64,000 nucleotides of DNA from Muribaculum sp. An289 (GTDB taxonomy: Bacteria; Bacteroidota; Bacteroidia; Bacteroidales; UBA932). Each line of letters starts with the position of its first letter. Position 1 is the first letter of the stretch. This document shows, piece after piece, positions 1-64,000 of this stretch. Location: assembly GCF_002159555.1 (NCBI RefSeq), contig NZ_NFIV01000003.1, positions 124,001 through 188,000 of the forward strand. The letters run 5' to 3'. The notes beneath the pieces were generated by a model. The model saw nothing but the letters and a program-made list of their open reading frames with translations, was not told the origin of the DNA and did not search any database. A program made the position numbers and the translations under genes.

Positions 1-1
1 T

Positions 2-706
2 ATCGAAGCTGGACAGGCTTCCGATTTCAATGATTTCATGGCCAACCTGCTTGCATTAAGGGGAAACGATGCATATGAATACAATACGCTTGAGAGTGAT
101 ACGGAGTACGTGCTATACTCTTTCGGTATAACGGAAGACGGCGATTATGCTACCGATATCATGTTCGGGGATACTTTCACCACTTTAGAGGAAAAATTGT
201 CCGATGCTGCAATAGAGGTCACTTTCGACAAGTATTTCGATTCCCAGGAAGTGAATGCCCAGTATCCTTCGATCCCGGGTGTTCCGGGAATGGCTTTGGT
301 ACCGAGCATAATCACGGTAAATGAATCTGCGGAAGGTTATTATTATCTGGCTTCCCACGGCGATATAACCGACATCCAGACTTATCCGGACGATATCATT
401 TTGGGCGAACTGTTGGAGATGGGTGAGTCCCAGCCTTCGCCTTATTGGTTAAGCTACGGAGAGTTCACATATCTTGGAGTCGCTTATGACAAGGAAGGGA
501 ATTTTGGTCCGATATTCAGGGCCAAGCATACCATTACCGAAGACGGGGTTTCTCCTGTCAGTGATTTCGATCCGGGCATAATGTCGGCCGGTGCATCGGT
601 AAAGCCTTATTCGGCAGATTTGGAGAATGAGGCTGTCACTGTAACAATAAACAGAAAGATAGAGAAAACGGACATTGGACAGGCAAGTAAAGGTACAAGC
701 ATATGA
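2..706 (+). CDS. Secreted beta-sandwich repeat protein, 5' end missing
   Basis: The reading frame is open from the first bases of the window, so the start codon, any signal peptide and any lipobox lie upstream. About 234 residues are visible. The N-terminal part ends a repeat of the kind seen in the next gene (leucine-rich helical stretch, then a T-x-Y-x-x-Y-x-x-G strand signature). It is followed by a C-terminal domain beginning at a VTFDKYFD-like stretch that resembles the last 125 residues of the next gene (VTVLYDKYWN). The stop overlaps the next start as ATGA at 703-706, so the two are translationally coupled. Export is inferred from the neighbours. No catalytic motif is seen, and the function is unknown beyond probable surface-protein status. 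Confidence 0.8.
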   Translation: MEAGQASDFNDFMANLLALRGNDAYEYNTLESDTEYVLYSFGITEDGDYATDIMFGDTFTTLEEKLSDAAIEVTFDKYFDSQEVNAQYPSIPGVPGMALVPSIITVNESAEGYYYLASHGDITDIQTYPDDIILGELLEMGESQPSPYWLSYGEFTYLGVAYDKEGNFGPIFRAKHTITEDGVSPVSDFDPGIMSAGASVKPYSADLENEAVTVTINRKIEKTDIGQASKGTSI

Positions 707-2865
707 GAAAATTATTGCATTCATTTCAGTTTTTGACCGTCGTATCGCTTTTATCCGTTCTTATACCATCGTGTACGGATGAACCGGCGGCGAATGAAAT
801 TTTTCGTATAGAAGACGGGTCTGATATCATAGCCGATTATGCGGGCGGTGAATATACGATATCTTATACAATAGAGAATTTTGCTTCACGCGGTTCCGTC
901 TATGCGGAATGCGGTGCGGATTGGATAAAAGGTCTGTATTGCGGCGAGTATGGAAAGGTGAGTTTCATCGTGGAGGAAAATGACAGCGGAAGCCAAAGGG
1001 AAACCTCGATAACCGTCGGTTATTCGGTGACCGGAGATAAGGATTCCGTAAAAGTCATCCAGACGGCGGAGACTGGAGGGACAGGAAAAGAGCCCATTTT
1101 GACACTTATCTCACCTGACACTCTTTCCGTTCCTGTCCTTGGCGGCGATTATGATTTGCAGTATGCGGTTTTCAATGCTTCCGATGAAAGCGGCATGGTG
1201 TCTGTCATCCCTTCGGAAGAATGGCTGAGTGTGTCGGAGGTTTCGGAAAATACGGTATCAATAGTTGCCGAACCCAACATTTCGGATGTTCCGCGTTCTG
1301 CAACCCTTAGATTCGAATACGGGACGGCCGAGCCCGTATCGGTTTCGGTAGACCAGGCAAGCCTGACTTCGGAAAGACTTGAAATTACCGTGGACAGCAC
1401 AGGTGTACGCGGCGCAAAGGTTTCCGTAGCACCTACGGACCCGATTTATATGACGTATGTGGTTTTCGTGAATTTGAAAGAGTACATAGACGCCCTCGGA
1501 AGCGATTATGATATTTTCATGTCCGATCTTGCACTTATTCAGCAATATGCTTTAAGTTACGATCTGACCATAACGGAAGCGATGTGGATTTTCCTCAAGC
1601 AAGGCAACAAGTCCCTTGTGTTTGAAGACCTTGCTCCTGATACCGAATACTATTGTTATGGATACGGAGTTACGGACAGTCTGGATTATCTTACCGTTGT
1701 ATGCAAGGAATATTTCGAGACAAACGCAATCAACCGTGTTGACTGCACATTCTCGTTGTCGGCAGAGGCGACACACAATTCCGCTGTAGTGACAGTAGTG
1801 CCTTCGGACAACGACGTTCCATATATATGCGGTCTGATTGATCCCGATGTCTTCACATTGCTTTACGGAGCATTTTCCAACGAAAGCATGCAGGGCCTGC
1901 TGACTTCCATAATCGACGGATTGGCGGAAAATGGCGTTTCGATTCAAGATTATATCGAAGGTTACGCTTATACGGGGAGTCAGGAAATTTCTTTCGATGA
2001 CCTTGAGCCGGAAACTTCCCAGATGGCATACTGCGTGGGACTCGACATGAACGGCGAGATGGTAACTGATGCATACAATCTCATATTCGAAACGTCCGAA
2101 GATCCTACGGTCCCTCCGATGACTTTCATATTTGAAGCGAAGGAAATAGAAGCCCGTTCCATAACGGCTTCCGTTACCCCTTCCGACAATGAAATTCCGT
2201 ATTGTTGGGATCTGGTGGACGCTTCCTTGGAAGAAGATGACATTAAGGCCGCAATACAGCAAGAGGCGGATCTGTATATTTCCCTCGGGGCAGTAGGCAC
2301 TCTTGCAGAGTATGTAGAGGTTTATCTGGCCGTGAATGGTTACAGGGAAAAGACTTTCGGAAATCTTGTACCGGCGACGGCATATAAGTTATATGCTATT
2401 CAGCTTAATTCTTCCGGCGAATATTCGCGTCCGATGGTATTCTCACGGATTTATACTACCGCCGATGCCGTCACAAGCGATTGTTCCGTAACCGTATTGT
2501 ATGACAAGTATTGGAACGGTGCCGATTTGGCAGAGTTGTACCCTGATGATTTCGGAGGATATGAGGCCTATGCGGTTCTTCCGGTTGCCGTGTCCACCGA
2601 AGGTGATGTGGCATCATTCGGATATGCCTTGCTGGCAGCAGAGTGGGCCGATCCTTCGCTATACAGTGATGACGATGTGATAGAGTATCTTAACAGGCAC
2701 GGATTCTCATCTCCGACACATTATTTCTTTGTTACATGGGATTATGAATTCGCTATCGTTTCCGTAGCCGTAGACAGCGAGGGCAATTATGGCCGTGTAA
2801 TCAGGAAGACTGAAATTCTCCGTAGGGAAGGGGCGGCGGATCCTTCCGAATTCGAATTTTTATAA
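703..2865 (+). CDS. Multidomain lipoprotein with BACON-like and repeated beta-sandwich domains
   Basis: 720 residues. The N-terminus is a lipoprotein signal peptide with lipobox IPSC, Cys at about residue 24. Residues about 30-130 and 135-225 look like two BACON/Ig-like domains (short beta strands, a W-[IL] motif near the middle of each, ending VKVIQTAE and VSVDQA). Then come three copies of a module of about 120 residues (about 225-345, 348-470, 475-595). Each has VTPSD or VAPTD early, a helical insertion, and a closing L-x-P-x-T-x-Y-x-x-Y-x-x-G strand. The last 125 residues match the C-terminal domain of the preceding gene. It overlaps that gene by 4 bases and is probably co-transcribed with the next two lipoprotein genes. 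An exposed carbohydrate- or protein-binding role is inferred for BACON-type proteins; no enzyme motif is seen. Confidence 0.85.
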   Translation: MRKLLHSFQFLTVVSLLSVLIPSCTDEPAANEIFRIEDGSDIIADYAGGEYTISYTIENFASRGSVYAECGADWIKGLYCGEYGKVSFIVEENDSGSQRETSITVGYSVTGDKDSVKVIQTAETGGTGKEPILTLISPDTLSVPVLGGDYDLQYAVFNASDESGMVSVIPSEEWLSVSEVSENTVSIVAEPNISDVPRSATLRFEYGTAEPVSVSVDQASLTSERLEITVDSTGVRGAKVSVAPTDPIYMTYVVFVNLKEYIDALGSDYDIFMSDLALIQQYALSYDLTITEAMWIFLKQGNKSLVFEDLAPDTEYYCYGYGVTDSLDYLTVVCKEYFETNAINRVDCTFSLSAEATHNSAVVTVVPSDNDVPYICGLIDPDVFTLLYGAFSNESMQGLLTSIIDGLAENGVSIQDYIEGYAYTGSQEISFDDLEPETSQMAYCVGLDMNGEMVTDAYNLIFETSEDPTVPPMTFIFEAKEIEARSITASVTPSDNEIPYCWDLVDASLEEDDIKAAIQQEADLYISLGAVGTLAEYVEVYLAVNGYREKTFGNLVPATAYKLYAIQLNSSGEYSRPMVFSRIYTTADAVTSDCSVTVLYDKYWNGADLAELYPDDFGGYEAYAVLPVAVSTEGDVASFGYALLAAEWADPSLYSDDDVIEYLNRHGFSSPTHYFFVTWDYEFAIVSVAVDSEGNYGRVIRKTEILRREGAADPSEFEFL

Positions 2866-2881
2866 AATACGACATTAAGAA

Positions 2882-4375
2882 ATGAATAAGAAGATATTGT
2901 ATTTAATGTTTTTATTGTCCGGACTTATTTTCCAATCTTGCGAAAGGGAAGAGGCCGCGGTTCCGTATATAACGGATGATACGGTTTATTTTACTGCGGA
3001 TGCCGGTTCAAAGTCTCTTACGGTTTTCAATGCGGGTGACAATGTCCTTTCGGTTTCCCCTGTATCGGAAGACTGGTGCAAGGCATCTGTCGATGGCGAT
3101 GTTGTCGTTATAGAAGTATTCGCAAATACGGACGAAAACCAGAGAAACGTTTCATTGGAGATTGTTTGCGGCAATGAATCCTTGACTGTGGAGGTTGTCC
3201 AGTTCGCTGCCGGTGACACGCCGGACGACGCTTTGCCTAAGGAGATACCAGTCGATTGCGGTATTTCAAGAATCGCCATAGGCTATGTGGAATCACTGTC
3301 GGGACTGTCAGTGGATAGCGATGTGGACTGGATAGACCCGTTCGTAGAGAAAGGGACGGTCATTATGGCCGATATTGCGGCGAATACGGAAAACAATTCG
3401 CGCGCAGGTGCAATCACGGTGTATGACGGTGAGGATTTCTATGCTGTCGTGCATATAATACAGGAAAAATATTCTGATCCGAAAGTTTCATATACATACG
3501 AATGTTATCCCCAGGGGTTGGAATATCTTCTGGCGGTAGATGTTGAATACCTTAGCAATGCTACTGATTACAGGATGCTGATAATCAATCCTTCAGGTTT
3601 CAACCGCCCTGACAGTGAGATATATGAGAGACTTACAACGGGCACGACCGCGGACTATGTGTTTTCGCGGGACGATGAAGATTCCGAAGGAAAGATAGTG
3701 TTCGGCGGTTTCGAGCTCGGTCAGGAATTCCAGGTGTGCATAGTCGCGGAAAGTTCTCTTGGAACATTCGGCGCAATGACGAGGGAGACTCATGTTATAG
3801 AGGATTCCGTTTCAGGAGAAGGTTCACAGGAATACAATTCATGGATTGGCGAATGGTCAATCACGGGCTCCAATGCGGGTGCCAAATGGAATATTTCGAT
3901 AAGTGCGGCTGTCGTAGACGAGATTTTTTATATGCAGGGATGGGATGGAATCTGGGGCAATTTTAAAGTTCCGGTATATTTCGACAGTGAAACTGGCGCC
4001 CTTTCGTTCAGGAGCACGTATGTTTCCAATGCGACCACCGGCACAGGACGTCCGTGTGATTTGTATTTTTTCGCAATGTATGACATGACCCCTGCTGCCG
4101 ATACGAAGATAGCCGCGCAGACCGGCGATGAGATTGCACGTGCGGAATACGGTGAAAACGGTTCTACCGTAATAACTGCGGTTCCATTCATGTTCGAAGG
4201 TTCTTCGGTCACTCCGGACGGTATGGGATATGTCGGCCAGTACTCTACGGGATATGAGATTGTTTCCGATATTGTACTTATTCCGAGGTTCCCTATGTCG
4301 ATGGTGCGCACAGGCGGAGCTGCTTTGGCGCCGGCCGGGACGGACCGAGGAGATGATTTTGTAAGTTTAAAATAG
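2882..4375 (+). CDS. BACON-domain lipoprotein
   Basis: 497 residues. Signal peptide with lipobox IFQSC, Cys at about residue 20. Residues about 30-115 form a typical BACON domain (a VSEDWCKASVDGD-like core and a VEVVQFA-like end strand), and residues about 120-195 are a second, shorter one (VDWIDPF, then VVHIIQE). A middle region (about 200-310) resembles the Fn3-like module of the neighbouring genes, with G-x-E-L-G-Q-x-F in place of the usual turn. The C-terminal 180 residues start with an SWIGEWSITG-like strand and are rich in aromatic beta strands, perhaps a lipocalin-like or binding domain. It starts 16 bases after the previous gene on the same strand. Function unknown; a surface-anchored binding protein is the best guess. 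Confidence 0.85.
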   Translation: MNKKILYLMFLLSGLIFQSCEREEAAVPYITDDTVYFTADAGSKSLTVFNAGDNVLSVSPVSEDWCKASVDGDVVVIEVFANTDENQRNVSLEIVCGNESLTVEVVQFAAGDTPDDALPKEIPVDCGISRIAIGYVESLSGLSVDSDVDWIDPFVEKGTVIMADIAANTENNSRAGAITVYDGEDFYAVVHIIQEKYSDPKVSYTYECYPQGLEYLLAVDVEYLSNATDYRMLIINPSGFNRPDSEIYERLTTGTTADYVFSRDDEDSEGKIVFGGFELGQEFQVCIVAESSLGTFGAMTRETHVIEDSVSGEGSQEYNSWIGEWSITGSNAGAKWNISISAAVVDEIFYMQGWDGIWGNFKVPVYFDSETGALSFRSTYVSNATTGTGRPCDLYFFAMYDMTPAADTKIAAQTGDEIARAEYGENGSTVITAVPFMFEGSSVTPDGMGYVGQYSTGYEIVSDIVLIPRFPMSMVRTGGAALAPAGTDRGDDFVSLK

Positions 4376-4399
4376 TAATAAGAAGAAGATAAATCCGAT

Positions 4400-5845
4400 A
4401 TGAAAACTGTAAGAACGTTTCTTTTTGTTGCCTTCGCAGCCTGCCTGGCAATAGCAGGCTGTGAAAAAAACGTGTCCGTTCAAGTGGATAGTGTCGTGGT
4501 CGAACCGGAAAGCCTTTCTCTCGCAATAGGTGAAGAGCGCGTACTTTCTGTTTCTGTCTTACCGGAAAATGCCGAAGGTACCGTCGTTTGGTCAAGCAGC
4601 AATCCCGAAACGGCCGATGTCACCCAGGATGGGACAGTTACGGCAAAAGCCGTCGGTGAAACGGAGATAACTGCCGCCATCGGCGGAAAATCGGCTGTAT
4701 GTATCGTTACCGTATCTGAAAACGGGCAGGGCGGAGATGAACTTGATATTGCATTGGAAGTACTTGGGTCCGGTCTGTACGATGTCGATTACAGGATAAC
4801 TGCCGATCCGGAAAATGCCACTTATTTGACGGGGGCTGTCACGAAAGAAAGATTTTCGGCTTTCGCTTCAGAATCCGAGTTTGTCAATGACGAAATTGAG
4901 AATATCCGTTCTTCCGCTGCCGATATGGGAGTCGACTCTTCCGAATATCTTTCCGGCATGCTGAAATCCGGTTCTTCGGAATATACCCTGACGGGACTTT
5001 CGGCAGGGACTGGATACGTGCTGTATGCCGTAGGAATGGATGCTGATTTTACCGTGACCTCCGGAATAGTCACCGAGGAATTCAAAACACAGGAACCTCA
5101 GGCCGATGCATTGTTCCTTTACGAGCCGGAATTTACGGATTCGCTCGGAGTCAACGTGACGGTAACCCCAGGTGAAGATATGGGAATGTATTATTTCATC
5201 ATATTGGATGAATCTGTCGTCAATTGGCGATACGGTGGTGCCGATGAAATGGTCAACGGAACGTTATATGAAGATTTCAGAGCGACTGTCAATGAACTTG
5301 TAGTATATATGGAGATGAGTGTGGCGGAGGCACTCAACACGCTATGCTGGAAAGAAAAGCAGATTTTCCCATATACGAGGATGATACCGGATTCCGATTA
5401 TTATATGATAGGTGTGGGTGTAGATCCTGATACGGGTGAATTTGTGACGGATGTTTATTATGAAACCGTCCACAGTCCAGAAAGCGGGGATCTTTCGGAA
5501 TTCTCGGTAGAGTTCCGGCTCGGCGGCATAGTTCTGAATCAGATAAAGGTAGTAACTGTCCCATCGGACAAAATGGTCAGGTATTATTTCAGCAAGACTT
5601 CAGCAGATGCGACGGAAGAGGAAATAATAGCCGGAATCGAAGCCTTGATAGAGGGATATATTTCGGACGGACTGATAGCGGATGCCAACGGGTTCTATTC
5701 AAGCTGGTGTTCTTGCGGTTCTGACGAATTTACCTTTACGAATTTGGCGAAAGGTGAGACTTTTGTCATCTATGCCTATGGCATCGACAATGAAGGCGGG
5801 ATAGGGACGGAGCTCATGTTCAGCGAAGAATTCACCAACGAATAA
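4400..5845 (+). CDS. Lipoprotein with Big_2 (Ig-like) domain and three Fn3-like modules
   Basis: 481 residues. Signal peptide with lipobox AIAGC, Cys at about residue 21. Residues about 30-108 are a clear bacterial Ig-like domain 2 (V-x-P-x-S-L-S-L-x-x-G near the start, V-x-W-S-S-S-N in the middle, G-x-A-x-V in the last half). After a short linker come three repeats of about 120 residues that match the modules of the 703-2865 protein, each ending with a G-x-x-Y-V-x-Y-A-x-G or equivalent strand. It is the last gene of the lipoprotein run, 24 bases after its neighbour, and is followed by a hairpin terminator. The shared modules across these neighbours suggest duplication within the locus. No catalytic motif is visible. 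Confidence 0.85.
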   Translation: MKTVRTFLFVAFAACLAIAGCEKNVSVQVDSVVVEPESLSLAIGEERVLSVSVLPENAEGTVVWSSSNPETADVTQDGTVTAKAVGETEITAAIGGKSAVCIVTVSENGQGGDELDIALEVLGSGLYDVDYRITADPENATYLTGAVTKERFSAFASESEFVNDEIENIRSSAADMGVDSSEYLSGMLKSGSSEYTLTGLSAGTGYVLYAVGMDADFTVTSGIVTEEFKTQEPQADALFLYEPEFTDSLGVNVTVTPGEDMGMYYFIILDESVVNWRYGGADEMVNGTLYEDFRATVNELVVYMEMSVAEALNTLCWKEKQIFPYTRMIPDSDYYMIGVGVDPDTGEFVTDVYYETVHSPESGDLSEFSVEFRLGGIVLNQIKVVTVPSDKMVRYYFSKTSADATEEEIIAGIEALIEGYISDGLIADANGFYSSWCSCGSDEFTFTNLAKGETFVIYAYGIDNEGGIGTELMFSEEFTNE

Positions 5846-5908
5846 GATATTTGGCTGTAGTCTTCAAACCGACAGACTGTCAGGTTTGAACCGAAAGATT
5901 ATCAATGA

Positions 5909-5959
5909 CAAAAGCACACGCCAGGGTTTTGCGTTTGAAAGCCGGTACGTGTGCTTTTG
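5909..5959. terminator. Bidirectional hairpin terminator between convergent genes
   Basis: The arms CAAAAGCACACG (5909-5920) and CGTGTGCTTTTG (5948-5959) are perfectly complementary, with A-rich and T-rich outer ends on both strands. It lies between the convergent lipoprotein operon and the deoxyhypusine-synthase-like gene. A smaller hairpin, CAAACC...GGTTTG, lies just upstream at about 5866-5889. Confidence 0.75.
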
Positions 5960-6018
5960 TTTATGTATTTCCCGCATAGCGGAAATGTTCCGCGGCAGTA
6001 TTTCCGCATGCGTGGCTT

Positions 6019-7005
6019 TTACCAGCCAAGGATGTATGCGAACATCAGCGGAGCCACGATTGTGGCATCGGACTCTACGATGAAACGCGGAGTGTCCACA
6101 TCGAGTTTGCCCCATGTGATTTTCTCATTGGGAACAGCCCCTGAATAAGAACCATACGAGGTGGTGCTGTCGGAAATCTGGCAGAAATATTTCCACAGAG
6201 GTGTGCCGGTCCATCCCAAATCCTGTTCCATCATAGGTACGACACAGATTGGGAAGTCTCCCGCCGTACCTCCGCCGATTTGGTAGAATCCGACTCCTTC
6301 TCCGCCTGAATTCTTCTTATACCAGTCGGTAAGGAACATCATGGTTTCGATTCCGTTCTTGATGATATGCGGATCGAGTTCGCCTTTGATGCAGTGTGCC
6401 GCAAAGATGTTTCCCGTCGTGCTGTCTTCCCAGGCAGGAACGACTATCGGAATGTTCTTTTCGCAGGCGGCAAGCACCCAGCTGTCCTTAGGGTCGATTT
6501 CATAATACTGTTCAAGGACACCGCTGCGGAGCAACCTGTACATGACTTCGTAAGGAAGCAGCCTTTCCCCCTTTGCCTGCATGTCTTTCCATACATCGAG
6601 CAGATGGTGTTCCAGGCGGCGGAACGCTTCTTCTTCAGGAATGCAGGTATCGGTTACACGGTTCATGTGGTTGTCGAGAAGCTCTTTCTCCTGTGCGGGA
6701 GTAAGGTCTCTGTAACCCGGAACCCTGTAATAATGAGAATGGGCGACAAGGTTCATGATGTCTTCCTCAAGGTTGTTGGCCGAGCAGGAGACTATCTGGA
6801 ACTTGTCCTGGCGTATCATCTCGGCAAGCGAGAGTCCGAGCTCCGCCGTACTCATGGCTCCGGCCATCGCAAGCATCATTTTCCCGCCTTTGTTCATGTG
6901 CTCGTCGAAGGCTTTGGCCGCATCCACCAATGCCGCCGAATTGAAGTGGCGGTAATGGTGGAGTATGAATTGTGAAATAGGGCCTTTATCCATAATGTCA
7001 ATCAT
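6019..7005 (-). CDS. Deoxyhypusine synthase family protein
   Basis: 328 residues, the usual length for the family. The whole chain reads as a deoxyhypusine synthase (DHS) homologue: an N-terminal M-L-A-M-A-G-A-M-S-T segment, a middle with VVPAWEDST-like and GGGTAGDFP motifs (NAD-binding half), and a C-terminal ITWGKL motif whose Lys300 aligns with the lysine that forms the covalent imine intermediate in eukaryotic DHS. Bacteria lack eIF5A, so the substrate is not obvious. Bacterial relatives include homospermidine-synthase-like enzymes that move the aminobutyl group of spermidine to another amine. The start at 7005 is 3 bases after the mutB stop; an in-frame ATG at 6993 is an alternative. The spacing makes it the third gene of the mutA-mutB unit. 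Substrate unknown. Confidence 0.9.
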   Translation of the reverse strand: MIDIMDKGPISQFILHHYRHFNSAALVDAAKAFDEHMNKGGKMMLAMAGAMSTAELGLSLAEMIRQDKFQIVSCSANNLEEDIMNLVAHSHYYRVPGYRDLTPAQEKELLDNHMNRVTDTCIPEEEAFRRLEHHLLDVWKDMQAKGERLLPYEVMYRLLRSGVLEQYYEIDPKDSWVLAACEKNIPIVVPAWEDSTTGNIFAAHCIKGELDPHIIKNGIETMMFLTDWYKKNSGGEGVGFYQIGGGTAGDFPICVVPMMEQDLGWTGTPLWKYFCQISDSTTSYGSYSGAVPNEKITWGKLDVDTPRFIVESDATIVAPLMFAYILGW

Positions 7006-7008
7006 TTA

Positions 7009-9132
7009 TTATCTGTTGAGAAGTTCCATCATCTTGATTACAGCATAGCTGATAGGGGTTCCAGGGCCGAAGATTGCCGCTGCTCCCGCTTTGTAGAGGG
7101 CATCGTAATCCTGAGGAGGAATGACACCTCCGACAACGACTATGATATCTTCACGTCCGAGTTTCTTGAGCTCATCGATAATCTGAGGAACGAGTGTAAG
7201 GTGGCCGGCGGCGAGTGAAGATACGCCCACTACGTGTACATCATTCTCTACAGCCTGTTTTGCAGCTTCTTCCGGAGTTTGGAACAGAGGTCCCATATCC
7301 ACATCGAAACCGCAGTCCGCATAACCTGTCGCAACGACTTTGGCTCCGCGGTCGTGGCCGTCCTGTCCGAGTTTCGCAATCATTATACGAGGCTGGCGGC
7401 CTTCTTTCTTCGCAAATTCGGCAACCATTGCCTTTGCCTTCTCGAATTCGCTGTCGTTATGTACTTCTGATGAATAAACGCCTGTGTTCATACGGATGGT
7501 TGCTTTGTAACGTCCTACTACTTTTTCGCATGCATCGGAGATTTCGCCGAGGCTCGCCCTTACCTTGGCAGCTTCCACTGCAAGTTCGAGGAGGTTGCCT
7601 TCGCCGGTCTCCACGCATTTTGTAATGGCATCGAGGGCTTTCTGTACAGCGTCATTGTTACGTTTTGCACGAAGCTCCTTGAGTCTCTTGATCTGGCTTT
7701 CGCGGACAGCCGTGTTGTCAATGGTAAGCACTTCGATAGGGTCTTCATGGTCGAGACGGTATTTGTTGATGCCTACGATAGTGTCCTGGCCGGAGTCGAT
7801 TCTTGCCTGTTTGCGTGCCGCTGCCTCTTCGATACGGAGTTTAGGAATACCTGTTTCGATAGCCTTTGCCATACCGCCGAGTTTTTCGACTTCCTGGATG
7901 TGCTCCCAAGCCCTGTGGGCTATGTCATTGGTGAGGGATTCCACATAGTATGAGCCGGCCCATGGGTCGAGGCTGCGGCATACATTGGTTTCCTCCTGGA
8001 TGTATATCTGGGTGTTGCGGGCTATACGTGCGGAGAAGTCTGTAGGAAGAGCTATAGCCTCGTCCAGTGCGTTGGTGTGCAGCGACTGGGTGTGTCCGAG
8101 GGCGGCTCCCATTGCCTCTATGCAGGTACGTGCCACGTTGTTGAACGGATCCTGTTCCGTAAGAGACCATCCCGAAGTCTGGCAGTGCGTACGGAGAGAA
8201 AGCGATTTAGGGTTCTTAGGATTGAACTGTTTCACAATCTTCGCCCAGAGCATGCGGGCTGCACGCATTTTCGCTATTTCCATGAAATGGTTCATTCCGA
8301 TTGCCCAGAAGAACGAAAGCCTCGGGGCGAATGCGTCCACGTCTATGCCTGCCTTGATACCGGTGCGGAGGTATTCGAGACCGTCGGCAAGGGTATATGC
8401 CATTTCGATGTCGCAGGTAGCTCCGGCTTCCTGCATGTGGTAACCGGAAATGGATATCGAGTTGAACTTAGGCATGTATTTGGAGGTATAGGCGAAGATG
8501 TCGCCTATGATTCTCATGGAAAATTCAGGAGGATAAATATAGGTGTTACGTACCATGAATTCCTTGAGGATGTCGTTCTGGATGGTACCTGCCATCTCTT
8601 CGAGTTTCGCTCCCTGCTCGAGTCCCGCCACAATGTAGAATGCCATGATAGGAAGCACGGCGCCGTTCATAGTCATTGAAACGGACATCTTGTTGAGAGG
8701 AATCTGGTCGAAGAGCACTTTCATGTCCTCGACACTGCAAATGCTTACTCCGGCTTTGCCGACATCGCCCACTACCCTCGGGTGGTCCGCATCGTATCCG
8801 CGGTGTGTCGCAAGGTCGAATGCCACCGAAAGTCCTTTCTGGCCGGCGGCAAGGTTCCTGCGGTAGAAGGCATTGGATTCCTCGGCCGTGGAGAATCCCG
8901 CGTACTGGCGGATGGTCCAAGGTTTCTGGACATACATTGTGGAATAAGGTCCGCGGAGGTACGGAGGTATGCCGGCCGCGTAGTTGAGGTGCTCCATGCC
9001 CTCAAGGTCGGCTGCTGTGTAAAGCGGCTTCACTGGGATTTGCTCCGGAGTGTTCCATACGGAAGCCTCGGCCGTATTGGCGTGAGCGCAACTTTTGTTG
9101 CTGAATTCGATATCTTTAAAATTCGGTTTCAT
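7009..9132 (-). CDS. mutB: Methylmalonyl-CoA mutase large (catalytic) subunit
   Basis: 707 residues, normal length. It isomerises succinyl-CoA and (R)-methylmalonyl-CoA using adenosylcobalamin in the cytoplasm, a key step in succinate-to-propionate metabolism. The N-terminal TIM barrel (about residues 50-560) carries conserved stretches such as [18 protein letters not shown] and [11 protein letters not shown]. The C-terminal B12-binding domain has the DGHDRG motif with the cobalt-ligand His593, followed by the GVSSLAAGH and VVVGGVIPP loops. The start follows mutA by 17 bases. The downstream gene begins 3 bases after its stop, so the three are likely one transcript. Confidence 0.97.
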
Positions 9133-9149
9133 CTCTTTTTCCTTTTAAA

Positions 9150-11009
9150 TTAAAGCTCTTTGATGCCCATTTTTGCCTGATACTGTTTGAGCGTTTCGAG
9201 AACGTTGCATTTTACGTTGATAAAATGGGTGATGCCTTTGGCGATGAGTTCTTCGTTTTCGCCTCCGGCAACTACGAGAAGCGCCTTGTCCCCTAATTTT
9301 TCAGCAATCTGAGGAACGGCCTCCGGATATTCTTCATCTGAAGAGCAGGCAACCACTATGTCGGCCTTGGCCTCGATGGCGGCTTTGACACCTTCCTCGA
9401 TAGTCGAGAAGCGGTTGTTGTCGACAACTTTGAATCCGGCTACAGCGAAGAAGTTGCAAGCGAACTGCGCCCTTGCCCTGCACATTGCGAGGTTTCCGAA
9501 AGTGAGCATGAAGGCCATAGGCTGTTTTCCGCTCTTGTCGGTCGAATAGCGCAATTCCTCGAACGGCTGTGCCGCACGGTATTTTTCCAGAGGCTCGGCA
9601 ATCTGAGGCCTGTTGATTTCCGGTTTCACAGCCCCGCGTTTTACGGTTTCGAGGGCGATGCCGTCATGGATTTTCTCGAGGAAGTTAGGGTACTGGTTGG
9701 TGCCGAGGATTGTCGCGCGGCGTGTTTCGAATTTCTTGTCGCGGTCTGCCGAAACGGCCTTGATTTCTTTCTGTACGTGCCCGGACTTGAAGGCTTCGAT
9801 GTAACCGCCTTCATCGATGGTCTTTTTGAAGATGTCCCAGGCGACTTTCGCTATGGAAGCAGTAAGGGTTTCTATATAATAGGAACCTGCGGCCGGGTCA
9901 ACTACCTTGTCGAAGTGGCTTTCTTCCTTCAGTATGTTCTGCACGTTGCGTGCGATATGCGAGCTGAATTCGTCAGGCTTCTGGAAAGCATGGTCGAACG
10001 GGAGCACTTCGAGCGAATCTACGCCGGCTATTGTGGCGCTCATCGCTTCGGTAGTGTCGCGGAGCATGTTCACGTATGCATCGTATACAGTCTGGTTCCA
10101 TGCGCTTGTAACCGCGTGTATCCTCATCTTCATCGCACATCCGCATTCTACGCCGTAATCTTTGACGATGTTGGCCCAGAGCATGCGTGCCGCACGGAAT
10201 TTGGCTATTTCCATGAAATAGTTGGAACTTACGGCGAAAGTGAATTTGATGCGGCGGGCGGCTTCTTCAGCCTCTATTCCGAGGTCGGTCAGCCTGTCCA
10301 TGTATTCGACTCCCATTGCGAGGCCGAATCCGAGTTCCTGGGTGATGGATGCTCCGGCATCGTTGAAAACGTATGGCCTTACTCCGATTACCCTTATTCC
10401 TTTATAGTCTTTGACAAGCCTTATGCACTCGGCTGCCGTTTCGAAAACGTTGTCGTTGCAGAAATAACCTTTGGTGTTGAGTGTCCTGATAGGGTCGAAA
10501 TCGAAGGAAGCCCTGATGGCATCCTTGGCGTAACCTTTCGATTCCACGTATGATATGAAGCGCCTGATGGTTTCAGGGGCTTCAGTGCAAAGTGAAACGA
10601 AATTGACTTCTACAGCGGAAAGTTCTATCCCGTTCAGGAGGGCGGCCATATCGGCATCCGAAACCTCTCCCTTCATGATGAAGCCGATTGAGTCGGCCCC
10701 TTTCATGAGTGCGTCGAGGGCGTGTGCGTTTGCCTTGTCATAGCCTTCGCATACGCAGAAATCCTGACGTATGAGCCAGCGGTTGTCTTCTTTCGTACCG
10801 CGGACATAAGGGAATTCACCCGGCTGGGTGCCGAGGTGTTTTACCTCCTGAAGATCTTCGGCGCGGTAATAAGGACGTACTTCGAAACCTTCACCTGTCT
10901 TCCAGACGAGTTTCTTGTTGTAGTCAGCGCCTTTGAGATCCCTGTTGATGACCTCCTCCCACTCTTGGGTGGTTACAGGAGGAAATTCAGCAAATAATTT
11001 CTCTGCCAT
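9150..11009 (-). CDS. mutA: Methylmalonyl-CoA mutase small subunit
   Basis: 619 residues. It is the non-catalytic partner of the heterodimeric mutase. The barrel domain is similar to the large subunit ([39 protein letters not shown]). The C-terminal flavodoxin-like domain lacks the D-x-H-x-x-G cobalamin motif: the corresponding place reads TFGNLAMCRARAQ, as expected for the small subunit. It is the first gene of the mutA-mutB-DHS-like operon, with a good -7 element about 50 bases upstream. Confidence 0.96.
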   Translation of the reverse strand: MAEKLFAEFPPVTTQEWEEVINRDLKGADYNKKLVWKTGEGFEVRPYYRAEDLQEVKHLGTQPGEFPYVRGTKEDNRWLIRQDFCVCEGYDKANAHALDALMKGADSIGFIMKGEVSDADMAALLNGIELSAVEVNFVSLCTEAPETIRRFISYVESKGYAKDAIRASFDFDPIRTLNTKGYFCNDNVFETAAECIRLVKDYKGIRVIGVRPYVFNDAGASITQELGFGLAMGVEYMDRLTDLGIEAEEAARRIKFTFAVSSNYFMEIAKFRAARMLWANIVKDYGVECGCAMKMRIHAVTSAWNQTVYDAYVNMLRDTTEAMSATIAGVDSLEVLPFDHAFQKPDEFSSHIARNVQNILKEESHFDKVVDPAAGSYYIETLTASIAKVAWDIFKKTIDEGGYIEAFKSGHVQKEIKAVSADRDKKFETRRATILGTNQYPNFLEKIHDGIALETVKRGAVKPEINRPQIAEPLEKYRAAQPFEELRYSTDKSGKQPMAFMLTFGNLAMCRARAQFACNFFAVAGFKVVDNNRFSTIEEGVKAAIEAKADIVVACSSDEEYPEAVPQIAEKLGDKALLVVAGGENEELIAKGITHFINVKCNVLETLKQYQAKMGIKEL

Positions 11010-11057
11010 TTTTTAATATTTTAGATAAAAACTTATTGTCTTTCCCAATAATCCCGG

Positions 11058-11065
11058 CAAAGTTA
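11058..11065 (-). promoter_or_regulatory. mutA: Promoter -7 element for mutA operon
   Basis: On the minus strand this reads TAACTTTG, matching the Bacteroidota -7 consensus TAnnTTTG, about 50 bases before the mutA start. No clean TTTG is seen at -33, so strength is uncertain. The short leader leaves no room for a cobalamin riboswitch. Confidence 0.55.
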
Positions 11066-11590
11066 CATAATTTTCTGACAGTTTGGACAGTTTTAAAATA
11101 TTCCTTAGAATTGTATGTCACTAATCGACAAATATCGATAATAATTTCGAGGATGTCTTTTCCTTTACCTTGATGGATGGTTTCTATGTTGCCTATCCGT
11201 CCTAAACGTGTATAACTATAGCCCGAGGAAAACGTTTTGCAGAACAGTACGGCGCAGGACGAGCCGTATAACATCGAGTCTCATGTCTGAATCGTTCCGG
11301 GCGATAACTTTCTGTCGGCAGGCTTTTATGCCCTCTTCCTAAAAAAAGACAGTGGTGGACTTTCTTTATATAACGATATAACCAACTGTATTACAGCAAA
11401 TAGCACTTATTACTATTTCTTGAAGTAACAAGACAGAAACAACATAGGTGATTTATGAGAACTCAAAGGAATGTTTGCCAGACTTGCCTGATGGATGCGA
11501 AAGAGGGGGTGTCTAATGCATCGACTTCCTGAATCTTGGATTCAGGTGCAATGCAGCATTTAACTATTCTGTAAAAACACAACCCTATGG
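11066..11590. other. AT-rich non-coding left flank of the accessory island
   Basis: No convincing gene is seen here. The stretch changes in base composition from the mutA side and holds a perfect inverted repeat, CCTGAATC-TTG-GATTCAGG (11527-11545), close to the XRE gene promoter. It could be an operator or the remains of a terminator. The GGGGGTGTCTAA string just before it (about 11505-11516) looks like the outer end of some insertion sequences, but no partner end was found. The left limit of the island should lie somewhere in this interval. Confidence 0.4.
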
Positions 11591-11622
11591 TTGTTCGGTT
11601 CTGGATAATTATTGTACCTTTG
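11591..11622 (+). promoter_or_regulatory. Promoter of the XRE/ORF6N genes
   Basis: TTGTT at 11591-11595 can serve as -33 and TACCTTTG at 11615-11622 is an exact -7 match (TAnnTTTG). The XRE gene starts 30 bases later. The 8-bp inverted repeat at 11527-11545 lies about 45 bases upstream. Confidence 0.65.
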
Positions 11623-11651
11623 CAATCAAGACAGGAAAAGGATGTATTTCA

Positions 11652-11945
11652 ATGGACACAACGGCAGATAAAACGCTTTCCGTTGCTTCGGTGCCGGAAG
11701 CGCAAAGGATGGAACAGGATATAAAGGATTGGGCGCAGTATTCTCAATGGATTGCCGCCGCCATGTTCAAACGGATGTCGGAACTTGGCTTGACACAGAA
11801 AATGCTTGCCGGAAAGATGGGCTGCACCCAGCAGTACATATCCAAGGTGTTGAAAGGGAAAAAGAATATGTCGTTGGAAACCATCTGCAAGATTGAAAAC
11901 GCATTGGGCATTGAGATTATCAAAAACCTGAATGAAATTAAGTAG
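11652..11945 (+). CDS. Small XRE-family helix-turn-helix regulator
   Basis: 97 residues. Residues about 45-92 form a lambda-repressor-like HTH ([20 protein letters not shown], then [11 protein letters not shown], then [13 protein letters not shown]). The N-terminal 40 residues form an extra helix-rich stretch seen in HigA/antitoxin-like proteins. It overlaps the next gene by 14 bases, so the two are co-translated. It probably regulates its own operon. An antitoxin role is possible, but no recognisable toxin partner is present. Confidence 0.8.
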
Positions 11946-12894
11946 TAAAAGAGGTATGGCTAAAGACAGGGAAAAGATAGAGGACAAGGCAAATGAACCG
12001 GTCGCAAATTGCGACCAGTTACCTATGGCTGCCGATATACAGCCGATGATTCGAGTAATCAGAGGTCAGCAAGTTATTATTGACAGGGATTTGGCTTTGT
12101 TGTATGGTGTGGAAACCAGAGCATTGAATCAGGCAGTAAAACGTAATATCGAGCGATTTCCTGACGACTTCATGTTTCAACTGGACAAAGAAGATGTAGA
12201 AATCTTGAAATCACAAAATGTGACTTCAAGTTGGGGTGGCGACAGAAGGTTGCCTTATGCTTTCACCGAACAAGGTATCGCCATGCTTAGCTCCGTCTTG
12301 AAATCACAGACTGCGGTGGAAGTGAACATCCGCATCATGAGAGCCTTTGTGTCCATGCGCCGTTTCATCGCTACCAATTCCCAACTGTTCCAACGGCTTG
12401 AAACGATAGAATATCATCAGCTTGAAATGAAACGGCATCAGGAGGTGACGGACAAGCGCATCGACGAGGTGTTCAAACGACTGGAAGCCAATATTCCTCC
12501 CATGCAGGGTATATTCTACGACGGGCAGGTGTTTGACGCTTACCGTTTTGTATCTGACTTGATACGAAAGGCAAAACGCACCATTGCGCTGATTGACAAC
12601 TATGTGGATGATACGGTACTGACCCTGCTCGACAAAAGGGAAAAAGGAGTGACTGCCACTATCTACACACAACGTGTAAGCGACCGGTTCCAACTGGATG
12701 TTGACCGTCACAACGCTCAATATCCGCCAGTCAGGATAGAGCGGTTCAACAAAGCGCATGACCGTTTTCTGCTTATAGACGACGAAGTGTACCACATCGG
12801 GGCATCGATTAAGGATTTGGGCAAAAAGTGGTTCGGGTTCACGCTTATGCGTGACATTCCGGTCTCAGAAATCATCAATAGAATCAAGGATTAG
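11932..12894 (+). CDS. ORF6N-domain protein with C-terminal PLD-like domain
   Basis: 320 residues (start 11932; a second in-frame ATG at 11956 is also plausible). Residues about 40-125 are an ORF6N DNA-binding domain, common in phage and mobile-element regulators ([41 protein letters not shown]). A helical linker or coiled coil follows (about 140-190). Residues about 205-318 look like one phospholipase-D-type lobe ([27 protein letters not shown], then HDRFLLID and [15 protein letters not shown]). The canonical H-x-K motif reads H-D-R here, so nuclease or lipase activity is doubtful. It may be a DNA-binding protein with a dead nuclease fold. Co-transcribed with the XRE gene. Confidence 0.8.
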
Positions 12895-12931
12895 CCAATG
12901 TGCAAATTGGTTTTAAAACAACAAGGTAATA

Positions 12932-14038
12932 ATGGATTATACAATATACGAATTTTCGCTTTTCATTGCGTTGCCGTTGATGCTGTTCTTCGGCTTTTAT
13001 TTTTTGTTGGCTAAAATACCGGAAAAAGTCATTTTCGGAAATTATCTGCGCTCCCGTCGGATCATAGGGATAGCGTTGCTGCTGCTTGCCGCCAATTATT
13101 CGGTGCATTTCTTTTTCGGAATCCGGTTCAAGAACGCCGATGCTGCCATTCTGATGAACCTTTCGACCTACTTCCTGTGTTACTGGCTTTTCAGTTCGGC
13201 ACTCACAATTCTGTTAGACCGTTTTTACATAACGAAACGTCGATTATGCACACATATCAGTCTTTGGATTATATATTCTATTCTTTCCTGTATTGTATTG
13301 CTGCTACTGCCGAAAGGAATCTTCCAGACGGTTGCATTGCTGGTTCTGGCTGCTTGGCTGGTCATTTATGGATTGGTTCTGGCTTGCAGACTTCTTCGGG
13401 CTTATAATAAGGCGATCCGGATTTTTAAAGACACTCAAGCGGATGACATCGACGCGTATATCAAATGGCTTTCCATATTCACTTACTGGGCTATTATCTT
13501 CGGTGTCGGATGCGGACTATTGACATTCCTTCCGGATAAATATGTTTACATCTGGATTCTGTCATCGATACCGTTCTACAGCTACCTGTTTTATTCTTAC
13601 CAGAACTATATGATATTTTATGAACAGGTTGAACGTACTTTGGAGATAGGAAATGAACCGGTTGAAGAAGTAAAGGCTGAATCAGAAAAGGAATTGCCTA
13701 AATATTTTGAAAACATCGAGAACAATCTGATTCCATGGCTGGAGCGTAACGGTTACACGCAGCCGGGGCTAACCATACAGGATTTGACACAAATGCTCGA
13801 TACAAACAGAACATATCTGATTGCTTATATAAAGGAGAAATATAAGGTCTCATTCTGTGAATGGATAACCGGACTAAGACTGGAATACGCCAAAAAACTA
13901 CTGAAGGGACATCCCGAAATGAGTGTGCAGAAATTGGCTGAATCATCAGGCTTCTTATCCCGTAGTTACTTCATCAAATCTTTTACCAAGAAAGAAGGAT
14001 ACACACCGGCCAAGTGGAGAAAAGCCAATATGGAGTAA
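12932..14038 (+). CDS. Membrane-anchored AraC-family transcriptional regulator
   Basis: 368 residues. The N-terminal half has six or seven hydrophobic segments (about residues 5-27, 44-62, 75-95, 105-125, 130-152, 185-205, 212-230). After a cytoplasmic linker, residues about 265-366 are a double-HTH AraC/XylS domain (LTIQDLTQMLDTNRTYL..., VQKLAESSGFLSRSYFIKSF, then K-x-G-x-T-P). This architecture is common next to Bacteroidales fimbrial operons. Its position directly before four direct repeats and the fimbrial promoter suggests that it senses a membrane or envelope signal and controls that operon. This is inferred from layout. Confidence 0.88.
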   Translation: MDYTIYEFSLFIALPLMLFFGFYFLLAKIPEKVIFGNYLRSRRIIGIALLLLAANYSVHFFFGIRFKNADAAILMNLSTYFLCYWLFSSALTILLDRFYITKRRLCTHISLWIIYSILSCIVLLLLPKGIFQTVALLVLAAWLVIYGLVLACRLLRAYNKAIRIFKDTQADDIDAYIKWLSIFTYWAIIFGVGCGLLTFLPDKYVYIWILSSIPFYSYLFYSYQNYMIFYEQVERTLEIGNEPVEEVKAESEKELPKYFENIENNLIPWLERNGYTQPGLTIQDLTQMLDTNRTYLIAYIKEKYKVSFCEWITGLRLEYAKKLLKGHPEMSVQKLAESSGFLSRSYFIKSFTKKEGYTPAKWRKANME

Positions 14039-14070
14039 TTTTATGATAAAACCAGAATTTTCTATTGACT

Positions 14071-14144
14071 AAAAGTGCTCTATTGACAAAATAAAAGTGC
14101 TCAATCAGCAAAAAAGTGCTCATACAACAATTTGAAAAGTGCTC
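14071..14144 (+). repeat. Four direct repeats AAAAGTGCTC upstream of the fimbrial promoter
   Basis: Exact copies lie at 14071-14080, 14093-14102, 14112-14121 and 14135-14144, spaced 22, 19 and 23 bases, about two helical turns. Most are preceded by A-rich strings and followed by a CAA/ACA-containing spacer. They end 53 bases before the -33 element. The arrangement suits AraC-type activator sites. Confidence 0.85.
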
Positions 14145-14197
14145 AATCGGCAAATAGTATAAAACGCTAAAATTTTGCAGAAAAAGTATTTATAATA

Positions 14198-14229
14198 TTT
14201 GTGCCGGTAAATGCTATTTATTACCTTTG
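14198..14229 (+). promoter_or_regulatory. Fimbrial operon promoter
   Basis: TTTG at 14198-14201, a 20-bp spacer, and TACCTTTG at 14222-14229: a textbook Bacteroidota promoter. The first fimbrial gene begins at 14261. Confidence 0.85.
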
Positions 14230-14260
14230 GGGAAGACAAAGATAATCAATTCAAGTTTAT

Positions 14261-15361
14261 ATGAGCAGAAAAATCACTTTTCTTACCCTGTTTCTGTGGC
14301 TGATGACGGTAACTTTTCCTGTCATTGCGCAGCAGAAAGCAGACACGACCTACACCTTCCGCTTCGTTCCGCAGAAGGACATGTTCTACGTGCCTTGGAA
14401 TGGGAATGACACGGAGCTTGCCCGCCTGCTGGAGTGTATCGAAAGCAACAAAGCAACAATTCTTGACGGCAAGCTGCCGCTATTGGTTGACGGCTACTGC
14501 AACTCATTAGGCAGTGAAGCCGAGAACCTTGCCACGGCAAAGATCCGTGCCAACCGTGTGAAATCCGAACTGATTACACGCGCGGAAATAAAAGAGGAGA
14601 ATTTCATCACCCGCAACCATGCGACTGAGGGTGACTTTGTCACCGTACGCCTGACGGTACCGGTCAAGGAAACAGCCGCGACGGATGCGGAAGCGGAAGC
14701 ACGACGCAAGGCGGAAGCCGAACGACTGGAAGCCGAGAAGCGTGCCGAACAGGAACGACTTGCCGAAGAGCGGCGCAAGGCGGATGAAGCCCGACTTGCC
14801 GCTGAAAAGGCAGAGGCAGAGAAAGCCGCTCAACAAAACACACTTGCCGACACTCCGTCGGAAACCAAAATCACAAATGATTGTCATCTCTCCCTGCGTG
14901 CCAACCTGCTGCGCTGGGCCACCCTGACACCCGATTTAGGGCTTGAATGGCGCATCTGCCCGTCGTGGGGCATTGCCGTAAACGGCTCGTGGACTTCATG
15001 GAGCTGGAGCGACAAAGACCGCCGCTACGCTCTGTGGGAAGTGGCTCCGGAAGTGCGTTACTACATGGGCGAGAAGAAAGCCTGGTATCTGGGTGCGATG
15101 TTCAAGGCCGGACAGTTCAACTACAAGCTCTCCGAAACGGGCAAGCAGGGCGACCTGATGGGTGGCGGCATCACTGCCGGCTACCAGCTGCGGCTGAACA
15201 AGGCATTAGATCTTGATTTCAACCTCGGTCTGGGCTACCTGAATGCCGACTATGAGAAATATGAAGTCATCGACGGTGTACGAGTGCGCAAAGGCAGTGA
15301 GACAAAGGACTGGTGGGGCCCCATCAACGCCGGTGTGACATTGGTGTGGAAACTTTTCTAA
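14261..15361 (+). CDS. DUF3575 outer-membrane protein with OmpA-like and coiled-coil regions
   Basis: 366 residues. Signal peptide (about 1-24, ending VIAQQ), then an OmpA-like periplasmic segment (about 30-138) with the family-like pattern VDGYCNSLG...RANRVKSELI. Next is a highly charged Glu/Ala/Lys/Arg coiled coil (about 145-200). The C-terminal domain (about 210-366) matches DUF3575, an eight-strand-like outer-membrane barrel ending in an aromatic residue (LVWKLF). Such proteins head many Bacteroidales fimbrial loci and may link the fimbria to peptidoglycan or the outer membrane. First gene after the promoter; 18 bases separate it from the Mfa2-like gene. Confidence 0.85.
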   Translation: MSRKITFLTLFLWLMTVTFPVIAQQKADTTYTFRFVPQKDMFYVPWNGNDTELARLLECIESNKATILDGKLPLLVDGYCNSLGSEAENLATAKIRANRVKSELITRAEIKEENFITRNHATEGDFVTVRLTVPVKETAATDAEAEARRKAEAERLEAEKRAEQERLAEERRKADEARLAAEKAEAEKAAQQNTLADTPSETKITNDCHLSLRANLLRWATLTPDLGLEWRICPSWGIAVNGSWTSWSWSDKDRRYALWEVAPEVRYYMGEKKAWYLGAMFKAGQFNYKLSETGKQGDLMGGGITAGYQLRLNKALDLDFNLGLGYLNADYEKYEVIDGVRVRKGSETKDWWGPINAGVTLVWKLF

Positions 15362-15379
15362 CAGAGGGAGGAAGACGAT

Positions 15380-16267
15380 ATGAAAGTAAGACAATATATA
15401 AATATGATGGGAATGGCAGCCGCCGTGCTGCTCTCTTCCTGCGTGAAGGACACGCTCTATGATACGCCGCACCCCGACCACGGGAAGATTGCGGTGACAG
15501 CCGACTGGTCGGCCCGCGGTGAGGGCATCGACATACCTGCCACATGGACGGTCACCATGGGCGACTACACGGGTACGGAGACTTCCGCCACCCATGCCCC
15601 CGACCATCTGTTTGCTCCGGGCAGCTACACCCTTGCGGTGTGGAACCCGGCTGAAGGAATCACGGTAAGCGGTACCACCGCCACCGTTGCCGCAGCCACG
15701 GGAAACCGGGCAGGCATGGATGCCTTTGTGAACAATGCTCCGGGATGGTTCTTCACCTATACGGAACAGGTGAGCATCGAGAAAGACAAGGACTATCCGC
15801 TGACCGCCGCGATGAAGCAGCAGGTGCGCGAGCTGACGCTTGTCGTCGAGCCGACGGGTGATGCCGCCGGACGCATCACGGAGATTGTTGCCCATCTGAC
15901 GGGTGCAGCCGGAACACTCGACTTCGCAACCGATACCTACGGAGCCGCTTCGAACGTCGTGCTGCCCTTCACGAAGATTACCGAAGGAGCCGATGCCGGC
16001 AAGTGGAAAGCCACGGTGCGGCTGCTGGGTGTGACCGGCACGGAACAGCTGCTGACGGGCGAAATCCGCTATGCTGACGGCAACCCGACACCCACCACGC
16101 TGAAAAGCGACCTTACGGAAGCTCTCGCGGCCTTCAACACCGGAAAGGGCGAATCGCTGACCCTCGGCGGAACGCTGGTTGAGACTCCCGAAGGCATGGA
16201 AGTGGACGGAGCCGGAATTACCGGCTGGGAAGAAGTGAAAGGTGATGATGTAAATGCCGATTTGTAA
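15380..16267 (+). CDS. FimB/Mfa2-family fimbrial lipoprotein (probable anchor)
   Basis: 295 residues. Lipoprotein signal peptide with lipobox LLSSC (Cys at about 21). The rest is beta-rich with two transthyretin-like halves, the second starting near residue 155 with a VRELTLVVEPTGDAAGRI-type stretch, as in FimB/Mfa2 proteins that anchor and limit fimbriae in Porphyromonas. A purine-rich AGGGAGGA lies 5-15 bases before the start, unusually strong for this phylum. Codon use is GC-rich (GCC, ACC, CTG), unlike flanking core genes, which supports transfer. Confidence 0.82.
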   Translation: MKVRQYINMMGMAAAVLLSSCVKDTLYDTPHPDHGKIAVTADWSARGEGIDIPATWTVTMGDYTGTETSATHAPDHLFAPGSYTLAVWNPAEGITVSGTTATVAAATGNRAGMDAFVNNAPGWFFTYTEQVSIEKDKDYPLTAAMKQQVRELTLVVEPTGDAAGRITEIVAHLTGAAGTLDFATDTYGAASNVVLPFTKITEGADAGKWKATVRLLGVTGTEQLLTGEIRYADGNPTPTTLKSDLTEALAAFNTGKGESLTLGGTLVETPEGMEVDGAGITGWEEVKGDDVNADL

Positions 16268-16365
16268 ATAATTAGCAAACCGAACGCAGAAGCAAAGCTG
16301 GATTTGATTATGCTGAGGTACAGCAATTATTGAAATGGAATTTAACAAATATAATGACAGATATA

Positions 16366-17256
16366 ATGAAGACAAGATTTTTTGCACTTGCGGCGCTCGC
16401 CCTCGCACTGGCAGCCTGCAATAACGACAACGAGATTCTGAACAATGACGGTCCCGTGGCCGCCCGGTTTATCGCCGACATCGCCCCTGCCACCCGCGCC
16501 AGCGGAACCACATGGACTGGCGGAGACCGCATCGGCGTCACCGACATCGGTAACGATACCCGGTACGGCAACGTGCCTTTCATCCTGAAGAACGGGAAAT
16601 TTGAGGCAGAAGAAAAGGTCATCTATATCGAAGATGTAAAGACCCATACTTTCCGCGCCTACTATCCGTACAACGCGGCGGGAGGCACCCTCGCAGCCAC
16701 GACCGATGCCACGGCGCAGCAGAACCAGCCTGCCATCGACTTCCTCTTTGCTTCAGGAGCCACGGGAGACAAAAACAGCCCGGTGGTGAGCTTCACCGAC
16801 AAAACCGACAAAGGCGGTGCAGACAACTCCTTCCACCACCGCATGAGCCGGATAACCCTTACCTTCGAGGTGGGCGACGGTGTGGATTTCAGTGTGGTCA
16901 AGCCTGAACGTTACACGCTGGGCGGATTGATACTCACCGGTACGTTCAATACTGCCGACGGTATTGCCACCGCAGACGACGGGGCACAGACCGGAGAACT
17001 GACTATGAATCTGGCCGACGGCAACCTCACGTCATCGGTCATCCTCTTCCCGCAGACAGCTGCCTCCCTGCCGTTGACTGTGAATTACAGAAGTCAGAAT
17101 TATCATGCCACGCTCACCGTGCCCGAAGGCGCACTGCAGGCGGGAAACAACTATACCTATACCGTCAAGGTACGCAACAAAGGCCTTGAAGTCAGCGAAG
17201 CCACCATTGCAAAGTGGAACGATGTAGACGGCGGAGAAGTGGGTGCTGACCTGTAA
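16366..17256 (+). CDS. Fimbrillin-family lipoprotein
   Basis: 296 residues from the ATG at 16366, chosen because the signal peptide MKTRFFALAALALALAAC begins there. The frame stays open to ATGs at 16330 and 16354, which would add a poorly matching leader. Lipobox ALAAC. The body has the fimbrillin-like order: A-P-A-T-R-A-S near the mature N-terminus, TWTGGDRIGV, HTFRAYYPY, then an FHHRMSRITLTFEVGDG-type motif and the C-terminal LQAGNNYTYTVKV segment with a final WNDVDGGEV. In this family the mature N-terminal arginine region is cut by Rgp-like proteases before strand-exchange assembly. It is probably a structural or minor fimbrial subunit. Confidence 0.85.
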   Translation: MKTRFFALAALALALAACNNDNEILNNDGPVAARFIADIAPATRASGTTWTGGDRIGVTDIGNDTRYGNVPFILKNGKFEAEEKVIYIEDVKTHTFRAYYPYNAAGGTLAATTDATAQQNQPAIDFLFASGATGDKNSPVVSFTDKTDKGGADNSFHHRMSRITLTFEVGDGVDFSVVKPERYTLGGLILTGTFNTADGIATADDGAQTGELTMNLADGNLTSSVILFPQTAASLPLTVNYRSQNYHATLTVPEGALQAGNNYTYTVKVRNKGLEVSEATIAKWNDVDGGEVGADL

Positions 17257-17283
17257 GACATTACTAATTAAGAATGAAGAATT

Positions 17284-18888
17284 ATGAGACATAGATTATT
17301 TATCCCCGCAGCCACCGCGCTGCTGCTCGGCCTTGCTGCCTGCACACAGGACGAACTGGCTGACGGTAACCGTCTGCCCGAAGGTGAATATCCCGTAGTC
17401 ATCCGTGCCACCGGACTGTCCGTAGAGGCAACGCCGCTGGCAGCCCCATCCACCCGTGCCACCGTGGACGGCGACTGGCAGGGCGTACAGACCGTAGCAC
17501 TCAAGATAGGCGACGCAGTAAAGGAATACACCGTAACGGCTACGGATGCCGACGGATACAAGAGCGCCACGCTCTCATGCGAGAACGACCCGCACTACTG
17601 GACCAGCCGCGACCCGATTACCGTATCGGCATGGTGGCCCCTCGATGATACAGACATCACACGGATGCCTGCCGTGAAGGTGGCCGAAGACCAGAGCAAA
17701 TTGGCAGACTTCCAGAGCAGCGACTTCATCTCCGCCATCGACCAAACGGTGGAATTTGACGACCCGACACTTGAATTTACCCACCGCACGGCACGCGTGG
17801 CCATCGAACTGAAGCCCGGTACGGGATTCACGAGCGTCGCCGGTGCCACGGTGAGCCTCATGAGCCTGTCCGCCGATAACGGCAACCCGACCGCCATCCA
17901 GACCTACCACGCAAGCGGCAACAGCTACGAGGCACTGACCGCCCCGCAGACCGTTGCGAAAGGCGAGCCGTTCATCCGCGTGGAACTTGGCGGCGGCAAC
18001 TTCTACTTCCGCCCGCAGAACGACGTCGTGCTGGAGGCGGGCAACCGCTATACCTACACCGTCAGGGTGAACGCCACCGGCCTGACGCTGGAGGGCTGCA
18101 CCATCGGCGGCTGGGAACCCGGCCAAGGCGAGAGCGGCGCAGCCGAGGATTTGGGCTACATCTACGACAACACCACCAAGACCTACACGGTCTATAACGC
18201 AGACGGCCTGCTGGCATGGAACGAAGCCGCGCAGAGCGACCTCAGCATCAACTGCACCCTCACAGCCGACATCGACCTGACTGACGAGACATGGACACCG
18301 ATAGGCAGTGGGTTCGGTCCTGATAACGGTTATCAAGGCACCTTCGACGGGCAGGGACACAGCATCACAGGACTGACCATCACCACAAACACAACAGACG
18401 GCGAGAATGCCGCATTGTTTGACGGTATCGGGAGTGACGGAACGGTGAAGAACCTGCAAGTAGAGGTGAACTACACTGTGCAGCAAAACGGTGCGGCCGG
18501 CGGCATAGCATATGCCAACTACGGTACCATTACCGCCTGCTCCGTAAAGGGAGATATTACTGCAAATAGCGGTGCTGTCGGTGGCATTGCTGTTAGTAAC
18601 CTCGACACCGGCATCATCACTGCCTGTTGGTATAACGGACAGTTGAAGGAGCGCAATATAGGAGGCATAGTCAGTAACAATAATAACACCGTCACCGCTT
18701 GCTACTGGGGCGGCAATGCCGGACAAGGAGTAAATAATAATATGGGAGGAACGGTAGATGCCACGAAGGTGGAGGGTGCGACCACTTGGCAGGACGCTGT
18801 CGAGGGCATGAACGCCGCCCTCACCGGCAACGACTACCAGTGGGTACTCGGCCCCGACGACCTGCCCGTACTGCAAAAGAAACAATAA
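17284..18888 (+). CDS. Fimbrillin-family lipoprotein with GLUG-type C-terminal repeats
   Basis: 534 residues. Lipobox GLAAC (Cys at about 20). Residues about 35-280 are fimbrillin-like (STRATVDGDWQGVQT, VSAWWP, FTHRTARVAIEL, AGNRYTYTVRV). From about 285 the protein changes to a beta-helix-like GLUG region: a VYNADGLLAWNEAA-like entry, DIDLTDETWTPIG, GTFDGQGHSITGLTI, then repeats of the G-G-I-x-x-x-N type. It ends with a W-Q-D-A-V-E-x-M-N-A-A-L cap. Fimbrillin base plus GLUG tail suggests a tip adhesin. It is a paralogue of the next gene, with a nearly identical signal peptide, mature N-terminal order and cap. Confidence 0.85.
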   Translation: MRHRLFIPAATALLLGLAACTQDELADGNRLPEGEYPVVIRATGLSVEATPLAAPSTRATVDGDWQGVQTVALKIGDAVKEYTVTATDADGYKSATLSCENDPHYWTSRDPITVSAWWPLDDTDITRMPAVKVAEDQSKLADFQSSDFISAIDQTVEFDDPTLEFTHRTARVAIELKPGTGFTSVAGATVSLMSLSADNGNPTAIQTYHASGNSYEALTAPQTVAKGEPFIRVELGGGNFYFRPQNDVVLEAGNRYTYTVRVNATGLTLEGCTIGGWEPGQGESGAAEDLGYIYDNTTKTYTVYNADGLLAWNEAAQSDLSINCTLTADIDLTDETWTPIGSGFGPDNGYQGTFDGQGHSITGLTITTNTTDGENAALFDGIGSDGTVKNLQVEVNYTVQQNGAAGGIAYANYGTITACSVKGDITANSGAVGGIAVSNLDTGIITACWYNGQLKERNIGGIVSNNNNTVTACYWGGNAGQGVNNNMGGTVDATKVEGATTWQDAVEGMNAALTGNDYQWVLGPDDLPVLQKKQ

Positions 18889-18910
18889 CAACCCCTAAAC
18901 AACACACATC

Positions 18911-20563
18911 ATGAAACGAACAACCATCCATATATCCGCAGCCCTCGCCCTGCTGCTCGGCCTAGCCGCCTGCACGCAGGACGAAGCGGGCTTCCTGTCG
19001 GAAGGCACACCCATCGTCTTCACCGCCACGGGGCTGAACCCCGACGCGACCGCCACCGCCGGCACCCGTGCCCCCGTGGACGGGAACTGGGAGGGCGTGC
19101 AGAGCGTGGCAGTCCTGATGGACGGCACGGTGAAGGCATACAATGTGACGCCCTCCACCTCCGACCACACCGGCGCCACGCTGACCTCCACCGACCCGCA
19201 CTACTGGACCAACCACGATAACATCACCGTCACGGCGTGGTGGCCCTACACCGCTGGCGAGACAACCCCGCCTGCCGTGAAGGTAGCTGCCGACCAAAGT
19301 GCCCGGAAGGACTTCGAGGGCAGCGACCTCATCGTAGCCAAGGAACAGACGGTGAGCTACGGCAACCCCACACTCCGCTTCACCCACCGCACGGCGCGGG
19401 TCACCGTCATCCTGACGGACTACACCGAGGGGATGGCGTCCGTCAAGTTGACCGGCCTCTCCACCGAGAACGGCAACCCCGCCCAAATCATCCCGTATGA
19501 CAAGGGTAACGACACCTACACCGCCCTCGTAGCCCCGCAAAGTGTGGCAACGGGCACGGCCTTCATCACCTGCGCCTTCACCAACGGCAAGGTCTTCGTC
19601 TATAAGATGCAGAGCGATACCCACTGGCAGGCGGGCGAGGAATATACCTACACTGTCTCCCTCGCTGCGGCAAAAGACCCGGGATACACCGTATCTGAGG
19701 ACGGCAAGACCTACGAGGTCTACAACGCCGAGGGCCTGAAGAACATCGCCGAACTGGTGAACGAAGAATGGAAGTTAGACATCAATATCACCCTGACCAA
19801 CAACATCGACCTGACAGGCATCGACTGGACACCGATAGGCAAAGATGATAACAAAGCATACACCGGCACCTTCGACGGCAATGGCAAGACCATCACGGGG
19901 CTGACCGTTACGAGAAGTAACCGATATACGGGTCTGTTCGGCTTCATCAAAGGCACGGTGAAGAACGTAGTGCTGACAGAAGTAAACATAACAAGTGGCA
20001 CGTTCGTCGGCGGCGTGGCGGGATGGAGCTTTGGCGGCAACATTGAAAACTGCTCGGTGTCGGGCAGCGTCAGCGGTAGTAGCGGTAGCGACGTAGGTGG
20101 TGTGGTGGGCTATCAACAGGTCGGTTCCATCACCGGATGCAGTTCCTCGGCCACAGTGAAAGGAACGGAGCGTGCCGGCGGCGTGGTAGGTGTAACGAAT
20201 GGTGGTACTACTCCCCTGACCGCCTGCTATGCCACAGGCAACGTGACCGTTGAAAATGACGGTACAAGCAACGCCTGGGCCGGCGGTATAGTGGGAATGA
20301 ACGGAACTGGCACTCTCATTGCCTGTTATGCCGCGGGCAACGTCAGCGGTAACATTGTAGGCGGCGCAGTGGGAGTAAACTATGCCACCGTGACCGCCTG
20401 CTACTGGAGCGGCCTCCCCGACAATGACAACGGCGGAGCCACGAAGGTAGACGGCACAACCGTTACCTGGCAGAACGCCGTTGATGCCATGAACAATGCC
20501 TTGAACGGCTCAGGCTGGCAGTACGAACTTACCGGAGCATTGCCTACATTGAAGAAACAGTGA
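18911..20563 (+). CDS. Fimbrillin-family lipoprotein with GLUG repeats (paralogue)
   Basis: 550 residues. Lipobox GLAAC (Cys at about 21). The fimbrillin-like part (about 35-260) matches the preceding protein stretch by stretch (GTRAPVDGNWEGVQ, DPHYWTNHDNITVTAWWPY, LRFTHRTARVTVIL, AGEEYTYTVSL). Residues about 265-520 are GLUG-type repeats (GTFDGNGKTITGLTV, GLFGFIKGTVKNV, then repeated VGGV.GY / AGGIVGM loops), with a TWQNAVDAMNNAL cap. Its third codon positions are extremely GC-rich in the first half. It starts 22 bases after its paralogue and closes the fimbrial operon. Tandem duplication is inferred. Confidence 0.85.
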   Translation: MKRTTIHISAALALLLGLAACTQDEAGFLSEGTPIVFTATGLNPDATATAGTRAPVDGNWEGVQSVAVLMDGTVKAYNVTPSTSDHTGATLTSTDPHYWTNHDNITVTAWWPYTAGETTPPAVKVAADQSARKDFEGSDLIVAKEQTVSYGNPTLRFTHRTARVTVILTDYTEGMASVKLTGLSTENGNPAQIIPYDKGNDTYTALVAPQSVATGTAFITCAFTNGKVFVYKMQSDTHWQAGEEYTYTVSLAAAKDPGYTVSEDGKTYEVYNAEGLKNIAELVNEEWKLDINITLTNNIDLTGIDWTPIGKDDNKAYTGTFDGNGKTITGLTVTRSNRYTGLFGFIKGTVKNVVLTEVNITSGTFVGGVAGWSFGGNIENCSVSGSVSGSSGSDVGGVVGYQQVGSITGCSSSATVKGTERAGGVVGVTNGGTTPLTACYATGNVTVENDGTSNAWAGGIVGMNGTGTLIACYAAGNVSGNIVGGAVGVNYATVTACYWSGLPDNDNGGATKVDGTTVTWQNAVDAMNNALNGSGWQYELTGALPTLKKQ

Positions 20564-20571
20564 ACCGTTAG

Positions 20572-20588
20572 GCGGGAAAAAGTCCCGC
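20572..20588 (+). terminator. Possible terminator after the fimbrial operon
   Basis: A perfect 6-bp hairpin, GCGGGA-AAAAG-TCCCGC, starts 9 bases after the last fimbrial stop. It lacks a good U-tract, so termination is uncertain. Confidence 0.4.
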
Positions 20589-20656
20589 TTGAAACGGAAT
20601 ATAACCGAAGTATAACCCCAATAAAGAAAGGAACTCCCATTCCGGGCGGGAGTATT

Positions 20657-21168
20657 GTGCCCGGTAACATCATACAGACACCGCAGCCCGCTACCGTAAG
20701 GTCAGTGGGCTGCATTTTCTTACACCTGCGCACCAAGATAGCGGCAGGATATGTGCTGATACTATTCGTCATTTTCGGCATCGTCTATATTTGGCTCAAT
20801 GAACAGAACAGACAACAGGAATTGGAAGCTACTACCTACAAAATAAGAAGTCTCCGCAAGGATGTACACGAGGTATATATAAGTCCAGAACCTGCCGCAG
20901 CGAGCGTATAGACAGCATATGCCAGCTGCTGGCTGAAAAGGAAAAATTGCTGAATAGAATCATGCTGGTACTCTACGAACAAGAAGAGATAAAGGAAAAG
21001 ATAGCAAAGCAAGTGCCGGTCATAGCTCGGAAAAGTACGCGCGAAAAACCGCAGAAAAGGAAACGTACCGGTTTTCTGGGACTTTTCGGAAAGAAAGAAG
21101 AAGCCAAACCGACCGCAACGACCCCATTTGGGTGCAAGGATAGATGCAAGTTTTACAAAAAGCTATGA
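20657..21168 (+). pseudogene. Fragment of RteA-like sensor histidine kinase
   Basis: Two reading frames together resemble the N-terminal sensor part of RteA-type kinases of CTnDOT-like Bacteroides conjugative transposons. The first (20657-20911) has LRTKIAAGYVLI with a membrane segment and then YIWLNEQNRQ. The second (open around 20881-21168) has SERIDSICQLLAEKEK, a helical stretch, and KRTGFLGLFGKKEEAKPT. Between them about 30 residues are missing and the frame shifts. The kinase core and receiver are absent because the frame ends soon after. It marks the island as derived in part from a conjugative element. The identification is from remembered family sequence. Confidence 0.65.
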
Positions 21169-21202
21169 ATAAAGGAAATGCCTGTATATAAAAGAATGCA
21201 TA

Positions 21203-21657
21203 CTATTCCTGCCAGTTGGCAAGTTCTTGATAATCGAACTCGTTGTTGAAGAAGCCGAGCACCTTGTCGGGCAGAAATCCAGACGGTTGCTCTTTGCCGA
21301 ATAGTCGCGCCAGAGTCGGGTGGCTGCACTTTTAGCTTCCTTGTGCCTCAGTTCAAAAGGTTTGATGTGCTCCTCGAAAATGCGTTCGAAGTCTGCTGCA
21401 TAGAGTCCTTACCTGTCCGACGACAGGTATCCGTCCGTTTCCGAAAGCAGGGAAATGGAACATTCCAATAACCGGGCGGGATTATCCCGTGCGAGATTTT
21501 CCGTCTCCTTGACAAGGCTGTTCGTGTCGTTGAAGTCCCGGTAAAACAGGGATAATGACAGGGCCCGGCCAAAAGAGAAACCATCCTGGTTGCAGGTGGC
21601 GACAAGCGTGTTTACCTCGCGCACCCTCTGCGGGCTATTCGATAGCATATCTTTCAT
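21203..21657 (-). pseudogene. Decayed gene of unknown function downstream of the AAA/DUF4143 pseudogene
   Basis: On the minus strand a protein-like frame begins MKDMLSNSPQRVREVN at 21657 and runs to an in-frame TAA near 21409. It continues in the same frame (YAADFERIFEEHIKPFELRHKEAKS) and then needs a frameshift near 21315 to reach LFGKEQPSGFLPDKVLGFF and a C-terminal ...YQELANWQE with a stop at 21203. So there is one premature stop and one frameshift. The family is not recognised. It starts 2 bases after the ATPase stop, so the two were probably an operon. Confidence 0.55.
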
Positions 21658-21659
21658 AA

Positions 21660-22857
21660 TCAAAGGAACATTGTCATATATGCCGGAAGGTACAGGATAT
21701 CCTCCTCTTTGCGCATGTCTTTCGTGTAAATCAGATACTTGTTTCTTATCCTTGCTGAAAACTTATTGCAAAAGGCATCAAGCGAAGCATGTGTCTTGTA
21801 CCCGGAAGATTTTACCTCAATGGGACTTACCTTGTCCCCGTCCGCAATCAGGAAATCCACTTCATAGTTGTGTTTCCCGCTCTCTGTAGGGAAAGTATAA
21901 TAGTACAGTTCATGCCCGGCTGCTTTCAGCATCTGTGAGATGACGTTTTCATAAACATAGCCGAGATCCGCGCTTAACTTGTCACTGAGAAGTTTGTGGT
22001 AAATCGTATTGTCGGTAAACTTCTTGTCCCAAAACGCGAGTGTAACGAACAGACCCGTGTCTGCTGCAAACATCTTGTACTTGTCGGGATTCTGATGCAA
22101 TGCCATCCCTGTACCCGGATCATTGGCATGGTAGGCCATGTTGACCACCATCGACTCTCTGATTTCAGATATGATTTCAGCCAGGCTTGAATTACGTGTG
22201 CCGTCAGTCGCGCTCCATGCCAGGTATCTGTTGGCGTTTCCCGTCAGCTGAGCCGGAATCTGACGGAATATCTTTGAGGCGTTTCCTGTCGGGTCTATCT
22301 TGTTGAAATCGTCTTCATACAAGGTTATGACAGACCGTTTCACGCTGTCAACCTTTTCAAGATTGTTGGTATCCAGATAGGCAGCTACGGCCTGCGGCAT
22401 TCCTCCGACAAGCATGTACAGACGGAAATCGCGCATCAGCTTGCGGTTTGTCGCGTCCCCCAGGGATGTCCTGTTCAAAAAGCATCCCTGAAGCAGTTTT
22501 ACTGTGGCCGTATCTCCCAGGGCCCATTTGAACTCCTCGTAGTCCATCGGGTACATGTAGAGCTTGGTTTCTTCACTCGGTATCAGGATATCCCTGACGT
22601 TCTTGCGTATGGATATGAGCGAACCGGTTTCTATATAATCATATCTGCCGTCTTTTACAAGATACTTGATGGCTTGTCTTGCCTTAGGGGCAAGCTGGAC
22701 TTCGTCGAAAATGATGACTGATTTCCGCTCTTTCAGCTCGACACCGTATTCAAATTGCAGCCGCCTTATCAGCGCCTTGTATCAGTACGGCCGTTCTGCC
22801 TTCATCCGTCCGCTTCCAATGCAGCAGCTCTTCGTATATTTTTCTTTTGAATACCAT
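21660..22857 (-). pseudogene. AAA-family ATPase with DUF4143 domain, disrupted
   Basis: The ATG at 22857 begins MVFKRKIYEELLHWKR, the usual start of AAA_14/DUF4143 ATPases. After about 29 residues (VLIQGA) the frame breaks, and about 50-60 residues including the Walker A loop are missing. The reading resumes as SVIIFDEVQLAPKARQAIKYL (Walker B, IIFDE) and runs through ETGSLISIRKNV, MYPMDYEEF and an intact DUF4143 half with a C-terminal VDFLIADG...PIEVKSS nuclease-like motif. Without Walker A it cannot bind ATP normally. The intact 298-residue C-terminal frame (21660-22556) might still be translated. It has its own promoter with a doubled repeat. Confidence 0.8.
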
Positions 22858-22878
22858 ATATGATGTTGTTAGCAAGTA

Positions 22879-22945
22879 CAAAGATAACACATAATTACAC
22901 GAATCTCAAAATCTATATAGGCAAAAATTACACTAATCTCAAAAT
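22879..22945 (-). promoter_or_regulatory. Promoter and doubled 19-bp repeat of the AAA/DUF4143 gene
   Basis: On the minus strand TTTG (22910-22907), 20 bp, then TATCTTTG (22886-22879) form an exact promoter 22 bases before the ATPase start. Two copies of ATTACACnAATCTCAAAAT (plus-strand reading), at 22894-22912 and 22927-22945, are 33 bases apart. The first covers the -33 element, so it could be an operator. Confidence 0.7.
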
Positions 22946-22981
22946 TACAATAGTGCGGCAATGTCAAAGTAGGGAGAATAC

Positions 22982-23275
22982 CTATGACTCCGGTTCTCCA
23001 CGTTCCGGAAGCCATGACAATGCCTTGACAGGAAGCGGGAGTGATATGGGTTTGGAGTTTTTCTGCATCACCACCGACACGAAATGTCGCCCGCCATTGA
23101 CGGATATGTCCCTCCAACGCAAATCCGTAACATCACCCACGCGTAGCCCGCAATAGCAGGCAAACAGGAATCCTTGCGTATATTCTCCTTTACATAAGGG
23201 GTATTCTCCGGCTTGCGGAGTGAGAGGCTCGGATTGTAGCCACCCGGCATAATCGACACAGAATTTTTTGCCCAT
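22982..23275 (-). pseudogene. Tyrosine recombinase (integrase) fragment
   Basis: A recognisable piece of the catalytic domain reads GEYTQGFLFACYCGLRVGDV (containing the first active-site Arg), LRWRDI, and a VVMQKNSKPISLPL strand with the hairpin lysine. The residues just before it fit better in another frame (LRKPENTPYVK), so a frameshift lies near 23210. The frame ends before the H-x-x-R, H/W and Tyr residues, so the protein is inactive. It is the outermost piece of the island, next to rpsU, as expected for an integrase at an element end. Confidence 0.75.
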
Positions 23276-23302
23276 GTCACATGTGATAAATGAAAGAAAA
23301 AT

Positions 23303-23332
23303 TTTGTAATTGCTGAAATATCGCTAACTTTG
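23303..23332 (+). promoter_or_regulatory. rpsU: rpsU promoter
   Basis: TTTG at 23303-23306, an 18-bp spacer, and TAACTTTG at 23325-23332 match the Bacteroidota consensus. The mRNA would begin about 20 bases before the ribosome binding site. Confidence 0.7.
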
Positions 23333-23344
23333 CGCCCCAGAATA

Positions 23345-23353
23345 AAGGAGGTG
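23345..23353 (+). promoter_or_regulatory. rpsU: Full-strength Shine-Dalgarno of rpsU
   Basis: AAGGAGGTG, a complete match to the 16S anti-Shine-Dalgarno, sits 8 bases before the GTG start. Most genes in this window have no such site. In Bacteroidota, bS21 helps hide the anti-SD, so this site fits autogenous control of bS21 synthesis. Confidence 0.85.
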
Positions 23354-23361
23354 TAAGTTAA

Positions 23362-23553
23362 GTGATTATTGTACCGATAAAAGAAGGCGAAAACATAGAG
23401 AAGGCTTTGAAGAAATTCAAAAGAAAATTTGAGAAAACGGGTGCTCTCCGCGAGCTTCGCGCAAGGAAGACTTTCGTAAAACCGTCAGTGAAGAGGAGGG
23501 AGGAAATAAAGAAAGCCATCTATGTTCAGAAAATGCAGCTCCGTGACGAATAA
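23362..23553 (+). CDS. rpsU: 30S ribosomal protein bS21
   Basis: 63 residues. Typical bS21: MIIVPIKEGENIEKALKKFK, then a basic KRKFEKTG...RELRARKTF helix pair and a charged C-terminus. It starts with GTG at 23362 behind a perfect Shine-Dalgarno. It is part of the small-subunit platform near the 3' end of 16S rRNA and in this phylum contributes to sequestering the anti-SD. A hairpin terminator follows, so it may be transcribed alone. The order rpsU-xerC-hpf is common in Bacteroidales. Confidence 0.97.
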   Translation: MIIVPIKEGENIEKALKKFKRKFEKTGALRELRARKTFVKPSVKRREEIKKAIYVQKMQLRDE

Positions 23554-23579
23554 TGCTCATTCTGAAGAAAAACGATAGT

Positions 23580-23607
23580 GCCGTGCCTTTCAGGGTGCGG
23601 CTTTTTT
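23580..23607 (+). terminator. Rho-independent terminator of rpsU
   Basis: GCCGTGCC-TTTCA-GGGTGCGGC forms a short stem (outer GCCG/CGGC plus inner CC/GG), followed by TTTTTT at 23602-23607, 27 bases after the rpsU stop. Confidence 0.75.
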
Positions 23608-23621
23608 GTTGCCGTCGGCCG

Positions 23622-23653
23622 GGCCTTTGGACGGACTGGCCTTTGGATGGACA
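23622..23653 (+). repeat. 16-bp tandem duplication after rpsU
   Basis: GGCCTTTGGA appears at 23622-23631 and 23638-23647, each followed by a GGA(C) string, giving a 16-base period. It is one of several unrelated short tandem duplications found right after core genes. Confidence 0.7.
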
Positions 23654-23666
23654 GGCGAGACTTTCG

Positions 23667-23836
23667 TTTTCCACCTCACGTCCATCCGTGGTTTTTGTAA
23701 GTGTGTAATAATCAGTATTTTATCAAAATTGCTCCTGCTTTTGGGTACCTCAGAAAGTACCCAAATCCAGCCCTGTTTTTGTAAGTTGTTGATTATCAGT
23801 CGCTCCAAAATAAGACGATGGACGTGGGGTGGAAAA
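23667..23836. repeat. MITE-like inverted-repeat element A (about 170 bp)
   Basis: The outer ends TTTTCCACCTCACGTCCATC (23667-23686) and GATGGACGTGGGGTGGAAAA (23817-23836) are inverted repeats matching at 19 of 20 positions. Inside are two direct copies of a roughly 30-bp motif, (G)TGTTTTnnTAAGTTnTTGATTATCAG-like, at 23688-23715 and 23770-23799. Between these copies is a hairpin, TTTGGGTAC...GTACCCAAA (23740-23765). No coding frame was found. A related copy lies after xerD. The remaining bases to 23974 are AT-rich with no gene seen. Confidence 0.8.
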
Positions 23837-23974
23837 ATATGCAGGCAAAATCGGATTTTCCCTCCTCATTCCTCTCCCTTAGGACATAAGCACACACACA
23901 TTTTCATGACCTTCATGCTGCATTTTACTGTATTTTTTATAACTTGCATTGTTTAAGGGAAGTAATGGATATCT

Positions 23975-25066
23975 ATGGGGAAAGGCAATGTCACAAGCGG
24001 CGGCGGTTTTACAAGCGACAATAACAGTCTCATAAGCAGTTATATAGATTATCTGGCTTTTGAGAAACGTTATTCCGTGAATACGCTGGAAAACTATCTC
24101 AGGGACGTGGAGGACTTTCTGTCGAAATGCGGTCTTGTGCCGGCTGTTGCGGGGGATAAGGTGGAGAAGGCGGAGAGGGTTTCGCCCGATACGCAGCCCG
24201 AGGCCTTGCCCCGTACCCTGTATTCCATTCTGTCTCCCGGCGATGTGGCCATTTGCGCCCGCCTGCTCTCATACAGTACGGCGGATGTCGTTTCCTGCCT
24301 TAACAAGGACATGCTGCGTTCCTATATGGCGGCCAGTGTAAAGGCCGGGATGTCAGCAGCCACTGTGAACAGGCGCCTGTCTTCAGTCAGCGGATTATGC
24401 CGGATGGCTGTGAAATTCGGCCTGATAAAGTCCAATCCCGTGCTTGCGGTCAAGCATCTGAAACAGCCGGTGCGCCTGCCGTCGTTCTACACGGAAGAAT
24501 CGGTTTCGGGCTATATCGACAATAATCAGATAGGAGAGGGTGCGACCGTTTCGGAGTCGAGGGACAGGCTCATAGTCGTTCTTCTGTATTCGACCGGAAT
24601 ACGCCGTGCGGAACTGATTTCCTTGAAAGTCGAAGATGCGGATTTGTCGAGGAAAATACTTCGCGTGATGGGAAAGGGAGGAAAAATGCGAGAAATTCCG
24701 TTGACGGATGAAGTATGTGAAAAAATTTTATTATATTTACGCAAAGTTGGTGCGAAACCTGGGATGCCGTTGTTTGCGACGGATTCGGGAAAGCCTCTGT
24801 ATCCGGCCTTTGTCAACAGGGTAATCAAACGCCAGCTGACGGATTTCGGAGGTTTCACAGGCAAGAGGAGCCCGCATGTACTGAGGCATACGATAGCGAC
24901 CCACCTGCTCAACAGGGGCGCGGACATAAATGCGATAAAGGAGATGCTCGGACACGCCTCGCTGTCGACGACACAGATTTATACCCACAACAGTTTCGAC
25001 CAGCTGAAAAAAACTTATTTAACCGCTCACCCAAGAGCTAAAAAAGGAGGGAAACATGGAGATTAG
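23975..25066 (+). CDS. xerC: Tyrosine recombinase, XerC-type
   Basis: 363 residues; the usual Xer length is about 300. N-terminal SAM-like domain about 18-155, catalytic domain about 165-355 with Arg210 (STGIRRAEL), Lys234 (MGKGGK), His301 and Arg304 (HVLRH), His327 (LGHASL) and nucleophile Tyr336 (IYTH). All catalytic residues are present. The extra length comes from about 17 residues at the start and an insert of some 45 residues (about 53-100) in the core-binding domain. It overlaps hpf by 11 bases. Role: with XerD it resolves chromosome dimers at dif. The C versus D label follows gene order (rpsU-xerC-hpf) and is tentative. Confidence 0.9.
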   Translation: MGKGNVTSGGGFTSDNNSLISSYIDYLAFEKRYSVNTLENYLRDVEDFLSKCGLVPAVAGDKVEKAERVSPDTQPEALPRTLYSILSPGDVAICARLLSYSTADVVSCLNKDMLRSYMAASVKAGMSAATVNRRLSSVSGLCRMAVKFGLIKSNPVLAVKHLKQPVRLPSFYTEESVSGYIDNNQIGEGATVSESRDRLIVVLLYSTGIRRAELISLKVEDADLSRKILRVMGKGGKMREIPLTDEVCEKILLYLRKVGAKPGMPLFATDSGKPLYPAFVNRVIKRQLTDFGGFTGKRSPHVLRHTIATHLLNRGADINAIKEMLGHASLSTTQIYTHNSFDQLKKTYLTAHPRAKKGGKHGD

Positions 25067-25382
25067 AGTTCAATCTGTCAAATTCAACGCTGATCAGAAG
25101 CTGTTGGATTTCATTGACAAGAAAGTTAACAAACTTTCCAGATTCTTCGATGATGTAATCAGGACTGAGGTCATCCTCTCGCTGCTTCCTGATGTGGACA
25201 ACAAAAATGTCAAGATTAAGGTGATGATACCGGGCAATGACCTGGTTGTCGAGAAAAATGCATCCACATTCGAGGATGCCGTCGTAGACTGCGTGGCAGT
25301 GCTGAAAGACCAGCTGGTGCGCACTAAGGAGAAGAGAGGCGATGTGCGGAAGAAGATGCCCGTGGATGAATTGATTGGATGA
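25056..25382 (+). CDS. hpf: Ribosome hibernation-promoting factor / RaiA family, short form
   Basis: 108 residues. A single HPF/RaiA domain: MEIRVQSVKFNADQKLLDFI, KVNKLSRFFDD, a VKIKVMIPGNDLVVEK-type central strand pair, and FEDAVVDCVAVLKDQL. It binds the 30S decoding region in slow growth. It lacks the C-terminal dimerisation domain of long HPF. Its start lies inside the end of xerC (11-base overlap), so translation is coupled. A strong terminator closes the unit at 25441-25472. Confidence 0.93.
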   Translation: MEIRVQSVKFNADQKLLDFIDKKVNKLSRFFDDVIRTEVILSLLPDVDNKNVKIKVMIPGNDLVVEKNASTFEDAVVDCVAVLKDQLVRTKEKRGDVRKKMPVDELIG

Positions 25383-25440
25383 TTCGGATGAGATTGTATG
25401 TTATATTTTCATGATTTATAATTTTTTGATTTGATTGAGT

Positions 25441-25472
25441 CAGGGGGGTGCTTCCGCATTCCCCTGTTTTTT
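25441..25472 (+). terminator. Strong rho-independent terminator after hpf
   Basis: CAGGGG(G)GTGC-TTCC-GCA(T)TCCCCTG forms a long GC stem with a UUCC-type loop, followed by TTTTTT at 25467-25472. It ends only 12 bases before the chosen nnr start. Confidence 0.9.
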
Positions 25473-25484
25473 GGGGATTGTTTT

Positions 25485-26858
25485 ATGGAAAATGCGGGTG
25501 CCGGGATTTTAGGCTGTATGCTGGAAATCATGTCCGAACACGGTTTCGGGCGGGATGTTGTTTTTACTGTGTTTGCCGGAGAGGGCGGAAACGGCAGGGA
25601 CGGCCGTGACCTGGCCGCACTGCTTGCCGTGCAGGGCTTCGAATGCAGGGTGGTGCATGCCTGTGATGCCGGGGCATACCTGTCCGGACAAGCCGGAAGG
25701 AAGGCTTTGCCTTGTGAGATCTATGTCGATGCCTTGCTCGGTACCGGACTCGAAGGCCGGATTTCGGACGGCCTTGTCCCGCTTGTCAGCCATATCAATG
25801 GCTCCGGAGCCTTTGTAGTGTCCATTGACATCCCTTCGGGAATGCCTCCCGAGCCTTTAGCCGGCAATGAGGACTTCGGCTGTATGGTCAGAGCGGATGC
25901 GACGGTGGCGCTCGGTTTTCCGAAACTTTCCATGCTTCTGCCACGTTACGGAGACAATGCAGGACGGATAGCCGTCGTCCGCATGGAGCCGTCAGAAAAA
26001 TTCATTTCCGTCCTTCCAGGAAAATATTATTATACGGATGAGGCTGCGTATGCGGCGACCGTCAGGGACGAGCCGGCATTGGGCAGACCACGCAAATTCG
26101 CCCATAAGGGAGATAACGGACATTTGCTCTGTGTCTGCGGTAGTACCGGTATGATAGGGGCGGCCATTCTGGCTGTCGGTTCGGCCTTGCGTTCCGGCTG
26201 CGGCCTGGTTACTTCGCGTATCCCGGCTTCGGAAAGGCTTGCCATGTATGTGTCCAATCCCTCGGCCATGGTAAGCTGCGATTCCGGTGACTGTTTTGCC
26301 GCTTTGCCGGATGATATGTCGAAATACACTGCCGTATGCGTAGGTTGCGGCTTGGGTACCGATGAGAGCACCGTATCCGCGCTTTTATCGCTTTTTGCCT
26401 GCGGGAAGCCGATGGTCATCGACGCGGATGCCCTTAACCTGATATCCATGCACGGGCATTTGCGCCGTGCGGTCCCGGCAGGCAGCATACTTACTCCGCA
26501 TCCCGGAGAATTGCGCCGTCTGACAGGTGGCTGGAGCTGCGAGTGTGAAAAACTCGCCAAGGCGGCAGCCCTGGCGAGCGAATTGTCTTCGGTGGTGGTC
26601 TTGAAAGGTGCGCATACGGCGGTCGTTTCCCCTGATGGCAGGATATTCTTCAATTCCACCGGCTGTCCCGGCATGGCCAAGGGAGGAAGCGGCGACGTGC
26701 TTGCGGGCTATGTCGGAGGCCTTCTTGCACGCGGCTGCGCTCCATTGGCGGCAGCCATAACAGGCGTATACCGTCATGGCCTTGCCGGAGAAAAGGCCGA
26801 AAGGCAGTTCGGCTGGGAGGCGATGTCTTCGGCCGATGTAATGCGCTGCCTCCAATAA
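25485..26858 (+). CDS. nnr: Bifunctional NAD(P)H-hydrate epimerase/dehydratase (Nnr)
   Basis: 457 residues from the ATG at 25485. The frame continues to a TTG at 25431, but that stretch contains the hpf terminator, so 25485 is preferred. N-terminal epimerase domain about 1-195: MENAG, then GEGGNGRDGRD in place of the usual G-N-N-G-G-D-G loop, YVDALLGTGLEG, and VVSIDIPSGM. C-terminal ADP-dependent dehydratase domain about 210-455: HKGDNGHLLCVCGSTGMIGA, VIDADALN, LTPHPGELRRL, VVLKGAHT, and GGSGDVLAG. It repairs damaged NADHX/NADPHX. The chain starts about 20 residues later than typical homologues, so the first helix of the epimerase seems missing. Confidence 0.9.
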   Translation: MENAGAGILGCMLEIMSEHGFGRDVVFTVFAGEGGNGRDGRDLAALLAVQGFECRVVHACDAGAYLSGQAGRKALPCEIYVDALLGTGLEGRISDGLVPLVSHINGSGAFVVSIDIPSGMPPEPLAGNEDFGCMVRADATVALGFPKLSMLLPRYGDNAGRIAVVRMEPSEKFISVLPGKYYYTDEAAYAATVRDEPALGRPRKFAHKGDNGHLLCVCGSTGMIGAAILAVGSALRSGCGLVTSRIPASERLAMYVSNPSAMVSCDSGDCFAALPDDMSKYTAVCVGCGLGTDESTVSALLSLFACGKPMVIDADALNLISMHGHLRRAVPAGSILTPHPGELRRLTGGWSCECEKLAKAAALASELSSVVVLKGAHTAVVSPDGRIFFNSTGCPGMAKGGSGDVLAGYVGGLLARGCAPLAAAITGVYRHGLAGEKAERQFGWEAMSSADVMRCLQ

Positions 26859-26895
26859 TCGCCGTGGCTGTTTGCAGCCTTCGGAATGCTGGTGT

Positions 26896-27468
26896 TTACA
26901 GCCTTTCGGCTACTTTATCCCAATCTATGTGTTCCCATACGGCCTTGAGATAATCGGCGCGCCTGTTGCGGTAGTCTATGTAGTAGGCATGTTCCCACAC
27001 ATCGAGGGTCATTATTGGCCTGAGGCCTCCGCGCAGAGGGTTTCCTGCATTGGACTCGGTGGTTATCACCAATTTTCCTTCTTTGTCGACGGAGAGCCAT
27101 CCCCAGCCGGAACCGAACTGTGCGGTCGCCTTCGCTATGAACTGGTCGCGGAACTGTTCTTCTGAACCGAAGTCGCGCCTTACGAGGCTCGAAAGTTTTT
27201 CAGGCATCGTTTTCTTCGCCGGTGTGAGCGTAAGGAAGAAGAGCGTGTGGTTCCATGCCTGTGCGGCATTGTTGTAAACCGGTCCGTCGGCCTTCATTAT
27301 GATTTCCTCCATGGACATGTTTTCATACCCGGTCCCTTCAATCAGTTTGTTCAGCGTGTCTATGTAAGTCTGCAAATGTTTTCCGTAATGGTAATCGAAA
27401 CTTTCTTCGCTCAGGACAGGAGCGAACGCTTCCTTTCCGTATGGAAGCTCGGGCATCAAATGTTTCAT
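26896..27468 (-). CDS. sodB: Superoxide dismutase, Fe/Mn family
   Basis: 190 residues. Metal ligands can be placed: His27 (YHYGKH), His74 (AWNHTLFF), Asp156 and His160 (DVWEHAYY). The ATAQFGSGWGWL and LDVWEHAYYIDYRN signatures are intact. It converts superoxide to peroxide in the cytoplasm. Fe or cambialistic use is likely, judging from Bacteroidales relatives. It is a single gene on the minus strand, convergent with nnr, with a TATATTTG -7 match (27511-27504) about 36 bases upstream and no good -33. Confidence 0.97.
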   Translation of the reverse strand: MKHLMPELPYGKEAFAPVLSEESFDYHYGKHLQTYIDTLNKLIEGTGYENMSMEEIIMKADGPVYNNAAQAWNHTLFFLTLTPAKKTMPEKLSSLVRRDFGSEEQFRDQFIAKATAQFGSGWGWLSVDKEGKLVITTESNAGNPLRGGLRPIMTLDVWEHAYYIDYRNRRADYLKAVWEHIDWDKVAERL

Positions 27469-27503
27469 ATCGTTTCCTTTTTTATTGTTAGTAATTGAAA
27501 AAT

Positions 27504-27511
27504 CAAATATA
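27504..27511 (-). promoter_or_regulatory. sodB: Possible -7 element for sodB
   Basis: Minus-strand TATATTTG fits TAnnTTTG, 36 bases before the start. A -33 TTTG is not seen at the right spacing. Confidence 0.45.
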
Positions 27512-27630
27512 AGGATTTTTTGATAATTTTGTGTCCGGGTATCTGTCGAATTTTAATACGGTTTAATACTGATTTCTATTTTTAATGCGAATTTAAAATA
27601 AAGGTATCGGATAATTGGGGACATCTGGCG

Positions 27631-28554
27631 ATGGAAAAATTTTTTTCGGAGGCTTTGGAGGATTTCGGAAATTATTTGAGGCTTGAACGGGGCCTTTCCG
27701 AAAATACGGTATCATCGTATGTCAGCGATGTGGCCTTGTTTTTCGATTATCTGTCTTCCGTGGAGGGCGGGTCCGCTCCGGAGAGGCCCGAAGACTGCGA
27801 CCGTTATTGCGTGTCGTCATATCTTGCCGGACGGCTCGATACCCTTTCTTCCCGCTCGCAGGCGAGGGTGCTGACCTCGATAAGGACGTTTTTCAGTTTC
27901 ATGATGGAGGAAGGACGGTGCGATGAAAATCCGTGCGAACTTATCGATACTCCGAAGCCTCAGAGGAAACTCCCTGTCGTGCTTTCTGTCGAGGAAGTCG
28001 GGAGGATGATTTCTTCCGTAGACCTTACCGACCCCCTCGGGCACCGTAACAAGGCCATACTGGAGGTGATGTACGGTTGCGGGTTGCGTGTAAGCGAGGC
28101 CGTTTCCATCAGGGTTACGGATATATTTGCCGACGAACAGTTCATCCGTGTGATAGGGAAAGGGGATAAGCAACGTCTTGTCCCGATTGGCGAATGCGCC
28201 CTGTCGGCCATAAGGTATTATATGCCGGACAGGAAGCGGATACTCGACTCATGCAAAACGGCGATGAAGGATACGGATGTGCTCTTTCTGAACCGCCGTG
28301 GGAAGCCGATGACCCGTGTAATGGTATTCAATATAGTCAGGGAGGCTGCCGCACGTGCCGGCATAACCAAGGACATCTCCCCGCATACCCTAAGGCATTC
28401 CTTTGCGACCCATCTTATCGAAAACGGGGCCGACCTCCGTGCGGTACAGCAGATGCTCGGACATGAGAGCATAATGACTACGGAAATCTACACCCATGTC
28501 GATGCCTCAAAATGGCAGAAAACAATCCTGTCCCACCACCCGAGGGAAATTTGA
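27631..28554 (+). CDS. xerD: Tyrosine recombinase, XerD-type
   Basis: 307 residues, the standard Xer size. Core-binding domain about 5-95 (LRLERGLSENTVSSYVSDV). Catalytic domain about 115-305 with Arg153 (CGLRVSEA), Lys177 (IGKGDK), His252 and Arg255 (PHTLRHSFATHL), His278 (LGHESI) and Tyr287 (IYTH). Site-specific recombinase for chromosome or plasmid dimer resolution; XerD rather than XerC because of its typical length and its HTLRHSFATHL motif. It stands alone, opposite sodB, with repeat elements directly downstream. Confidence 0.93.
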   Translation: MEKFFSEALEDFGNYLRLERGLSENTVSSYVSDVALFFDYLSSVEGGSAPERPEDCDRYCVSSYLAGRLDTLSSRSQARVLTSIRTFFSFMMEEGRCDENPCELIDTPKPQRKLPVVLSVEEVGRMISSVDLTDPLGHRNKAILEVMYGCGLRVSEAVSIRVTDIFADEQFIRVIGKGDKQRLVPIGECALSAIRYYMPDRKRILDSCKTAMKDTDVLFLNRRGKPMTRVMVFNIVREAAARAGITKDISPHTLRHSFATHLIENGADLRAVQQMLGHESIMTTEIYTHVDASKWQKTILSHHPREI

Positions 28555-28590
28555 TGAAGACGGTAAAGCCGGATTTGTCTGGCGGGTGGC

Positions 28591-28638
28591 TTTTCTGGTA
28601 GGTTTTCTGGAGGGTGGATTTTCTGGTGTTTTTTCTGG
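28591..28638 (+). repeat. TTTTCTGG short tandem repeat cluster after xerD
   Basis: TTTTCTGG occurs at 28591-28598, 28603-28610, 28619-28626 and 28631-28638, with intervals of 12, 16 and 12 bases and G-rich spacers. A degenerate copy (TTGTCTGG) lies at about 28574. It begins about 35 bases after the xerD stop. Confidence 0.75.
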
Positions 28639-28659
28639 GACGGATTGATTTTTTGCGGA

Positions 28660-28831
28660 TTTCTCACCCCATGTCCAAGAGGTGTTTTGATAAAACATTG
28701 ATAATCAATAAGTTAGTTGATATAGCCCTGCTTTTGGGTATGTCGTGAAGTACCCAAAAGCAGCCTGTGTTTTCGCAAGTTATTGATTGTCAGTTGTTTC
28801 TAAGAGAGCAGGATGGCTGTGGGGTGGAAAA
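28660..28831. repeat. MITE-like inverted-repeat element B
   Basis: This has the same plan as element A at 23667-23836. Outer ends are TTTCTCACCCCATGTCCAAG (28660-28679) and GATGGCTGTGGGGTGGAAAA (28812-28831), matching as inverted repeats at 13 of 20 positions. Two direct motif copies lie at 28680-28709 and 28763-28793. Between them is a perfect 13-bp hairpin, CTGCTTTTGGGTA / TACCCAAAAGCAG (28728-28740, 28751-28763). Internal spacing (83 bases between motif copies) equals that of element A (82). Non-coding. Confidence 0.78.
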
Positions 28832-28883
28832 TATGTCGATAGAATCCGGAAATCCCTCTTCGTCCATCTTCTGAATGTTTGGA

Positions 28884-29026
28884 GCGAGTTGTATTTTGCT
28901 AAGTTATTAATAATCAGCGAATTGTGAAAATTTAACTCGCTTTTGAGGGGTGTGCGGACATGGTCGAAAGCGAGTTGTGTTTTCTTAAATAATTGATTAT
29001 CAATCATTTGTAAATATTTTACTCGC
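28884..29026. repeat. Diverged tandem copies of the element motif (element C)
   Basis: Two 34-bp copies begin GCGAGTTGTnTTTT and contain TTATTAATAATCAG or TTGATTATCAA, at 28884-28917 and 28980-29013, 96 bases apart. Each GCGAGT(T) can pair with a following (A)ACTCGC (28934-28940 and 29021-29026). The arms differ from those of A and B but are complementary within the element, so pairing appears conserved. The stretch 28832-28883 and the bases on to 29083 hold no gene that I can see. Confidence 0.65.
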
Positions 29027-29083
29027 TTCAAGCATTTGCCACACTCCGGAAGTGCAAATCGAAGTGCAAATTAATCAAATTCA

Positions 29084-29115
29084 TTTGCTTTGCTCTCGGC
29101 TTTTGAGTATATTTG
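29084..29115 (+). promoter_or_regulatory. Promoter of the small secreted protein gene
   Basis: TTTG at 29084-29087, a 20-bp spacer, and TATATTTG at 29108-29115 match the Bacteroidota consensus exactly. The start codon is about 50 bases downstream. Confidence 0.75.
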
Positions 29116-29166
29116 CCTGCGTACTAAAACATAAGCCGTTTTGAACATGGTTAAAAAGGAGTGTTT

Positions 29167-29760
29167 ATGAAACGGTTTGTCTTGATTCTATCGTTTTTCA
29201 TTGCGGCCTGTTTTCTGATGTCCGGTCAGACTGTATCGGCCGCGGAGATCTCGGAGGACGATGCCCGTCCGTCCATTGCGCATGATACCGGCACTGAAGG
29301 TGACAAGGTGAAGTATGCCGGAAATGCCGCCGTTTATGTCAATTATATAGGAATCGCTTTCAGTACTACTCATGGCGTTATTTTCCCGTCCTGCAATATT
29401 TATGTCGGAGGCAGTGCGGAGTATTCCTACAATTGGGGCTATAATTACACTGATTTCGCGGCGGAAGGAAGATGGTTCTATCCGCGCAGGGGGAAAGTAC
29501 AGGGGTATATAGGCCTTGAAGCCGGAGTATCTGTGCAGTTGCCGGGCATTGTATTCGACTCTGCAAGCGGAGATAATGTGTATAATACATGGAGAACATG
29601 CTTTTTTGTCCGTCCGGCTTTGGGCATGGCCGTGAATTTCAGAAAGGTGTCGTTGGATATCGGTTTCAAATGCGGCTTTTCGCCCCATGTAATGCTGTAT
29701 AAGGGCGGGAATTATTATTGGCATCCGATTCCCGCTTTCGGTATCGGTCTGTGGTTTTAA
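29167..29760 (+). CDS. Small exported beta-barrel-like protein, function unknown
   Basis: 197 residues from the ATG at 29167 (a GTG at 29161 is the upstream alternative). Signal peptide about 1-26 (MKRFVLILSFFIAACFLMSG, cleavage near VSA-AE). The Cys in AAC could also act as a lipobox, but the hydrophobic run continues past it. The mature part has alternating strands rich in Tyr/Gly/Val (YAGNAAVYVNYIGIAF, GYIGLEAGVSVQL) and ends HPIPAFGIGLWF, with the terminal Phe typical of outer-membrane barrels. About eight strands would fit. It is transcribed alone between its own promoter and a bidirectional terminator. No family recognised. Confidence 0.75.
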   Translation: MKRFVLILSFFIAACFLMSGQTVSAAEISEDDARPSIAHDTGTEGDKVKYAGNAAVYVNYIGIAFSTTHGVIFPSCNIYVGGSAEYSYNWGYNYTDFAAEGRWFYPRRGKVQGYIGLEAGVSVQLPGIVFDSASGDNVYNTWRTCFFVRPALGMAVNFRKVSLDIGFKCGFSPHVMLYKGGNYYWHPIPAFGIGLWF

Positions 29761-29784
29761 CCCGGCCTTATTGCGCAATAATAA

Positions 29785-29820
29785 GAAGCCGACCTCAATA
29801 AACACTTTGAGGCCGGCTTC
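29785..29820. terminator. Bidirectional terminator between the barrel gene and nuoN
   Basis: GAAGCCGACCTCA (29785-29797) and TTGAGGCCGGCTTC (29807-29820) form a long stem with one mismatch, flanked by A-rich and T-rich sequence on both sides. It separates convergent genes. Confidence 0.8.
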
Positions 29821-29845
29821 ATTTATGTCCTTTATCCGGGAAGTC

Positions 29846-31285
29846 CTACATCCCGAAGGAAAACATGTTGATGCAGTCGTATACGGAACTTACGATTCCG
29901 AGCACCAGTACTCCGGCAAGGCAGACGAGCAGGCCGATGCGCGTGCTGCAATCGCTTCTGAATGCGGCTATAGGGCTGTCATTCCGGTTGATGAACATGG
30001 CCTTTACTACAAGCAGGTAATAATACAGCGAAATCACCGTATTGATAAGTGCTATGAATACGAGGATGTGGAAACCTTGCTCGAAGGCAGCCGCGAAGAT
30101 GAAGAACTTCGAGAAGAAGCCTGCGAAAGGCGGTATTCCTGCAAGTGAGAACAAGGCAAGCATCATGACGACTGCAAGCTTCGGATTGGTCCTGTAAAAG
30201 CCGTTGTAATCGTCCATTCCGACTTTCCCCCCGCTGTTCTGCTCGACAGTGCCAATCACTCCGAAGGCGGCGAGGTTGGCTGCCATGTAGACGAGTATGT
30301 AGAAAATCAGCGATGTCATTCCTATCGCGCTTCCACTGATTACCGCAAGCATGATATAGCCGGCCTGCGAAATCGATGAAAAGGCGAGGAAGCGTTTCAG
30401 GTCTTTCTGGCGTAGTGCGAATAGGTTGGCCACCGTGATGCTGAGCACTATCACTATCCAGAGCATCAGCTGCCAGTCATGTACCATAGGTGCGAAGACC
30501 TTCATGAGTATCACCATGAGGGCGAAGGCCGCCGCTCCCTTGGATATCACGGAAAGGTAGGATGTCACGGAAGTAGGGGCTCCCTGATATGTGTCGGCTG
30601 TCCACAGGTGGAACGGCACGAGGGAAATCTTGAAGCCGAGTCCCGAGAAGAAGAACACCATCGCCATTATCTGCAACGGGCTTCCGTCGATGTGCGCCGT
30701 CATGTCGTTGAAATAGAGCGTACCGCAGGTGCCGTAGAAAAACGATATTCCGAACAGCATCAGTCCGCTTGCGAACAATGCGCTGAGGATGTATTTGGCT
30801 CCGGCTTCCGCCGAATTGTTCTTGTATTTGTCGAAGGCCACGAGGCAGGCCATAGGGACTGATGCGAGTTCCATCCCGAGGAAGAACATCAGGAAGTGCC
30901 CCGCGCTTATCATGAAATACATTCCAAGAAGCGTGGAGAGGGTCAGTACGTAGAATTCGCCCCTTTTGAATTCGGTGTCGTCCCTTCTGAGCCAGCTGTC
31001 CGCCTGCAGGAACACAATCAGTGTCCCGACCGCAAGGATGCCCTTCAGTATGTTGAATACGGGGGTGTAGACAAACATCCCTCCGAAAGTTTCCCCGGTC
31101 CCGTCATGATACGGTACTATGGTCGCCGCAATGAAGGCGGTCATCAGCACGCACATTACAGGGTGGAAGAAACGGCGCCCCCTTTTCCCTGAAATCAGGT
31201 CATACAGGAAAACTGTCACAATCACCGCTATGAGGGCGATTTCCGCATACATGTATGTGAATATCTGTGAAAAATCCATATTCAT
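29846..31285 (-). CDS. nuoN: NADH-quinone oxidoreductase subunit N
   Basis: 479 residues, about 14 membrane segments. Antiporter-like proton-pumping subunit of complex I, with Lys residues in the central helices ([42 protein letters not shown]). Last gene of the nuo operon; nuoM ends just before its ATG. It ends next to a bidirectional terminator. Confidence 0.96.
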
Positions 31286-31286
31286 T

Positions 31287-32771
31287 TTAATTCAAAATAT
31301 GAGCGATTATACTTGTTACACTGTTGCTGATCATGTCATTCATCCAGATAGGGTAGAGGCCCAGCCCCGCGATTGCTATCACGAGTACCGTTACGGCGAT
31401 ACGCTCGTCCCAGGTGGCATCCTTGAGTTTGAGATGCTCCGGATTGTTGCATGTGCCGTAAAGTATTTTTCCTATCAGACGGAGGATGTACACTGCCGTT
31501 ATTACTATCGACGTGCAGGCTATTATCGTAACGACCCTGTGGAAGGTGTCGTGATTCATGAACGCGCCGTTGAAGATTGTCATTTCAGCCACGAATCCGC
31601 TGAAGCCCGGAAGTCCGAGGTTGGCAAGTCCGGCGATGACATAACCGACCGAAAGGAACGGCATGACTTTCATGAGCCCGCTGAGTTCCCGGATGTCCCT
31701 CGTGTGTGTCCTTCCGTATATCATTCCGATAAGGGCGAAGAAGAGGGCCGTCATGAGTCCGTGGCTCAGCATCTGCATTACTGCTCCGGTGGCGGCCGTC
31801 GTGTTCATCATCAGGATTGCGAAGAGCACGAGCCCGCAATGCGATACGGACGAGTATGCATTGATGTATTTCAGGTCCGTCTGCACACAAGCGGAGAATG
31901 CGCCGTAGACTACGGAAATGGTTGTCAGGATGATGAATATCCAGCTAAGCTGCTGTGCGGCTTCCGGAAGCAGGTACATGGCTACGCGGAAACAGCCGTA
32001 TCCGCCGAGTTTCATAAGGACTCCGGCATGTAGCATGGAAACCGCCGTAGGCGCCGATGCGTGGCCGTCCGGGCTCCATGTATGGAACGGGAACAGGGCT
32101 CCGAGCACACCGAAACCGATGAATACTATAGGGAACCAGATTCTCTGGAGAGACAACGGTATATTGTGCAGTGCGGCAATCTCCGTTATGTTCATGGTAG
32201 TGCCGCCGGAACCGAAATATATTCCGAGTATGCCAATCAGGATAAGGGCGGAACCTCCCATGAGCATCAGGGTGAGTTTCATCGCAGAATACTCTTTCTT
32301 GCCGCTTCCCCAGACTCCTATCAGCAGGTACATCGGTATCAGGGCCACTTCGTAGAACATGAACATCGTGAACAGGTCTACGGAAATGAAAAATCCGAAT
32401 ACACCCACGCTCAGCAGGCAGAACCACATGAAAAATTCCTTGACTTGCAGTTCCATCCTCCATGAGGCGAAAGTCCCGGTAAACACTATGACTGCCGAAA
32501 GCAGGATCATCGCTACCGAAATCCCGTCCACTCCAATGGAATAATGTATGTTAAGCGGCTCATACCACATACGGCTGTCGGTAAACAGCATCTCGGCCGT
32601 CTGGCCGTCCGCCCTCATCCCGAGATAGGCGAAGACGAGATATACGGCGAGAGCCAGCAGTACGGATGAACCTGCCACCATTACCGTGCGGATTTGCCTG
32701 ATGTTTTTCGATATCCACAATCCGAGCATCATCAATAACGGAATTGCCGGAAAAAGTGATAATATATTCAT
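31287..32771 (-). CDS. nuoM: NADH-quinone oxidoreductase subunit M
   Basis: 494 residues from the ATG at 32771 (a TTG at 32777 is also in frame). About 14 membrane helices. Proton-pumping antiporter-like subunit; the TM5 glutamate sits in [16 protein letters not shown], and [20 protein letters not shown] is diagnostic. It lies 22 bases after nuoL and directly before nuoN. Confidence 0.96.
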
Positions 32772-32793
32772 AATCAAACGTCGGTTTAATCAA

Positions 32794-34683
32794 TTAAAAC
32801 AATAACAGTACGACAATGAGTCCGAGCGCTCCGCCAAGGAACCAGACAGTGTATTTCTGGATGTTTCCGCTCTGCATTCCGCGAATCGCGCCGGAAGCCG
32901 AAACCGTACCCTTGCCGAGCAGGTTCATGAATCCGTCCACCACATGGCGGTCGAACCATGCTATCGGTGTCGATATGCATGCGAAAATTATTTTATGAGT
33001 GACGAACTGATATATCTCATCGATGTAGAACCTGTGGTAGGCGGCCTTGTACAGTCCGCTGAATCTCGAAGCGAGCCCGTCGGCCACCTTCCTGTCTTCC
33101 CTCAGGTACATCCATGTAGCGAGGGCGATTCCGATAAAGGCTACGCAAAGGCTTATGCCAGCCACTGTCCAGTCTATGTGTATGTGGTATGCCTGCCCGT
33201 CGCTGCTTACGAATTCACCGAAAGGTATCCATCCGGCGACGAGGGTGACGGCTGCAAGGAAAATCAGAGGGACGGTCATCGATGCAGGGGCTTCGTGAGG
33301 CCTGTGCTCCGCATGGAGTTCCTTGTTCTCCTTGCCCCAGAATATGCTGTAGTAGAGACGGAACATGTAGAATGCGGTAAGGCCGGCTATGAATGTCATC
33401 AGTGCGCCCATCCACGGACTGAAATCGAAGCAGGCCGCAAGTATCTCGTCTTTGGAGAAGAAGCCGCTCAACGGCCAGATTCCGGCTATCGCAAGGCAGG
33501 CTATAAGGAAGGTAATGTGGGTGACAGGCATGTATTTCCTCAGGCCTCCCATTGCTGACATCTCATTCGAGTGTACCGCATGGATGATGCAGCCTGCCCC
33601 GAGGAAGAGCAGGGCCTTGAACATCGCGTGGGTGAAGAGGTGGAACATGGAAGCCATGTAGCCGAGACCTCCTTCATGAGGGTCCGCCGACGTACATACG
33701 CCGAGGGCCACAATCATGAAGCCTATCTGGGATATGGTACTGAATGCCAGTACCCTCTTGATATCGCTCTGGACACAGGCCACTATAGCCGCATACAGTG
33801 CAGTAAAGGCTCCGACGTATGCCGTAATATGCAGGACATCGGGAGCGTAGCCTATGAACAGCGGGAACATCCGGGCGACCAGGTATACTCCTGCGACGAC
33901 CATCGTTGCCGCATGGATGAGTGCCGATACCGGAGTAGGGCCTTCCATGGCATCAGGCAGCCAGATATGCAGCGGGAACATCGCACTCTTTCCGGCACCT
34001 CCGATGAACATTAGCCCGAGGGCGAGAGGAAGCATTGTCTTGGCCATTCCGAGTGCCTCCGAGCCCGGCTCGAAGGAGAACGAGCCTGTATAGTATCCGT
34101 AAATGAGTATGCCGATGAGGAAGCCCAGGTCGGCGAACCTCGTTACTATGAATGCCTTCTTTGAAGCGGCAATGGCTTCTTTCTTAGTATAATAGAAGCC
34201 TATCAGCAGGTAGGAGCTTACTCCGACGAGTTCCCAGAAGATGTACATCTGGAAGATGTTGGTGGCCACTACGAGACCGAGCATGCTCATGGTGAACAGC
34301 GAAAGGAAGGCATAATATCTCTGGAAACCTTTTTCGCCCTTCATGTACCCGAAGGAGTATATGTGGACCATGAGGGACACCGTGGAAATCACGATGAGCA
34401 TCATGACCGAAATAGGGTCGAGGAGAAAACCTATGTCGATATGGAGGTTTTCAGTGAACGGGAGCCATACGGCATTCCAGGCGACCTGCGTAGGGAAAAC
34501 ACCGCTTGCATCCCTGCCTGCGCCGAAATATGATATGGCCGTCCAGTAGCTGAGAAAAGCCACGGCCGCGGTTACGATGGTTCCTATCCATCCTGCGACT
34601 GAAGGTTTCAGCCTTTTTCCGAGCAGGCCCGTAAAGACGAAGCTCAGAAGAGGAAGCAAAAGTATCAGAATCGTATATTCCAT
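32794..34683 (-). CDS. nuoL: NADH-quinone oxidoreductase subunit L
   Basis: 629 residues with about 16 membrane segments and the long C-terminal lateral helix region typical of NuoL. Diagnostic stretches: FWELVGVSSYLLIGFYYTK, GAGKSAMFPLHIWLPDAMEGPTPVSALIHAATMV split across TM7-8, and SDIKRVLAFSTISQIG. Distal proton-pumping subunit of complex I. It follows nuoK by 26 bases. Confidence 0.97.
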   Translation of the reverse strand: MEYTILILLLPLLSFVFTGLLGKRLKPSVAGWIGTIVTAAVAFLSYWTAISYFGAGRDASGVFPTQVAWNAVWLPFTENLHIDIGFLLDPISVMMLIVISTVSLMVHIYSFGYMKGEKGFQRYYAFLSLFTMSMLGLVVATNIFQMYIFWELVGVSSYLLIGFYYTKKEAIAASKKAFIVTRFADLGFLIGILIYGYYTGSFSFEPGSEALGMAKTMLPLALGLMFIGGAGKSAMFPLHIWLPDAMEGPTPVSALIHAATMVVAGVYLVARMFPLFIGYAPDVLHITAYVGAFTALYAAIVACVQSDIKRVLAFSTISQIGFMIVALGVCTSADPHEGGLGYMASMFHLFTHAMFKALLFLGAGCIIHAVHSNEMSAMGGLRKYMPVTHITFLIACLAIAGIWPLSGFFSKDEILAACFDFSPWMGALMTFIAGLTAFYMFRLYYSIFWGKENKELHAEHRPHEAPASMTVPLIFLAAVTLVAGWIPFGEFVSSDGQAYHIHIDWTVAGISLCVAFIGIALATWMYLREDRKVADGLASRFSGLYKAAYHRFYIDEIYQFVTHKIIFACISTPIAWFDRHVVDGFMNLLGKGTVSASGAIRGMQSGNIQKYTVWFLGGALGLIVVLLLF

Positions 34684-34709
34684 AATCTCCGTTTTCCTTT
34701 GTTAAACTG

Positions 34710-35018
34710 TTACCACTTCATGTTTTTCAGATTTTTCACCTGAATGTTCCGCACGTTGCGGTATATGTTTATGATGATGGCTATAGCCACGGCGGTTTCG
34801 GCCGCGCTTATTCCGATTGCGAACATGGTGAAGAAAAACCCTTCCAACTGTCCCGGAAAGAGGAAGCGGTTGAAAACGACGAAGTTTATGTCTACGGAAT
34901 TCAGCATCAGTTCTACGGAAATCAGCATGGCGAGAAGGTTGCGCCTTGTGAAAAAGCCGTAAATGCCCACGAACATCATTATCGTGGAGACTATCAGATA
35001 ATATTCCATTGGTATCAT
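34710..35018 (-). CDS. nuoK: NADH-quinone oxidoreductase subunit K
   Basis: 102 residues, three membrane helices. Carries the conserved acidic residues of the proton path (LISVELMLNSVDINFV, and AAETAVAIAI). Start at 35018 (MIP-M); the ATG three codons later (35009) fits homologues as well. Between nuoJ and nuoL. Confidence 0.95.
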   Translation of the reverse strand: MIPMEYYLIVSTIMMFVGIYGFFTRRNLLAMLISVELMLNSVDINFVVFNRFLFPGQLEGFFFTMFAIGISAAETAVAIAIIINIYRNVRNIQVKNLKNMKW

Positions 35019-35039
35019 AATGAATCCTCTTTTATCGGT

Positions 35040-35549
35040 TTAACGTTTTCTCGCTATCATTATTCCTCCTATCATGCAGGCGAGGAGCAGGATGCTTATC
35101 ACTTCAAAAGGAAGCACATAGCCGTTTTTCCCGCTTTCCATCAGAGCGTGTCCTATCGTGCGGACCGGAAGTTCTCCGTGCTCGAATACCGAAGGAACGA
35201 ACCTATGCTTCAGTAATACGAACAGGCAGATGGCCAGGCCCGCCGCACTTGCTGCGAAACCTGCCGCGAACCGGCTTTTTTTCAGTTTTTCCGCCTTGTC
35301 GCCCTCGCTGGAAGTAAGCAGTATTGAAAATACGTAAAGTACGGTGATGCCGCCGGCGTAGATGAGCAGCTGTACCGCTCCGAGGAACGAGTAGTTGAGC
35401 TGGAAATATATGCCTGCGGTTCCGAAAAGGACGAAGAGCAGGTATGTCGCCGCCCTGAGTATCCTTTTCGTCGTTACGGCAAGGACGGCGCTTACCGTGA
35501 TGAACAATGCAAGTATTGCGAATACAATCAAATCAAGTGTTATGTTCAT
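35040..35549 (-). CDS. nuoJ: NADH-quinone oxidoreductase subunit J
   Basis: 169 residues, five membrane helices. The TM3 motif GAVQLLIYAGGITVLYVFSILL, seat of the pi-bulge that gates proton movement, is intact. It begins 2 bases after the nuoI stop. Confidence 0.95.
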   Translation of the reverse strand: MNITLDLIVFAILALFITVSAVLAVTTKRILRAATYLLFVLFGTAGIYFQLNYSFLGAVQLLIYAGGITVLYVFSILLTSSEGDKAEKLKKSRFAAGFAASAAGLAICLFVLLKHRFVPSVFEHGELPVRTIGHALMESGKNGYVLPFEVISILLLACMIGGIMIARKR

Positions 35550-35551
35550 GG

Positions 35552-35992
35552 CTATTGCTTATTCAGGATTTTGACGAGTTTTTCCCTCGTGAATACGGAA
35601 TGTTCGAAATTTGTCGAAAATTTTATTGCATCATGAGGGCATACGTTGACACAAAGATGGCAGAACATGCACGAGCCGAGGTCATACTCGTATTTTACGA
35701 GCCTCTTCTTCGATTTTCCCGTCTCCGGATCGGTTACGGTTTCCGTGGTAATCCGGATTGTCCCATTTGGACAGTTCATCTGGCATAGCCCGCATGCGAT
35801 GCATTTGTTGTTGCCGTTCTCGTCGTGGGGCATGGTCAGTTCTCCGCAGTATCTGTCGGACAATTTGAGCGTAGCCCTGTTTTCCGGGTACTGCTCGGTG
35901 ATTTTTCTGGTGAAAAATTCTTTCCACGTGACTCCCATTCCCGTCAGGAGCGTTCCCAGACCGTGGAAAAGTCCTTTTATATAATTGCTCAT
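35552..35992 (-). CDS. nuoI: NADH-quinone oxidoreductase subunit I (2x[4Fe-4S])
   Basis: 146 residues. Two ferredoxin-type clusters: Cys64, 67, 70, 74 (CIACGLCQMNCP) and Cys108, 111, 114, 118 (CMFCHLCVNVCP), the N6a and N6b centres that pass electrons to N2. Since NuoEFG are absent from the operon, this subunit may be the entry point for an external donor such as ferredoxin (inference). It starts 3 bases after nuoH. Confidence 0.96.
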   Translation of the reverse strand: MSNYIKGLFHGLGTLLTGMGVTWKEFFTRKITEQYPENRATLKLSDRYCGELTMPHDENGNNKCIACGLCQMNCPNGTIRITTETVTDPETGKSKKRLVKYEYDLGSCMFCHLCVNVCPHDAIKFSTNFEHSVFTREKLVKILNKQ

Positions 35993-35995
35993 GGT

Positions 35996-37072
35996 CTAAA
36001 AATGCAAATTGAATACAACAACTATTACCATCAACAGCAGGTTGGCCAACCCTATAGGAACGAGGTACTTCCATTCGAGGGTAAGTATCTGGTCGATTCT
36101 GAGCCTCGGGAAGGTCCATTTTATCCACATGAGAAGCCATACGATGAAGAATGCCTTGGCGAAGAACCAGACGAAGCCCGGAATGTAGTCCATTACCTGG
36201 TTGAATCCGTCGAGTCCCGGGATATGCAACGGCATCCAGCCTCCGAGGAAAATGGTTGCGGCGATGCTCGATACGATGAAGAGGTTGACGAATTCGGCGA
36301 CGTAGAAAAGTCCGAAATGCATTCCGGAATATTCGGTATGGTATCCGGCGGTAAGTTCGGATTCGGCCTCCGGTAGGTCGAAAGGCCCCCTGTTCACCTC
36401 GGCATTGCCTGCGATTAGGTAGATGATGAATGCGATGATTGCCGGGATATGGCCTTTGAAAAGGAACCAGCCGTCAGCCTGCCGTGCCACTATTTCGGAA
36501 AACTGCATTGTGTCCGTGAGGACGACGACCGTAAGAATCGAAAGCCCTATCGACAGTTCGTAGCTTATCATCTGCGCTCCGCTTCGCATCGCCCCGATGA
36601 GGGAAAATTTGCTGTTCGAGCTCCAGCCTGCCAGCAATATGCCGACGACTCCGATGGAGGAGGCCGCTATGAAGAACAGGACTCCGACGTTGAAATCGAG
36701 AATCTCCATACCTTTATTAATAGGTATGCAGGCGAAGGCCATTACCGATGCAAGTATTACCATGTAAGGGGCGAGGTTGTAAAGGAACCTGTCCGAATGC
36801 CTTATCGTAATGATTTCCTTGGTAAGCATCTTGAAGACGTCGCAGAATACCTGCAACGAGCCCCATTTCCCGACCCTGTTCGGGCCGAGGCGGCACTGGA
36901 AGGACGCGCAGACCTTGCGCTCCATGTAAATCATTATGATGGCTATGATTACGTACAGCAACAGGAGCCCTATCCCTATTGCCAGACATTCAATGATTAT
37001 GGCGAGCGTTTCCGGCATTACCGAAGTCAGCTGCCCGTGTATCCAATTTGTTACAACACCGAAATCAAACAT
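35996..37072 (-). CDS. nuoH: NADH-quinone oxidoreductase subunit H
   Basis: 358 residues, eight or so membrane helices. The quinone-cavity loops MERKVCASFQCRLGPNRVG and NRGPFDLPEAESELTAGYHT are present, as is the GGWM...W-x-K-W-T-F-P-R-L-R region. It forms the base of the quinone chamber against NuoB/CD. Confidence 0.96.
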   Translation of the reverse strand: MFDFGVVTNWIHGQLTSVMPETLAIIIECLAIGIGLLLLYVIIAIIMIYMERKVCASFQCRLGPNRVGKWGSLQVFCDVFKMLTKEIITIRHSDRFLYNLAPYMVILASVMAFACIPINKGMEILDFNVGVLFFIAASSIGVVGILLAGWSSNSKFSLIGAMRSGAQMISYELSIGLSILTVVVLTDTMQFSEIVARQADGWFLFKGHIPAIIAFIIYLIAGNAEVNRGPFDLPEAESELTAGYHTEYSGMHFGLFYVAEFVNLFIVSSIAATIFLGGWMPLHIPGLDGFNQVMDYIPGFVWFFAKAFFIVWLLMWIKWTFPRLRIDQILTLEWKYLVPIGLANLLLMVIVVVFNLHF

Positions 37073-37109
37073 ATTTTCTGCTGTATTGTGTTTTTCATTT
37101 TAACTTCAG

Positions 37110-38732
37110 TTACCTGTCGATGTCCGGTACCACATAGTCGAGGGTGCCTCCGATGGCTATGAGGTCGGCGATTTTCGCGTTTCTCGATATCGTATCCACG
37201 CAGGAGACGAGAGGCAGGCCTGTGGAGCGGAATTTCAGCCTGTAAGGACTGCGGTCCCCCTTGCTTTCGAGGAACACTCCGAATTCGCCCCTGCTGCCTT
37301 CGACTGCCGAGTACCAACTCCCGACAGGCAGTTTTATGACAGGTTTTACCTTCATCTGCCATTCTCCCTCAGGGATGTTGTCTATGAGCTGTTCGATGAT
37401 GTTCATACTTTCTTCTATCTCCTTCATCCTGACCATGTACCTGGCGAAGCAGTCGCCTTCGGTAAAGGTGATTTCCTTGAAGTCCACTTTGCCGTACATG
37501 GCGTACGGATGCCTTTTCCTGACATCGCAGGCCCAGCCGGAAGCCCTTCCGGTTCCTCCGGTCGCACCGAATGAAATGGCATCCTCGCGGCTCAGCACTC
37601 CCGTGCCTTCGAGCCTTTTGCGGGCGATGACGTTTCCGGTGAAGATGTCATGGTATTCCTTCAGCGCAGGCCTCATGTATTTTATGAATTTCTTCACGTT
37701 CGCCACGAAATCCGGATGTATGTCGGCCTGTACGCCTCCTATGGTGTTGTAGGTCTGGATAAGCCTGCCTCCGGTAGTCTGTTCGAGTATGTCGAGGATT
37801 TTCTCCCTGTCCCTGAAGCCGTAGAAAAATGCGGTGAGGGCTCCCATGTCCATGCAGAGGCACGAGAAGAACAGCAGGTGCGAGTCTATCCTCTGCAATT
37901 CGTCCATGATGGTACGGATATACTGTATCCTTTCCGAAACTTCGAGTCCCATCGCCTTTTCGATGCACATGCAGAGGGCATGCCTGTTCTGCGATGCCCC
38001 GAGATAGTCGAGCCTGTCGGTGAGGGCGAGTGTCTGCGGATAGGTGAGGGATTCGCACATTTTCTCGATACCCCTGTGGATATATCCGCAATGGACGTCT
38101 ATTTTCCTGATGATTTCGCCTTCGAGTGATACGAAAAACCTCAATACACCGTGGGTGGCCGGGTGTTGAGGGCCTATGTTTATGATGTATTCTTCGTTTT
38201 CCCAGAGGGGCTTGTTCTTCAGCGTGAGTCTTCCGTCTTCGGCGATGTCGTATTCCGGAGCCTCTTCCGTATCCTCCTCGTTTTCCATGTTCAGGGGATT
38301 GGAGGACATGTCGTAGTCCTTGCGGAGAGGGTAGCCCTGCCAGTCGTCCCTGAGATAGAGCCTTCTCAAATCGGGATTGCCGGTAAATTTGAGCCCGAAG
38401 AAGTCGTATGCCTCCCTTTCATTGAAATGGGCGCCTTTCCACAAATCGTGTACGGACGGGATGCTTGCATTCTCCCTGTCCGGATTGACGGTCTTCAATA
38501 CAATGTTTTCACCGGTGGCCGTGTTTTCCAGATGGTACACGCATCCGAGGCCTTCTTCGCCCCAGTCCATGCCGGTAAGGCTGCGCAGGAAATCAAAGCC
38601 TTCCTCGTTCCTGAGCCGTTCCGCCATGTTCCTGAATGATTCCACAGGAATGCTGAACATGCCGTCTCCGGCATCCGACCATACGGCGGCCGGCTCTATG
38701 GCGGTTATTCTGTCTTTTATGGTTTCCATCAT
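37110..38732 (-). CDS. nuoCD: NADH-quinone oxidoreductase subunits C and D, fused
   Basis: 540 residues. Residues about 1-145 are NuoC (30-kDa; AHFNEREAYDFFGLKFTGNPDLRRL...YPLRKDY). After an acidic linker (about 150-175), residues about 178-540 are NuoD (49-kDa; NIGPQHPATHGVLRFFVSLEGE, HRGIEKMCESLTYPQ, RLDYLGASQNRHAL, and a C-terminal VVPDIDR). Both quinone-site residues of NuoD, the His and Tyr of the conserved regions, appear present. The fusion is common in Bacteroidota and enterobacteria. It begins 4 bases after nuoB. Confidence 0.96.
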   Translation of the reverse strand: MMETIKDRITAIEPAAVWSDAGDGMFSIPVESFRNMAERLRNEEGFDFLRSLTGMDWGEEGLGCVYHLENTATGENIVLKTVNPDRENASIPSVHDLWKGAHFNEREAYDFFGLKFTGNPDLRRLYLRDDWQGYPLRKDYDMSSNPLNMENEEDTEEAPEYDIAEDGRLTLKNKPLWENEEYIINIGPQHPATHGVLRFFVSLEGEIIRKIDVHCGYIHRGIEKMCESLTYPQTLALTDRLDYLGASQNRHALCMCIEKAMGLEVSERIQYIRTIMDELQRIDSHLLFFSCLCMDMGALTAFFYGFRDREKILDILEQTTGGRLIQTYNTIGGVQADIHPDFVANVKKFIKYMRPALKEYHDIFTGNVIARKRLEGTGVLSREDAISFGATGGTGRASGWACDVRKRHPYAMYGKVDFKEITFTEGDCFARYMVRMKEIEESMNIIEQLIDNIPEGEWQMKVKPVIKLPVGSWYSAVEGSRGEFGVFLESKGDRSPYRLKFRSTGLPLVSCVDTISRNAKIADLIAIGGTLDYVVPDIDR

Positions 38733-38736
38733 ATTT

Positions 38737-39387
38737 TTACGCTAATCCTGATTCATCATAATTTTCAGCCTGTTCCGGTTTGATAGGCTCTTCCCTCATC
38801 AGCCTTTCGTATTCCTTTTCGCTGATGCCTTTGTTGAGCCCTCCGAGGAACCGCTGTGTCTTTACTTTCCTCTGGAGCTGCATCAGTCCGTACAGCATCG
38901 CCTCCGGGCGAGGAGGGCATCCTGGAATGTAAACGTCCACCGGAAGTATCTTGTCCACTCCCTGCACCACGTGGTATGATTTCTTGAAAGGACCTCCGCT
39001 TATGGCGCATCCTCCTGTCGCCACCACATATTTCGGGTCTGCCATCTGGTCGTAGAGGCGTTTGAGCACCGGTGCCATCTTGTAGGTGATTGTGCCTGCC
39101 ACCATGATGAAGTCGGCTTGTCTCGGCGAGGCCCTGGTCACTTCAAACCCGAAACGAGCGAAATCGTATCTTGCGGCTCCGACAGCCATGAATTCGATGC
39201 CGCAGCAACTTGTCGCGAAAGTGAGAGGCCACAGGCTGTTGCTGCGCCCCCATTCTATCACGTCGTCGAGACATCCTATTATGACATTCGTGCCGTTCTC
39301 ACGCAATTCCTTGAGCATGTTTTCGATATACTCATTGTCGTTGAAATCCTCATATTTCATCGACTTTATCTTGACACTTCTTTTCAT
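38737..39387 (-). CDS. nuoB: NADH-quinone oxidoreductase subunit B
   Basis: 216 residues. The N2 [4Fe-4S] ligands are present as Cys61-Cys62 (ATSCCGIEF), Cys127 (GGCAISGG) and Cys157 (IPGCPPRPE). A C-terminal extension of about 35 charged residues ([19 protein letters not shown]...) goes past the core fold. N2 reduces quinone at the NuoD/H interface. Confidence 0.97.
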
Positions 39388-39420
39388 GTTTTCTCTCCTT
39401 TAATAAAATATTCCGAAATG

Positions 39421-39771
39421 TCATTTCCATTCGAGCGCCCCTTTCCTCCATGCGTAGGCAAGCCCGAGCACGAGTATGAGAAGGAAGAACAATACGCTTA
39501 TCAGGCCATATACGCCCAAATCCTGTACTACGACGGCCCATGCGAACAGGAATACGGTTTCCACGTCGAACATGAGGAAGAGGATTGCGAAGAGATAGTA
39601 ACCGACCTTGAACTGCATCCATGATTTTCCTTTGGTAGGGATTCCGCATTCGTATGCTTCGCCTTTCTGGGGATTGTACGACCTCGGGGCTATGGCTTTT
39701 GCTATTCCGACGGCCAGTGCGGTCAAGCCTATGGCTATCAGTATGACAACTACCAATAATGTGAAATTCAT
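39421..39771 (-). CDS. nuoA: NADH-quinone oxidoreductase subunit A
   Basis: 116 residues from the ATG at 39771 (the frame is open to 39816 but homologues start at MNFTLLVVV). Three membrane helices; the loop Y-E-C-G-I-P and FLMFDVETVFLFAWA are the family hallmarks. First gene of the nuo operon, with a TAnnTTTG element about 45 bases upstream. Confidence 0.95.
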   Translation of the reverse strand: MNFTLLVVVILIAIGLTALAVGIAKAIAPRSYNPQKGEAYECGIPTKGKSWMQFKVGYYLFAILFLMFDVETVFLFAWAVVVQDLGVYGLISVLFFLLILVLGLAYAWRKGALEWK

Positions 39772-39883
39772 AACATTATAATTTTTATCAAAATTTTTTG
39801 AAAAAAAGCGGTGCAAATTTACACAAAAAAGAATATTTTTGTGCCGATTATTGAAAATTATTGTTGAAACTAACAGTTGACGT
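39772..39883. promoter_or_regulatory. Divergent promoter region, nuo operon and DUF5606-rimO
   Basis: The interval has a minus-strand -7 match TAAATTTG (39821-39814) for nuoA and a plus-strand match TATTTTTG (39834-39841) for the DUF5606 gene. Both lack a well placed TTTG at -33. The two -7 boxes are only 12 bases apart, so the promoters would overlap. Confidence 0.5.
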
Positions 39884-40345
39884 ATGAAAACAGATTTGTC
39901 GAAATTGCTTTCGATTTCCGGCCTCAGCGGCCTTTATACTTATCTCGCACAGGTGAAATCCGGTGCATTGGTGGAAAACATCGAGACTAAAAAGAGAAGC
40001 TGCGTGGCCATGAACAATAAAATCAGCGCCCTCGAAGACATATCGATATATACCGATGACGGAGAAACAAAACTGTCGGATGTCCTGCTTAAAATGAAGG
40101 AAAAGCTCGGGGACTCTCCGGCTCCCGCTTCAAAATCCGACCCTTCCGTGCTCAAAAAGTTTTTCGGGGAAGTGCTTCCTGATTACGACAGAGACCGTTT
40201 TTATGTATCGCACATGAAAAAAGTGGTAGACTGGTACAATATCATCGCCAGGAACGCTTCGTTCGATTTCGGAAAAGAGGAGGATGCTTCCGAGGGGCAG
40301 GAGGACGGTGCCTCCCGTGAAGAGGGGGCTTCTGACGGTAAATGA
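39884..40345 (+). CDS. DUF5606 domain protein
   Basis: 153 residues, cytoplasmic (no signal peptide). The N-terminal 55 residues are the conserved DUF5606 core (LSKLLSISGLSGLYTYLAQV, SGALVENIETKKR, ISALEDISIYTDDGE), with a helical second half (LKKFFGEVLPDYDRDRFYVSHMKKVVDWYNII). The C-terminus is an acidic, Gly/Ser-rich tail. The function is not known; the domain is found almost only in Bacteroidota. Its stop overlaps the rimO start (ATGA), so a role tied to translation or rimO expression is worth considering. Confidence 0.85.
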   Translation: MKTDLSKLLSISGLSGLYTYLAQVKSGALVENIETKKRSCVAMNNKISALEDISIYTDDGETKLSDVLLKMKEKLGDSPAPASKSDPSVLKKFFGEVLPDYDRDRFYVSHMKKVVDWYNIIARNASFDFGKEEDASEGQEDGASREEGASDGK

Positions 40346-41658
40346 GCAGTGTAAAGGTAATAACGCTCGGCTGTTCGAAAAACAGGGTGGATTCCGAGCA
40401 TCTTATGAGGCAGCTTCAGGCTGCTTCATTCGAAATCATACCCGAGGAAGACGGCCGGCCGGCGGACATATTGGTCCTCAATACCTGTGCTTTCATCCAG
40501 GATGCGAAGGAAGAATCCATAGCCGCGATTTTCGATGCGGTGGACAGGAAGAACAGGGGGGAGTCGTCGCGTGTCTACGTATTCGGTTGCCTTTCACAGC
40601 GATACGGGAACGAATTGCGCGGATTGATACCCGAAGTGGACGGATTTTTCGGAGCTTCGGACAAGGACCTTGCCCTGATGACGGAGGCCCTCGGCGGGCA
40701 ATACGACCCGGCGCTGGCGCAACAGCGTTACCTTACCACACCAGGACATTACGCATATCTTAAAATCTCCGAAGGCTGCGACCGCAAATGCGCATACTGT
40801 GCGATTCCGGGAATACGCGGCAGGCATGTGTCCGTGCCGATGGACGAGCTTGTCGAAGAGGCTCGGCTGCTGGCCGCCAAGGGAGTGTGCGAACTGATAG
40901 TCATTGCCCAGGACACGACCTATTACGGGCTCGACCTGTATGAGAAACGCATGATAGCGCTGCTTCTGCACCGCCTTTCCGAAATTCCGGGCATAAGGTG
41001 GATAAGGCTGCATTATTCATATCCGAACGCCTTTCCGGACGACCTCTTGGACGAGATGGCCTCGAATCCCAAGATATGCAAGTATCTCGACATTCCCCTA
41101 CAGCACTGTTCTACAAAGGTCCTCGGGAAGATGCGCCGCAATATCACGGGAAAGGAGACGTCGGACCTCATAAGGAAAATCCGTGAAAGGGTTCCGGGAA
41201 TAGTGCTGCGCACCACATTGATTGTCGGACATCCCGGCGAAGGAAAGAGGGAGTTTGCCGAACTCCTCGATTTTGTCCGTGAAATGCGTTTCGAAAGGAT
41301 GGGAGCCTTCGCATATTCGGAGGAAGATGGGACATACGGGGCTGAAAACTACAAGGATTCGGTGTCCCGCAAGGAAAAGCTCCGCCGTCTCGACGAGCTT
41401 ATGTCCCTCCAGCGCGGGATTTCGGCTTCCTGCAATGCCGCCCGCATGGGAACCAGGACGACCGTAGTTGCGGATGCCGTTGCCGACGGATATTTTGTAT
41501 GCCGTTCAATGAATGAAAGCCCGGAAGTCGACGGTGAGATATATGTCGAAATTCCCGAAGATGAAAAAGAAGCTGCCGTTTCCGGTAGAATAGGCAAGTT
41601 TTTTGAGGTGGAAATCCTCCGTGCCGGCGATTACGACCTGTACGGAAAAATTATTTAA
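40342..41658 (+). CDS. rimO: Ribosomal protein uS12 methylthiotransferase
   Basis: 438 residues. Radical-SAM enzyme that adds a methylthio group to an Asp of uS12. The N-terminal MTTase domain has cluster ligands Cys11, Cys49 and Cys83. The radical SAM motif Cys146-x3-Cys150-x2-Cys153 reads CDRKCAYC. The TRAM domain covers about 370-438. DILVLNTCAFIQDAKEES and SEGCDRKCAYCAIPGIRG are RimO-type rather than MiaB-type. Coupled to the DUF5606 gene by a 4-base overlap. Confidence 0.95.
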   Translation: MSSVKVITLGCSKNRVDSEHLMRQLQAASFEIIPEEDGRPADILVLNTCAFIQDAKEESIAAIFDAVDRKNRGESSRVYVFGCLSQRYGNELRGLIPEVDGFFGASDKDLALMTEALGGQYDPALAQQRYLTTPGHYAYLKISEGCDRKCAYCAIPGIRGRHVSVPMDELVEEARLLAAKGVCELIVIAQDTTYYGLDLYEKRMIALLLHRLSEIPGIRWIRLHYSYPNAFPDDLLDEMASNPKICKYLDIPLQHCSTKVLGKMRRNITGKETSDLIRKIRERVPGIVLRTTLIVGHPGEGKREFAELLDFVREMRFERMGAFAYSEEDGTYGAENYKDSVSRKEKLRRLDELMSLQRGISASCNAARMGTRTTVVADAVADGYFVCRSMNESPEVDGEIYVEIPEDEKEAAVSGRIGKFFEVEILRAGDYDLYGKII

Positions 41659-41668
41659 CGGAATTTAT

Positions 41669-42580
41669 ATGGGAAAGAAAATATTTGCGAAAATTGCGTT
41701 CTGCGTGGCGGCCTTGTCGCTTGCCGTTTCATGCGGGCCTGCCTCATACCGTTTCGTCATGGAGCGGAGCGAACCTTCGGAGTCCGGTTTCAACCTTTCG
41801 GGAAAAAGCATATCCGTGGTTTATGCCTATCCCGGCGAGCCTTATGCCGATTCGTTGCTGGCGGCAGAGATAAGCCAGGGTTTCGTTTCGGAAATGGAAG
41901 GGGATTATTTTCTCGGGGCGGATGCCATGCCGCTTTTCAATGTAAAGGCGCAGGCCGGAGCGGATTATGCGGACAAGGATTCGATTGTGGGCCTTATCAT
42001 GGACACGGAGTCCGATGTCGTCTTCATGTTCCATTCGTTCTCGACAGGGACACTGGCCGTTTCCTCTGCCAATGTGGTGGAATTGCCGTTTACCGCGCGG
42101 CTTTCCGTCTACGATTCCATGTCGGAAACGGATACTGTGAAGAATTACGATTTCAGCGATTCGTTCCTGTGGAGCGTTGCGGGAGGAATGGACAGGGAGT
42201 CCATGGAGCAGGCCGTCATCAAGGATTTGCCTAACGCGGCCTTCAGATTGGGCGGCGAGATTGCTTCGTCATTCGCTCCCGGCTGGAGGGAAGAGTATTA
42301 TACCATCATTCTGTACGAGAATGACGGTGCATGGATGGATGCTGCCGAAAATGCGGTCTTCAATATGGATTGGGCCGGAGCCATAAAGGTCTGGATGAAA
42401 AAGGCCGATACCGGAGACATACGGAAAAGTTCTTCGGCGGCGTACAACTGCGCCCTCGGCTGCTATATCCTCGGACAGACGGAACTTGCGGAAAAATGGC
42501 TGGATTACAGCGATTCCCTGTACAAATTCACGGCTTCTTCCACCCTGCGCAACAGAATCGATGCCGCGAAGTTGAGATGA
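41669..42580 (+). CDS. Lipoprotein of DUF6340 type (tentative)
   Basis: 303 residues from the ATG at 41669; the frame runs further upstream into rimO but the lipoprotein signal MGKKIFAKIAFCVAALSLAVSC starts here. Lipobox LAVSC. The middle contains a VVFMFHSFSTGTLAVS-type beta stretch and FTARLSVYDSMSETDTV. The C-terminal third (about 205-300) is helical and TPR-like (W-M-D-A-A-E-N-A-V, W-x-G-A-I-K-V-W-M-K, S-A-A-Y-N-C-A-L-G). This fits the DUF6340 family of Bacteroidota lipoproteins, from memory. It begins 10 bases after rimO. Function unknown. Confidence 0.75.
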   Translation: MGKKIFAKIAFCVAALSLAVSCGPASYRFVMERSEPSESGFNLSGKSISVVYAYPGEPYADSLLAAEISQGFVSEMEGDYFLGADAMPLFNVKAQAGADYADKDSIVGLIMDTESDVVFMFHSFSTGTLAVSSANVVELPFTARLSVYDSMSETDTVKNYDFSDSFLWSVAGGMDRESMEQAVIKDLPNAAFRLGGEIASSFAPGWREEYYTIILYENDGAWMDAAENAVFNMDWAGAIKVWMKKADTGDIRKSSSAAYNCALGCYILGQTELAEKWLDYSDSLYKFTASSTLRNRIDAAKLR

Positions 42581-42599
42581 CATGCCGGCCGCTGTCCGG

Positions 42600-43484
42600 T
42601 TATAAGGTATTCAGTGTCTGCTCCTTGATTTTTTCAAGCTCGTCTTTCATGCGCACGACGGTCTTCTGTATTTCGGCATGGTTGGCCTTCGAGCCGAGCG
42701 TGTTGATTTCACGCCCCATTTCCTGGGCGATGAAGGCGAGCTTCTTGCCCGGATTTTCTTCATTGAAAGTCTCGATGAAATATTTGCAGTGCTGGCGGAG
42801 CCTTACCTTTTCCTCGTTTATGTCCAGTTTTTCTATATAATAGATGAGTTCCTGTTCGAGGCGGTTGCGGTCGTAGTCCACCGGGAGGTCTGCGAGTTTG
42901 GAAACTATGCGCTCGCGTATTGCCGATATGCGCTCCTGCTCGTGTTTTTCTATCTCGTCCACGAAGCCGAGGATGTTCGAAACCCTTGTGGAGAAATCCC
43001 TTTCAATCGATGCCCCTTCGGCAGTGCGGTATTCGTCCAGCCTGTCGGCGGCCTGGGAGATGCAGGCTATCAGCTGCTGTTTTCCTTCGTCGTCGGGCTC
43101 GAATTTTTTCACCTCGATTACATCCGGCATTTTCAGGAGGGCCTGTAGCATCTCTCCCGTGTCCTGCCTGCCGAAAAGTCCGGAAAGGTCTTCTCTTGTC
43201 GAGAGTTTCCGCAACTGGCCCCAGTATGCGGCCAGTACGTCTCCGTTTATCTCCTTCGTGTCCGGCGAAGCGGAATTGTCCGCCGTGACGAACAAATCGA
43301 TGTTGCCCCTGTACAGTTTTTCCGCTATGAGCGAGCGGATTGCGGTTTCCGTCTCCTTCGGTATTATCTGCGATTTGAGGCTTATGTCCGCACTTTTTCC
43401 GTTAACGCTCCTTATTTCGATTACGAGTTTCTGCCCGTTCACTGTGCATTCGGATTTTCCGTATCCGGTCATCGATTTTATCAT
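42600..43484 (-). CDS. yicC: YicC/YloC-family endoribonuclease
   Basis: 294 residues, standard length. N-terminal MIKSMTGYGKSE with EIRSVNGKSADISLK, central IERDFSTRVSNI, and C-terminal DUF1732 part (DINEEKVRLRQHCKYF, GKKLAFIAQEMGREINTLGSKAN). YicC proteins act as hexameric endoribonucleases in RNA decay. Convergent with the rimO-lipoprotein unit and divergent from glnS. Confidence 0.93.
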   Translation of the reverse strand: MIKSMTGYGKSECTVNGQKLVIEIRSVNGKSADISLKSQIIPKETETAIRSLIAEKLYRGNIDLFVTADNSASPDTKEINGDVLAAYWGQLRKLSTREDLSGLFGRQDTGEMLQALLKMPDVIEVKKFEPDDEGKQQLIACISQAADRLDEYRTAEGASIERDFSTRVSNILGFVDEIEKHEQERISAIRERIVSKLADLPVDYDRNRLEQELIYYIEKLDINEEKVRLRQHCKYFIETFNEENPGKKLAFIAQEMGREINTLGSKANHAEIQKTVVRMKDELEKIKEQTLNTL

Positions 43485-43583
43485 GTCCCTAATGAATATT
43501 TGATTGATTCGTCTTTTGATTAACGCGCAAAATTACGAAAACAATGCGTATATTTGCATGTTTATTCGTTAAAATATTCGATT
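43485..43583. promoter_or_regulatory. Divergent promoter region yicC / glnS
   Basis: TATATTTG at 43549-43556 is a -7 match for glnS (start 43584). On the minus strand TAATTTTG (43535-43528) is a -7 match for yicC. The -33 elements are not clear. Confidence 0.5.
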
Positions 43584-45263
43584 ATGACTGATGAGACTGC
43601 CGGCATGAATGCCGCCGAACCGCGTAACCTTAATTTCATTGAAGAAATCATCGAGAACGACCTCGCCTCAGGAAAATACGAGAGCATAATGACCCGTTTC
43701 CCTCCGGAGCCCAACGGGTACCTGCATATCGGGCATGCCAAGAGCATCTGCCTGAATTTCGGTCTTGCGAAAAAATACGGAGGACGGACCAACCTGCGTT
43801 TCGATGACACGAATCCCGTAAAAGAAGATACCGAATATGTGGATTCGATCAAGGAGGATATAAAATGGCTCGGTTTCGAGTGGGCCGGCGAGTACTATGC
43901 ATCAGATTATTTCGAGCAGTTGTACGAATGGGCTGAAGACCTGATAAGGAAAGGCCTTGCTTACGTGGACGACCAGTCTCAGGAAGAAATACGCGCCGGA
44001 AGGGGCACGGTGAGCACTCCGGGAATTGAAAGCCCGTACAGGAACCGTTCTGTCGAGGAAAACCTGCGCCTTTTCAAGGAGATGCGCGACGGAAAATACG
44101 CCGATGGCGAGAAGGTGCTCCGTGCGAAAATCGACATGGCGCATCCGAACATGCTTTTCAGGGATCCTCTGATGTATAGGATCATCCATACTTCGCACCA
44201 CCGTACCGGGGACAAATGGTGCATATATCCGATGTACGATTTCGCCCATGGGCAGTGCGACTCGATAGAGCACATCACCCACTCGATATGTACTCTGGAA
44301 TTCGACGTACACAGGCCCCTGTACGACTGGTTCATAGAAAAACTGGGGATTTTCCCTTCGCATCAGTACGAATTCGCCCGTCTGAACCTTACATATACCG
44401 TCATGAGCAAGCGCAAGTTGCTGGAACTCGTGAAGAACGGTTATGTCAGCGGTTGGGACGACCCGCGCATGCCGACCATCTGCGGCATACGCAGGCGCGG
44501 TTACACTCCGGAGAGCATACGCATGTTCGCCGACAAGGTAGGTGTGGCCAAACGCGAAAACATAATAGATTTGCAGTTGATGGAATGGTGCGTAAGGCAG
44601 GATCTGAACGAGCGTTCTAACCGTTATATGGCAGTGCTTGACCCTGTGAAACTGACCCTGACCGATTGGGAACCGGGCAAGGTGGAATGGTTTGAAGTCC
44701 CGCTGAACCCTGCATCACCTGACGGGCCTTTCCGCCGTGTGCCTTTCAGCGGCGAGCTTTACATTGACCGCGACGATTTCATGGAAGAACCTCCGAAGAA
44801 ATATTTCCGGCTCCGTCCGGGCGGGGAGGTACGTCTGAAATATGCCTATATAGTAAAATGCGAGGAGGTCGTCAAGGATTCCGAAGGCAATATAGTTGAA
44901 CTCAGATGTACGCATGATCCGGCTTCGAAACCGGGAGGAGGCGAATGGCGCAAGGTGAAGGGAACCATACACTGGGTTTCGGTGCCTCATGCCGTAAAAG
45001 TGGAAGCCCGCATTTACGACAAGCTCTTTACGGAGGCGCAGATGGGTCAGATTCCTGAAGGCAAGGATTACAAGGATTATCTTAATCCGGATTCGCTTCT
45101 GGTACAGGAGGCCTATGCCGAGCCGGCATTGCTCGACGACACGTCCGGCATCGCCGTGCAGTTCGAGCGTATAGGCTATTTCTTCAAGGATCCTGACTCA
45201 ACTCCTGAAAAGGCTGTGTTCAACAGGACCACTACATTGAAGGATTCCTTTAAAATAGAATAG
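43584..45263 (+). CDS. glnS: Glutamine-tRNA ligase
   Basis: 559 residues from the ATG at 43584, chosen because the upstream in-frame start at 43554 overlaps the -7 element. Class I synthetase: PPEPNGYLHIGHAKS carries the HIGH motif, followed by RFDDTNPVKEDTEYV. The KMSKS loop appears as VMSKRKL. The C-terminal beta-barrel anticodon-binding domain starts near residue 330 (LDPVKLTLTDWEPG) and ends with NRTTTLKDSF. Having GlnRS means the organism can charge tRNA-Gln directly. It ends at a strong hairpin terminator. Confidence 0.97.
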   Translation: MTDETAGMNAAEPRNLNFIEEIIENDLASGKYESIMTRFPPEPNGYLHIGHAKSICLNFGLAKKYGGRTNLRFDDTNPVKEDTEYVDSIKEDIKWLGFEWAGEYYASDYFEQLYEWAEDLIRKGLAYVDDQSQEEIRAGRGTVSTPGIESPYRNRSVEENLRLFKEMRDGKYADGEKVLRAKIDMAHPNMLFRDPLMYRIIHTSHHRTGDKWCIYPMYDFAHGQCDSIEHITHSICTLEFDVHRPLYDWFIEKLGIFPSHQYEFARLNLTYTVMSKRKLLELVKNGYVSGWDDPRMPTICGIRRRGYTPESIRMFADKVGVAKRENIIDLQLMEWCVRQDLNERSNRYMAVLDPVKLTLTDWEPGKVEWFEVPLNPASPDGPFRRVPFSGELYIDRDDFMEEPPKKYFRLRPGGEVRLKYAYIVKCEEVVKDSEGNIVELRCTHDPASKPGGGEWRKVKGTIHWVSVPHAVKVEARIYDKLFTEAQMGQIPEGKDYKDYLNPDSLLVQEAYAEPALLDDTSGIAVQFERIGYFFKDPDSTPEKAVFNRTTTLKDSFKIE

Positions 45264-45286
45264 TCAGGAACAACAAGCTAAGCGGC

Positions 45287-45937
45287 TTAAGGCCGGTCCG
45301 CCGGACCGGCCTTTTTGTGCTCCCTGCAATACGCCGAGATGCCGCATCCGTCGCATTTCGGCTTGCGGGCCGTGCAGACATAACGTCCGTGGAGGATGAG
45401 CCAGTGATGGGCATCGGCGCGCAGTCTTTCCGGAAATCCGGCCGTAAGGTCGGCTTCGACGGCTTCCACGGTCTTGCCGTCAGAAAGTCCGATACGGCGG
45501 GCTACCCTGAATACATGGGTGTCCACGGCTATGACGGGTTTGCGGTAGATGATGGAGGCGACGACATTGGCCGTTTTCCGTCCCACTCCCGGCAATTGCT
45601 GCATGGTTTCCACATCTTCCGGTATGATTCCTCCGAAGCGTTCCGTCAGCATCCTGGCCATGCCTATGAGGTGGCGGGCCTTGTTGTTGGGAAAGGAGAT
45701 TGAACTTATCAGCCGCAGGACTTCGTCGAAATCAGCCCCGGCCAGAGAAACGGCATCGGGGAACCTCTTGAAAAAAGCGGGGGTTACCATATTCACCCTT
45801 TTGTCCGTACATTGGGCGGACAGTATTACGGCTACGAGGAGTTCGTAACCGTTCATGTAGTCGAGCTCCGATTTGGCTTCGGGCATGTTCGCCTGGAACC
45901 AGCCCGTTATGCCTTCATACCTTTCCTTCCTTGTCAT
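45287..45937 (-). CDS. nth: Endonuclease III (DNA glycosylase/AP lyase)
   Basis: 216 residues. Helix-hairpin-helix QQLPGVGRKTANVV with catalytic Lys121, catalytic Asp139 (AVDTHVFRV), and the [4Fe-4S] loop Cys188-x6-Cys195-x2-Cys198-x5-Cys204. It removes oxidised pyrimidines. Its start overlaps the ftsE stop (ATGA). The last few codons lie inside the terminator hairpin that serves glnS from the other strand. Confidence 0.96.
   Translation of the reverse strand: MTRKERYEGITGWFQANMPEAKSELDYMNGYELLVAVILSAQCTDKRVNMVTPAFFKRFPDAVSLAGADFDEVLRLISSISFPNNKARHLIGMARMLTERFGGIIPEDVETMQQLPGVGRKTANVVASIIYRKPVIAVDTHVFRVARRIGLSDGKTVEAVEADLTAGFPERLRADAHHWLILHGRYVCTARKPKCDGCGISAYCREHKKAGPADRP
45291..45316 (+). 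terminator. glnS terminator, overlapping the 3' end of nth
   Basis: GGCCGGTCC-GCC-GGACCGGCC is a perfect 9-bp GC stem followed by TTTTT (45312-45316). It overlaps the last eight codons of nth on the opposite strand, so the stem also encodes the Gly-Pro-Ala-Asp-Arg-Pro tail. Confidence 0.88.
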
Positions 45938-46647
45938 AATATCTCGAAATCGATTTCCCTTGCCGACTCCAGCTCGTGACAGGTTTCATTTTCGCAAATC
46001 ATCATTTTGGCCGGAAAGTCCTCGCAGAGACGGCGGTTGTGGGTTACAAGCAGTATCGCGGTGTCAAGCTCCTCGTTCAGTTTTTTCAGGAGGAGCATGA
46101 TGCCGTTGGCGGTTTCGCTGTCCAGGTTCGCAGTCGGTTCGTCCGCAAGTATGATTTCCGGATTGTTGAGAAGGGCCCGCGCTATGCAGATGCGTTGCTG
46201 TTCCCCTCCGGAAAGCTGGTGCGGCATCTTGTGCATCTTGCCTGTCATTCCCACGGCATCGAGAACCTCGATTATCCGGCGTTCCTTTTTCCCCTTGTCT
46301 TTCCAGCCTGTGGCTTCGAGGACGAATCGGAGGTTTTCTTCTATGTTCCTGTCCATCAGCAGCTGGAAATCCTGGAACACCACGCCCATTTTCCGGCGCA
46401 GCATCGGTATTTCCTTTTGGGTAATCTTCCGCAGGTCGAAACCGAGAACGCTCGCATTGCCCCTTTTAATGGGATTGTCCGCGATTATGGCTTTTATTAT
46501 CGAGGTCTTGCCTGTCCCCACTTTCCCGAGAAGGTACAGGAATTCTCCCGGACGGATGTCCAGGTTGAGGTCATGGATGACCGTCAGGCCTCCTCCTCCG
46601 ATGTCGGCATGTGAAAAACTTATTATTGGAGATCTTTCTTCTGGCAT
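45934..46647 (-). CDS. ftsE: Cell-division ABC transporter ATP-binding protein FtsE-like
   Basis: 237 residues from the ATG at 46647; the frame continues upstream but the ABC fold starts at IISFSHADIGGGG. Walker A GKVGTGKTS, Q-loop VVFQDFQLL, signature LSGGEQQR, Walker B IILADEPTANLD, and switch His (VTHNRR). The LRRKMGVVFQDFQLL and EENLRFVLEATGW stretches are FtsE-like. FtsEX controls peptidoglycan hydrolases at the septum; ftsX is not adjacent, which occurs in Bacteroidota. It overlaps nth by 4 bases. Confidence 0.88.
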   Translation of the reverse strand: MPEERSPIISFSHADIGGGGLTVIHDLNLDIRPGEFLYLLGKVGTGKTSIIKAIIADNPIKRGNASVLGFDLRKITQKEIPMLRRKMGVVFQDFQLLMDRNIEENLRFVLEATGWKDKGKKERRIIEVLDAVGMTGKMHKMPHQLSGGEQQRICIARALLNNPEIILADEPTANLDSETANGIMLLLKKLNEELDTAILLVTHNRRLCEDFPAKMMICENETCHELESAREIDFEIL

Positions 46648-46680
46648 AACTGGTGTAAAAATATGTTGAAAGTGTTTTCG

Positions 46681-46714
46681 TTTGGGCAAATATAGCAATA
46701 TTTCGTTATTTTTG
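46681..46714 (+). promoter_or_regulatory. Promoter of the TPR-barrel gene pair (and opposing ftsE -7)
   Basis: Plus strand: TTTG at 46681-46684, a 22-bp spacer, TATTTTTG at 46707-46714, 20 bases before the ATG at 46735. Minus strand: TATATTTG (46694-46687) is a -7 match for ftsE, so the two promoters overlap. Confidence 0.65.
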
Positions 46715-46734
46715 TAGTTTGTAACGTGATTACT

Positions 46735-49700
46735 ATGTTTAAGGTTTTGTTCAGAAGGATTTTCACAGCGTTTTTGGCTGTTTCCATATTGTCCGCGGCG
46801 CTGTTGCCGGCATACGCTTCGGAGGGGGATTCGCCGGGAAAGTTCCGCCGTGCGGTCAGACTCTATGACAAGGGGGCCTTTGCGGCCGCAAAGGCCGAGT
46901 TCGCCCTGCTTCTCCGGGATGACCCGGAAAACGAGGCGGTGGCTTCGTATTATGTGCTGAGTTCCGTCAGGGCCGGAGACCCGGGGGCGGAATACGGGGT
47001 AGAGGCGTTCAGACACAATTTTCCGGATTCGAAGTCAGTTTATCTCATGACTTATTATCTGGCTTACGGCCGTTTCGACTCCCAAAGGTATGAGGACTGC
47101 ATCTCCATGCTCGGAAGCTTGGACACAAGGTCCCTGCCTGCCGGTGAACGCGACCGATGCCGTTTCATGCTGGCCTATTCGTATCTGGCGGAAGGGTTTT
47201 ACGAGGAGTCCGAAACCGTTTTCAAGGAACTGTCGGACAAGGGTAAGAGGGAACTCGGCGGCCTGTATGCCCCGGTAAGGTATTCCCTCGGCTATCTTTC
47301 ATACCGGAAAGGGGATTTTTCCGGGGCCCTGCCTTATTTTGAAGAAAGTTATTCCGATGCCCGTTTCCGCGGCCTGTCGGCATATTATATTACTGAATGC
47401 AACTATATGCTCGGGAATTATGCCGAGGTGGCCAGGACGGGCAGCCGTGGTTTCGGCCTGCTGACAGGCGAATATATGAAAAATGCCGCGAGGATGATTT
47501 CCGAATCCTATATGGTGCTGGGAAAGACCGAGGAGGCGGGAGAGTTCTACGAGCGTTTTTCCGAGTCCGCCGACGATTTCGGAAGGGACGACTACTATTC
47601 CGCCGGAATGGTGGCATACAGGCTGAAAAAATACAAGGATGCTGTCGAAGCCTTTGCGAACGTGCTTCCCGGAGACGATTCGATAGCCCAGTCGGCTTCA
47701 TATTACCAGGCCTATTCGTATATACAGACGGGCAACAAGCTCGCGGCCCTCGATGCGTTCAGGAAGGCGGCTTCCATGGATTTCGATGCCGACATGAAGG
47801 AGGACGCGATGTTCAATTATGCGAAACTCGTTTTCGATGTGAACAAAGACATTTCCGGTTTTAATGCATATCTCGATGCGTACAGTTCTTCTTCCCGCTC
47901 CGATGAAATATATTCGTACATGGCTTCGGCGTACATGCTCGACCGCAATTATGCTTCTGCCGTAGATGCGTATATGAAGATAGGCACCCTTACGGTATCG
48001 GCAAGGGAGGGCTTCCGCAGGGCCCTGTTCCTCCGTTCGATGCAGCTCGTGTCTTCGGGGGCCTACAGCCAGACGATACCGCTGTTGAAAAGGGTTTCCG
48101 CCCTTGCAGGAGGGGACAGGCTTGCCTTTCTGGCCGATTATTGGCTTGCCGAGGCATATTACAGGAATGACATGTTCGACAAGGCCCTGGAGATAAACCG
48201 CACCCTTGTTTCCGACGGGGCGTACTCCTCGTTACGGGAGTTCGGGATGCTGGATTACAATATAGGCTACAATTATTTCAAATTGGAAGATTATCCGTCC
48301 GCCGAAAAATATTTCCGCCGGTTTTTGGGGGCTTCGCCTTCCATGTACCGTAGGGAGGCGCAACTGAGGCTTGCCGATTGCATGTTCATGCAGAGGAACT
48401 ATGCCGGTGCCGCGGAGGCTTATGAGGCATGCGCCGCCTCGTTTTATGACAGGACCGACATTTACCCTCTGTACCAGTCGGCCGTCTCTTACGGGCTTAT
48501 GGAGATGGATGCCAAGAAGATAGCCCTGTTGGAAGAGGCGAGGGGGTATTCGCCGGATGTAAAATACTATGATTATGCGATGTTCGAGCTCGGACGTTCA
48601 TACGTGAAGATAGACGATGATGAAAAGGCGGAGGATGTTTTCATGATGCTGAAGGAAAACTCTTCGGACAGCACGATGATTGCCGCTTCGACCGTGGAGC
48701 TCGGCTCGCTGTACAGGAACCGTCTCGAATATGGGAAGGCCCTGGAGTTCTATAAGGAAGTGGTTTCGGAAATGCCGGCCTCCGTATACTCGCAGGATGC
48801 CCTTGCTGCCATAGAGGCCATCTATACGGCTTCCAACGACCCTCAGGGATATCTGAAGTATATAGACAGCATGGGCAAATCGTATCTGAAATCCGAAGGG
48901 GAAAAGGAGGAGATGGTCTTCAATGCGGCCGAGCAGCTTTTCCTCAAGGGGGATTATCAGTCGGCCCTCGTTTCATTGGCGGACTATCTTGAAAAATATC
49001 CTTCGGCCTCGAAACGGTCACAGGCCTATTTCTATATCGCCGAATCCCATAAGGCTCTCGGCCGTTATGAAAAGGCTTTAGACGCATATTACAAGGTGAT
49101 GCAGATAGGTGAAGGAGCTTTTGCGGAATCGGCTACCGCAAACTATGCGGGGATTTCGTACAGGCTTGAGCGTTATATGCAGGCATACGAAGGTTTTTCC
49201 ACACTTGCGGAAATAGCCCGCCTCGACAACAACAGATATGCCGCCCTGCTCGGGCTGATGCGTTCGCTGTACAAACTTAACGATTACGAAAGGGCCATTG
49301 ATGCCGCGGCCGATCTTGAAGCTTCGCCTTATTGCGATGCGGCCGCCCTCAGGGAACTGACCTATATCAAGGCCAAGAGTTACATAGCATTGTCGGACCG
49401 TAACTCGGCCGCTCCATTGCTTGCGGCCCTTGCCGAGGAACCTGGCACTCCAGAGGGTGCAGAGGCTTCCTACCTCATCATCCAGGAGGTCTATGATTCC
49501 GGTCGTTTCGAAGATGTGGAACAATTGGTTTATGATTTTGCGGAAAAAGCCGGAGGACAGGCATATTTTCTCGCCCGGGCCTTCGTGGTGTTGGGCGACT
49601 CGTTCGCCGAGCGGGACGAGTGGGAGCAGGCCGAAGCCACTTTCCGCAGCATTCAGGAAAACTACAAGGCTCCTCAGGGAGGAGATGATATCGAGGCCCA

Positions 49701-49752
49701 GGTGAAGATGCGTCTGGACATGATGGAAGAAATGGGATTGTTGAAAAATTGA
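46735..49752 (+). CDS. Large periplasmic TPR-repeat protein
   Basis: 1005 residues from the ATG at 46735 (a GTG at 46726 is in frame). Signal peptide about 1-29 (AFLAVSILSAALLPAYA-SE). The rest is made of tetratricopeptide-type helical pairs along its whole length, with repeated patterns such as G-x-Y-A-x-A, A-x-Y-Y-x-A-x-x-Y and Y-P-S-A-x-K-Y-F, about 20 repeats. There is no enzyme domain. It probably serves as a periplasmic scaffold. It lies 6 bases before an outer-membrane barrel gene with which it should be co-expressed. Such pairs are conserved in Bacteroidota; the function is unknown to me. Confidence 0.88.
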   Translation: MFKVLFRRIFTAFLAVSILSAALLPAYASEGDSPGKFRRAVRLYDKGAFAAAKAEFALLLRDDPENEAVASYYVLSSVRAGDPGAEYGVEAFRHNFPDSKSVYLMTYYLAYGRFDSQRYEDCISMLGSLDTRSLPAGERDRCRFMLAYSYLAEGFYEESETVFKELSDKGKRELGGLYAPVRYSLGYLSYRKGDFSGALPYFEESYSDARFRGLSAYYITECNYMLGNYAEVARTGSRGFGLLTGEYMKNAARMISESYMVLGKTEEAGEFYERFSESADDFGRDDYYSAGMVAYRLKKYKDAVEAFANVLPGDDSIAQSASYYQAYSYIQTGNKLAALDAFRKAASMDFDADMKEDAMFNYAKLVFDVNKDISGFNAYLDAYSSSSRSDEIYSYMASAYMLDRNYASAVDAYMKIGTLTVSAREGFRRALFLRSMQLVSSGAYSQTIPLLKRVSALAGGDRLAFLADYWLAEAYYRNDMFDKALEINRTLVSDGAYSSLREFGMLDYNIGYNYFKLEDYPSAEKYFRRFLGASPSMYRREAQLRLADCMFMQRNYAGAAEAYEACAASFYDRTDIYPLYQSAVSYGLMEMDAKKIALLEEARGYSPDVKYYDYAMFELGRSYVKIDDDEKAEDVFMMLKENSSDSTMIAASTVELGSLYRNRLEYGKALEFYKEVVSEMPASVYSQDALAAIEAIYTASNDPQGYLKYIDSMGKSYLKSEGEKEEMVFNAAEQLFLKGDYQSALVSLADYLEKYPSASKRSQAYFYIAESHKALGRYEKALDAYYKVMQIGEGAFAESATANYAGISYRLERYMQAYEGFSTLAEIARLDNNRYAALLGLMRSLYKLNDYERAIDAAADLEASPYCDAAALRELTYIKAKSYIALSDRNSAAPLLAALAEEPGTPEGAEASYLIIQEVYDSGRFEDVEQLVYDFAEKAGGQAYFLARAFVVLGDSFAERDEWEQAEATFRSIQENYKAPQGGDDIEAQVKMRLDMMEEMGLLKN

Positions 49753-49758
49753 TCGGGT

Positions 49759-53503
<3,745 letters not shown>

Positions 53504-53510
53504 CGGCAGA

Positions 53511-53542
53511 CCGGTGAGATTTTGGCGAGCCGGTAAGATTTT
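53511..53542 (+). repeat. 19-bp tandem duplication after gyrB
   Basis: CCGGTGAGATTTT (53511-53523) and CCGGTAAGATTTT (53530-53542) repeat with a period of 19 bases, starting 8 bases after the gyrB stop. Confidence 0.7.
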
Positions 53543-53572
53543 ATAGATTATTCATCCTTAATATTTTGTGTT

Positions 53573-54835
53573 ATGACAGATATTTTCGACAGGATCGAGA
53601 AGGATTCAGGTGGTCCTCTCGGGCAATATAGGAAAAAAGCCTTCGGTTATTTCATGTATCCGAAACTTGAGGGGGAAATAGGCCCTCACATGCGTTTTAA
53701 CGGTAAGGAAGTGCTTTGCTGGAGTCTCAATAACTACCTTGGCCTTGCAAACCATCCGGAAATAAGGAAGATTGACGGTGAAGCGGCCGTAAGATGGGGC
53801 CTCGCCTATCCGATGGGAAGCCGTATGATGAGCGGACATACTTCCCTTCATGAGCGTATGGAGCGCGAGCTTGCCGATTTCGAGAAGAAGGAAGACGCTT
53901 TCCTTTTCAACTTCGGTTACCAGGGCATCATTTCCACTATCGATTCCCTTTGCACGAGGCACGATGTGATAGTATACGACTCTGAGGCGCACGCCTGCCT
54001 TATAGACGGTTGCCGCCTGCATCAGGGAAAGAGGATGGTTTATCCGCACAACGACATCGAGAAATGCGAGAAGACGATACAGAGGGCTTTGAAAGTCTGC
54101 GAAGAGACAGGCGGCGGAGTCCTCCTTATCACGGAAGGCGTGTACGGCATGACGGGCGCCCTCGGGATTCTGGACAAGATAGTGGCCCTCAAGCAGAAAT
54201 ACCAGTTCCGCATACTTATTGACGATGCCCACGGCTTCGGCGTGATGGGCGAGCACGGCCGCGGTACTTCGGAGCATTTCGGTTGCATGGACGGCATCGA
54301 TCTCTATATCGGCGCGTTTGCAAAGTCGATGGCGATTATCGGAGGTTTCGTAGCCGGACCTCACTCGATAATAGATTACCTCCGGTACAATCTCCGTTCA
54401 CAGATATATGCGAAATCGCTTCCTATGCCTATAGTCGAGGGATGTCTGAAACGTCTGGAGATTATCCGCAGCGCGGAAGGCGATGAACTCCGCAAGAAAC
54501 TCTGGACTGTCACAAGGGCCCTCCAGGACGGTTTCAGGAATCTCGGTTTCGATATAGGTCTCGCGCAGGCCTGCGTTACGCCGGTCTTCGTCCACGGGAC
54601 TATCCCGCAGGCTACGAACATTGTCGTGGATCTTAGGGAAAATTACGGAATATTTTGCTCGGTAGTGACTTACCCGGTAATTCCTAAGGGGTTGCTGATG
54701 TTCAGGATAATACCTACGGCAGTGCATACGCTCGAAGATGTCGACAGGACTCTGAAGGCCTTTGCCGAAGTCAGGGACAAACTCGCCCGCGGCTTTTACG
54801 ATGCAGACGATATTCAGGACAGAGCTATAAGATAA
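53573..54835 (+). CDS. Alpha-oxoamine synthase family PLP enzyme (candidate serine palmitoyl- or cysteate acyltransferase)
   Basis: 420 residues. Fold type I PLP enzyme of the serine palmitoyltransferase/KBL/BioF family: NNYLGLANHPE, MGSRMMSGHTSLHERME, the NFGYQGIIS loop, HAC and ILIDDAHGFGVMGEHGRG (PLP-contacting Asp/His). The Schiff-base Lys is expected in IGAFAKSMAIIGGF. The N-terminus (DIFDRIEKDSGGPLGQYRKK) is longer than BioF. Its stop overlaps the start of a short-chain reductase (TAATG). An acyl-amino-acid condensation followed by ketone reduction is the first two steps of sphingolipid and of sulfonolipid (capnine) synthesis, which fits Bacteroidales. Which amino acid is used (Ser, Cys-derived cysteate, Gly) cannot be read from sequence alone. 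Confidence 0.85.
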   Translation: MTDIFDRIEKDSGGPLGQYRKKAFGYFMYPKLEGEIGPHMRFNGKEVLCWSLNNYLGLANHPEIRKIDGEAAVRWGLAYPMGSRMMSGHTSLHERMERELADFEKKEDAFLFNFGYQGIISTIDSLCTRHDVIVYDSEAHACLIDGCRLHQGKRMVYPHNDIEKCEKTIQRALKVCEETGGGVLLITEGVYGMTGALGILDKIVALKQKYQFRILIDDAHGFGVMGEHGRGTSEHFGCMDGIDLYIGAFAKSMAIIGGFVAGPHSIIDYLRYNLRSQIYAKSLPMPIVEGCLKRLEIIRSAEGDELRKKLWTVTRALQDGFRNLGFDIGLAQACVTPVFVHGTIPQATNIVVDLRENYGIFCSVVTYPVIPKGLLMFRIIPTAVHTLEDVDRTLKAFAEVRDKLARGFYDADDIQDRAIR

Positions 54836-55653
54836 TGAATACTGACGGTAAGGTCGTGATAATAACGGGAGCCAGCTCTGGTATAGGGTTGGCTTCTTCG
54901 AAATTATATGCCTCCCGCGGTTATCGGGTGGTGATGGCCGCACGCTCCGTGGACAGGCTGACGGAAGAGGCCGCTTCCTTCGGATGCGACATGGACAATA
55001 TCCTGTGTGTCAAGACGGATGTCTCGGTAGAGGAGGATTGCCGCAACCTCGTGGAAAAATGCGTGGAAAAGTTCGGCAGGATAGACATACTGATTAACAA
55101 TGCCGGCATTTCCATGCGGGCGATGTTCAGGGACCTGGATCTGTCCGTGCTTAAAAGGCTTATGGACGTTAATTTCTGGGGAACAGTATATTGCACCAAG
55201 TACGCTCTTCCGTATTTGCTTGAAACGAAAGGCTCCGTAGTCGGTGTGATAAGCATAGCCGGCTATTCCGCCCTTCCGGCCCGCAGCGGGTATGCGGCTT
55301 CGAAGTACGCCATAAGGGGTTTTCTGGATACGTTGAGGATAGAGCACCTTTATGACGGTCTGCATGTGCTTGTAATGGCTCCGGGCTTTACTGCTTCGAA
55401 TATCCGTAATACCGCCCTGGCTGCCGACGGTTCCCAGCAGGGGGAATCCCCGCGCGATGAATCGAAGATGATGAGCGCGGAAAGGGTGGCCGAAATAATG
55501 GCCCGTGCCATAGACAGGAGGAAATCGAGGGTGATACTTACGCCGATAGGGAAACTGACCGTACTCATGCACCGGATGTTTCCGGGGCTGACCGACCGGC
55601 TTACGTTTTCCTACATGGCCAAGGAGCCCGATTCCCCTTTCAAGAAAAAATAA
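54835..55653 (+). CDS. Short-chain dehydrogenase/reductase (candidate 3-ketosphinganine-type reductase)
   Basis: 272 residues. Classical SDR: nucleotide loop TGASSGIG (about 11-18), NNAG (about 88-91), catalytic Ser in VISIAGYSALPA, and Y-x-x-x-K as GYAASKYA. The C-terminal part has a membrane-near hydrophobic stretch (LTVLMHRMFPGLTDRLTF), as in DHRS7/KDSR-like reductases. Its ATG overlaps the oxoamine synthase stop by one base. It probably reduces the 3-keto product of that enzyme (inference). It could also be a general fatty-acyl ketoreductase. Confidence 0.85.
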   Translation: MNTDGKVVIITGASSGIGLASSKLYASRGYRVVMAARSVDRLTEEAASFGCDMDNILCVKTDVSVEEDCRNLVEKCVEKFGRIDILINNAGISMRAMFRDLDLSVLKRLMDVNFWGTVYCTKYALPYLLETKGSVVGVISIAGYSALPARSGYAASKYAIRGFLDTLRIEHLYDGLHVLVMAPGFTASNIRNTALAADGSQQGESPRDESKMMSAERVAEIMARAIDRRKSRVILTPIGKLTVLMHRMFPGLTDRLTFSYMAKEPDSPFKKK

Positions 55654-55659
55654 AGAGTT

Positions 55660-57690
55660 ATGGAAAAGGATATTTTCCCGAAAGGGTGGAAGGTATATTT
55701 GCCTCTCATCGTGATTTTCGTGATAATGCTGTTCTTCTTTCCGAATGTCGGAAAGTTCAAGTACCATTATCAGATAGGGCGCCCGTGGGCGTATGAGACC
55801 CTGATCTCCCCGATAGATTTTCCTATCCTGAAGACGGAAAGGGAACTTATGGATGAGCGCGAAGAGCGTTCTTCTTCCGTAATCCCGTATTTCAGGTATG
55901 ACGAAAAAATAAGGAAGGAGGTGGGCGAGAGGCTGTCCAAAGCCATCGATACGCTTTCGGCCGATGCGGACCTCGTCCTGTCGCTTTTCGATGACGTGTA
56001 TGACTACGGGGTTGTCTCTTCGCTCTCCGCCCAGGAGATAGAAAACGGGATGGTCTTCGTACATAAGGACAGGAGGGCCGCCGAGGTTCCTGTGGAAAAC
56101 ATTTTCGATATAGCCCATGCGGGGGAATATATAAGGAAACAGCTTGCGGCCGGGATGGGTGAGGAGCGGGCCGATTCGCTTTACGCGGCAATGGGGCTTT
56201 CGGATTACCTTGTCCCGAATCTTATTTTCGACCAGGCTACTACCGACATGATTCATAAGGAGGCCGCCGGCTATATCTCCCCGACGAAGGGCATCATATA
56301 TACCGGACAGCTGATTGTGTCCAAGGGCGAGATTGTCACTTCCGAAATCGCCCAGCTGCTCGATTCGTACAGGGCGGAATACCTTTCGGACATGGGCATA
56401 GCGGGCAATACCATCCTGATTGCCGTAGGAAACGGGCTGTTGCTCCTCCTGTCGCTTCTGGCGTTTTTTGCTGCAATTTTATTTGTCGACAGGACTGTCT
56501 TCAGCGATTCGCGGAAATATTTTTTCCTCCTTACGCTTTATGTGATTTCGACACTTATCATCGAATTGCTCGGGGCCGTGGGCAATACTTCCTACATGCA
56601 CCTTATCCCGTTCCCGCTGTTCGCCCTCTACATGCTCGCATTTTTCAAGAGGAATTTTGTCTTTCCTCTTTATACCGTGCTTCTACTGCCTCTGCTCGTG
56701 GTTACGGCGGAAGGTACCGAGCTGTTTTTCATAAACCTGCTGGCCGGTATCGTGGCAATAATATCATACTCCCGTTTCAACAGGGGCTGGTTGCAGTTCG
56801 TGAACGCGTTCTTTATTTTCATGACCCTTTCGCTTTCCTATACCGCTTTCGTGTTTTTGCAGAACGAGGATCTGGGGCAGTACCGCGATTACCGGGACAT
56901 ATTCTACCTCGGACTCGCGAGCCTGTTCTGTGTGGCGGGTTATCCGCTCATCTTCCTGTTCGAGAGGGTTTTCATGCTCGTTTCCAATTCGAGGCTCCTT
57001 GAGCTTGCCGATACCAACAACAAGCTTCTGAGGCTTATGGCGGAGAAGGCTCCGGGGACATTCCAGCACGTGCTTCAGGTCATGAACATTTCGGATGCCT
57101 GCGCCCGTGCCATAGGGGCCAACGTGCAGCTTGTGAGGACGGGTGCGTTGTACCATGACATAGGGAAGACGGTCAATCCACAGTGTTTTGTGGAGAATGC
57201 CGCTCCTGGTGTAAATTACCATGAAGGGCTTACTCCGGAGGAGAGCGCGAGGGATATCATCAAGCATGTGGACGACGGTGTTGCCCTTGCGAAAAAGTCG
57301 AAGATTCCGCAGATAATCATAGATTTTATCCTGTCGCACCACGGGACGACGAAGACGGAATATTTTTATAATATGTATCTCCGCGGCGGTGGCGACCCTT
57401 CGCAGGCCGGACTTTTCCAGTACCATGGATTCAAACCGAAGACGAAGGAGCAGGTAATCCTCATGTTCGCCGACACCGTAGAGGCCGCGTCGAGGTCCTT
57501 AAAGGATTATTCGCAGCAGAGTGTCACTGAACTCGTCGACCGTGTAATCGGAATGAAGATGGATGACGGGCAGCTGGAGGATGCCGAAATATCCCTCAAG
57601 GAGGTAAGCGTGCTGAAGTCCGTGCTGGTGGAATATCTGATGCAGATAAACCATGCGAGGATAGCTTATCCGAAGAGGCCGCAAAAATAG
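55660..57690 (+). CDS. pgpH: 7TM-HD phosphohydrolase, PgpH/YqfF type
   Basis: 676 residues. One N-terminal membrane segment (about 10-30), an extracytoplasmic 7TMR-HDED-type domain (about 35-245) with paired helices, then seven membrane segments (about 250-460) and a cytoplasmic HD domain (about 465-650). The HD residues fall at His-Asp about 497-498 (ALYHDIGKT), with FQHVLQV about 470 upstream and ILSHHGTTKTEYF downstream. This architecture hydrolyses c-di-AMP in Gram-positive bacteria. c-di-AMP signalling also occurs in Bacteroidota, so the same role is likely. It lies 6 bases after the reductase and has no obvious promoter, so it may be read with the lipid genes. Confidence 0.88.
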   Translation: MEKDIFPKGWKVYLPLIVIFVIMLFFFPNVGKFKYHYQIGRPWAYETLISPIDFPILKTERELMDEREERSSSVIPYFRYDEKIRKEVGERLSKAIDTLSADADLVLSLFDDVYDYGVVSSLSAQEIENGMVFVHKDRRAAEVPVENIFDIAHAGEYIRKQLAAGMGEERADSLYAAMGLSDYLVPNLIFDQATTDMIHKEAAGYISPTKGIIYTGQLIVSKGEIVTSEIAQLLDSYRAEYLSDMGIAGNTILIAVGNGLLLLLSLLAFFAAILFVDRTVFSDSRKYFFLLTLYVISTLIIELLGAVGNTSYMHLIPFPLFALYMLAFFKRNFVFPLYTVLLLPLLVVTAEGTELFFINLLAGIVAIISYSRFNRGWLQFVNAFFIFMTLSLSYTAFVFLQNEDLGQYRDYRDIFYLGLASLFCVAGYPLIFLFERVFMLVSNSRLLELADTNNKLLRLMAEKAPGTFQHVLQVMNISDACARAIGANVQLVRTGALYHDIGKTVNPQCFVENAAPGVNYHEGLTPEESARDIIKHVDDGVALAKKSKIPQIIIDFILSHHGTTKTEYFYNMYLRGGGDPSQAGLFQYHGFKPKTKEQVILMFADTVEAASRSLKDYSQQSVTELVDRVIGMKMDDGQLEDAEISLKEVSVLKSVLVEYLMQINHARIAYPKRPQK

Positions 57691-57691
57691 A

Positions 57692-57722
57692 TTGCGTATT
57701 ATGCGCGTTTTTCGTATATTTG
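57692..57722 (+). promoter_or_regulatory. tig: Promoter of tig-clpP-clpX
   Basis: TTG at 57692-57694, 20-bp spacer, TATATTTG at 57715-57722, a close match to the Bacteroidota consensus. The tig start follows at 57764. Confidence 0.7.
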
Positions 57723-57763
57723 CGCCCTGTTTTGCTGAAAATAGAAAAAATAGTATATAGATT

Positions 57764-59083
57764 ATGGAAATTAAAAGCAACAAAATCGATGAGCTCGATA
57801 TCAGATTGAGCGTCAACGTGAATGAAGCGGATTACGCAGACGATGTGAAGAAAAGACTTTCCGCTTACAAACGCAATGCGGAGATAAAAGGTTTCAGGAA
57901 AGGAATGGCTCCGATTTCCCTCATACAGAGGCTGTACGGGGTGTCAGCACGCAGCGAGGCCGTGAACGACATCCTCTCCAAGGCCCTTCAGGATTATATT
58001 CAGGAAAACAAACTGAACATTATCGGCGAGCCGCTTCCGTCCGAGGACAGGAAAGCCGTCGATTGGGAGAAGGACAAGGATTTCGAATTCGATTTCGACA
58101 TTGCCGTTTCGCCTGAGATAAATCTCGAGATTTCTAAAGAGGACAGCGTGACCTATTATAATGTGAAAATAGACAAGAAGGCCAAGGATTCCATGAGGAA
58201 CAGCCTGCTCGGCCAGTACGGTTCGCTTGAAGACGGCGAATCGGTCGGCGAGGACGATTTCTTCACTGCCGATTTCGAGCAGGAAGGGACAAAGGTCGAG
58301 GATACTTACGTCGCTGTCAGAAGCATGTCGGAAGCGGGGAAGAAGGAGATTGTCGGGAAGAAATCCGGGGATGTCATCGATGTGGATGTGAACCTGTGGT
58401 TCGAGAACGAGACCGACCGTGCTTCCATGTTGAAACTCAAGAAGGAAGAACTGTCGGGGATACAGCCTGTATTCAAAATGACGGTCAAGAACATCAAGCA
58501 TTTTGTTCCGGCCAAGGCCGACCAGGATACATTCGACAGGATTTTCGGAAAGGACGTTGTCAAGACCGAAGAGGAATTCGATGCGAAAATAACGGAGAGG
58601 CTGCGTGAGGAGTATGACCGCGAGCGCGATTACAGGTTCATGCTCGATGTAAAGGAATATCTGCTCGATAAAGCGGCCATTTCGCTTCCTGAAAACTTCA
58701 TGAAGAGGTGGATATATTATGCCAATGACGGAAAATTCACCATGGAGGATATCGAAAAAGAGTTTGATCTGTTCCTGAAGGACTACCGCTGGCAGATGCT
58801 CCGCAGGTATTTCCTGGACAAGTTCGAGGTCAAGGTGTCGAAGGAAGACCTTCTTGCTACGGCCAAGGAATTTGCCGTATACCAGTTCGCGATGTACGGA
58901 ATCAGCAATGCTCCTGAAGACCAGTTGCAGAAGTTCGCCGAGCAGATGCTCGCCCATGACAAGGAAAGTTCGCGCATATACGACAAGACCGAAGACGATA
59001 AGTGCATAGCTGCCGTCAAGGAGCACATAACCCTTAAAAAGAAAGACATTACCATAGAGAAGCTCCGCGAGCTCAACGGATAG
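57764..59083 (+). CDS. tig: Trigger factor
   Basis: 439 residues. The N-terminal ribosome-binding domain holds the [12 protein letters not shown] signature (about 45-57). The central domain (about 135-235) is an FKBP-like region with poor conservation of the prolyl isomerase pocket, as is usual in Bacteroidota. The C-terminal helical arms (about 245-439) read as in trigger factors. It holds nascent chains at the ribosome exit. Only 2 bases separate it from clpP. Confidence 0.93.
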
Positions 59084-59085
59084 TC

Positions 59086-59751
59086 ATGGAGACCGAATTC
59101 GAAAAATATGCAAGGGGCCATCTTGGCATAAGTTCATTGAACTTGTACCGGTACCGGTCCGCCTTCGATGATTATATCAATCCTACGATTATCGAGGAGC
59201 GGAAGCTGAATGTGGCCCAGATGGATGTGTTCAGCAGGCTGATGATGGACAGGATTATTTTCCTGGGAGTGCCGATTTATGATGACGTTGCCAACATAAT
59301 CCAGGCCCAGCTGCTGTTCCTCGATTCGAGCGATTCTTCCGACATTCAGCTTTATATCAATTCCCCCGGAGGTTCGGTAAGCAGCGGTCTCGGGATATAC
59401 GATACCATGCAGCTCATACGTTCGGACGTTTCCACCATCAACACGGCGATGTGCGCGAGCATGGCTTCAGTGCTTCTTTGCGCCGGTGCCAAGGGAAAAC
59501 GTTTTGCCCTCCCTCATTCGAAGACCATGATTCACCAGCCTTTGGGAGGGGCCCAGGGGCAGGCTTCGGATATCGAGATTGCAGCCAAGGAGATTTCCAA
59601 GACCAAGCAAGAGCTTTATAAGATACTTTCCGAGCATACCGGGCAGACAATCAAAAAGATTACTTCCGACGGGGACCGCGATTACTGGATGACTTCACAG
59701 GAGGCCCTCGATTACGGGATGATTGACGAGATTTTGGTTAAAAAGAAATAA
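59086..59751 (+). CDS. clpP: ATP-dependent Clp protease proteolytic subunit
   Basis: 221 residues. Catalytic Ser125 ([13 protein letters not shown]) and His150 ([14 protein letters not shown]), with the Asp in the DGDRDYW stretch at about 197-199. [19 protein letters not shown] is the standard substrate loop. A rather long N-terminus (about 25 residues before the mature fold) may be a propeptide. Tetradecameric serine peptidase fed by ClpX, encoded next. Confidence 0.97.
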
Positions 59752-59796
59752 TTTGGGAAGGCGGCTATTTTTAGTCACCTTCTTTTGATTGATTAT

Positions 59797-61131
59797 ATGG
59801 CTAAAAAAACGACAAATACCGGCAACGGCAGTCTTCCCCGCTGTTTTTTCTGTGGCAGGACCCAGGATGACGGGGCCATGCTGCTTCAGGGCGAATCCGG
59901 CTTTATCTGTACGGATTGCGTTTATACGGCTGCCGATTATTTGAAAAACATGGGCGTGCCCAACCCCGGAGCGTACCAGCAGGAAGAGGCGGAACCGGGA
60001 ATAGACAAGAAGAAAGGTTTGCAGCTTCTCAGTCCGAAGGAAATCAATGATTTTCTCGACCAGTATGTCATAGGGCAGGACAGGGCGAAAAAACTGCTCT
60101 CCGTCGCCGTGTACAACCATTACAAAAGGATAAAGTACAACGAAAGCCAGAGCGGCCGTAAGGACGGGAAAAAGACCGGCAGGGGACTCCGTGAAATATC
60201 GGATGTCGAGGGTGTCGAAATCGAAAAATCGAACATCCTTCTCGTCGGCCCTACAGGTACAGGCAAGACATTGTTGGCCAGAACCATAGCCCGTCTGCTC
60301 AATGTGCCTTTCGCAATAGTGGACGCCACGGTGCTTACCGAGGCGGGATATGTCGGCGAGGATGTGGAAAATATCCTTACGCGCCTGTTGCAGGATGCGG
60401 ATTATGACGTTGCAATGGCGGAAAAGGGCATTGTCTTCGTGGACGAGATAGACAAGATAGCCCGCAAGGGCGACAACCCGTCCATAACGAGGGATGTTTC
60501 CGGTGAGGGAGTGCAGCAGGCGATGCTGAAACTTCTCGAAGGCACCGTTGTCAATGTCCCTCCGAAAGGCGGGCGCAAGCATCCCGAGCAGGCAATGGTT
60601 CCGGTAAACACGAAAAACATCCTCTTCATTTGCGGAGGCGCTTTCGAAGGCATAGAAAAGATAATAGGCCAGAGGCTGAATACCCAGGTGATAGGTTTCG
60701 GGGCACAGAAGATAAGGGACAATATCGATACGGACAATCTTCTGAAATACATCGCTCCCCAGGATTTGCGCTCATACGGCCTCATCCCGGAAATCATCGG
60801 ACGTTTGCCAGTCATCGCCACCCTCGGTTCCCTCGACAGGCAGGCCATGTTGGACATACTGACGAAGCCGAAGAATGCGATAATGAAGCAATTCGAGAAG
60901 ATTTTCGAGCTCGACGGAATCAAACTCGTCGTGGACGGCAATGTCCTCGACCTGATTGTGGATACGGCCATAAAGCACAAGCTCGGCGCGAGGGGGCTGC
61001 GTTCCATCTGCGAGGCGATAATGACGGATGCCATGTACGAGGCCCCGACATCTTCGAAGAAAGAATTCCGCGTTACAATGGATTATGCGAAAAAACATCT
61101 TTCTACCATAACCGGCGAGGTGCTTTCGTAA
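59797..61131 (+). CDS. clpX: ATP-dependent Clp protease ATP-binding subunit ClpX
   Basis: 444 residues from the ATG at 59797 (a TTG at 59785 is in frame). N-terminal zinc domain with Cys16, 19, 38 and 41 (RCFFCG...ICTDC). AAA+ core: Walker A GPTGTGKT, Walker [11 protein letters not shown], the pore-loop G-Y-V-G in [12 protein letters not shown], and sensor 2 GARGLRSI. It unfolds tagged proteins for ClpP. A 45-base gap after clpP has no clear promoter. Confidence 0.97.
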
Positions 61132-61151
61132 TCCGATTGCCGTCCGTGGCC

Positions 61152-61184
61152 CGATTGTCATTCGCGTTACGATTGCCATTCGCG
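61152..61184 (+). repeat. 18-bp tandem duplication after clpX
   Basis: CGATTGTCATTCGCG (61152-61166) and CGATTGCCATTCGCG (61170-61184) have a period of 18 bases; a further partial copy (CGATTGCCGTC) starts at 61134. They begin a few bases after the clpX stop. Confidence 0.72.
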
Positions 61185-61231
61185 ACCGATTATTATAAAA
61201 ATTAAATGAAAATTATATTAAATCCATATTT

Positions 61232-62578
61232 ATGAAACAGTATATTGACAAGAACAGGGAGCGTTTTTATGATGAATTGTTTTCATTGCTCCGTATTCCT
61301 TCGGTAAGTTCCCTCCCGGAGCACAAGCCAGATATGCAGCGTTGCGCCGTGCGTTTGACGGAACTCCTTCTTGCTGCCGGAGCGGACAGGGCTTCCGTAT
61401 ATCCTACTTCGGGGCATCCTGTCGTATTCGGTGAGAAAATCATAGACCCTTCGGCAAAGACGGTCCTGGTTTACGGGCATTACGATGTCCAGCCGGTCGA
61501 CCCTATCGAATTGTGGAATTCCGATCCTTTCGAGCCTGTCATCAGGGACGGTGCCATCTATGCGCGCGGTGCCAATGACGACAAAGGGCAGTCCTTCATG
61601 CATATAAAGGCTTTCGAATATCTTATGGCTACGGGACGGCTGAAGCACAATGTAAAATTCATTTTCGAAGGAGAGGAGGAGATAGGTTCCCCTTCCCTTG
61701 CAGCTTGGGCGGAAGAGCATAAGGAGCTTCTGAAAGCGGATATCATCCTTGTATCCGATACGACCATGATTTCGGAAAAAGTCCCTTCAATCAATTGCGG
61801 AATGCGTGGCCTCGCCTATCTCGAAATAGAGGTGACCGGCCCGGACAAGGACCTGCATTCGGGACATTACGGCGGAGCGGTATACAATCCCATAAATGCC
61901 CTTTGCGATATGATATCCACTCTGATAGACAAGGACGGGCATATTACTGTAAAAGGTTTTTACGACGATGTGGTGGAACTTTCCGCAGAAGACAGGGCAG
62001 AATTGGCCCGTGCCCCTTTTGACGAGCAGGAGTACAAGAATTTCCTGAAGATAGATGCCGTCAAGGGCGAGAAAGGCTATACGACCCTGGAGCGTACCGG
62101 AATCCGTCCTTCGCTCGATGTCAACGGAATCTGGGGCGGTTATACCGGAGAAGGTGCCAAGACTGTAATTCCGTCGAAAGCCCATGCGAAAATCTCGATG
62201 AGGCTCGTGCCTAACCAGGATTGCGGAAAGATAGCGGATTTGTTCATGAAGCATATTGAATCCATAGCGCCTGCCGGTGTCAAGGTAAGGGTATTCCCTC
62301 ATCATGGAGGAAACGGTTTCCTGATTCCGATATCTTCGGCTGCTTACAAGGCTGCTTCAAGGGCCATGGGAGAGGTTTACGGAATCCAGCCTGTACCGTC
62401 ACGCGGCGGCGGAAGCATCCCTATCCTTGCCGACCTTCAGCGGATTCTCGGAATAGACCCTCTGCTCATGGGCTTCGGCCTTGAAAGGGATACGATTCAT
62501 TCTCCGAATGAGAGCTACCTTATCTCGCAGCTCGAAGCCGGAATGGAATCCATCGTACTTTTCTATGAATATTTTTAA
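61232..62578 (+). CDS. M20-family dipeptidase
   Basis: 448 residues. Metallopeptidase with the M20 metal ligands: His in YGHYDVQP, Asp in ARGANDDKGQ, the general base Glu and bridging ligand in IFEGEEEIGSP, Asp in LVSDTTM, and a late His in FGLERDTIHSPNE. The lid domain (about 210-330) contains LHSGHYGGAVYNP, typical of the CNDP/DUG1-like subgroup, which hydrolyses dipeptides. No signal peptide, so cytoplasmic. Stands alone after clpX. Confidence 0.93.
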   Translation: MKQYIDKNRERFYDELFSLLRIPSVSSLPEHKPDMQRCAVRLTELLLAAGADRASVYPTSGHPVVFGEKIIDPSAKTVLVYGHYDVQPVDPIELWNSDPFEPVIRDGAIYARGANDDKGQSFMHIKAFEYLMATGRLKHNVKFIFEGEEEIGSPSLAAWAEEHKELLKADIILVSDTTMISEKVPSINCGMRGLAYLEIEVTGPDKDLHSGHYGGAVYNPINALCDMISTLIDKDGHITVKGFYDDVVELSAEDRAELARAPFDEQEYKNFLKIDAVKGEKGYTTLERTGIRPSLDVNGIWGGYTGEGAKTVIPSKAHAKISMRLVPNQDCGKIADLFMKHIESIAPAGVKVRVFPHHGGNGFLIPISSAAYKAASRAMGEVYGIQPVPSRGGGSIPILADLQRILGIDPLLMGFGLERDTIHSPNESYLISQLEAGMESIVLFYEYF

Positions 62579-62643
62579 CGAATCCGTCCGGGAAATCCGT
62601 TGAGAATCCTTTCCCGGATTTCCAGGTTTTGCCGGATTCCCAG

Positions 62644-62679
62644 GATTTACCGAATTTACCGGATTTACCGGATTTACCG
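62644..62679 (+). repeat. Four 9-bp tandem repeats before pyrF
   Basis: (G/A)ATTTACCG is repeated four times in a row (62644-62679) and begins a fifth time. Just upstream, CCGGGAAA (62588-62595) and TTTCCCGG (62610-62617) form a hairpin that may terminate the dipeptidase gene. Confidence 0.8.
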
Positions 62680-62718
62680 GATTGTATAGTTATAAGTTAA
62701 TAATTGGGGGACATTAGT

Positions 62719-63513
62719 ATGGACAGATTGGGGCTTCACAAACAGATATTATCGAAAAAAAGCATGCTGTGCGTAGGGTTGGATACGGACATGAAGAAGA
62801 TTCCGGCAGGAATCACGATGTATGATTTCAACCGCGCCATAATAGATGCCACTGCCAGATATGCGGTGGCCTATAAACCGAATCTCGCGTTTTACGAAGC
62901 CGAGGGGGCGGAAGGCTGGAAAGCCCTTGAAAGGACGGTCGAATACATTAGGCTGAATTATCCGGAGATATTCATCATCGCCGATGCAAAGAGGGGAGAT
63001 ATCGGGAATACGGCAAAGATGTATGCCAAAGCGCTTTTTGAAAATCTCGACTTCGATGCTGTCACCCTGGCACCTTATATGGGCTCGGACAGCGTGAAGC
63101 CTTTCCTTGAATATAAAGGAAAATGGGCGATAGTGCTTGCCGTCACCTCCAATGCCTCCGCTTCCGAGTTCCAATATCTCGATTGCGGTGACGGGCCTCT
63201 GTATCATAAGGTGGTGAAAGAAATGATGAAAATATCCACTCCGGACAACATGATGTTCGTTACCGGTGCTACACATGTGGCAGAACTTGCCGAAGTCCGC
63301 AGAATAGCGCCGGACAACTTTCTGTTGGTCCCAGGCATAGGGGCCCAGGGAGGTTCCATGGAAGATGTAATCAGATATGGTTCCAATGGCAAAGGCGGGT
63401 TGCTGATAAATGCATCCCGTTCGATACTTTATGCCGGAAACAGAATCAACGATTTCGAATATGCCGCTTCGGAAGCCGCGAAGGGCATGGTTGAAGGAAT
63501 GAAAATAGCATAA
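62719..63513 (+). CDS. pyrF: Orotidine 5'-phosphate decarboxylase, type 2
   Basis: 264 residues from the ATG at 62719 (a TTG at 62704 is in frame). MLCVGLDTD, KPNLAFYEA, the catalytic IADAKRGDIGNTA motif (Lys/Asp tetrad), TLAPYMGSDSVKPF, and a VPGIGAQGGSMEDV phosphate-binding loop. This is the longer group 2 enzyme, the normal form in Bacteroidota. Last step of UMP synthesis. Confidence 0.96.
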   Translation: MDRLGLHKQILSKKSMLCVGLDTDMKKIPAGITMYDFNRAIIDATARYAVAYKPNLAFYEAEGAEGWKALERTVEYIRLNYPEIFIIADAKRGDIGNTAKMYAKALFENLDFDAVTLAPYMGSDSVKPFLEYKGKWAIVLAVTSNASASEFQYLDCGDGPLYHKVVKEMMKISTPDNMMFVTGATHVAELAEVRRIAPDNFLLVPGIGAQGGSMEDVIRYGSNGKGGLLINASRSILYAGNRINDFEYAASEAAKGMVEGMKIA

Positions 63514-63535
63514 GTCCAGCCCGGGTCCCGGGTAA

Positions 63536-63564
63536 GAATCCCGCTTGTTACGAATCCCGCTTGT
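63536..63564 (+). repeat. 16-bp tandem duplication after pyrF
   Basis: GAATCCCGCTTGT occurs at 63536-63548 and 63552-63564, starting 22 bases after the pyrF stop. It is preceded by the palindrome CCCGGGTCCCGGG (about 63520-63532). Confidence 0.75.
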
Positions 63565-63603
63565 CAATCATTCGTCTGTATGTAGCTGGCCGATTCGGGG
63601 TAA

Positions 63604-63999
63604 TCAGCTGATTTTTGAGTAGTCGGCGGGGGTGTCGCGGTATGTGGCGAGGCTTCTGAGCAACAGGGCATTGCTTTCCATCTGCAATAGCGGGTCGGTT
63701 GAGAGTACTTCCCTTGCTGTTTTCCTGGCAAATTCGAGGATGTCTCCGTCCTTGCCGAGGGATGCTATTTTCAAGTCCACCGGCATGCCGCTTTGCATGG
63801 TTCCTTCGATGTCTCCTGGGCCGCGCATCTTCATGTCTTCCTCTGCGAGAACAAAACCGTCTTCCGTGCTGCACATCAGGTCGATGCGTTTTTTGGATTC
63901 CCTGCTAATCCTGAAATCGGTCATGAGGATGCAGTATGAACTTTCCGAGCCCCGCCCTACGCGGCCGCGGAGCTGGTGCAGCTGGCTGAGACCGAAACG
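63604..63999 (-). CDS. recG: ATP-dependent DNA helicase RecG, C-terminal part
   Basis: The frame enters from beyond the right edge and ends at 63604; about 131 residues are visible. LSQLHQLRGRVGRG is helicase motif VI, followed by the TRG-type hairpin area and EEDMKMRGPGDIEGTMQSG, typical of RecG. It remodels stalled forks and recombination intermediates. Convergent with pyrF. Confidence 0.93.
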   Translation of the reverse strand, partial: RFGLSQLHQLRGRVGRGSESSYCILMTDFRISRESKKRIDLMCSTEDGFVLAEEDMKMRGPGDIEGTMQSGMPVDLKIASLGKDGDILEFARKTAREVLSTDPLLQMESNALLLRSLATYRDTPADYSKIS

Positions 64000-64000
64000 C

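Follow-up and report, generated by a model that had tools for sequence, protein, structure and literature searches.

In the window (the whole 64,000-nucleotide stretch of DNA that was analysed), a sulA gene and the SDR gene that overlaps it very probably encode the condensing and reducing steps in the synthesis of capnine, a sulfonolipid base, with pgpH following as what looks like a neighbour. The evidence that we computed comprises the families to which the synthase and a cysteate synthase belong, a diagnostic residue, gene linkage and co-occurrence. SulA would condense L-cysteate with a fatty acyl thioester, with loss of CO2, to give 3-ketocapnine (the acyl donor of Alistipes finegoldii SulA is acyl-ACP; PMC9304779), the translationally coupled SDR would use NAD(P)H to reduce the 3-keto group, yielding capnine, and a later N-acyltransferase step would lead to the sulfonolipid; the cysteate would be supplied by a cysteate synthase of archaeal type whose gene lies at another place in the genome. 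Enzyme activity, the SDR substrate and the final lipid are what we infer. The capnine pathway itself is already known, and the locus is most likely a further case of it.

Layout of the locus

The sequence-only reading had described an oxoamine synthase gene, an SDR gene joined to it by a TAATG overlap and a PgpH-type gene shortly downstream, an arrangement that was confirmed, with all three open reading frames intact (Table 1) and with E-values that exclude chance. At the sulA/SDR junction the DNA reads ..AGATAATGAAT.., such that the TAA stop occupies 54833-54835 and the ATG start 54835-54837, and a gap of 6 nt separates the end of the SDR stop codon (55653) from the pgpH ATG (55660). The gyrB-sulA pair is kept in 57 of the 80 named loci, and the order gyrB-sulA-sdr-pgpH-tig-clpP-clpX is also found in Candidatus Merdivivens pullicola and Candidatus Merdivivens pullistercoris, whose SulA proteins are 97% and 94% identical to the window protein, respectively. 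Scans of 51000-59500 for sigma-70-type promoters and terminators returned matches not above shuffles, and TAnnTTTG occurs in the window at chance level (31 found versus 29.9 expected), with no copy between gyrB and sulA. The call of a unit end downstream of pgpH is weak because the hairpin and promoter-type matches are both not above shuffles; the element at 57715-57722, TATATTTG, is one that we take to be a Bacteroidota -7-like element.

Table 1. Features of the sulA locus and its flanks, in window coordinates
Feature	Position	Strand	Basis
gyrB, context gene 70 nt 5' of sulA	51521..53503	+	named from conserved neighbourhood and by eye
sulA, predicted cysteate acyltransferase (would form 3-ketocapnine), 420 aa	53573..54835	+	605 bits to 7U7H, 100/100 SulA clade
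codon of Lys251, PLP-binding lysine (A. finegoldii SulA numbering)	54323..54325	+	gap-free alignment to 7U7H up to here
codon of Lys281, proposed SulA (Lys) versus SPT (Ala) discriminator	54413..54415	+	residue alignment; rule from PMC9304779
TAATG, sulA stop and SDR start with one base in common	54833..54837	+	direct sequence reading
SDR, probable 3-ketocapnine reductase, 272 aa; TGASSGIG, NNAG, YAASK	54835..55653	+	Pfam, NCBIfam, motifs, sulA linkage, co-occurrence
pgpH, 7TM protein with c-di-AMP phosphodiesterase-type HD domain, 676 aa	55660..57690	+	domain matches, HDIG motif
possible unit end: terminator-like hairpin 57693-57707, then TATATTTG at 57715-57722, before tig-clpP-clpX	57693..57722	+	weak

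The synthase and its assignment to SulA

Judged by its sequence, the synthase belongs to the SulA-type cysteate acyltransferases. It is 63% identical to A. finegoldii SulA (Alfi_1224, 7U7H) over 412 aligned residues and scores 605 bits against this structure (E 4.7e-181) and 568 bits against 28EH, versus 217 bits and 32% identity for the serine palmitoyltransferase (SPT) 3A2B. In a tree with long outgroup branches, built with ORFs that passed a length and motif filter (105 of 109 loci recovered, four dropped), it falls together with 7U7H and 28EH into a clade supported at 100/100, which 3A2B joins at 88/81. The catalytic residues Asn53, His140, Lys251 and Arg376 are all present and, like Gly115, Tyr116 and Lys281, are common to the window protein and the A. 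finegoldii enzyme (PMC9304779), while Thr248 and Gly255 of the latter are replaced by Ala and Ile. Lysine at position 281 has been proposed to separate SulA from SPT, which carries alanine (PMC9304779); it is found in the window protein and in 105 of the 105 recovered orthologues, versus Ala in 3A2B, Asn in Kbl and Thr in BioF. Thr248 contacts the PLP phosphate in 7U7H, a contact known from one structure and not a published family criterion (PMC9304779), and Ala occurs at this position in 90 of the 105 orthologues as well.

The sequence-only reading had noted a difference between the synthase and the best-known Bacteroides SPT and had named cysteate as an alternative to serine. The difference was borne out by the Bacteroidota SPT model NF047600, which gives the synthase 280 bits, far from a cut-off of 640 that no gene reaches genome-wide, and cysteate is now the best-supported amino acid, with serine disfavoured, on the basis of Lys281, the tree and the cysteate synthase in the genome. 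A phylogeny had also been suggested, with grouping among Kbl or BioF enzymes as the refuting outcome; the synthase groups with SulA. SPT, Kbl and BioF identities of the synthase were rejected because of the scores, residue 281 and the tree.

The coupled SDR and the supply of cysteate

For order-wide counts, 247 genomes were divided by hand-compiled lists into a SulA class (175; best E<1e-100, one member, G154, standing at 8.3e-107), a class with only a distant synthase (42; best E between 4e-62 and 7e-76) and a class with neither (30, including 10 genomes absent by name from the synthase match listing); the counts treat genomes from a single order as independent although these are related, and so overstate significance. 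The SDR matches PF00106 (E 6e-50) and NCBIfam NF004825 (296 bits, cut-off 215), and carries TGASSGIG at 11 (the glycine-rich cofactor motif), NNAG and, at 153, the YxxxK motif YAASK. FabG was rejected as its identity, two listed FabG models scoring 124 and 128 bits versus cut-offs of 296 and 222. The SDR gene adjoins sulA in 51 of the 80 named loci (in 13 of the 80, sulA lies directly before pgpH with no SDR between), and close orthologues occur in 116/175 SulA-class genomes, 7/30 genomes with neither synthase and only two of the 42 with the distant synthase alone, both of which (G127 and G227) are drafts of 300 or more contigs. From this linkage to and co-occurrence with sulA, the SDR is probably a 3-ketocapnine reductase, and the earlier proposal that the synthase/SDR pair carries out condensation and keto-reduction of a long-chain base is supported, with cysteate as the amino acid.

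The enzymes that reduce 3-ketocapnine in A. finegoldii and Chryseobacterium gleum resemble the window SDR in family, cofactor and YxxxK motifs and proposed step, but their genes are reported to be dispersed, away from that of the condensing enzyme (PMC11211663). Papers on A. finegoldii likewise describe no SDR clustered with sulA, whereas the window SDR is translationally coupled to it. In E. coli assays, with m/z 364.25 and 366.26 for the C16 analogues of 3-ketocapnine and its reduced form, several unclustered A. finegoldii SDRs acted as reductases (PMC11211663), so that an active enzyme may not be the physiological one.

A genome search for cysteate synthase, another suggested check, found a gene at G000:C34:74585-75790 whose product scores 484 bits against TIGR03844 (cut-off 324.9) and 584 bits against PDB 9K3C; here the gene ends a run of Hdr-like genes. 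TIGR03844 is found in 63/175 SulA-class genomes, 0/42 genomes with the distant synthase only and 4/30 with neither. It also scores above cut-off in Methanosarcina acetivorans, in which cysteate feeds coenzyme M synthesis.

Upstream of the cysteate synthase gene, this genome and two of its family carry an Hdr-like set (HdrC, HdrB, an FAD HdrA-like protein, an Fe-S protein and a TM-FeS-CCG protein), and five genomes from four other families have the set no more than about 4.5 kb from sulA. In two loci (L168 and L169) sulA has a gene for a threonine-synthase-like PALP protein beside it. HdrB is not commoner in SulA-class genomes with TIGR03844 (26/63) than in those without (46/112), a result that disfavours a link solely to this cysteate synthase. 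Cryptobacteroides and relatives have a condensation-fold acyltransferase gene between the SDR gene and pgpH; the condensation-fold protein encoded at L025:8114-9430 carries the invariant residue His120. In the window genome, a one-sequence search at E<=0.01 (no positive control) found no such gene, a distant one being possible, and a condensation-fold profile at E<=1e-5 had no match there and a strong one in one relative. Titles and abstract openings in the literature searched, in which subscription journals were thinly covered, mention neither a sulfonolipid N-acyltransferase gene nor an Hdr link. We tentatively raise the possibility, to which we give somewhat less than even chances, that these are undescribed sulfonolipid parts in Bacteroidales, such that a membrane-bound Hdr-like complex provides sulfite or redox work for cysteate and the condensation-fold protein is the capnine N-acyltransferase.

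The pgpH neighbour and competing explanations

The HD domain encoded by pgpH matches that of Listeria monocytogenes PgpH (Lmo1466, 4S1B/4S1C) at E 1e-54, 7TMR-HDED and 7TM-7TMR_HD domains complete the same architecture, and the HDIG motif is present (HDIGK at residue 499), so that the window protein is a predicted c-di-AMP phosphodiesterase. A PgpH/HD-type protein of Porphyromonas gingivalis was reported to behave atypically, possibly lacking c-di-AMP phosphodiesterase action under the conditions used (PMC9259658). Co-transcription of sulA, the SDR gene and pgpH in the window clade is likely, since, of the 71 nearest named loci whose sequence extends far enough past sulA, 52 have pgpH downstream of it at a distance of no more than 3.5 kb. 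The sequence-only reading had gone farther and suggested shared control of envelope lipids and second messenger, and joint adjustment of c-di-AMP turnover and the supply of a sulfonolipid base would fit with the 6-nt spacing, with the conserved downstream position of pgpH, even in the 13 loci without an SDR, and with a diadenylate cyclase domain gene in the genome. We nevertheless consider such a tie unlikely: PgpH homologues occur in 210/247 genomes of the order, some SulA-less ones included, and among the matches listed (read by eye) only the window genome and a single relative from its family have SulA and PgpH within 5 kb of each other, so that functional coupling is unsupported. By these comparisons pgpH looks like a gene that is adjacent in this lineage and serves second-messenger turnover in general, and not like a pathway partner.

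An operon for a sphingolipid base, with an SPT and a 3-ketosphinganine reductase, is improbable. Fold and chemistry are alike, SPT ranks second among the families by score and is the group that the tree attaches to the SulA clade, and the SDR cofactor and YxxxK motifs have also been described for the 3-ketosphinganine reductase BT_0972; yet the synthase is only half as identical to SPT as to SulA, has Lys281 and falls far below the NF047600 cut-off, and the SDR is nearly absent where only the distant synthase exists. Equally improbable is that the cysteate synthase serves another sulfonate, such as a cofactor resembling the coenzyme M of methanogens, in place of the lipid. The M. acetivorans match and the heterodisulfide-reductase-like genes next to cysteate synthase in the window's family would suit this idea, but TIGR03844 tracks SulA, and in other families it is sulA itself that has this Hdr-like set beside it. 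A Kbl- or BioF-type role of the synthase, in the metabolism of amino acids or biotin, with the SDR an unrelated oxidoreductase, has a negligible chance: the general models PRK06939 (Kbl, 285 bits) and bioF (275 bits) match it far below their cut-offs, the tree, which was the refuting test, keeps the groups apart, and the genome has its own Kbl (510 bits to 7V58) and, on C1, a BioF-like gene overlapping one that resembles bioA by eye. The best PDB scores of the C1 gene are tied (Kbl 197 versus BioF 195 bits), and it is named BioF because of its tree support (97/93) and the overlapping gene. Points against the capnine reading itself are that 59/175 SulA-class genomes have no close SDR orthologue and 112/175 no TIGR03844 at E<=1e-60, and Ala248 in the synthase.

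With sulA and the SDR gene very probably acting in capnine synthesis, the locus would provide a coherent route to capnine in a gut clade that is uncultured. Gene coupling and co-occurrence tie one SDR family to this route, whereas in A. finegoldii several reductases were active and clustering was absent. If the Hdr and acyltransferase findings hold, two gaps, where the sulfite for cysteate comes from and how the last step of N-acylation is done, can be put to a direct test. Sulfonolipids of Bacteroidota have been reported to influence inflammation in the host and the development of choanoflagellates (PMC9304779).

A SulA-type synthase with its probable reductase

The three genes lie where the sequence-only reading had placed them and with the spacing it described, a TAATG overlap of sulA with the short-chain dehydrogenase/reductase (SDR) gene followed by a 6-nt gap before pgpH. 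That reading had regarded serine and cysteate as alternative substrates of the synthase. In a sequence search of the PDB, the best matches were 7U7H (605 bits) and 28EH (568 bits), the latter bearing the name Cysteate-C-fatty acyltransferase, and serine palmitoyltransferase (SPT) came next (217 bits); identity was 63% to 7U7H, 59% to 28EH, 32% to the SPT 3A2B and 26-29% to the α-oxoamine synthases Kbl and BioF. The 7U7H structure is that of Alistipes finegoldii SulA, which was shown in one report to use cysteate and acyl-ACP, not serine or phosphoserine; the same report proposes Lys281 as the residue discriminating SulA from SPT (PMC9304779). This residue is Lys in the window SulA and all 105 recovered orthologues, and Ala in SPT. 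A tree of 41 rows, in which the outgroup branches are long and the outgroup order unsure, united the window synthase with both characterised cysteate enzymes in one clade (support 100/100) and resolved Kbl and BioF as separate supported groups; the synthase thus groups with the SulA enzymes and not with Kbl or BioF. A grouping with Kbl or BioF is what the sequence-only reading had named as fatal to its proposal. At residue 248, where 7U7H has a Thr that contacts the PLP phosphate, the window SulA and 90 of the 105 orthologues have Ala.

Apart from sulA, the α-oxoamine synthase genes of the window genome (a draft of 2.32 Mb in 36 contigs, 99.8% complete) are those for a Kbl (510 bits to 7V58) and for a BioF-like protein, the latter overlapping a neighbour that resembles bioA by eye; no gene of this genome passed the Bacteroidota SPT cut-off. 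The window SulA is 97% identical to that of Candidatus Merdivivens pullicola and 94% to that of Candidatus Merdivivens pullistercoris, a genus placed by NCBI in Bacteroidales, Muribaculaceae. We are confident that the locus is a SulA-SDR capnine operon, a kind already known. Elsewhere in the window, TTTG-N17-23-TAnnTTTG has 6 matches versus a shuffle mean of 0.99, one of them just 5' of a 1008-aa ORF.

The window SDR carries the SDR cofactor motif and YxxxK. Close orthologues (E<=1e-60) occur in 116 of the 175 order genomes with a SulA-class synthase, 2 of the 42 with only a distant synthase and 7 of the 30 with neither. Among the 80 nearest named loci, 51 have the SDR gene at most 300 nt downstream of sulA and in the same orientation. 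The overlap was observed directly in the window; both Merdivivens records are compatible with it (the SDR alignment begins 3 nt past the SulA match), and in the other 49 loci the two genes are 9-144 nt apart. Since pgpH follows sulA directly, with no SDR between, in 13 of the 80 loci, and in two genomes a different SDR (34-35%) occupies the second position downstream of sulA, the window-type SDR family does not always fill the reductase role. This variability agrees with work on A. finegoldii in which several reductases, not clustered, were reported to be active (PMC11211663).

Coordinates of features in the window and in fetched loci (L numbers)
Feature	Location	Strand
sulA (420 aa)	window 53573-54835	+
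SulA codon 248	window 54314-54316	+
TAATG overlap	window 54833-54837	
SDR gene (272 aa)	window 54835-55653	+
pgpH (676 aa)	window 55660-57690	+
TTTG-N17-23-TAnnTTTG match	window 46681-46714	
1008-aa ORF	window 46726 (start)	
Gene in gap before pgpH	L043:7292-8140; L065:8084-8932; L024:8087-8917	minus
~430-aa protein gene	L025:8114-9430	
Hdr-like run ending in cysteate synthase	L127:1561-7860	
MscS-type channel gene	L127:7857-8840	
PF01553 protein gene (515 aa)	L127:8856-10403	opposite to cysteate synthase
PALP gene 3' of sulA	L168:4939-6195; L169:8415-9641; L166:7851-9080	

pgpH and the gene that may precede it

The identification of PgpH is sound, and the window genome also has a diadenylate cyclase domain gene. 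The suggested link between envelope lipids and a second messenger was not supported: PgpH homologues occur in 210 of the 247 order genomes (E<=1e-40), and inspection by eye of the matches listed showed pgpH less than 5 kb from sulA in just two genomes, that of the window and that of a relative from the same family. Of the 80 nearest named loci, 71 extend far enough to be scored, and 52 of these have pgpH within 3.5 kb downstream of sulA; the arrangement is conserved in the window's clade and is not general. In three loci examined, pgpH is preceded by a 0.9-kb gap containing a gene on the minus strand that resembles, by eye, an esterase-type alpha/beta hydrolase.

In 20 of the 80 loci (L025 and 19 among L026-L057), the gene for a protein of ~430 aa sits between the SDR gene and pgpH, or after sulA in L028, where the SDR is absent. 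Cryptobacteroides is the name on five of these 20 records, the rest being uncultured Bacteroidales. Two of the 20 proteins were scanned and gave no Pfam or NCBIfam match at E<=1; His120, Asp125 and Gly128 are invariant in all 20. An AlphaFold2 model (pLDDT 81, pTM 0.84) matches the condensation-domain/CoA-dependent acyltransferase fold, with AzeD (Z 27.0), polyketide synthase associated protein 5 (Z 23.4), a starter condensation domain with C8-CoA (Z 22.0) and a wax ester synthase (Z 21.8) as matches. A natural guess from the model is that the protein is a candidate capnine N-acyltransferase, a shared fold by itself being no proof of function. Its profile matched 8 of the 247 order genomes, strongly in one, where the gene again lies between SDR and pgpH, and had no match in the window genome.

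Cysteate supply and the Hdr-like gene set

The search for a cysteate synthase proposed in the sequence-only reading was positive: the window genome encodes one (TIGR03844, 484 bits versus a cut-off of 324.9), with 9K3C, Cysteate synthase, as best PDB match (584 bits). According to a review, Alistipes and Odoribacter rely on this archaeal-type cysteate synthase (PMC10191378). At E<=1e-60, TIGR03844 is present in 63 of the 175 SulA-class genomes, 0 of the 42 whose only synthase is distant and 4 of the 30 that have neither; the remaining 112 of the SulA class would require a different source of cysteate. Three loci carry a threonine-synthase-like PALP gene directly 3' of sulA. Its products score 108-121 bits with TIGR03844, below the cut-off, and might represent another kind of cysteate synthase. 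The window-genome cysteate synthase gene is followed downstream by an MscS-type channel gene that overlaps it and then, on the opposite strand, by a gene for a protein with a PF01553 acyltransferase domain.

This cysteate synthase gene is the last of a heterodisulfide reductase (Hdr)-like run on contig C34, with HdrC-, HdrB-, FAD HdrA-, Fe-S and TM-FeS-CCG-type genes; the two Hdr-like proteins scanned passed no NCBIfam cut-off. Cysteate synthase has this run beside it in the window genome and both fetched relatives of the same family, and in none of the 12 fetched regions that came from other families. The five-gene Hdr-like set lies no more than ~4.5 kb from sulA in five genomes, which belong to four other families and were chosen because their listed coordinates showed closeness (regions with the set beside either gene: L127, L138, L139, L166, L167, L168, L169, L170). 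In one (G108), sulA, a PALP-fold gene and the five Hdr-like genes share a strand, several overlapping; in another (G141), the five stop ~30 nt 5' of sulA. HdrB of this type (E<=1e-60) occurs in 72 of the 175 SulA-class genomes, 2 of the 42 whose only synthase is distant and 3 of the 30 that have neither, and among SulA-class genomes is not commoner with TIGR03844 (26/63) than without (46/112). We hypothesize that the Hdr-like set might supply sulfite, or redox work for it, for sulfonolipids. The condensation-fold protein and the Hdr-like set, both outside the window, are the more novel part of these findings.
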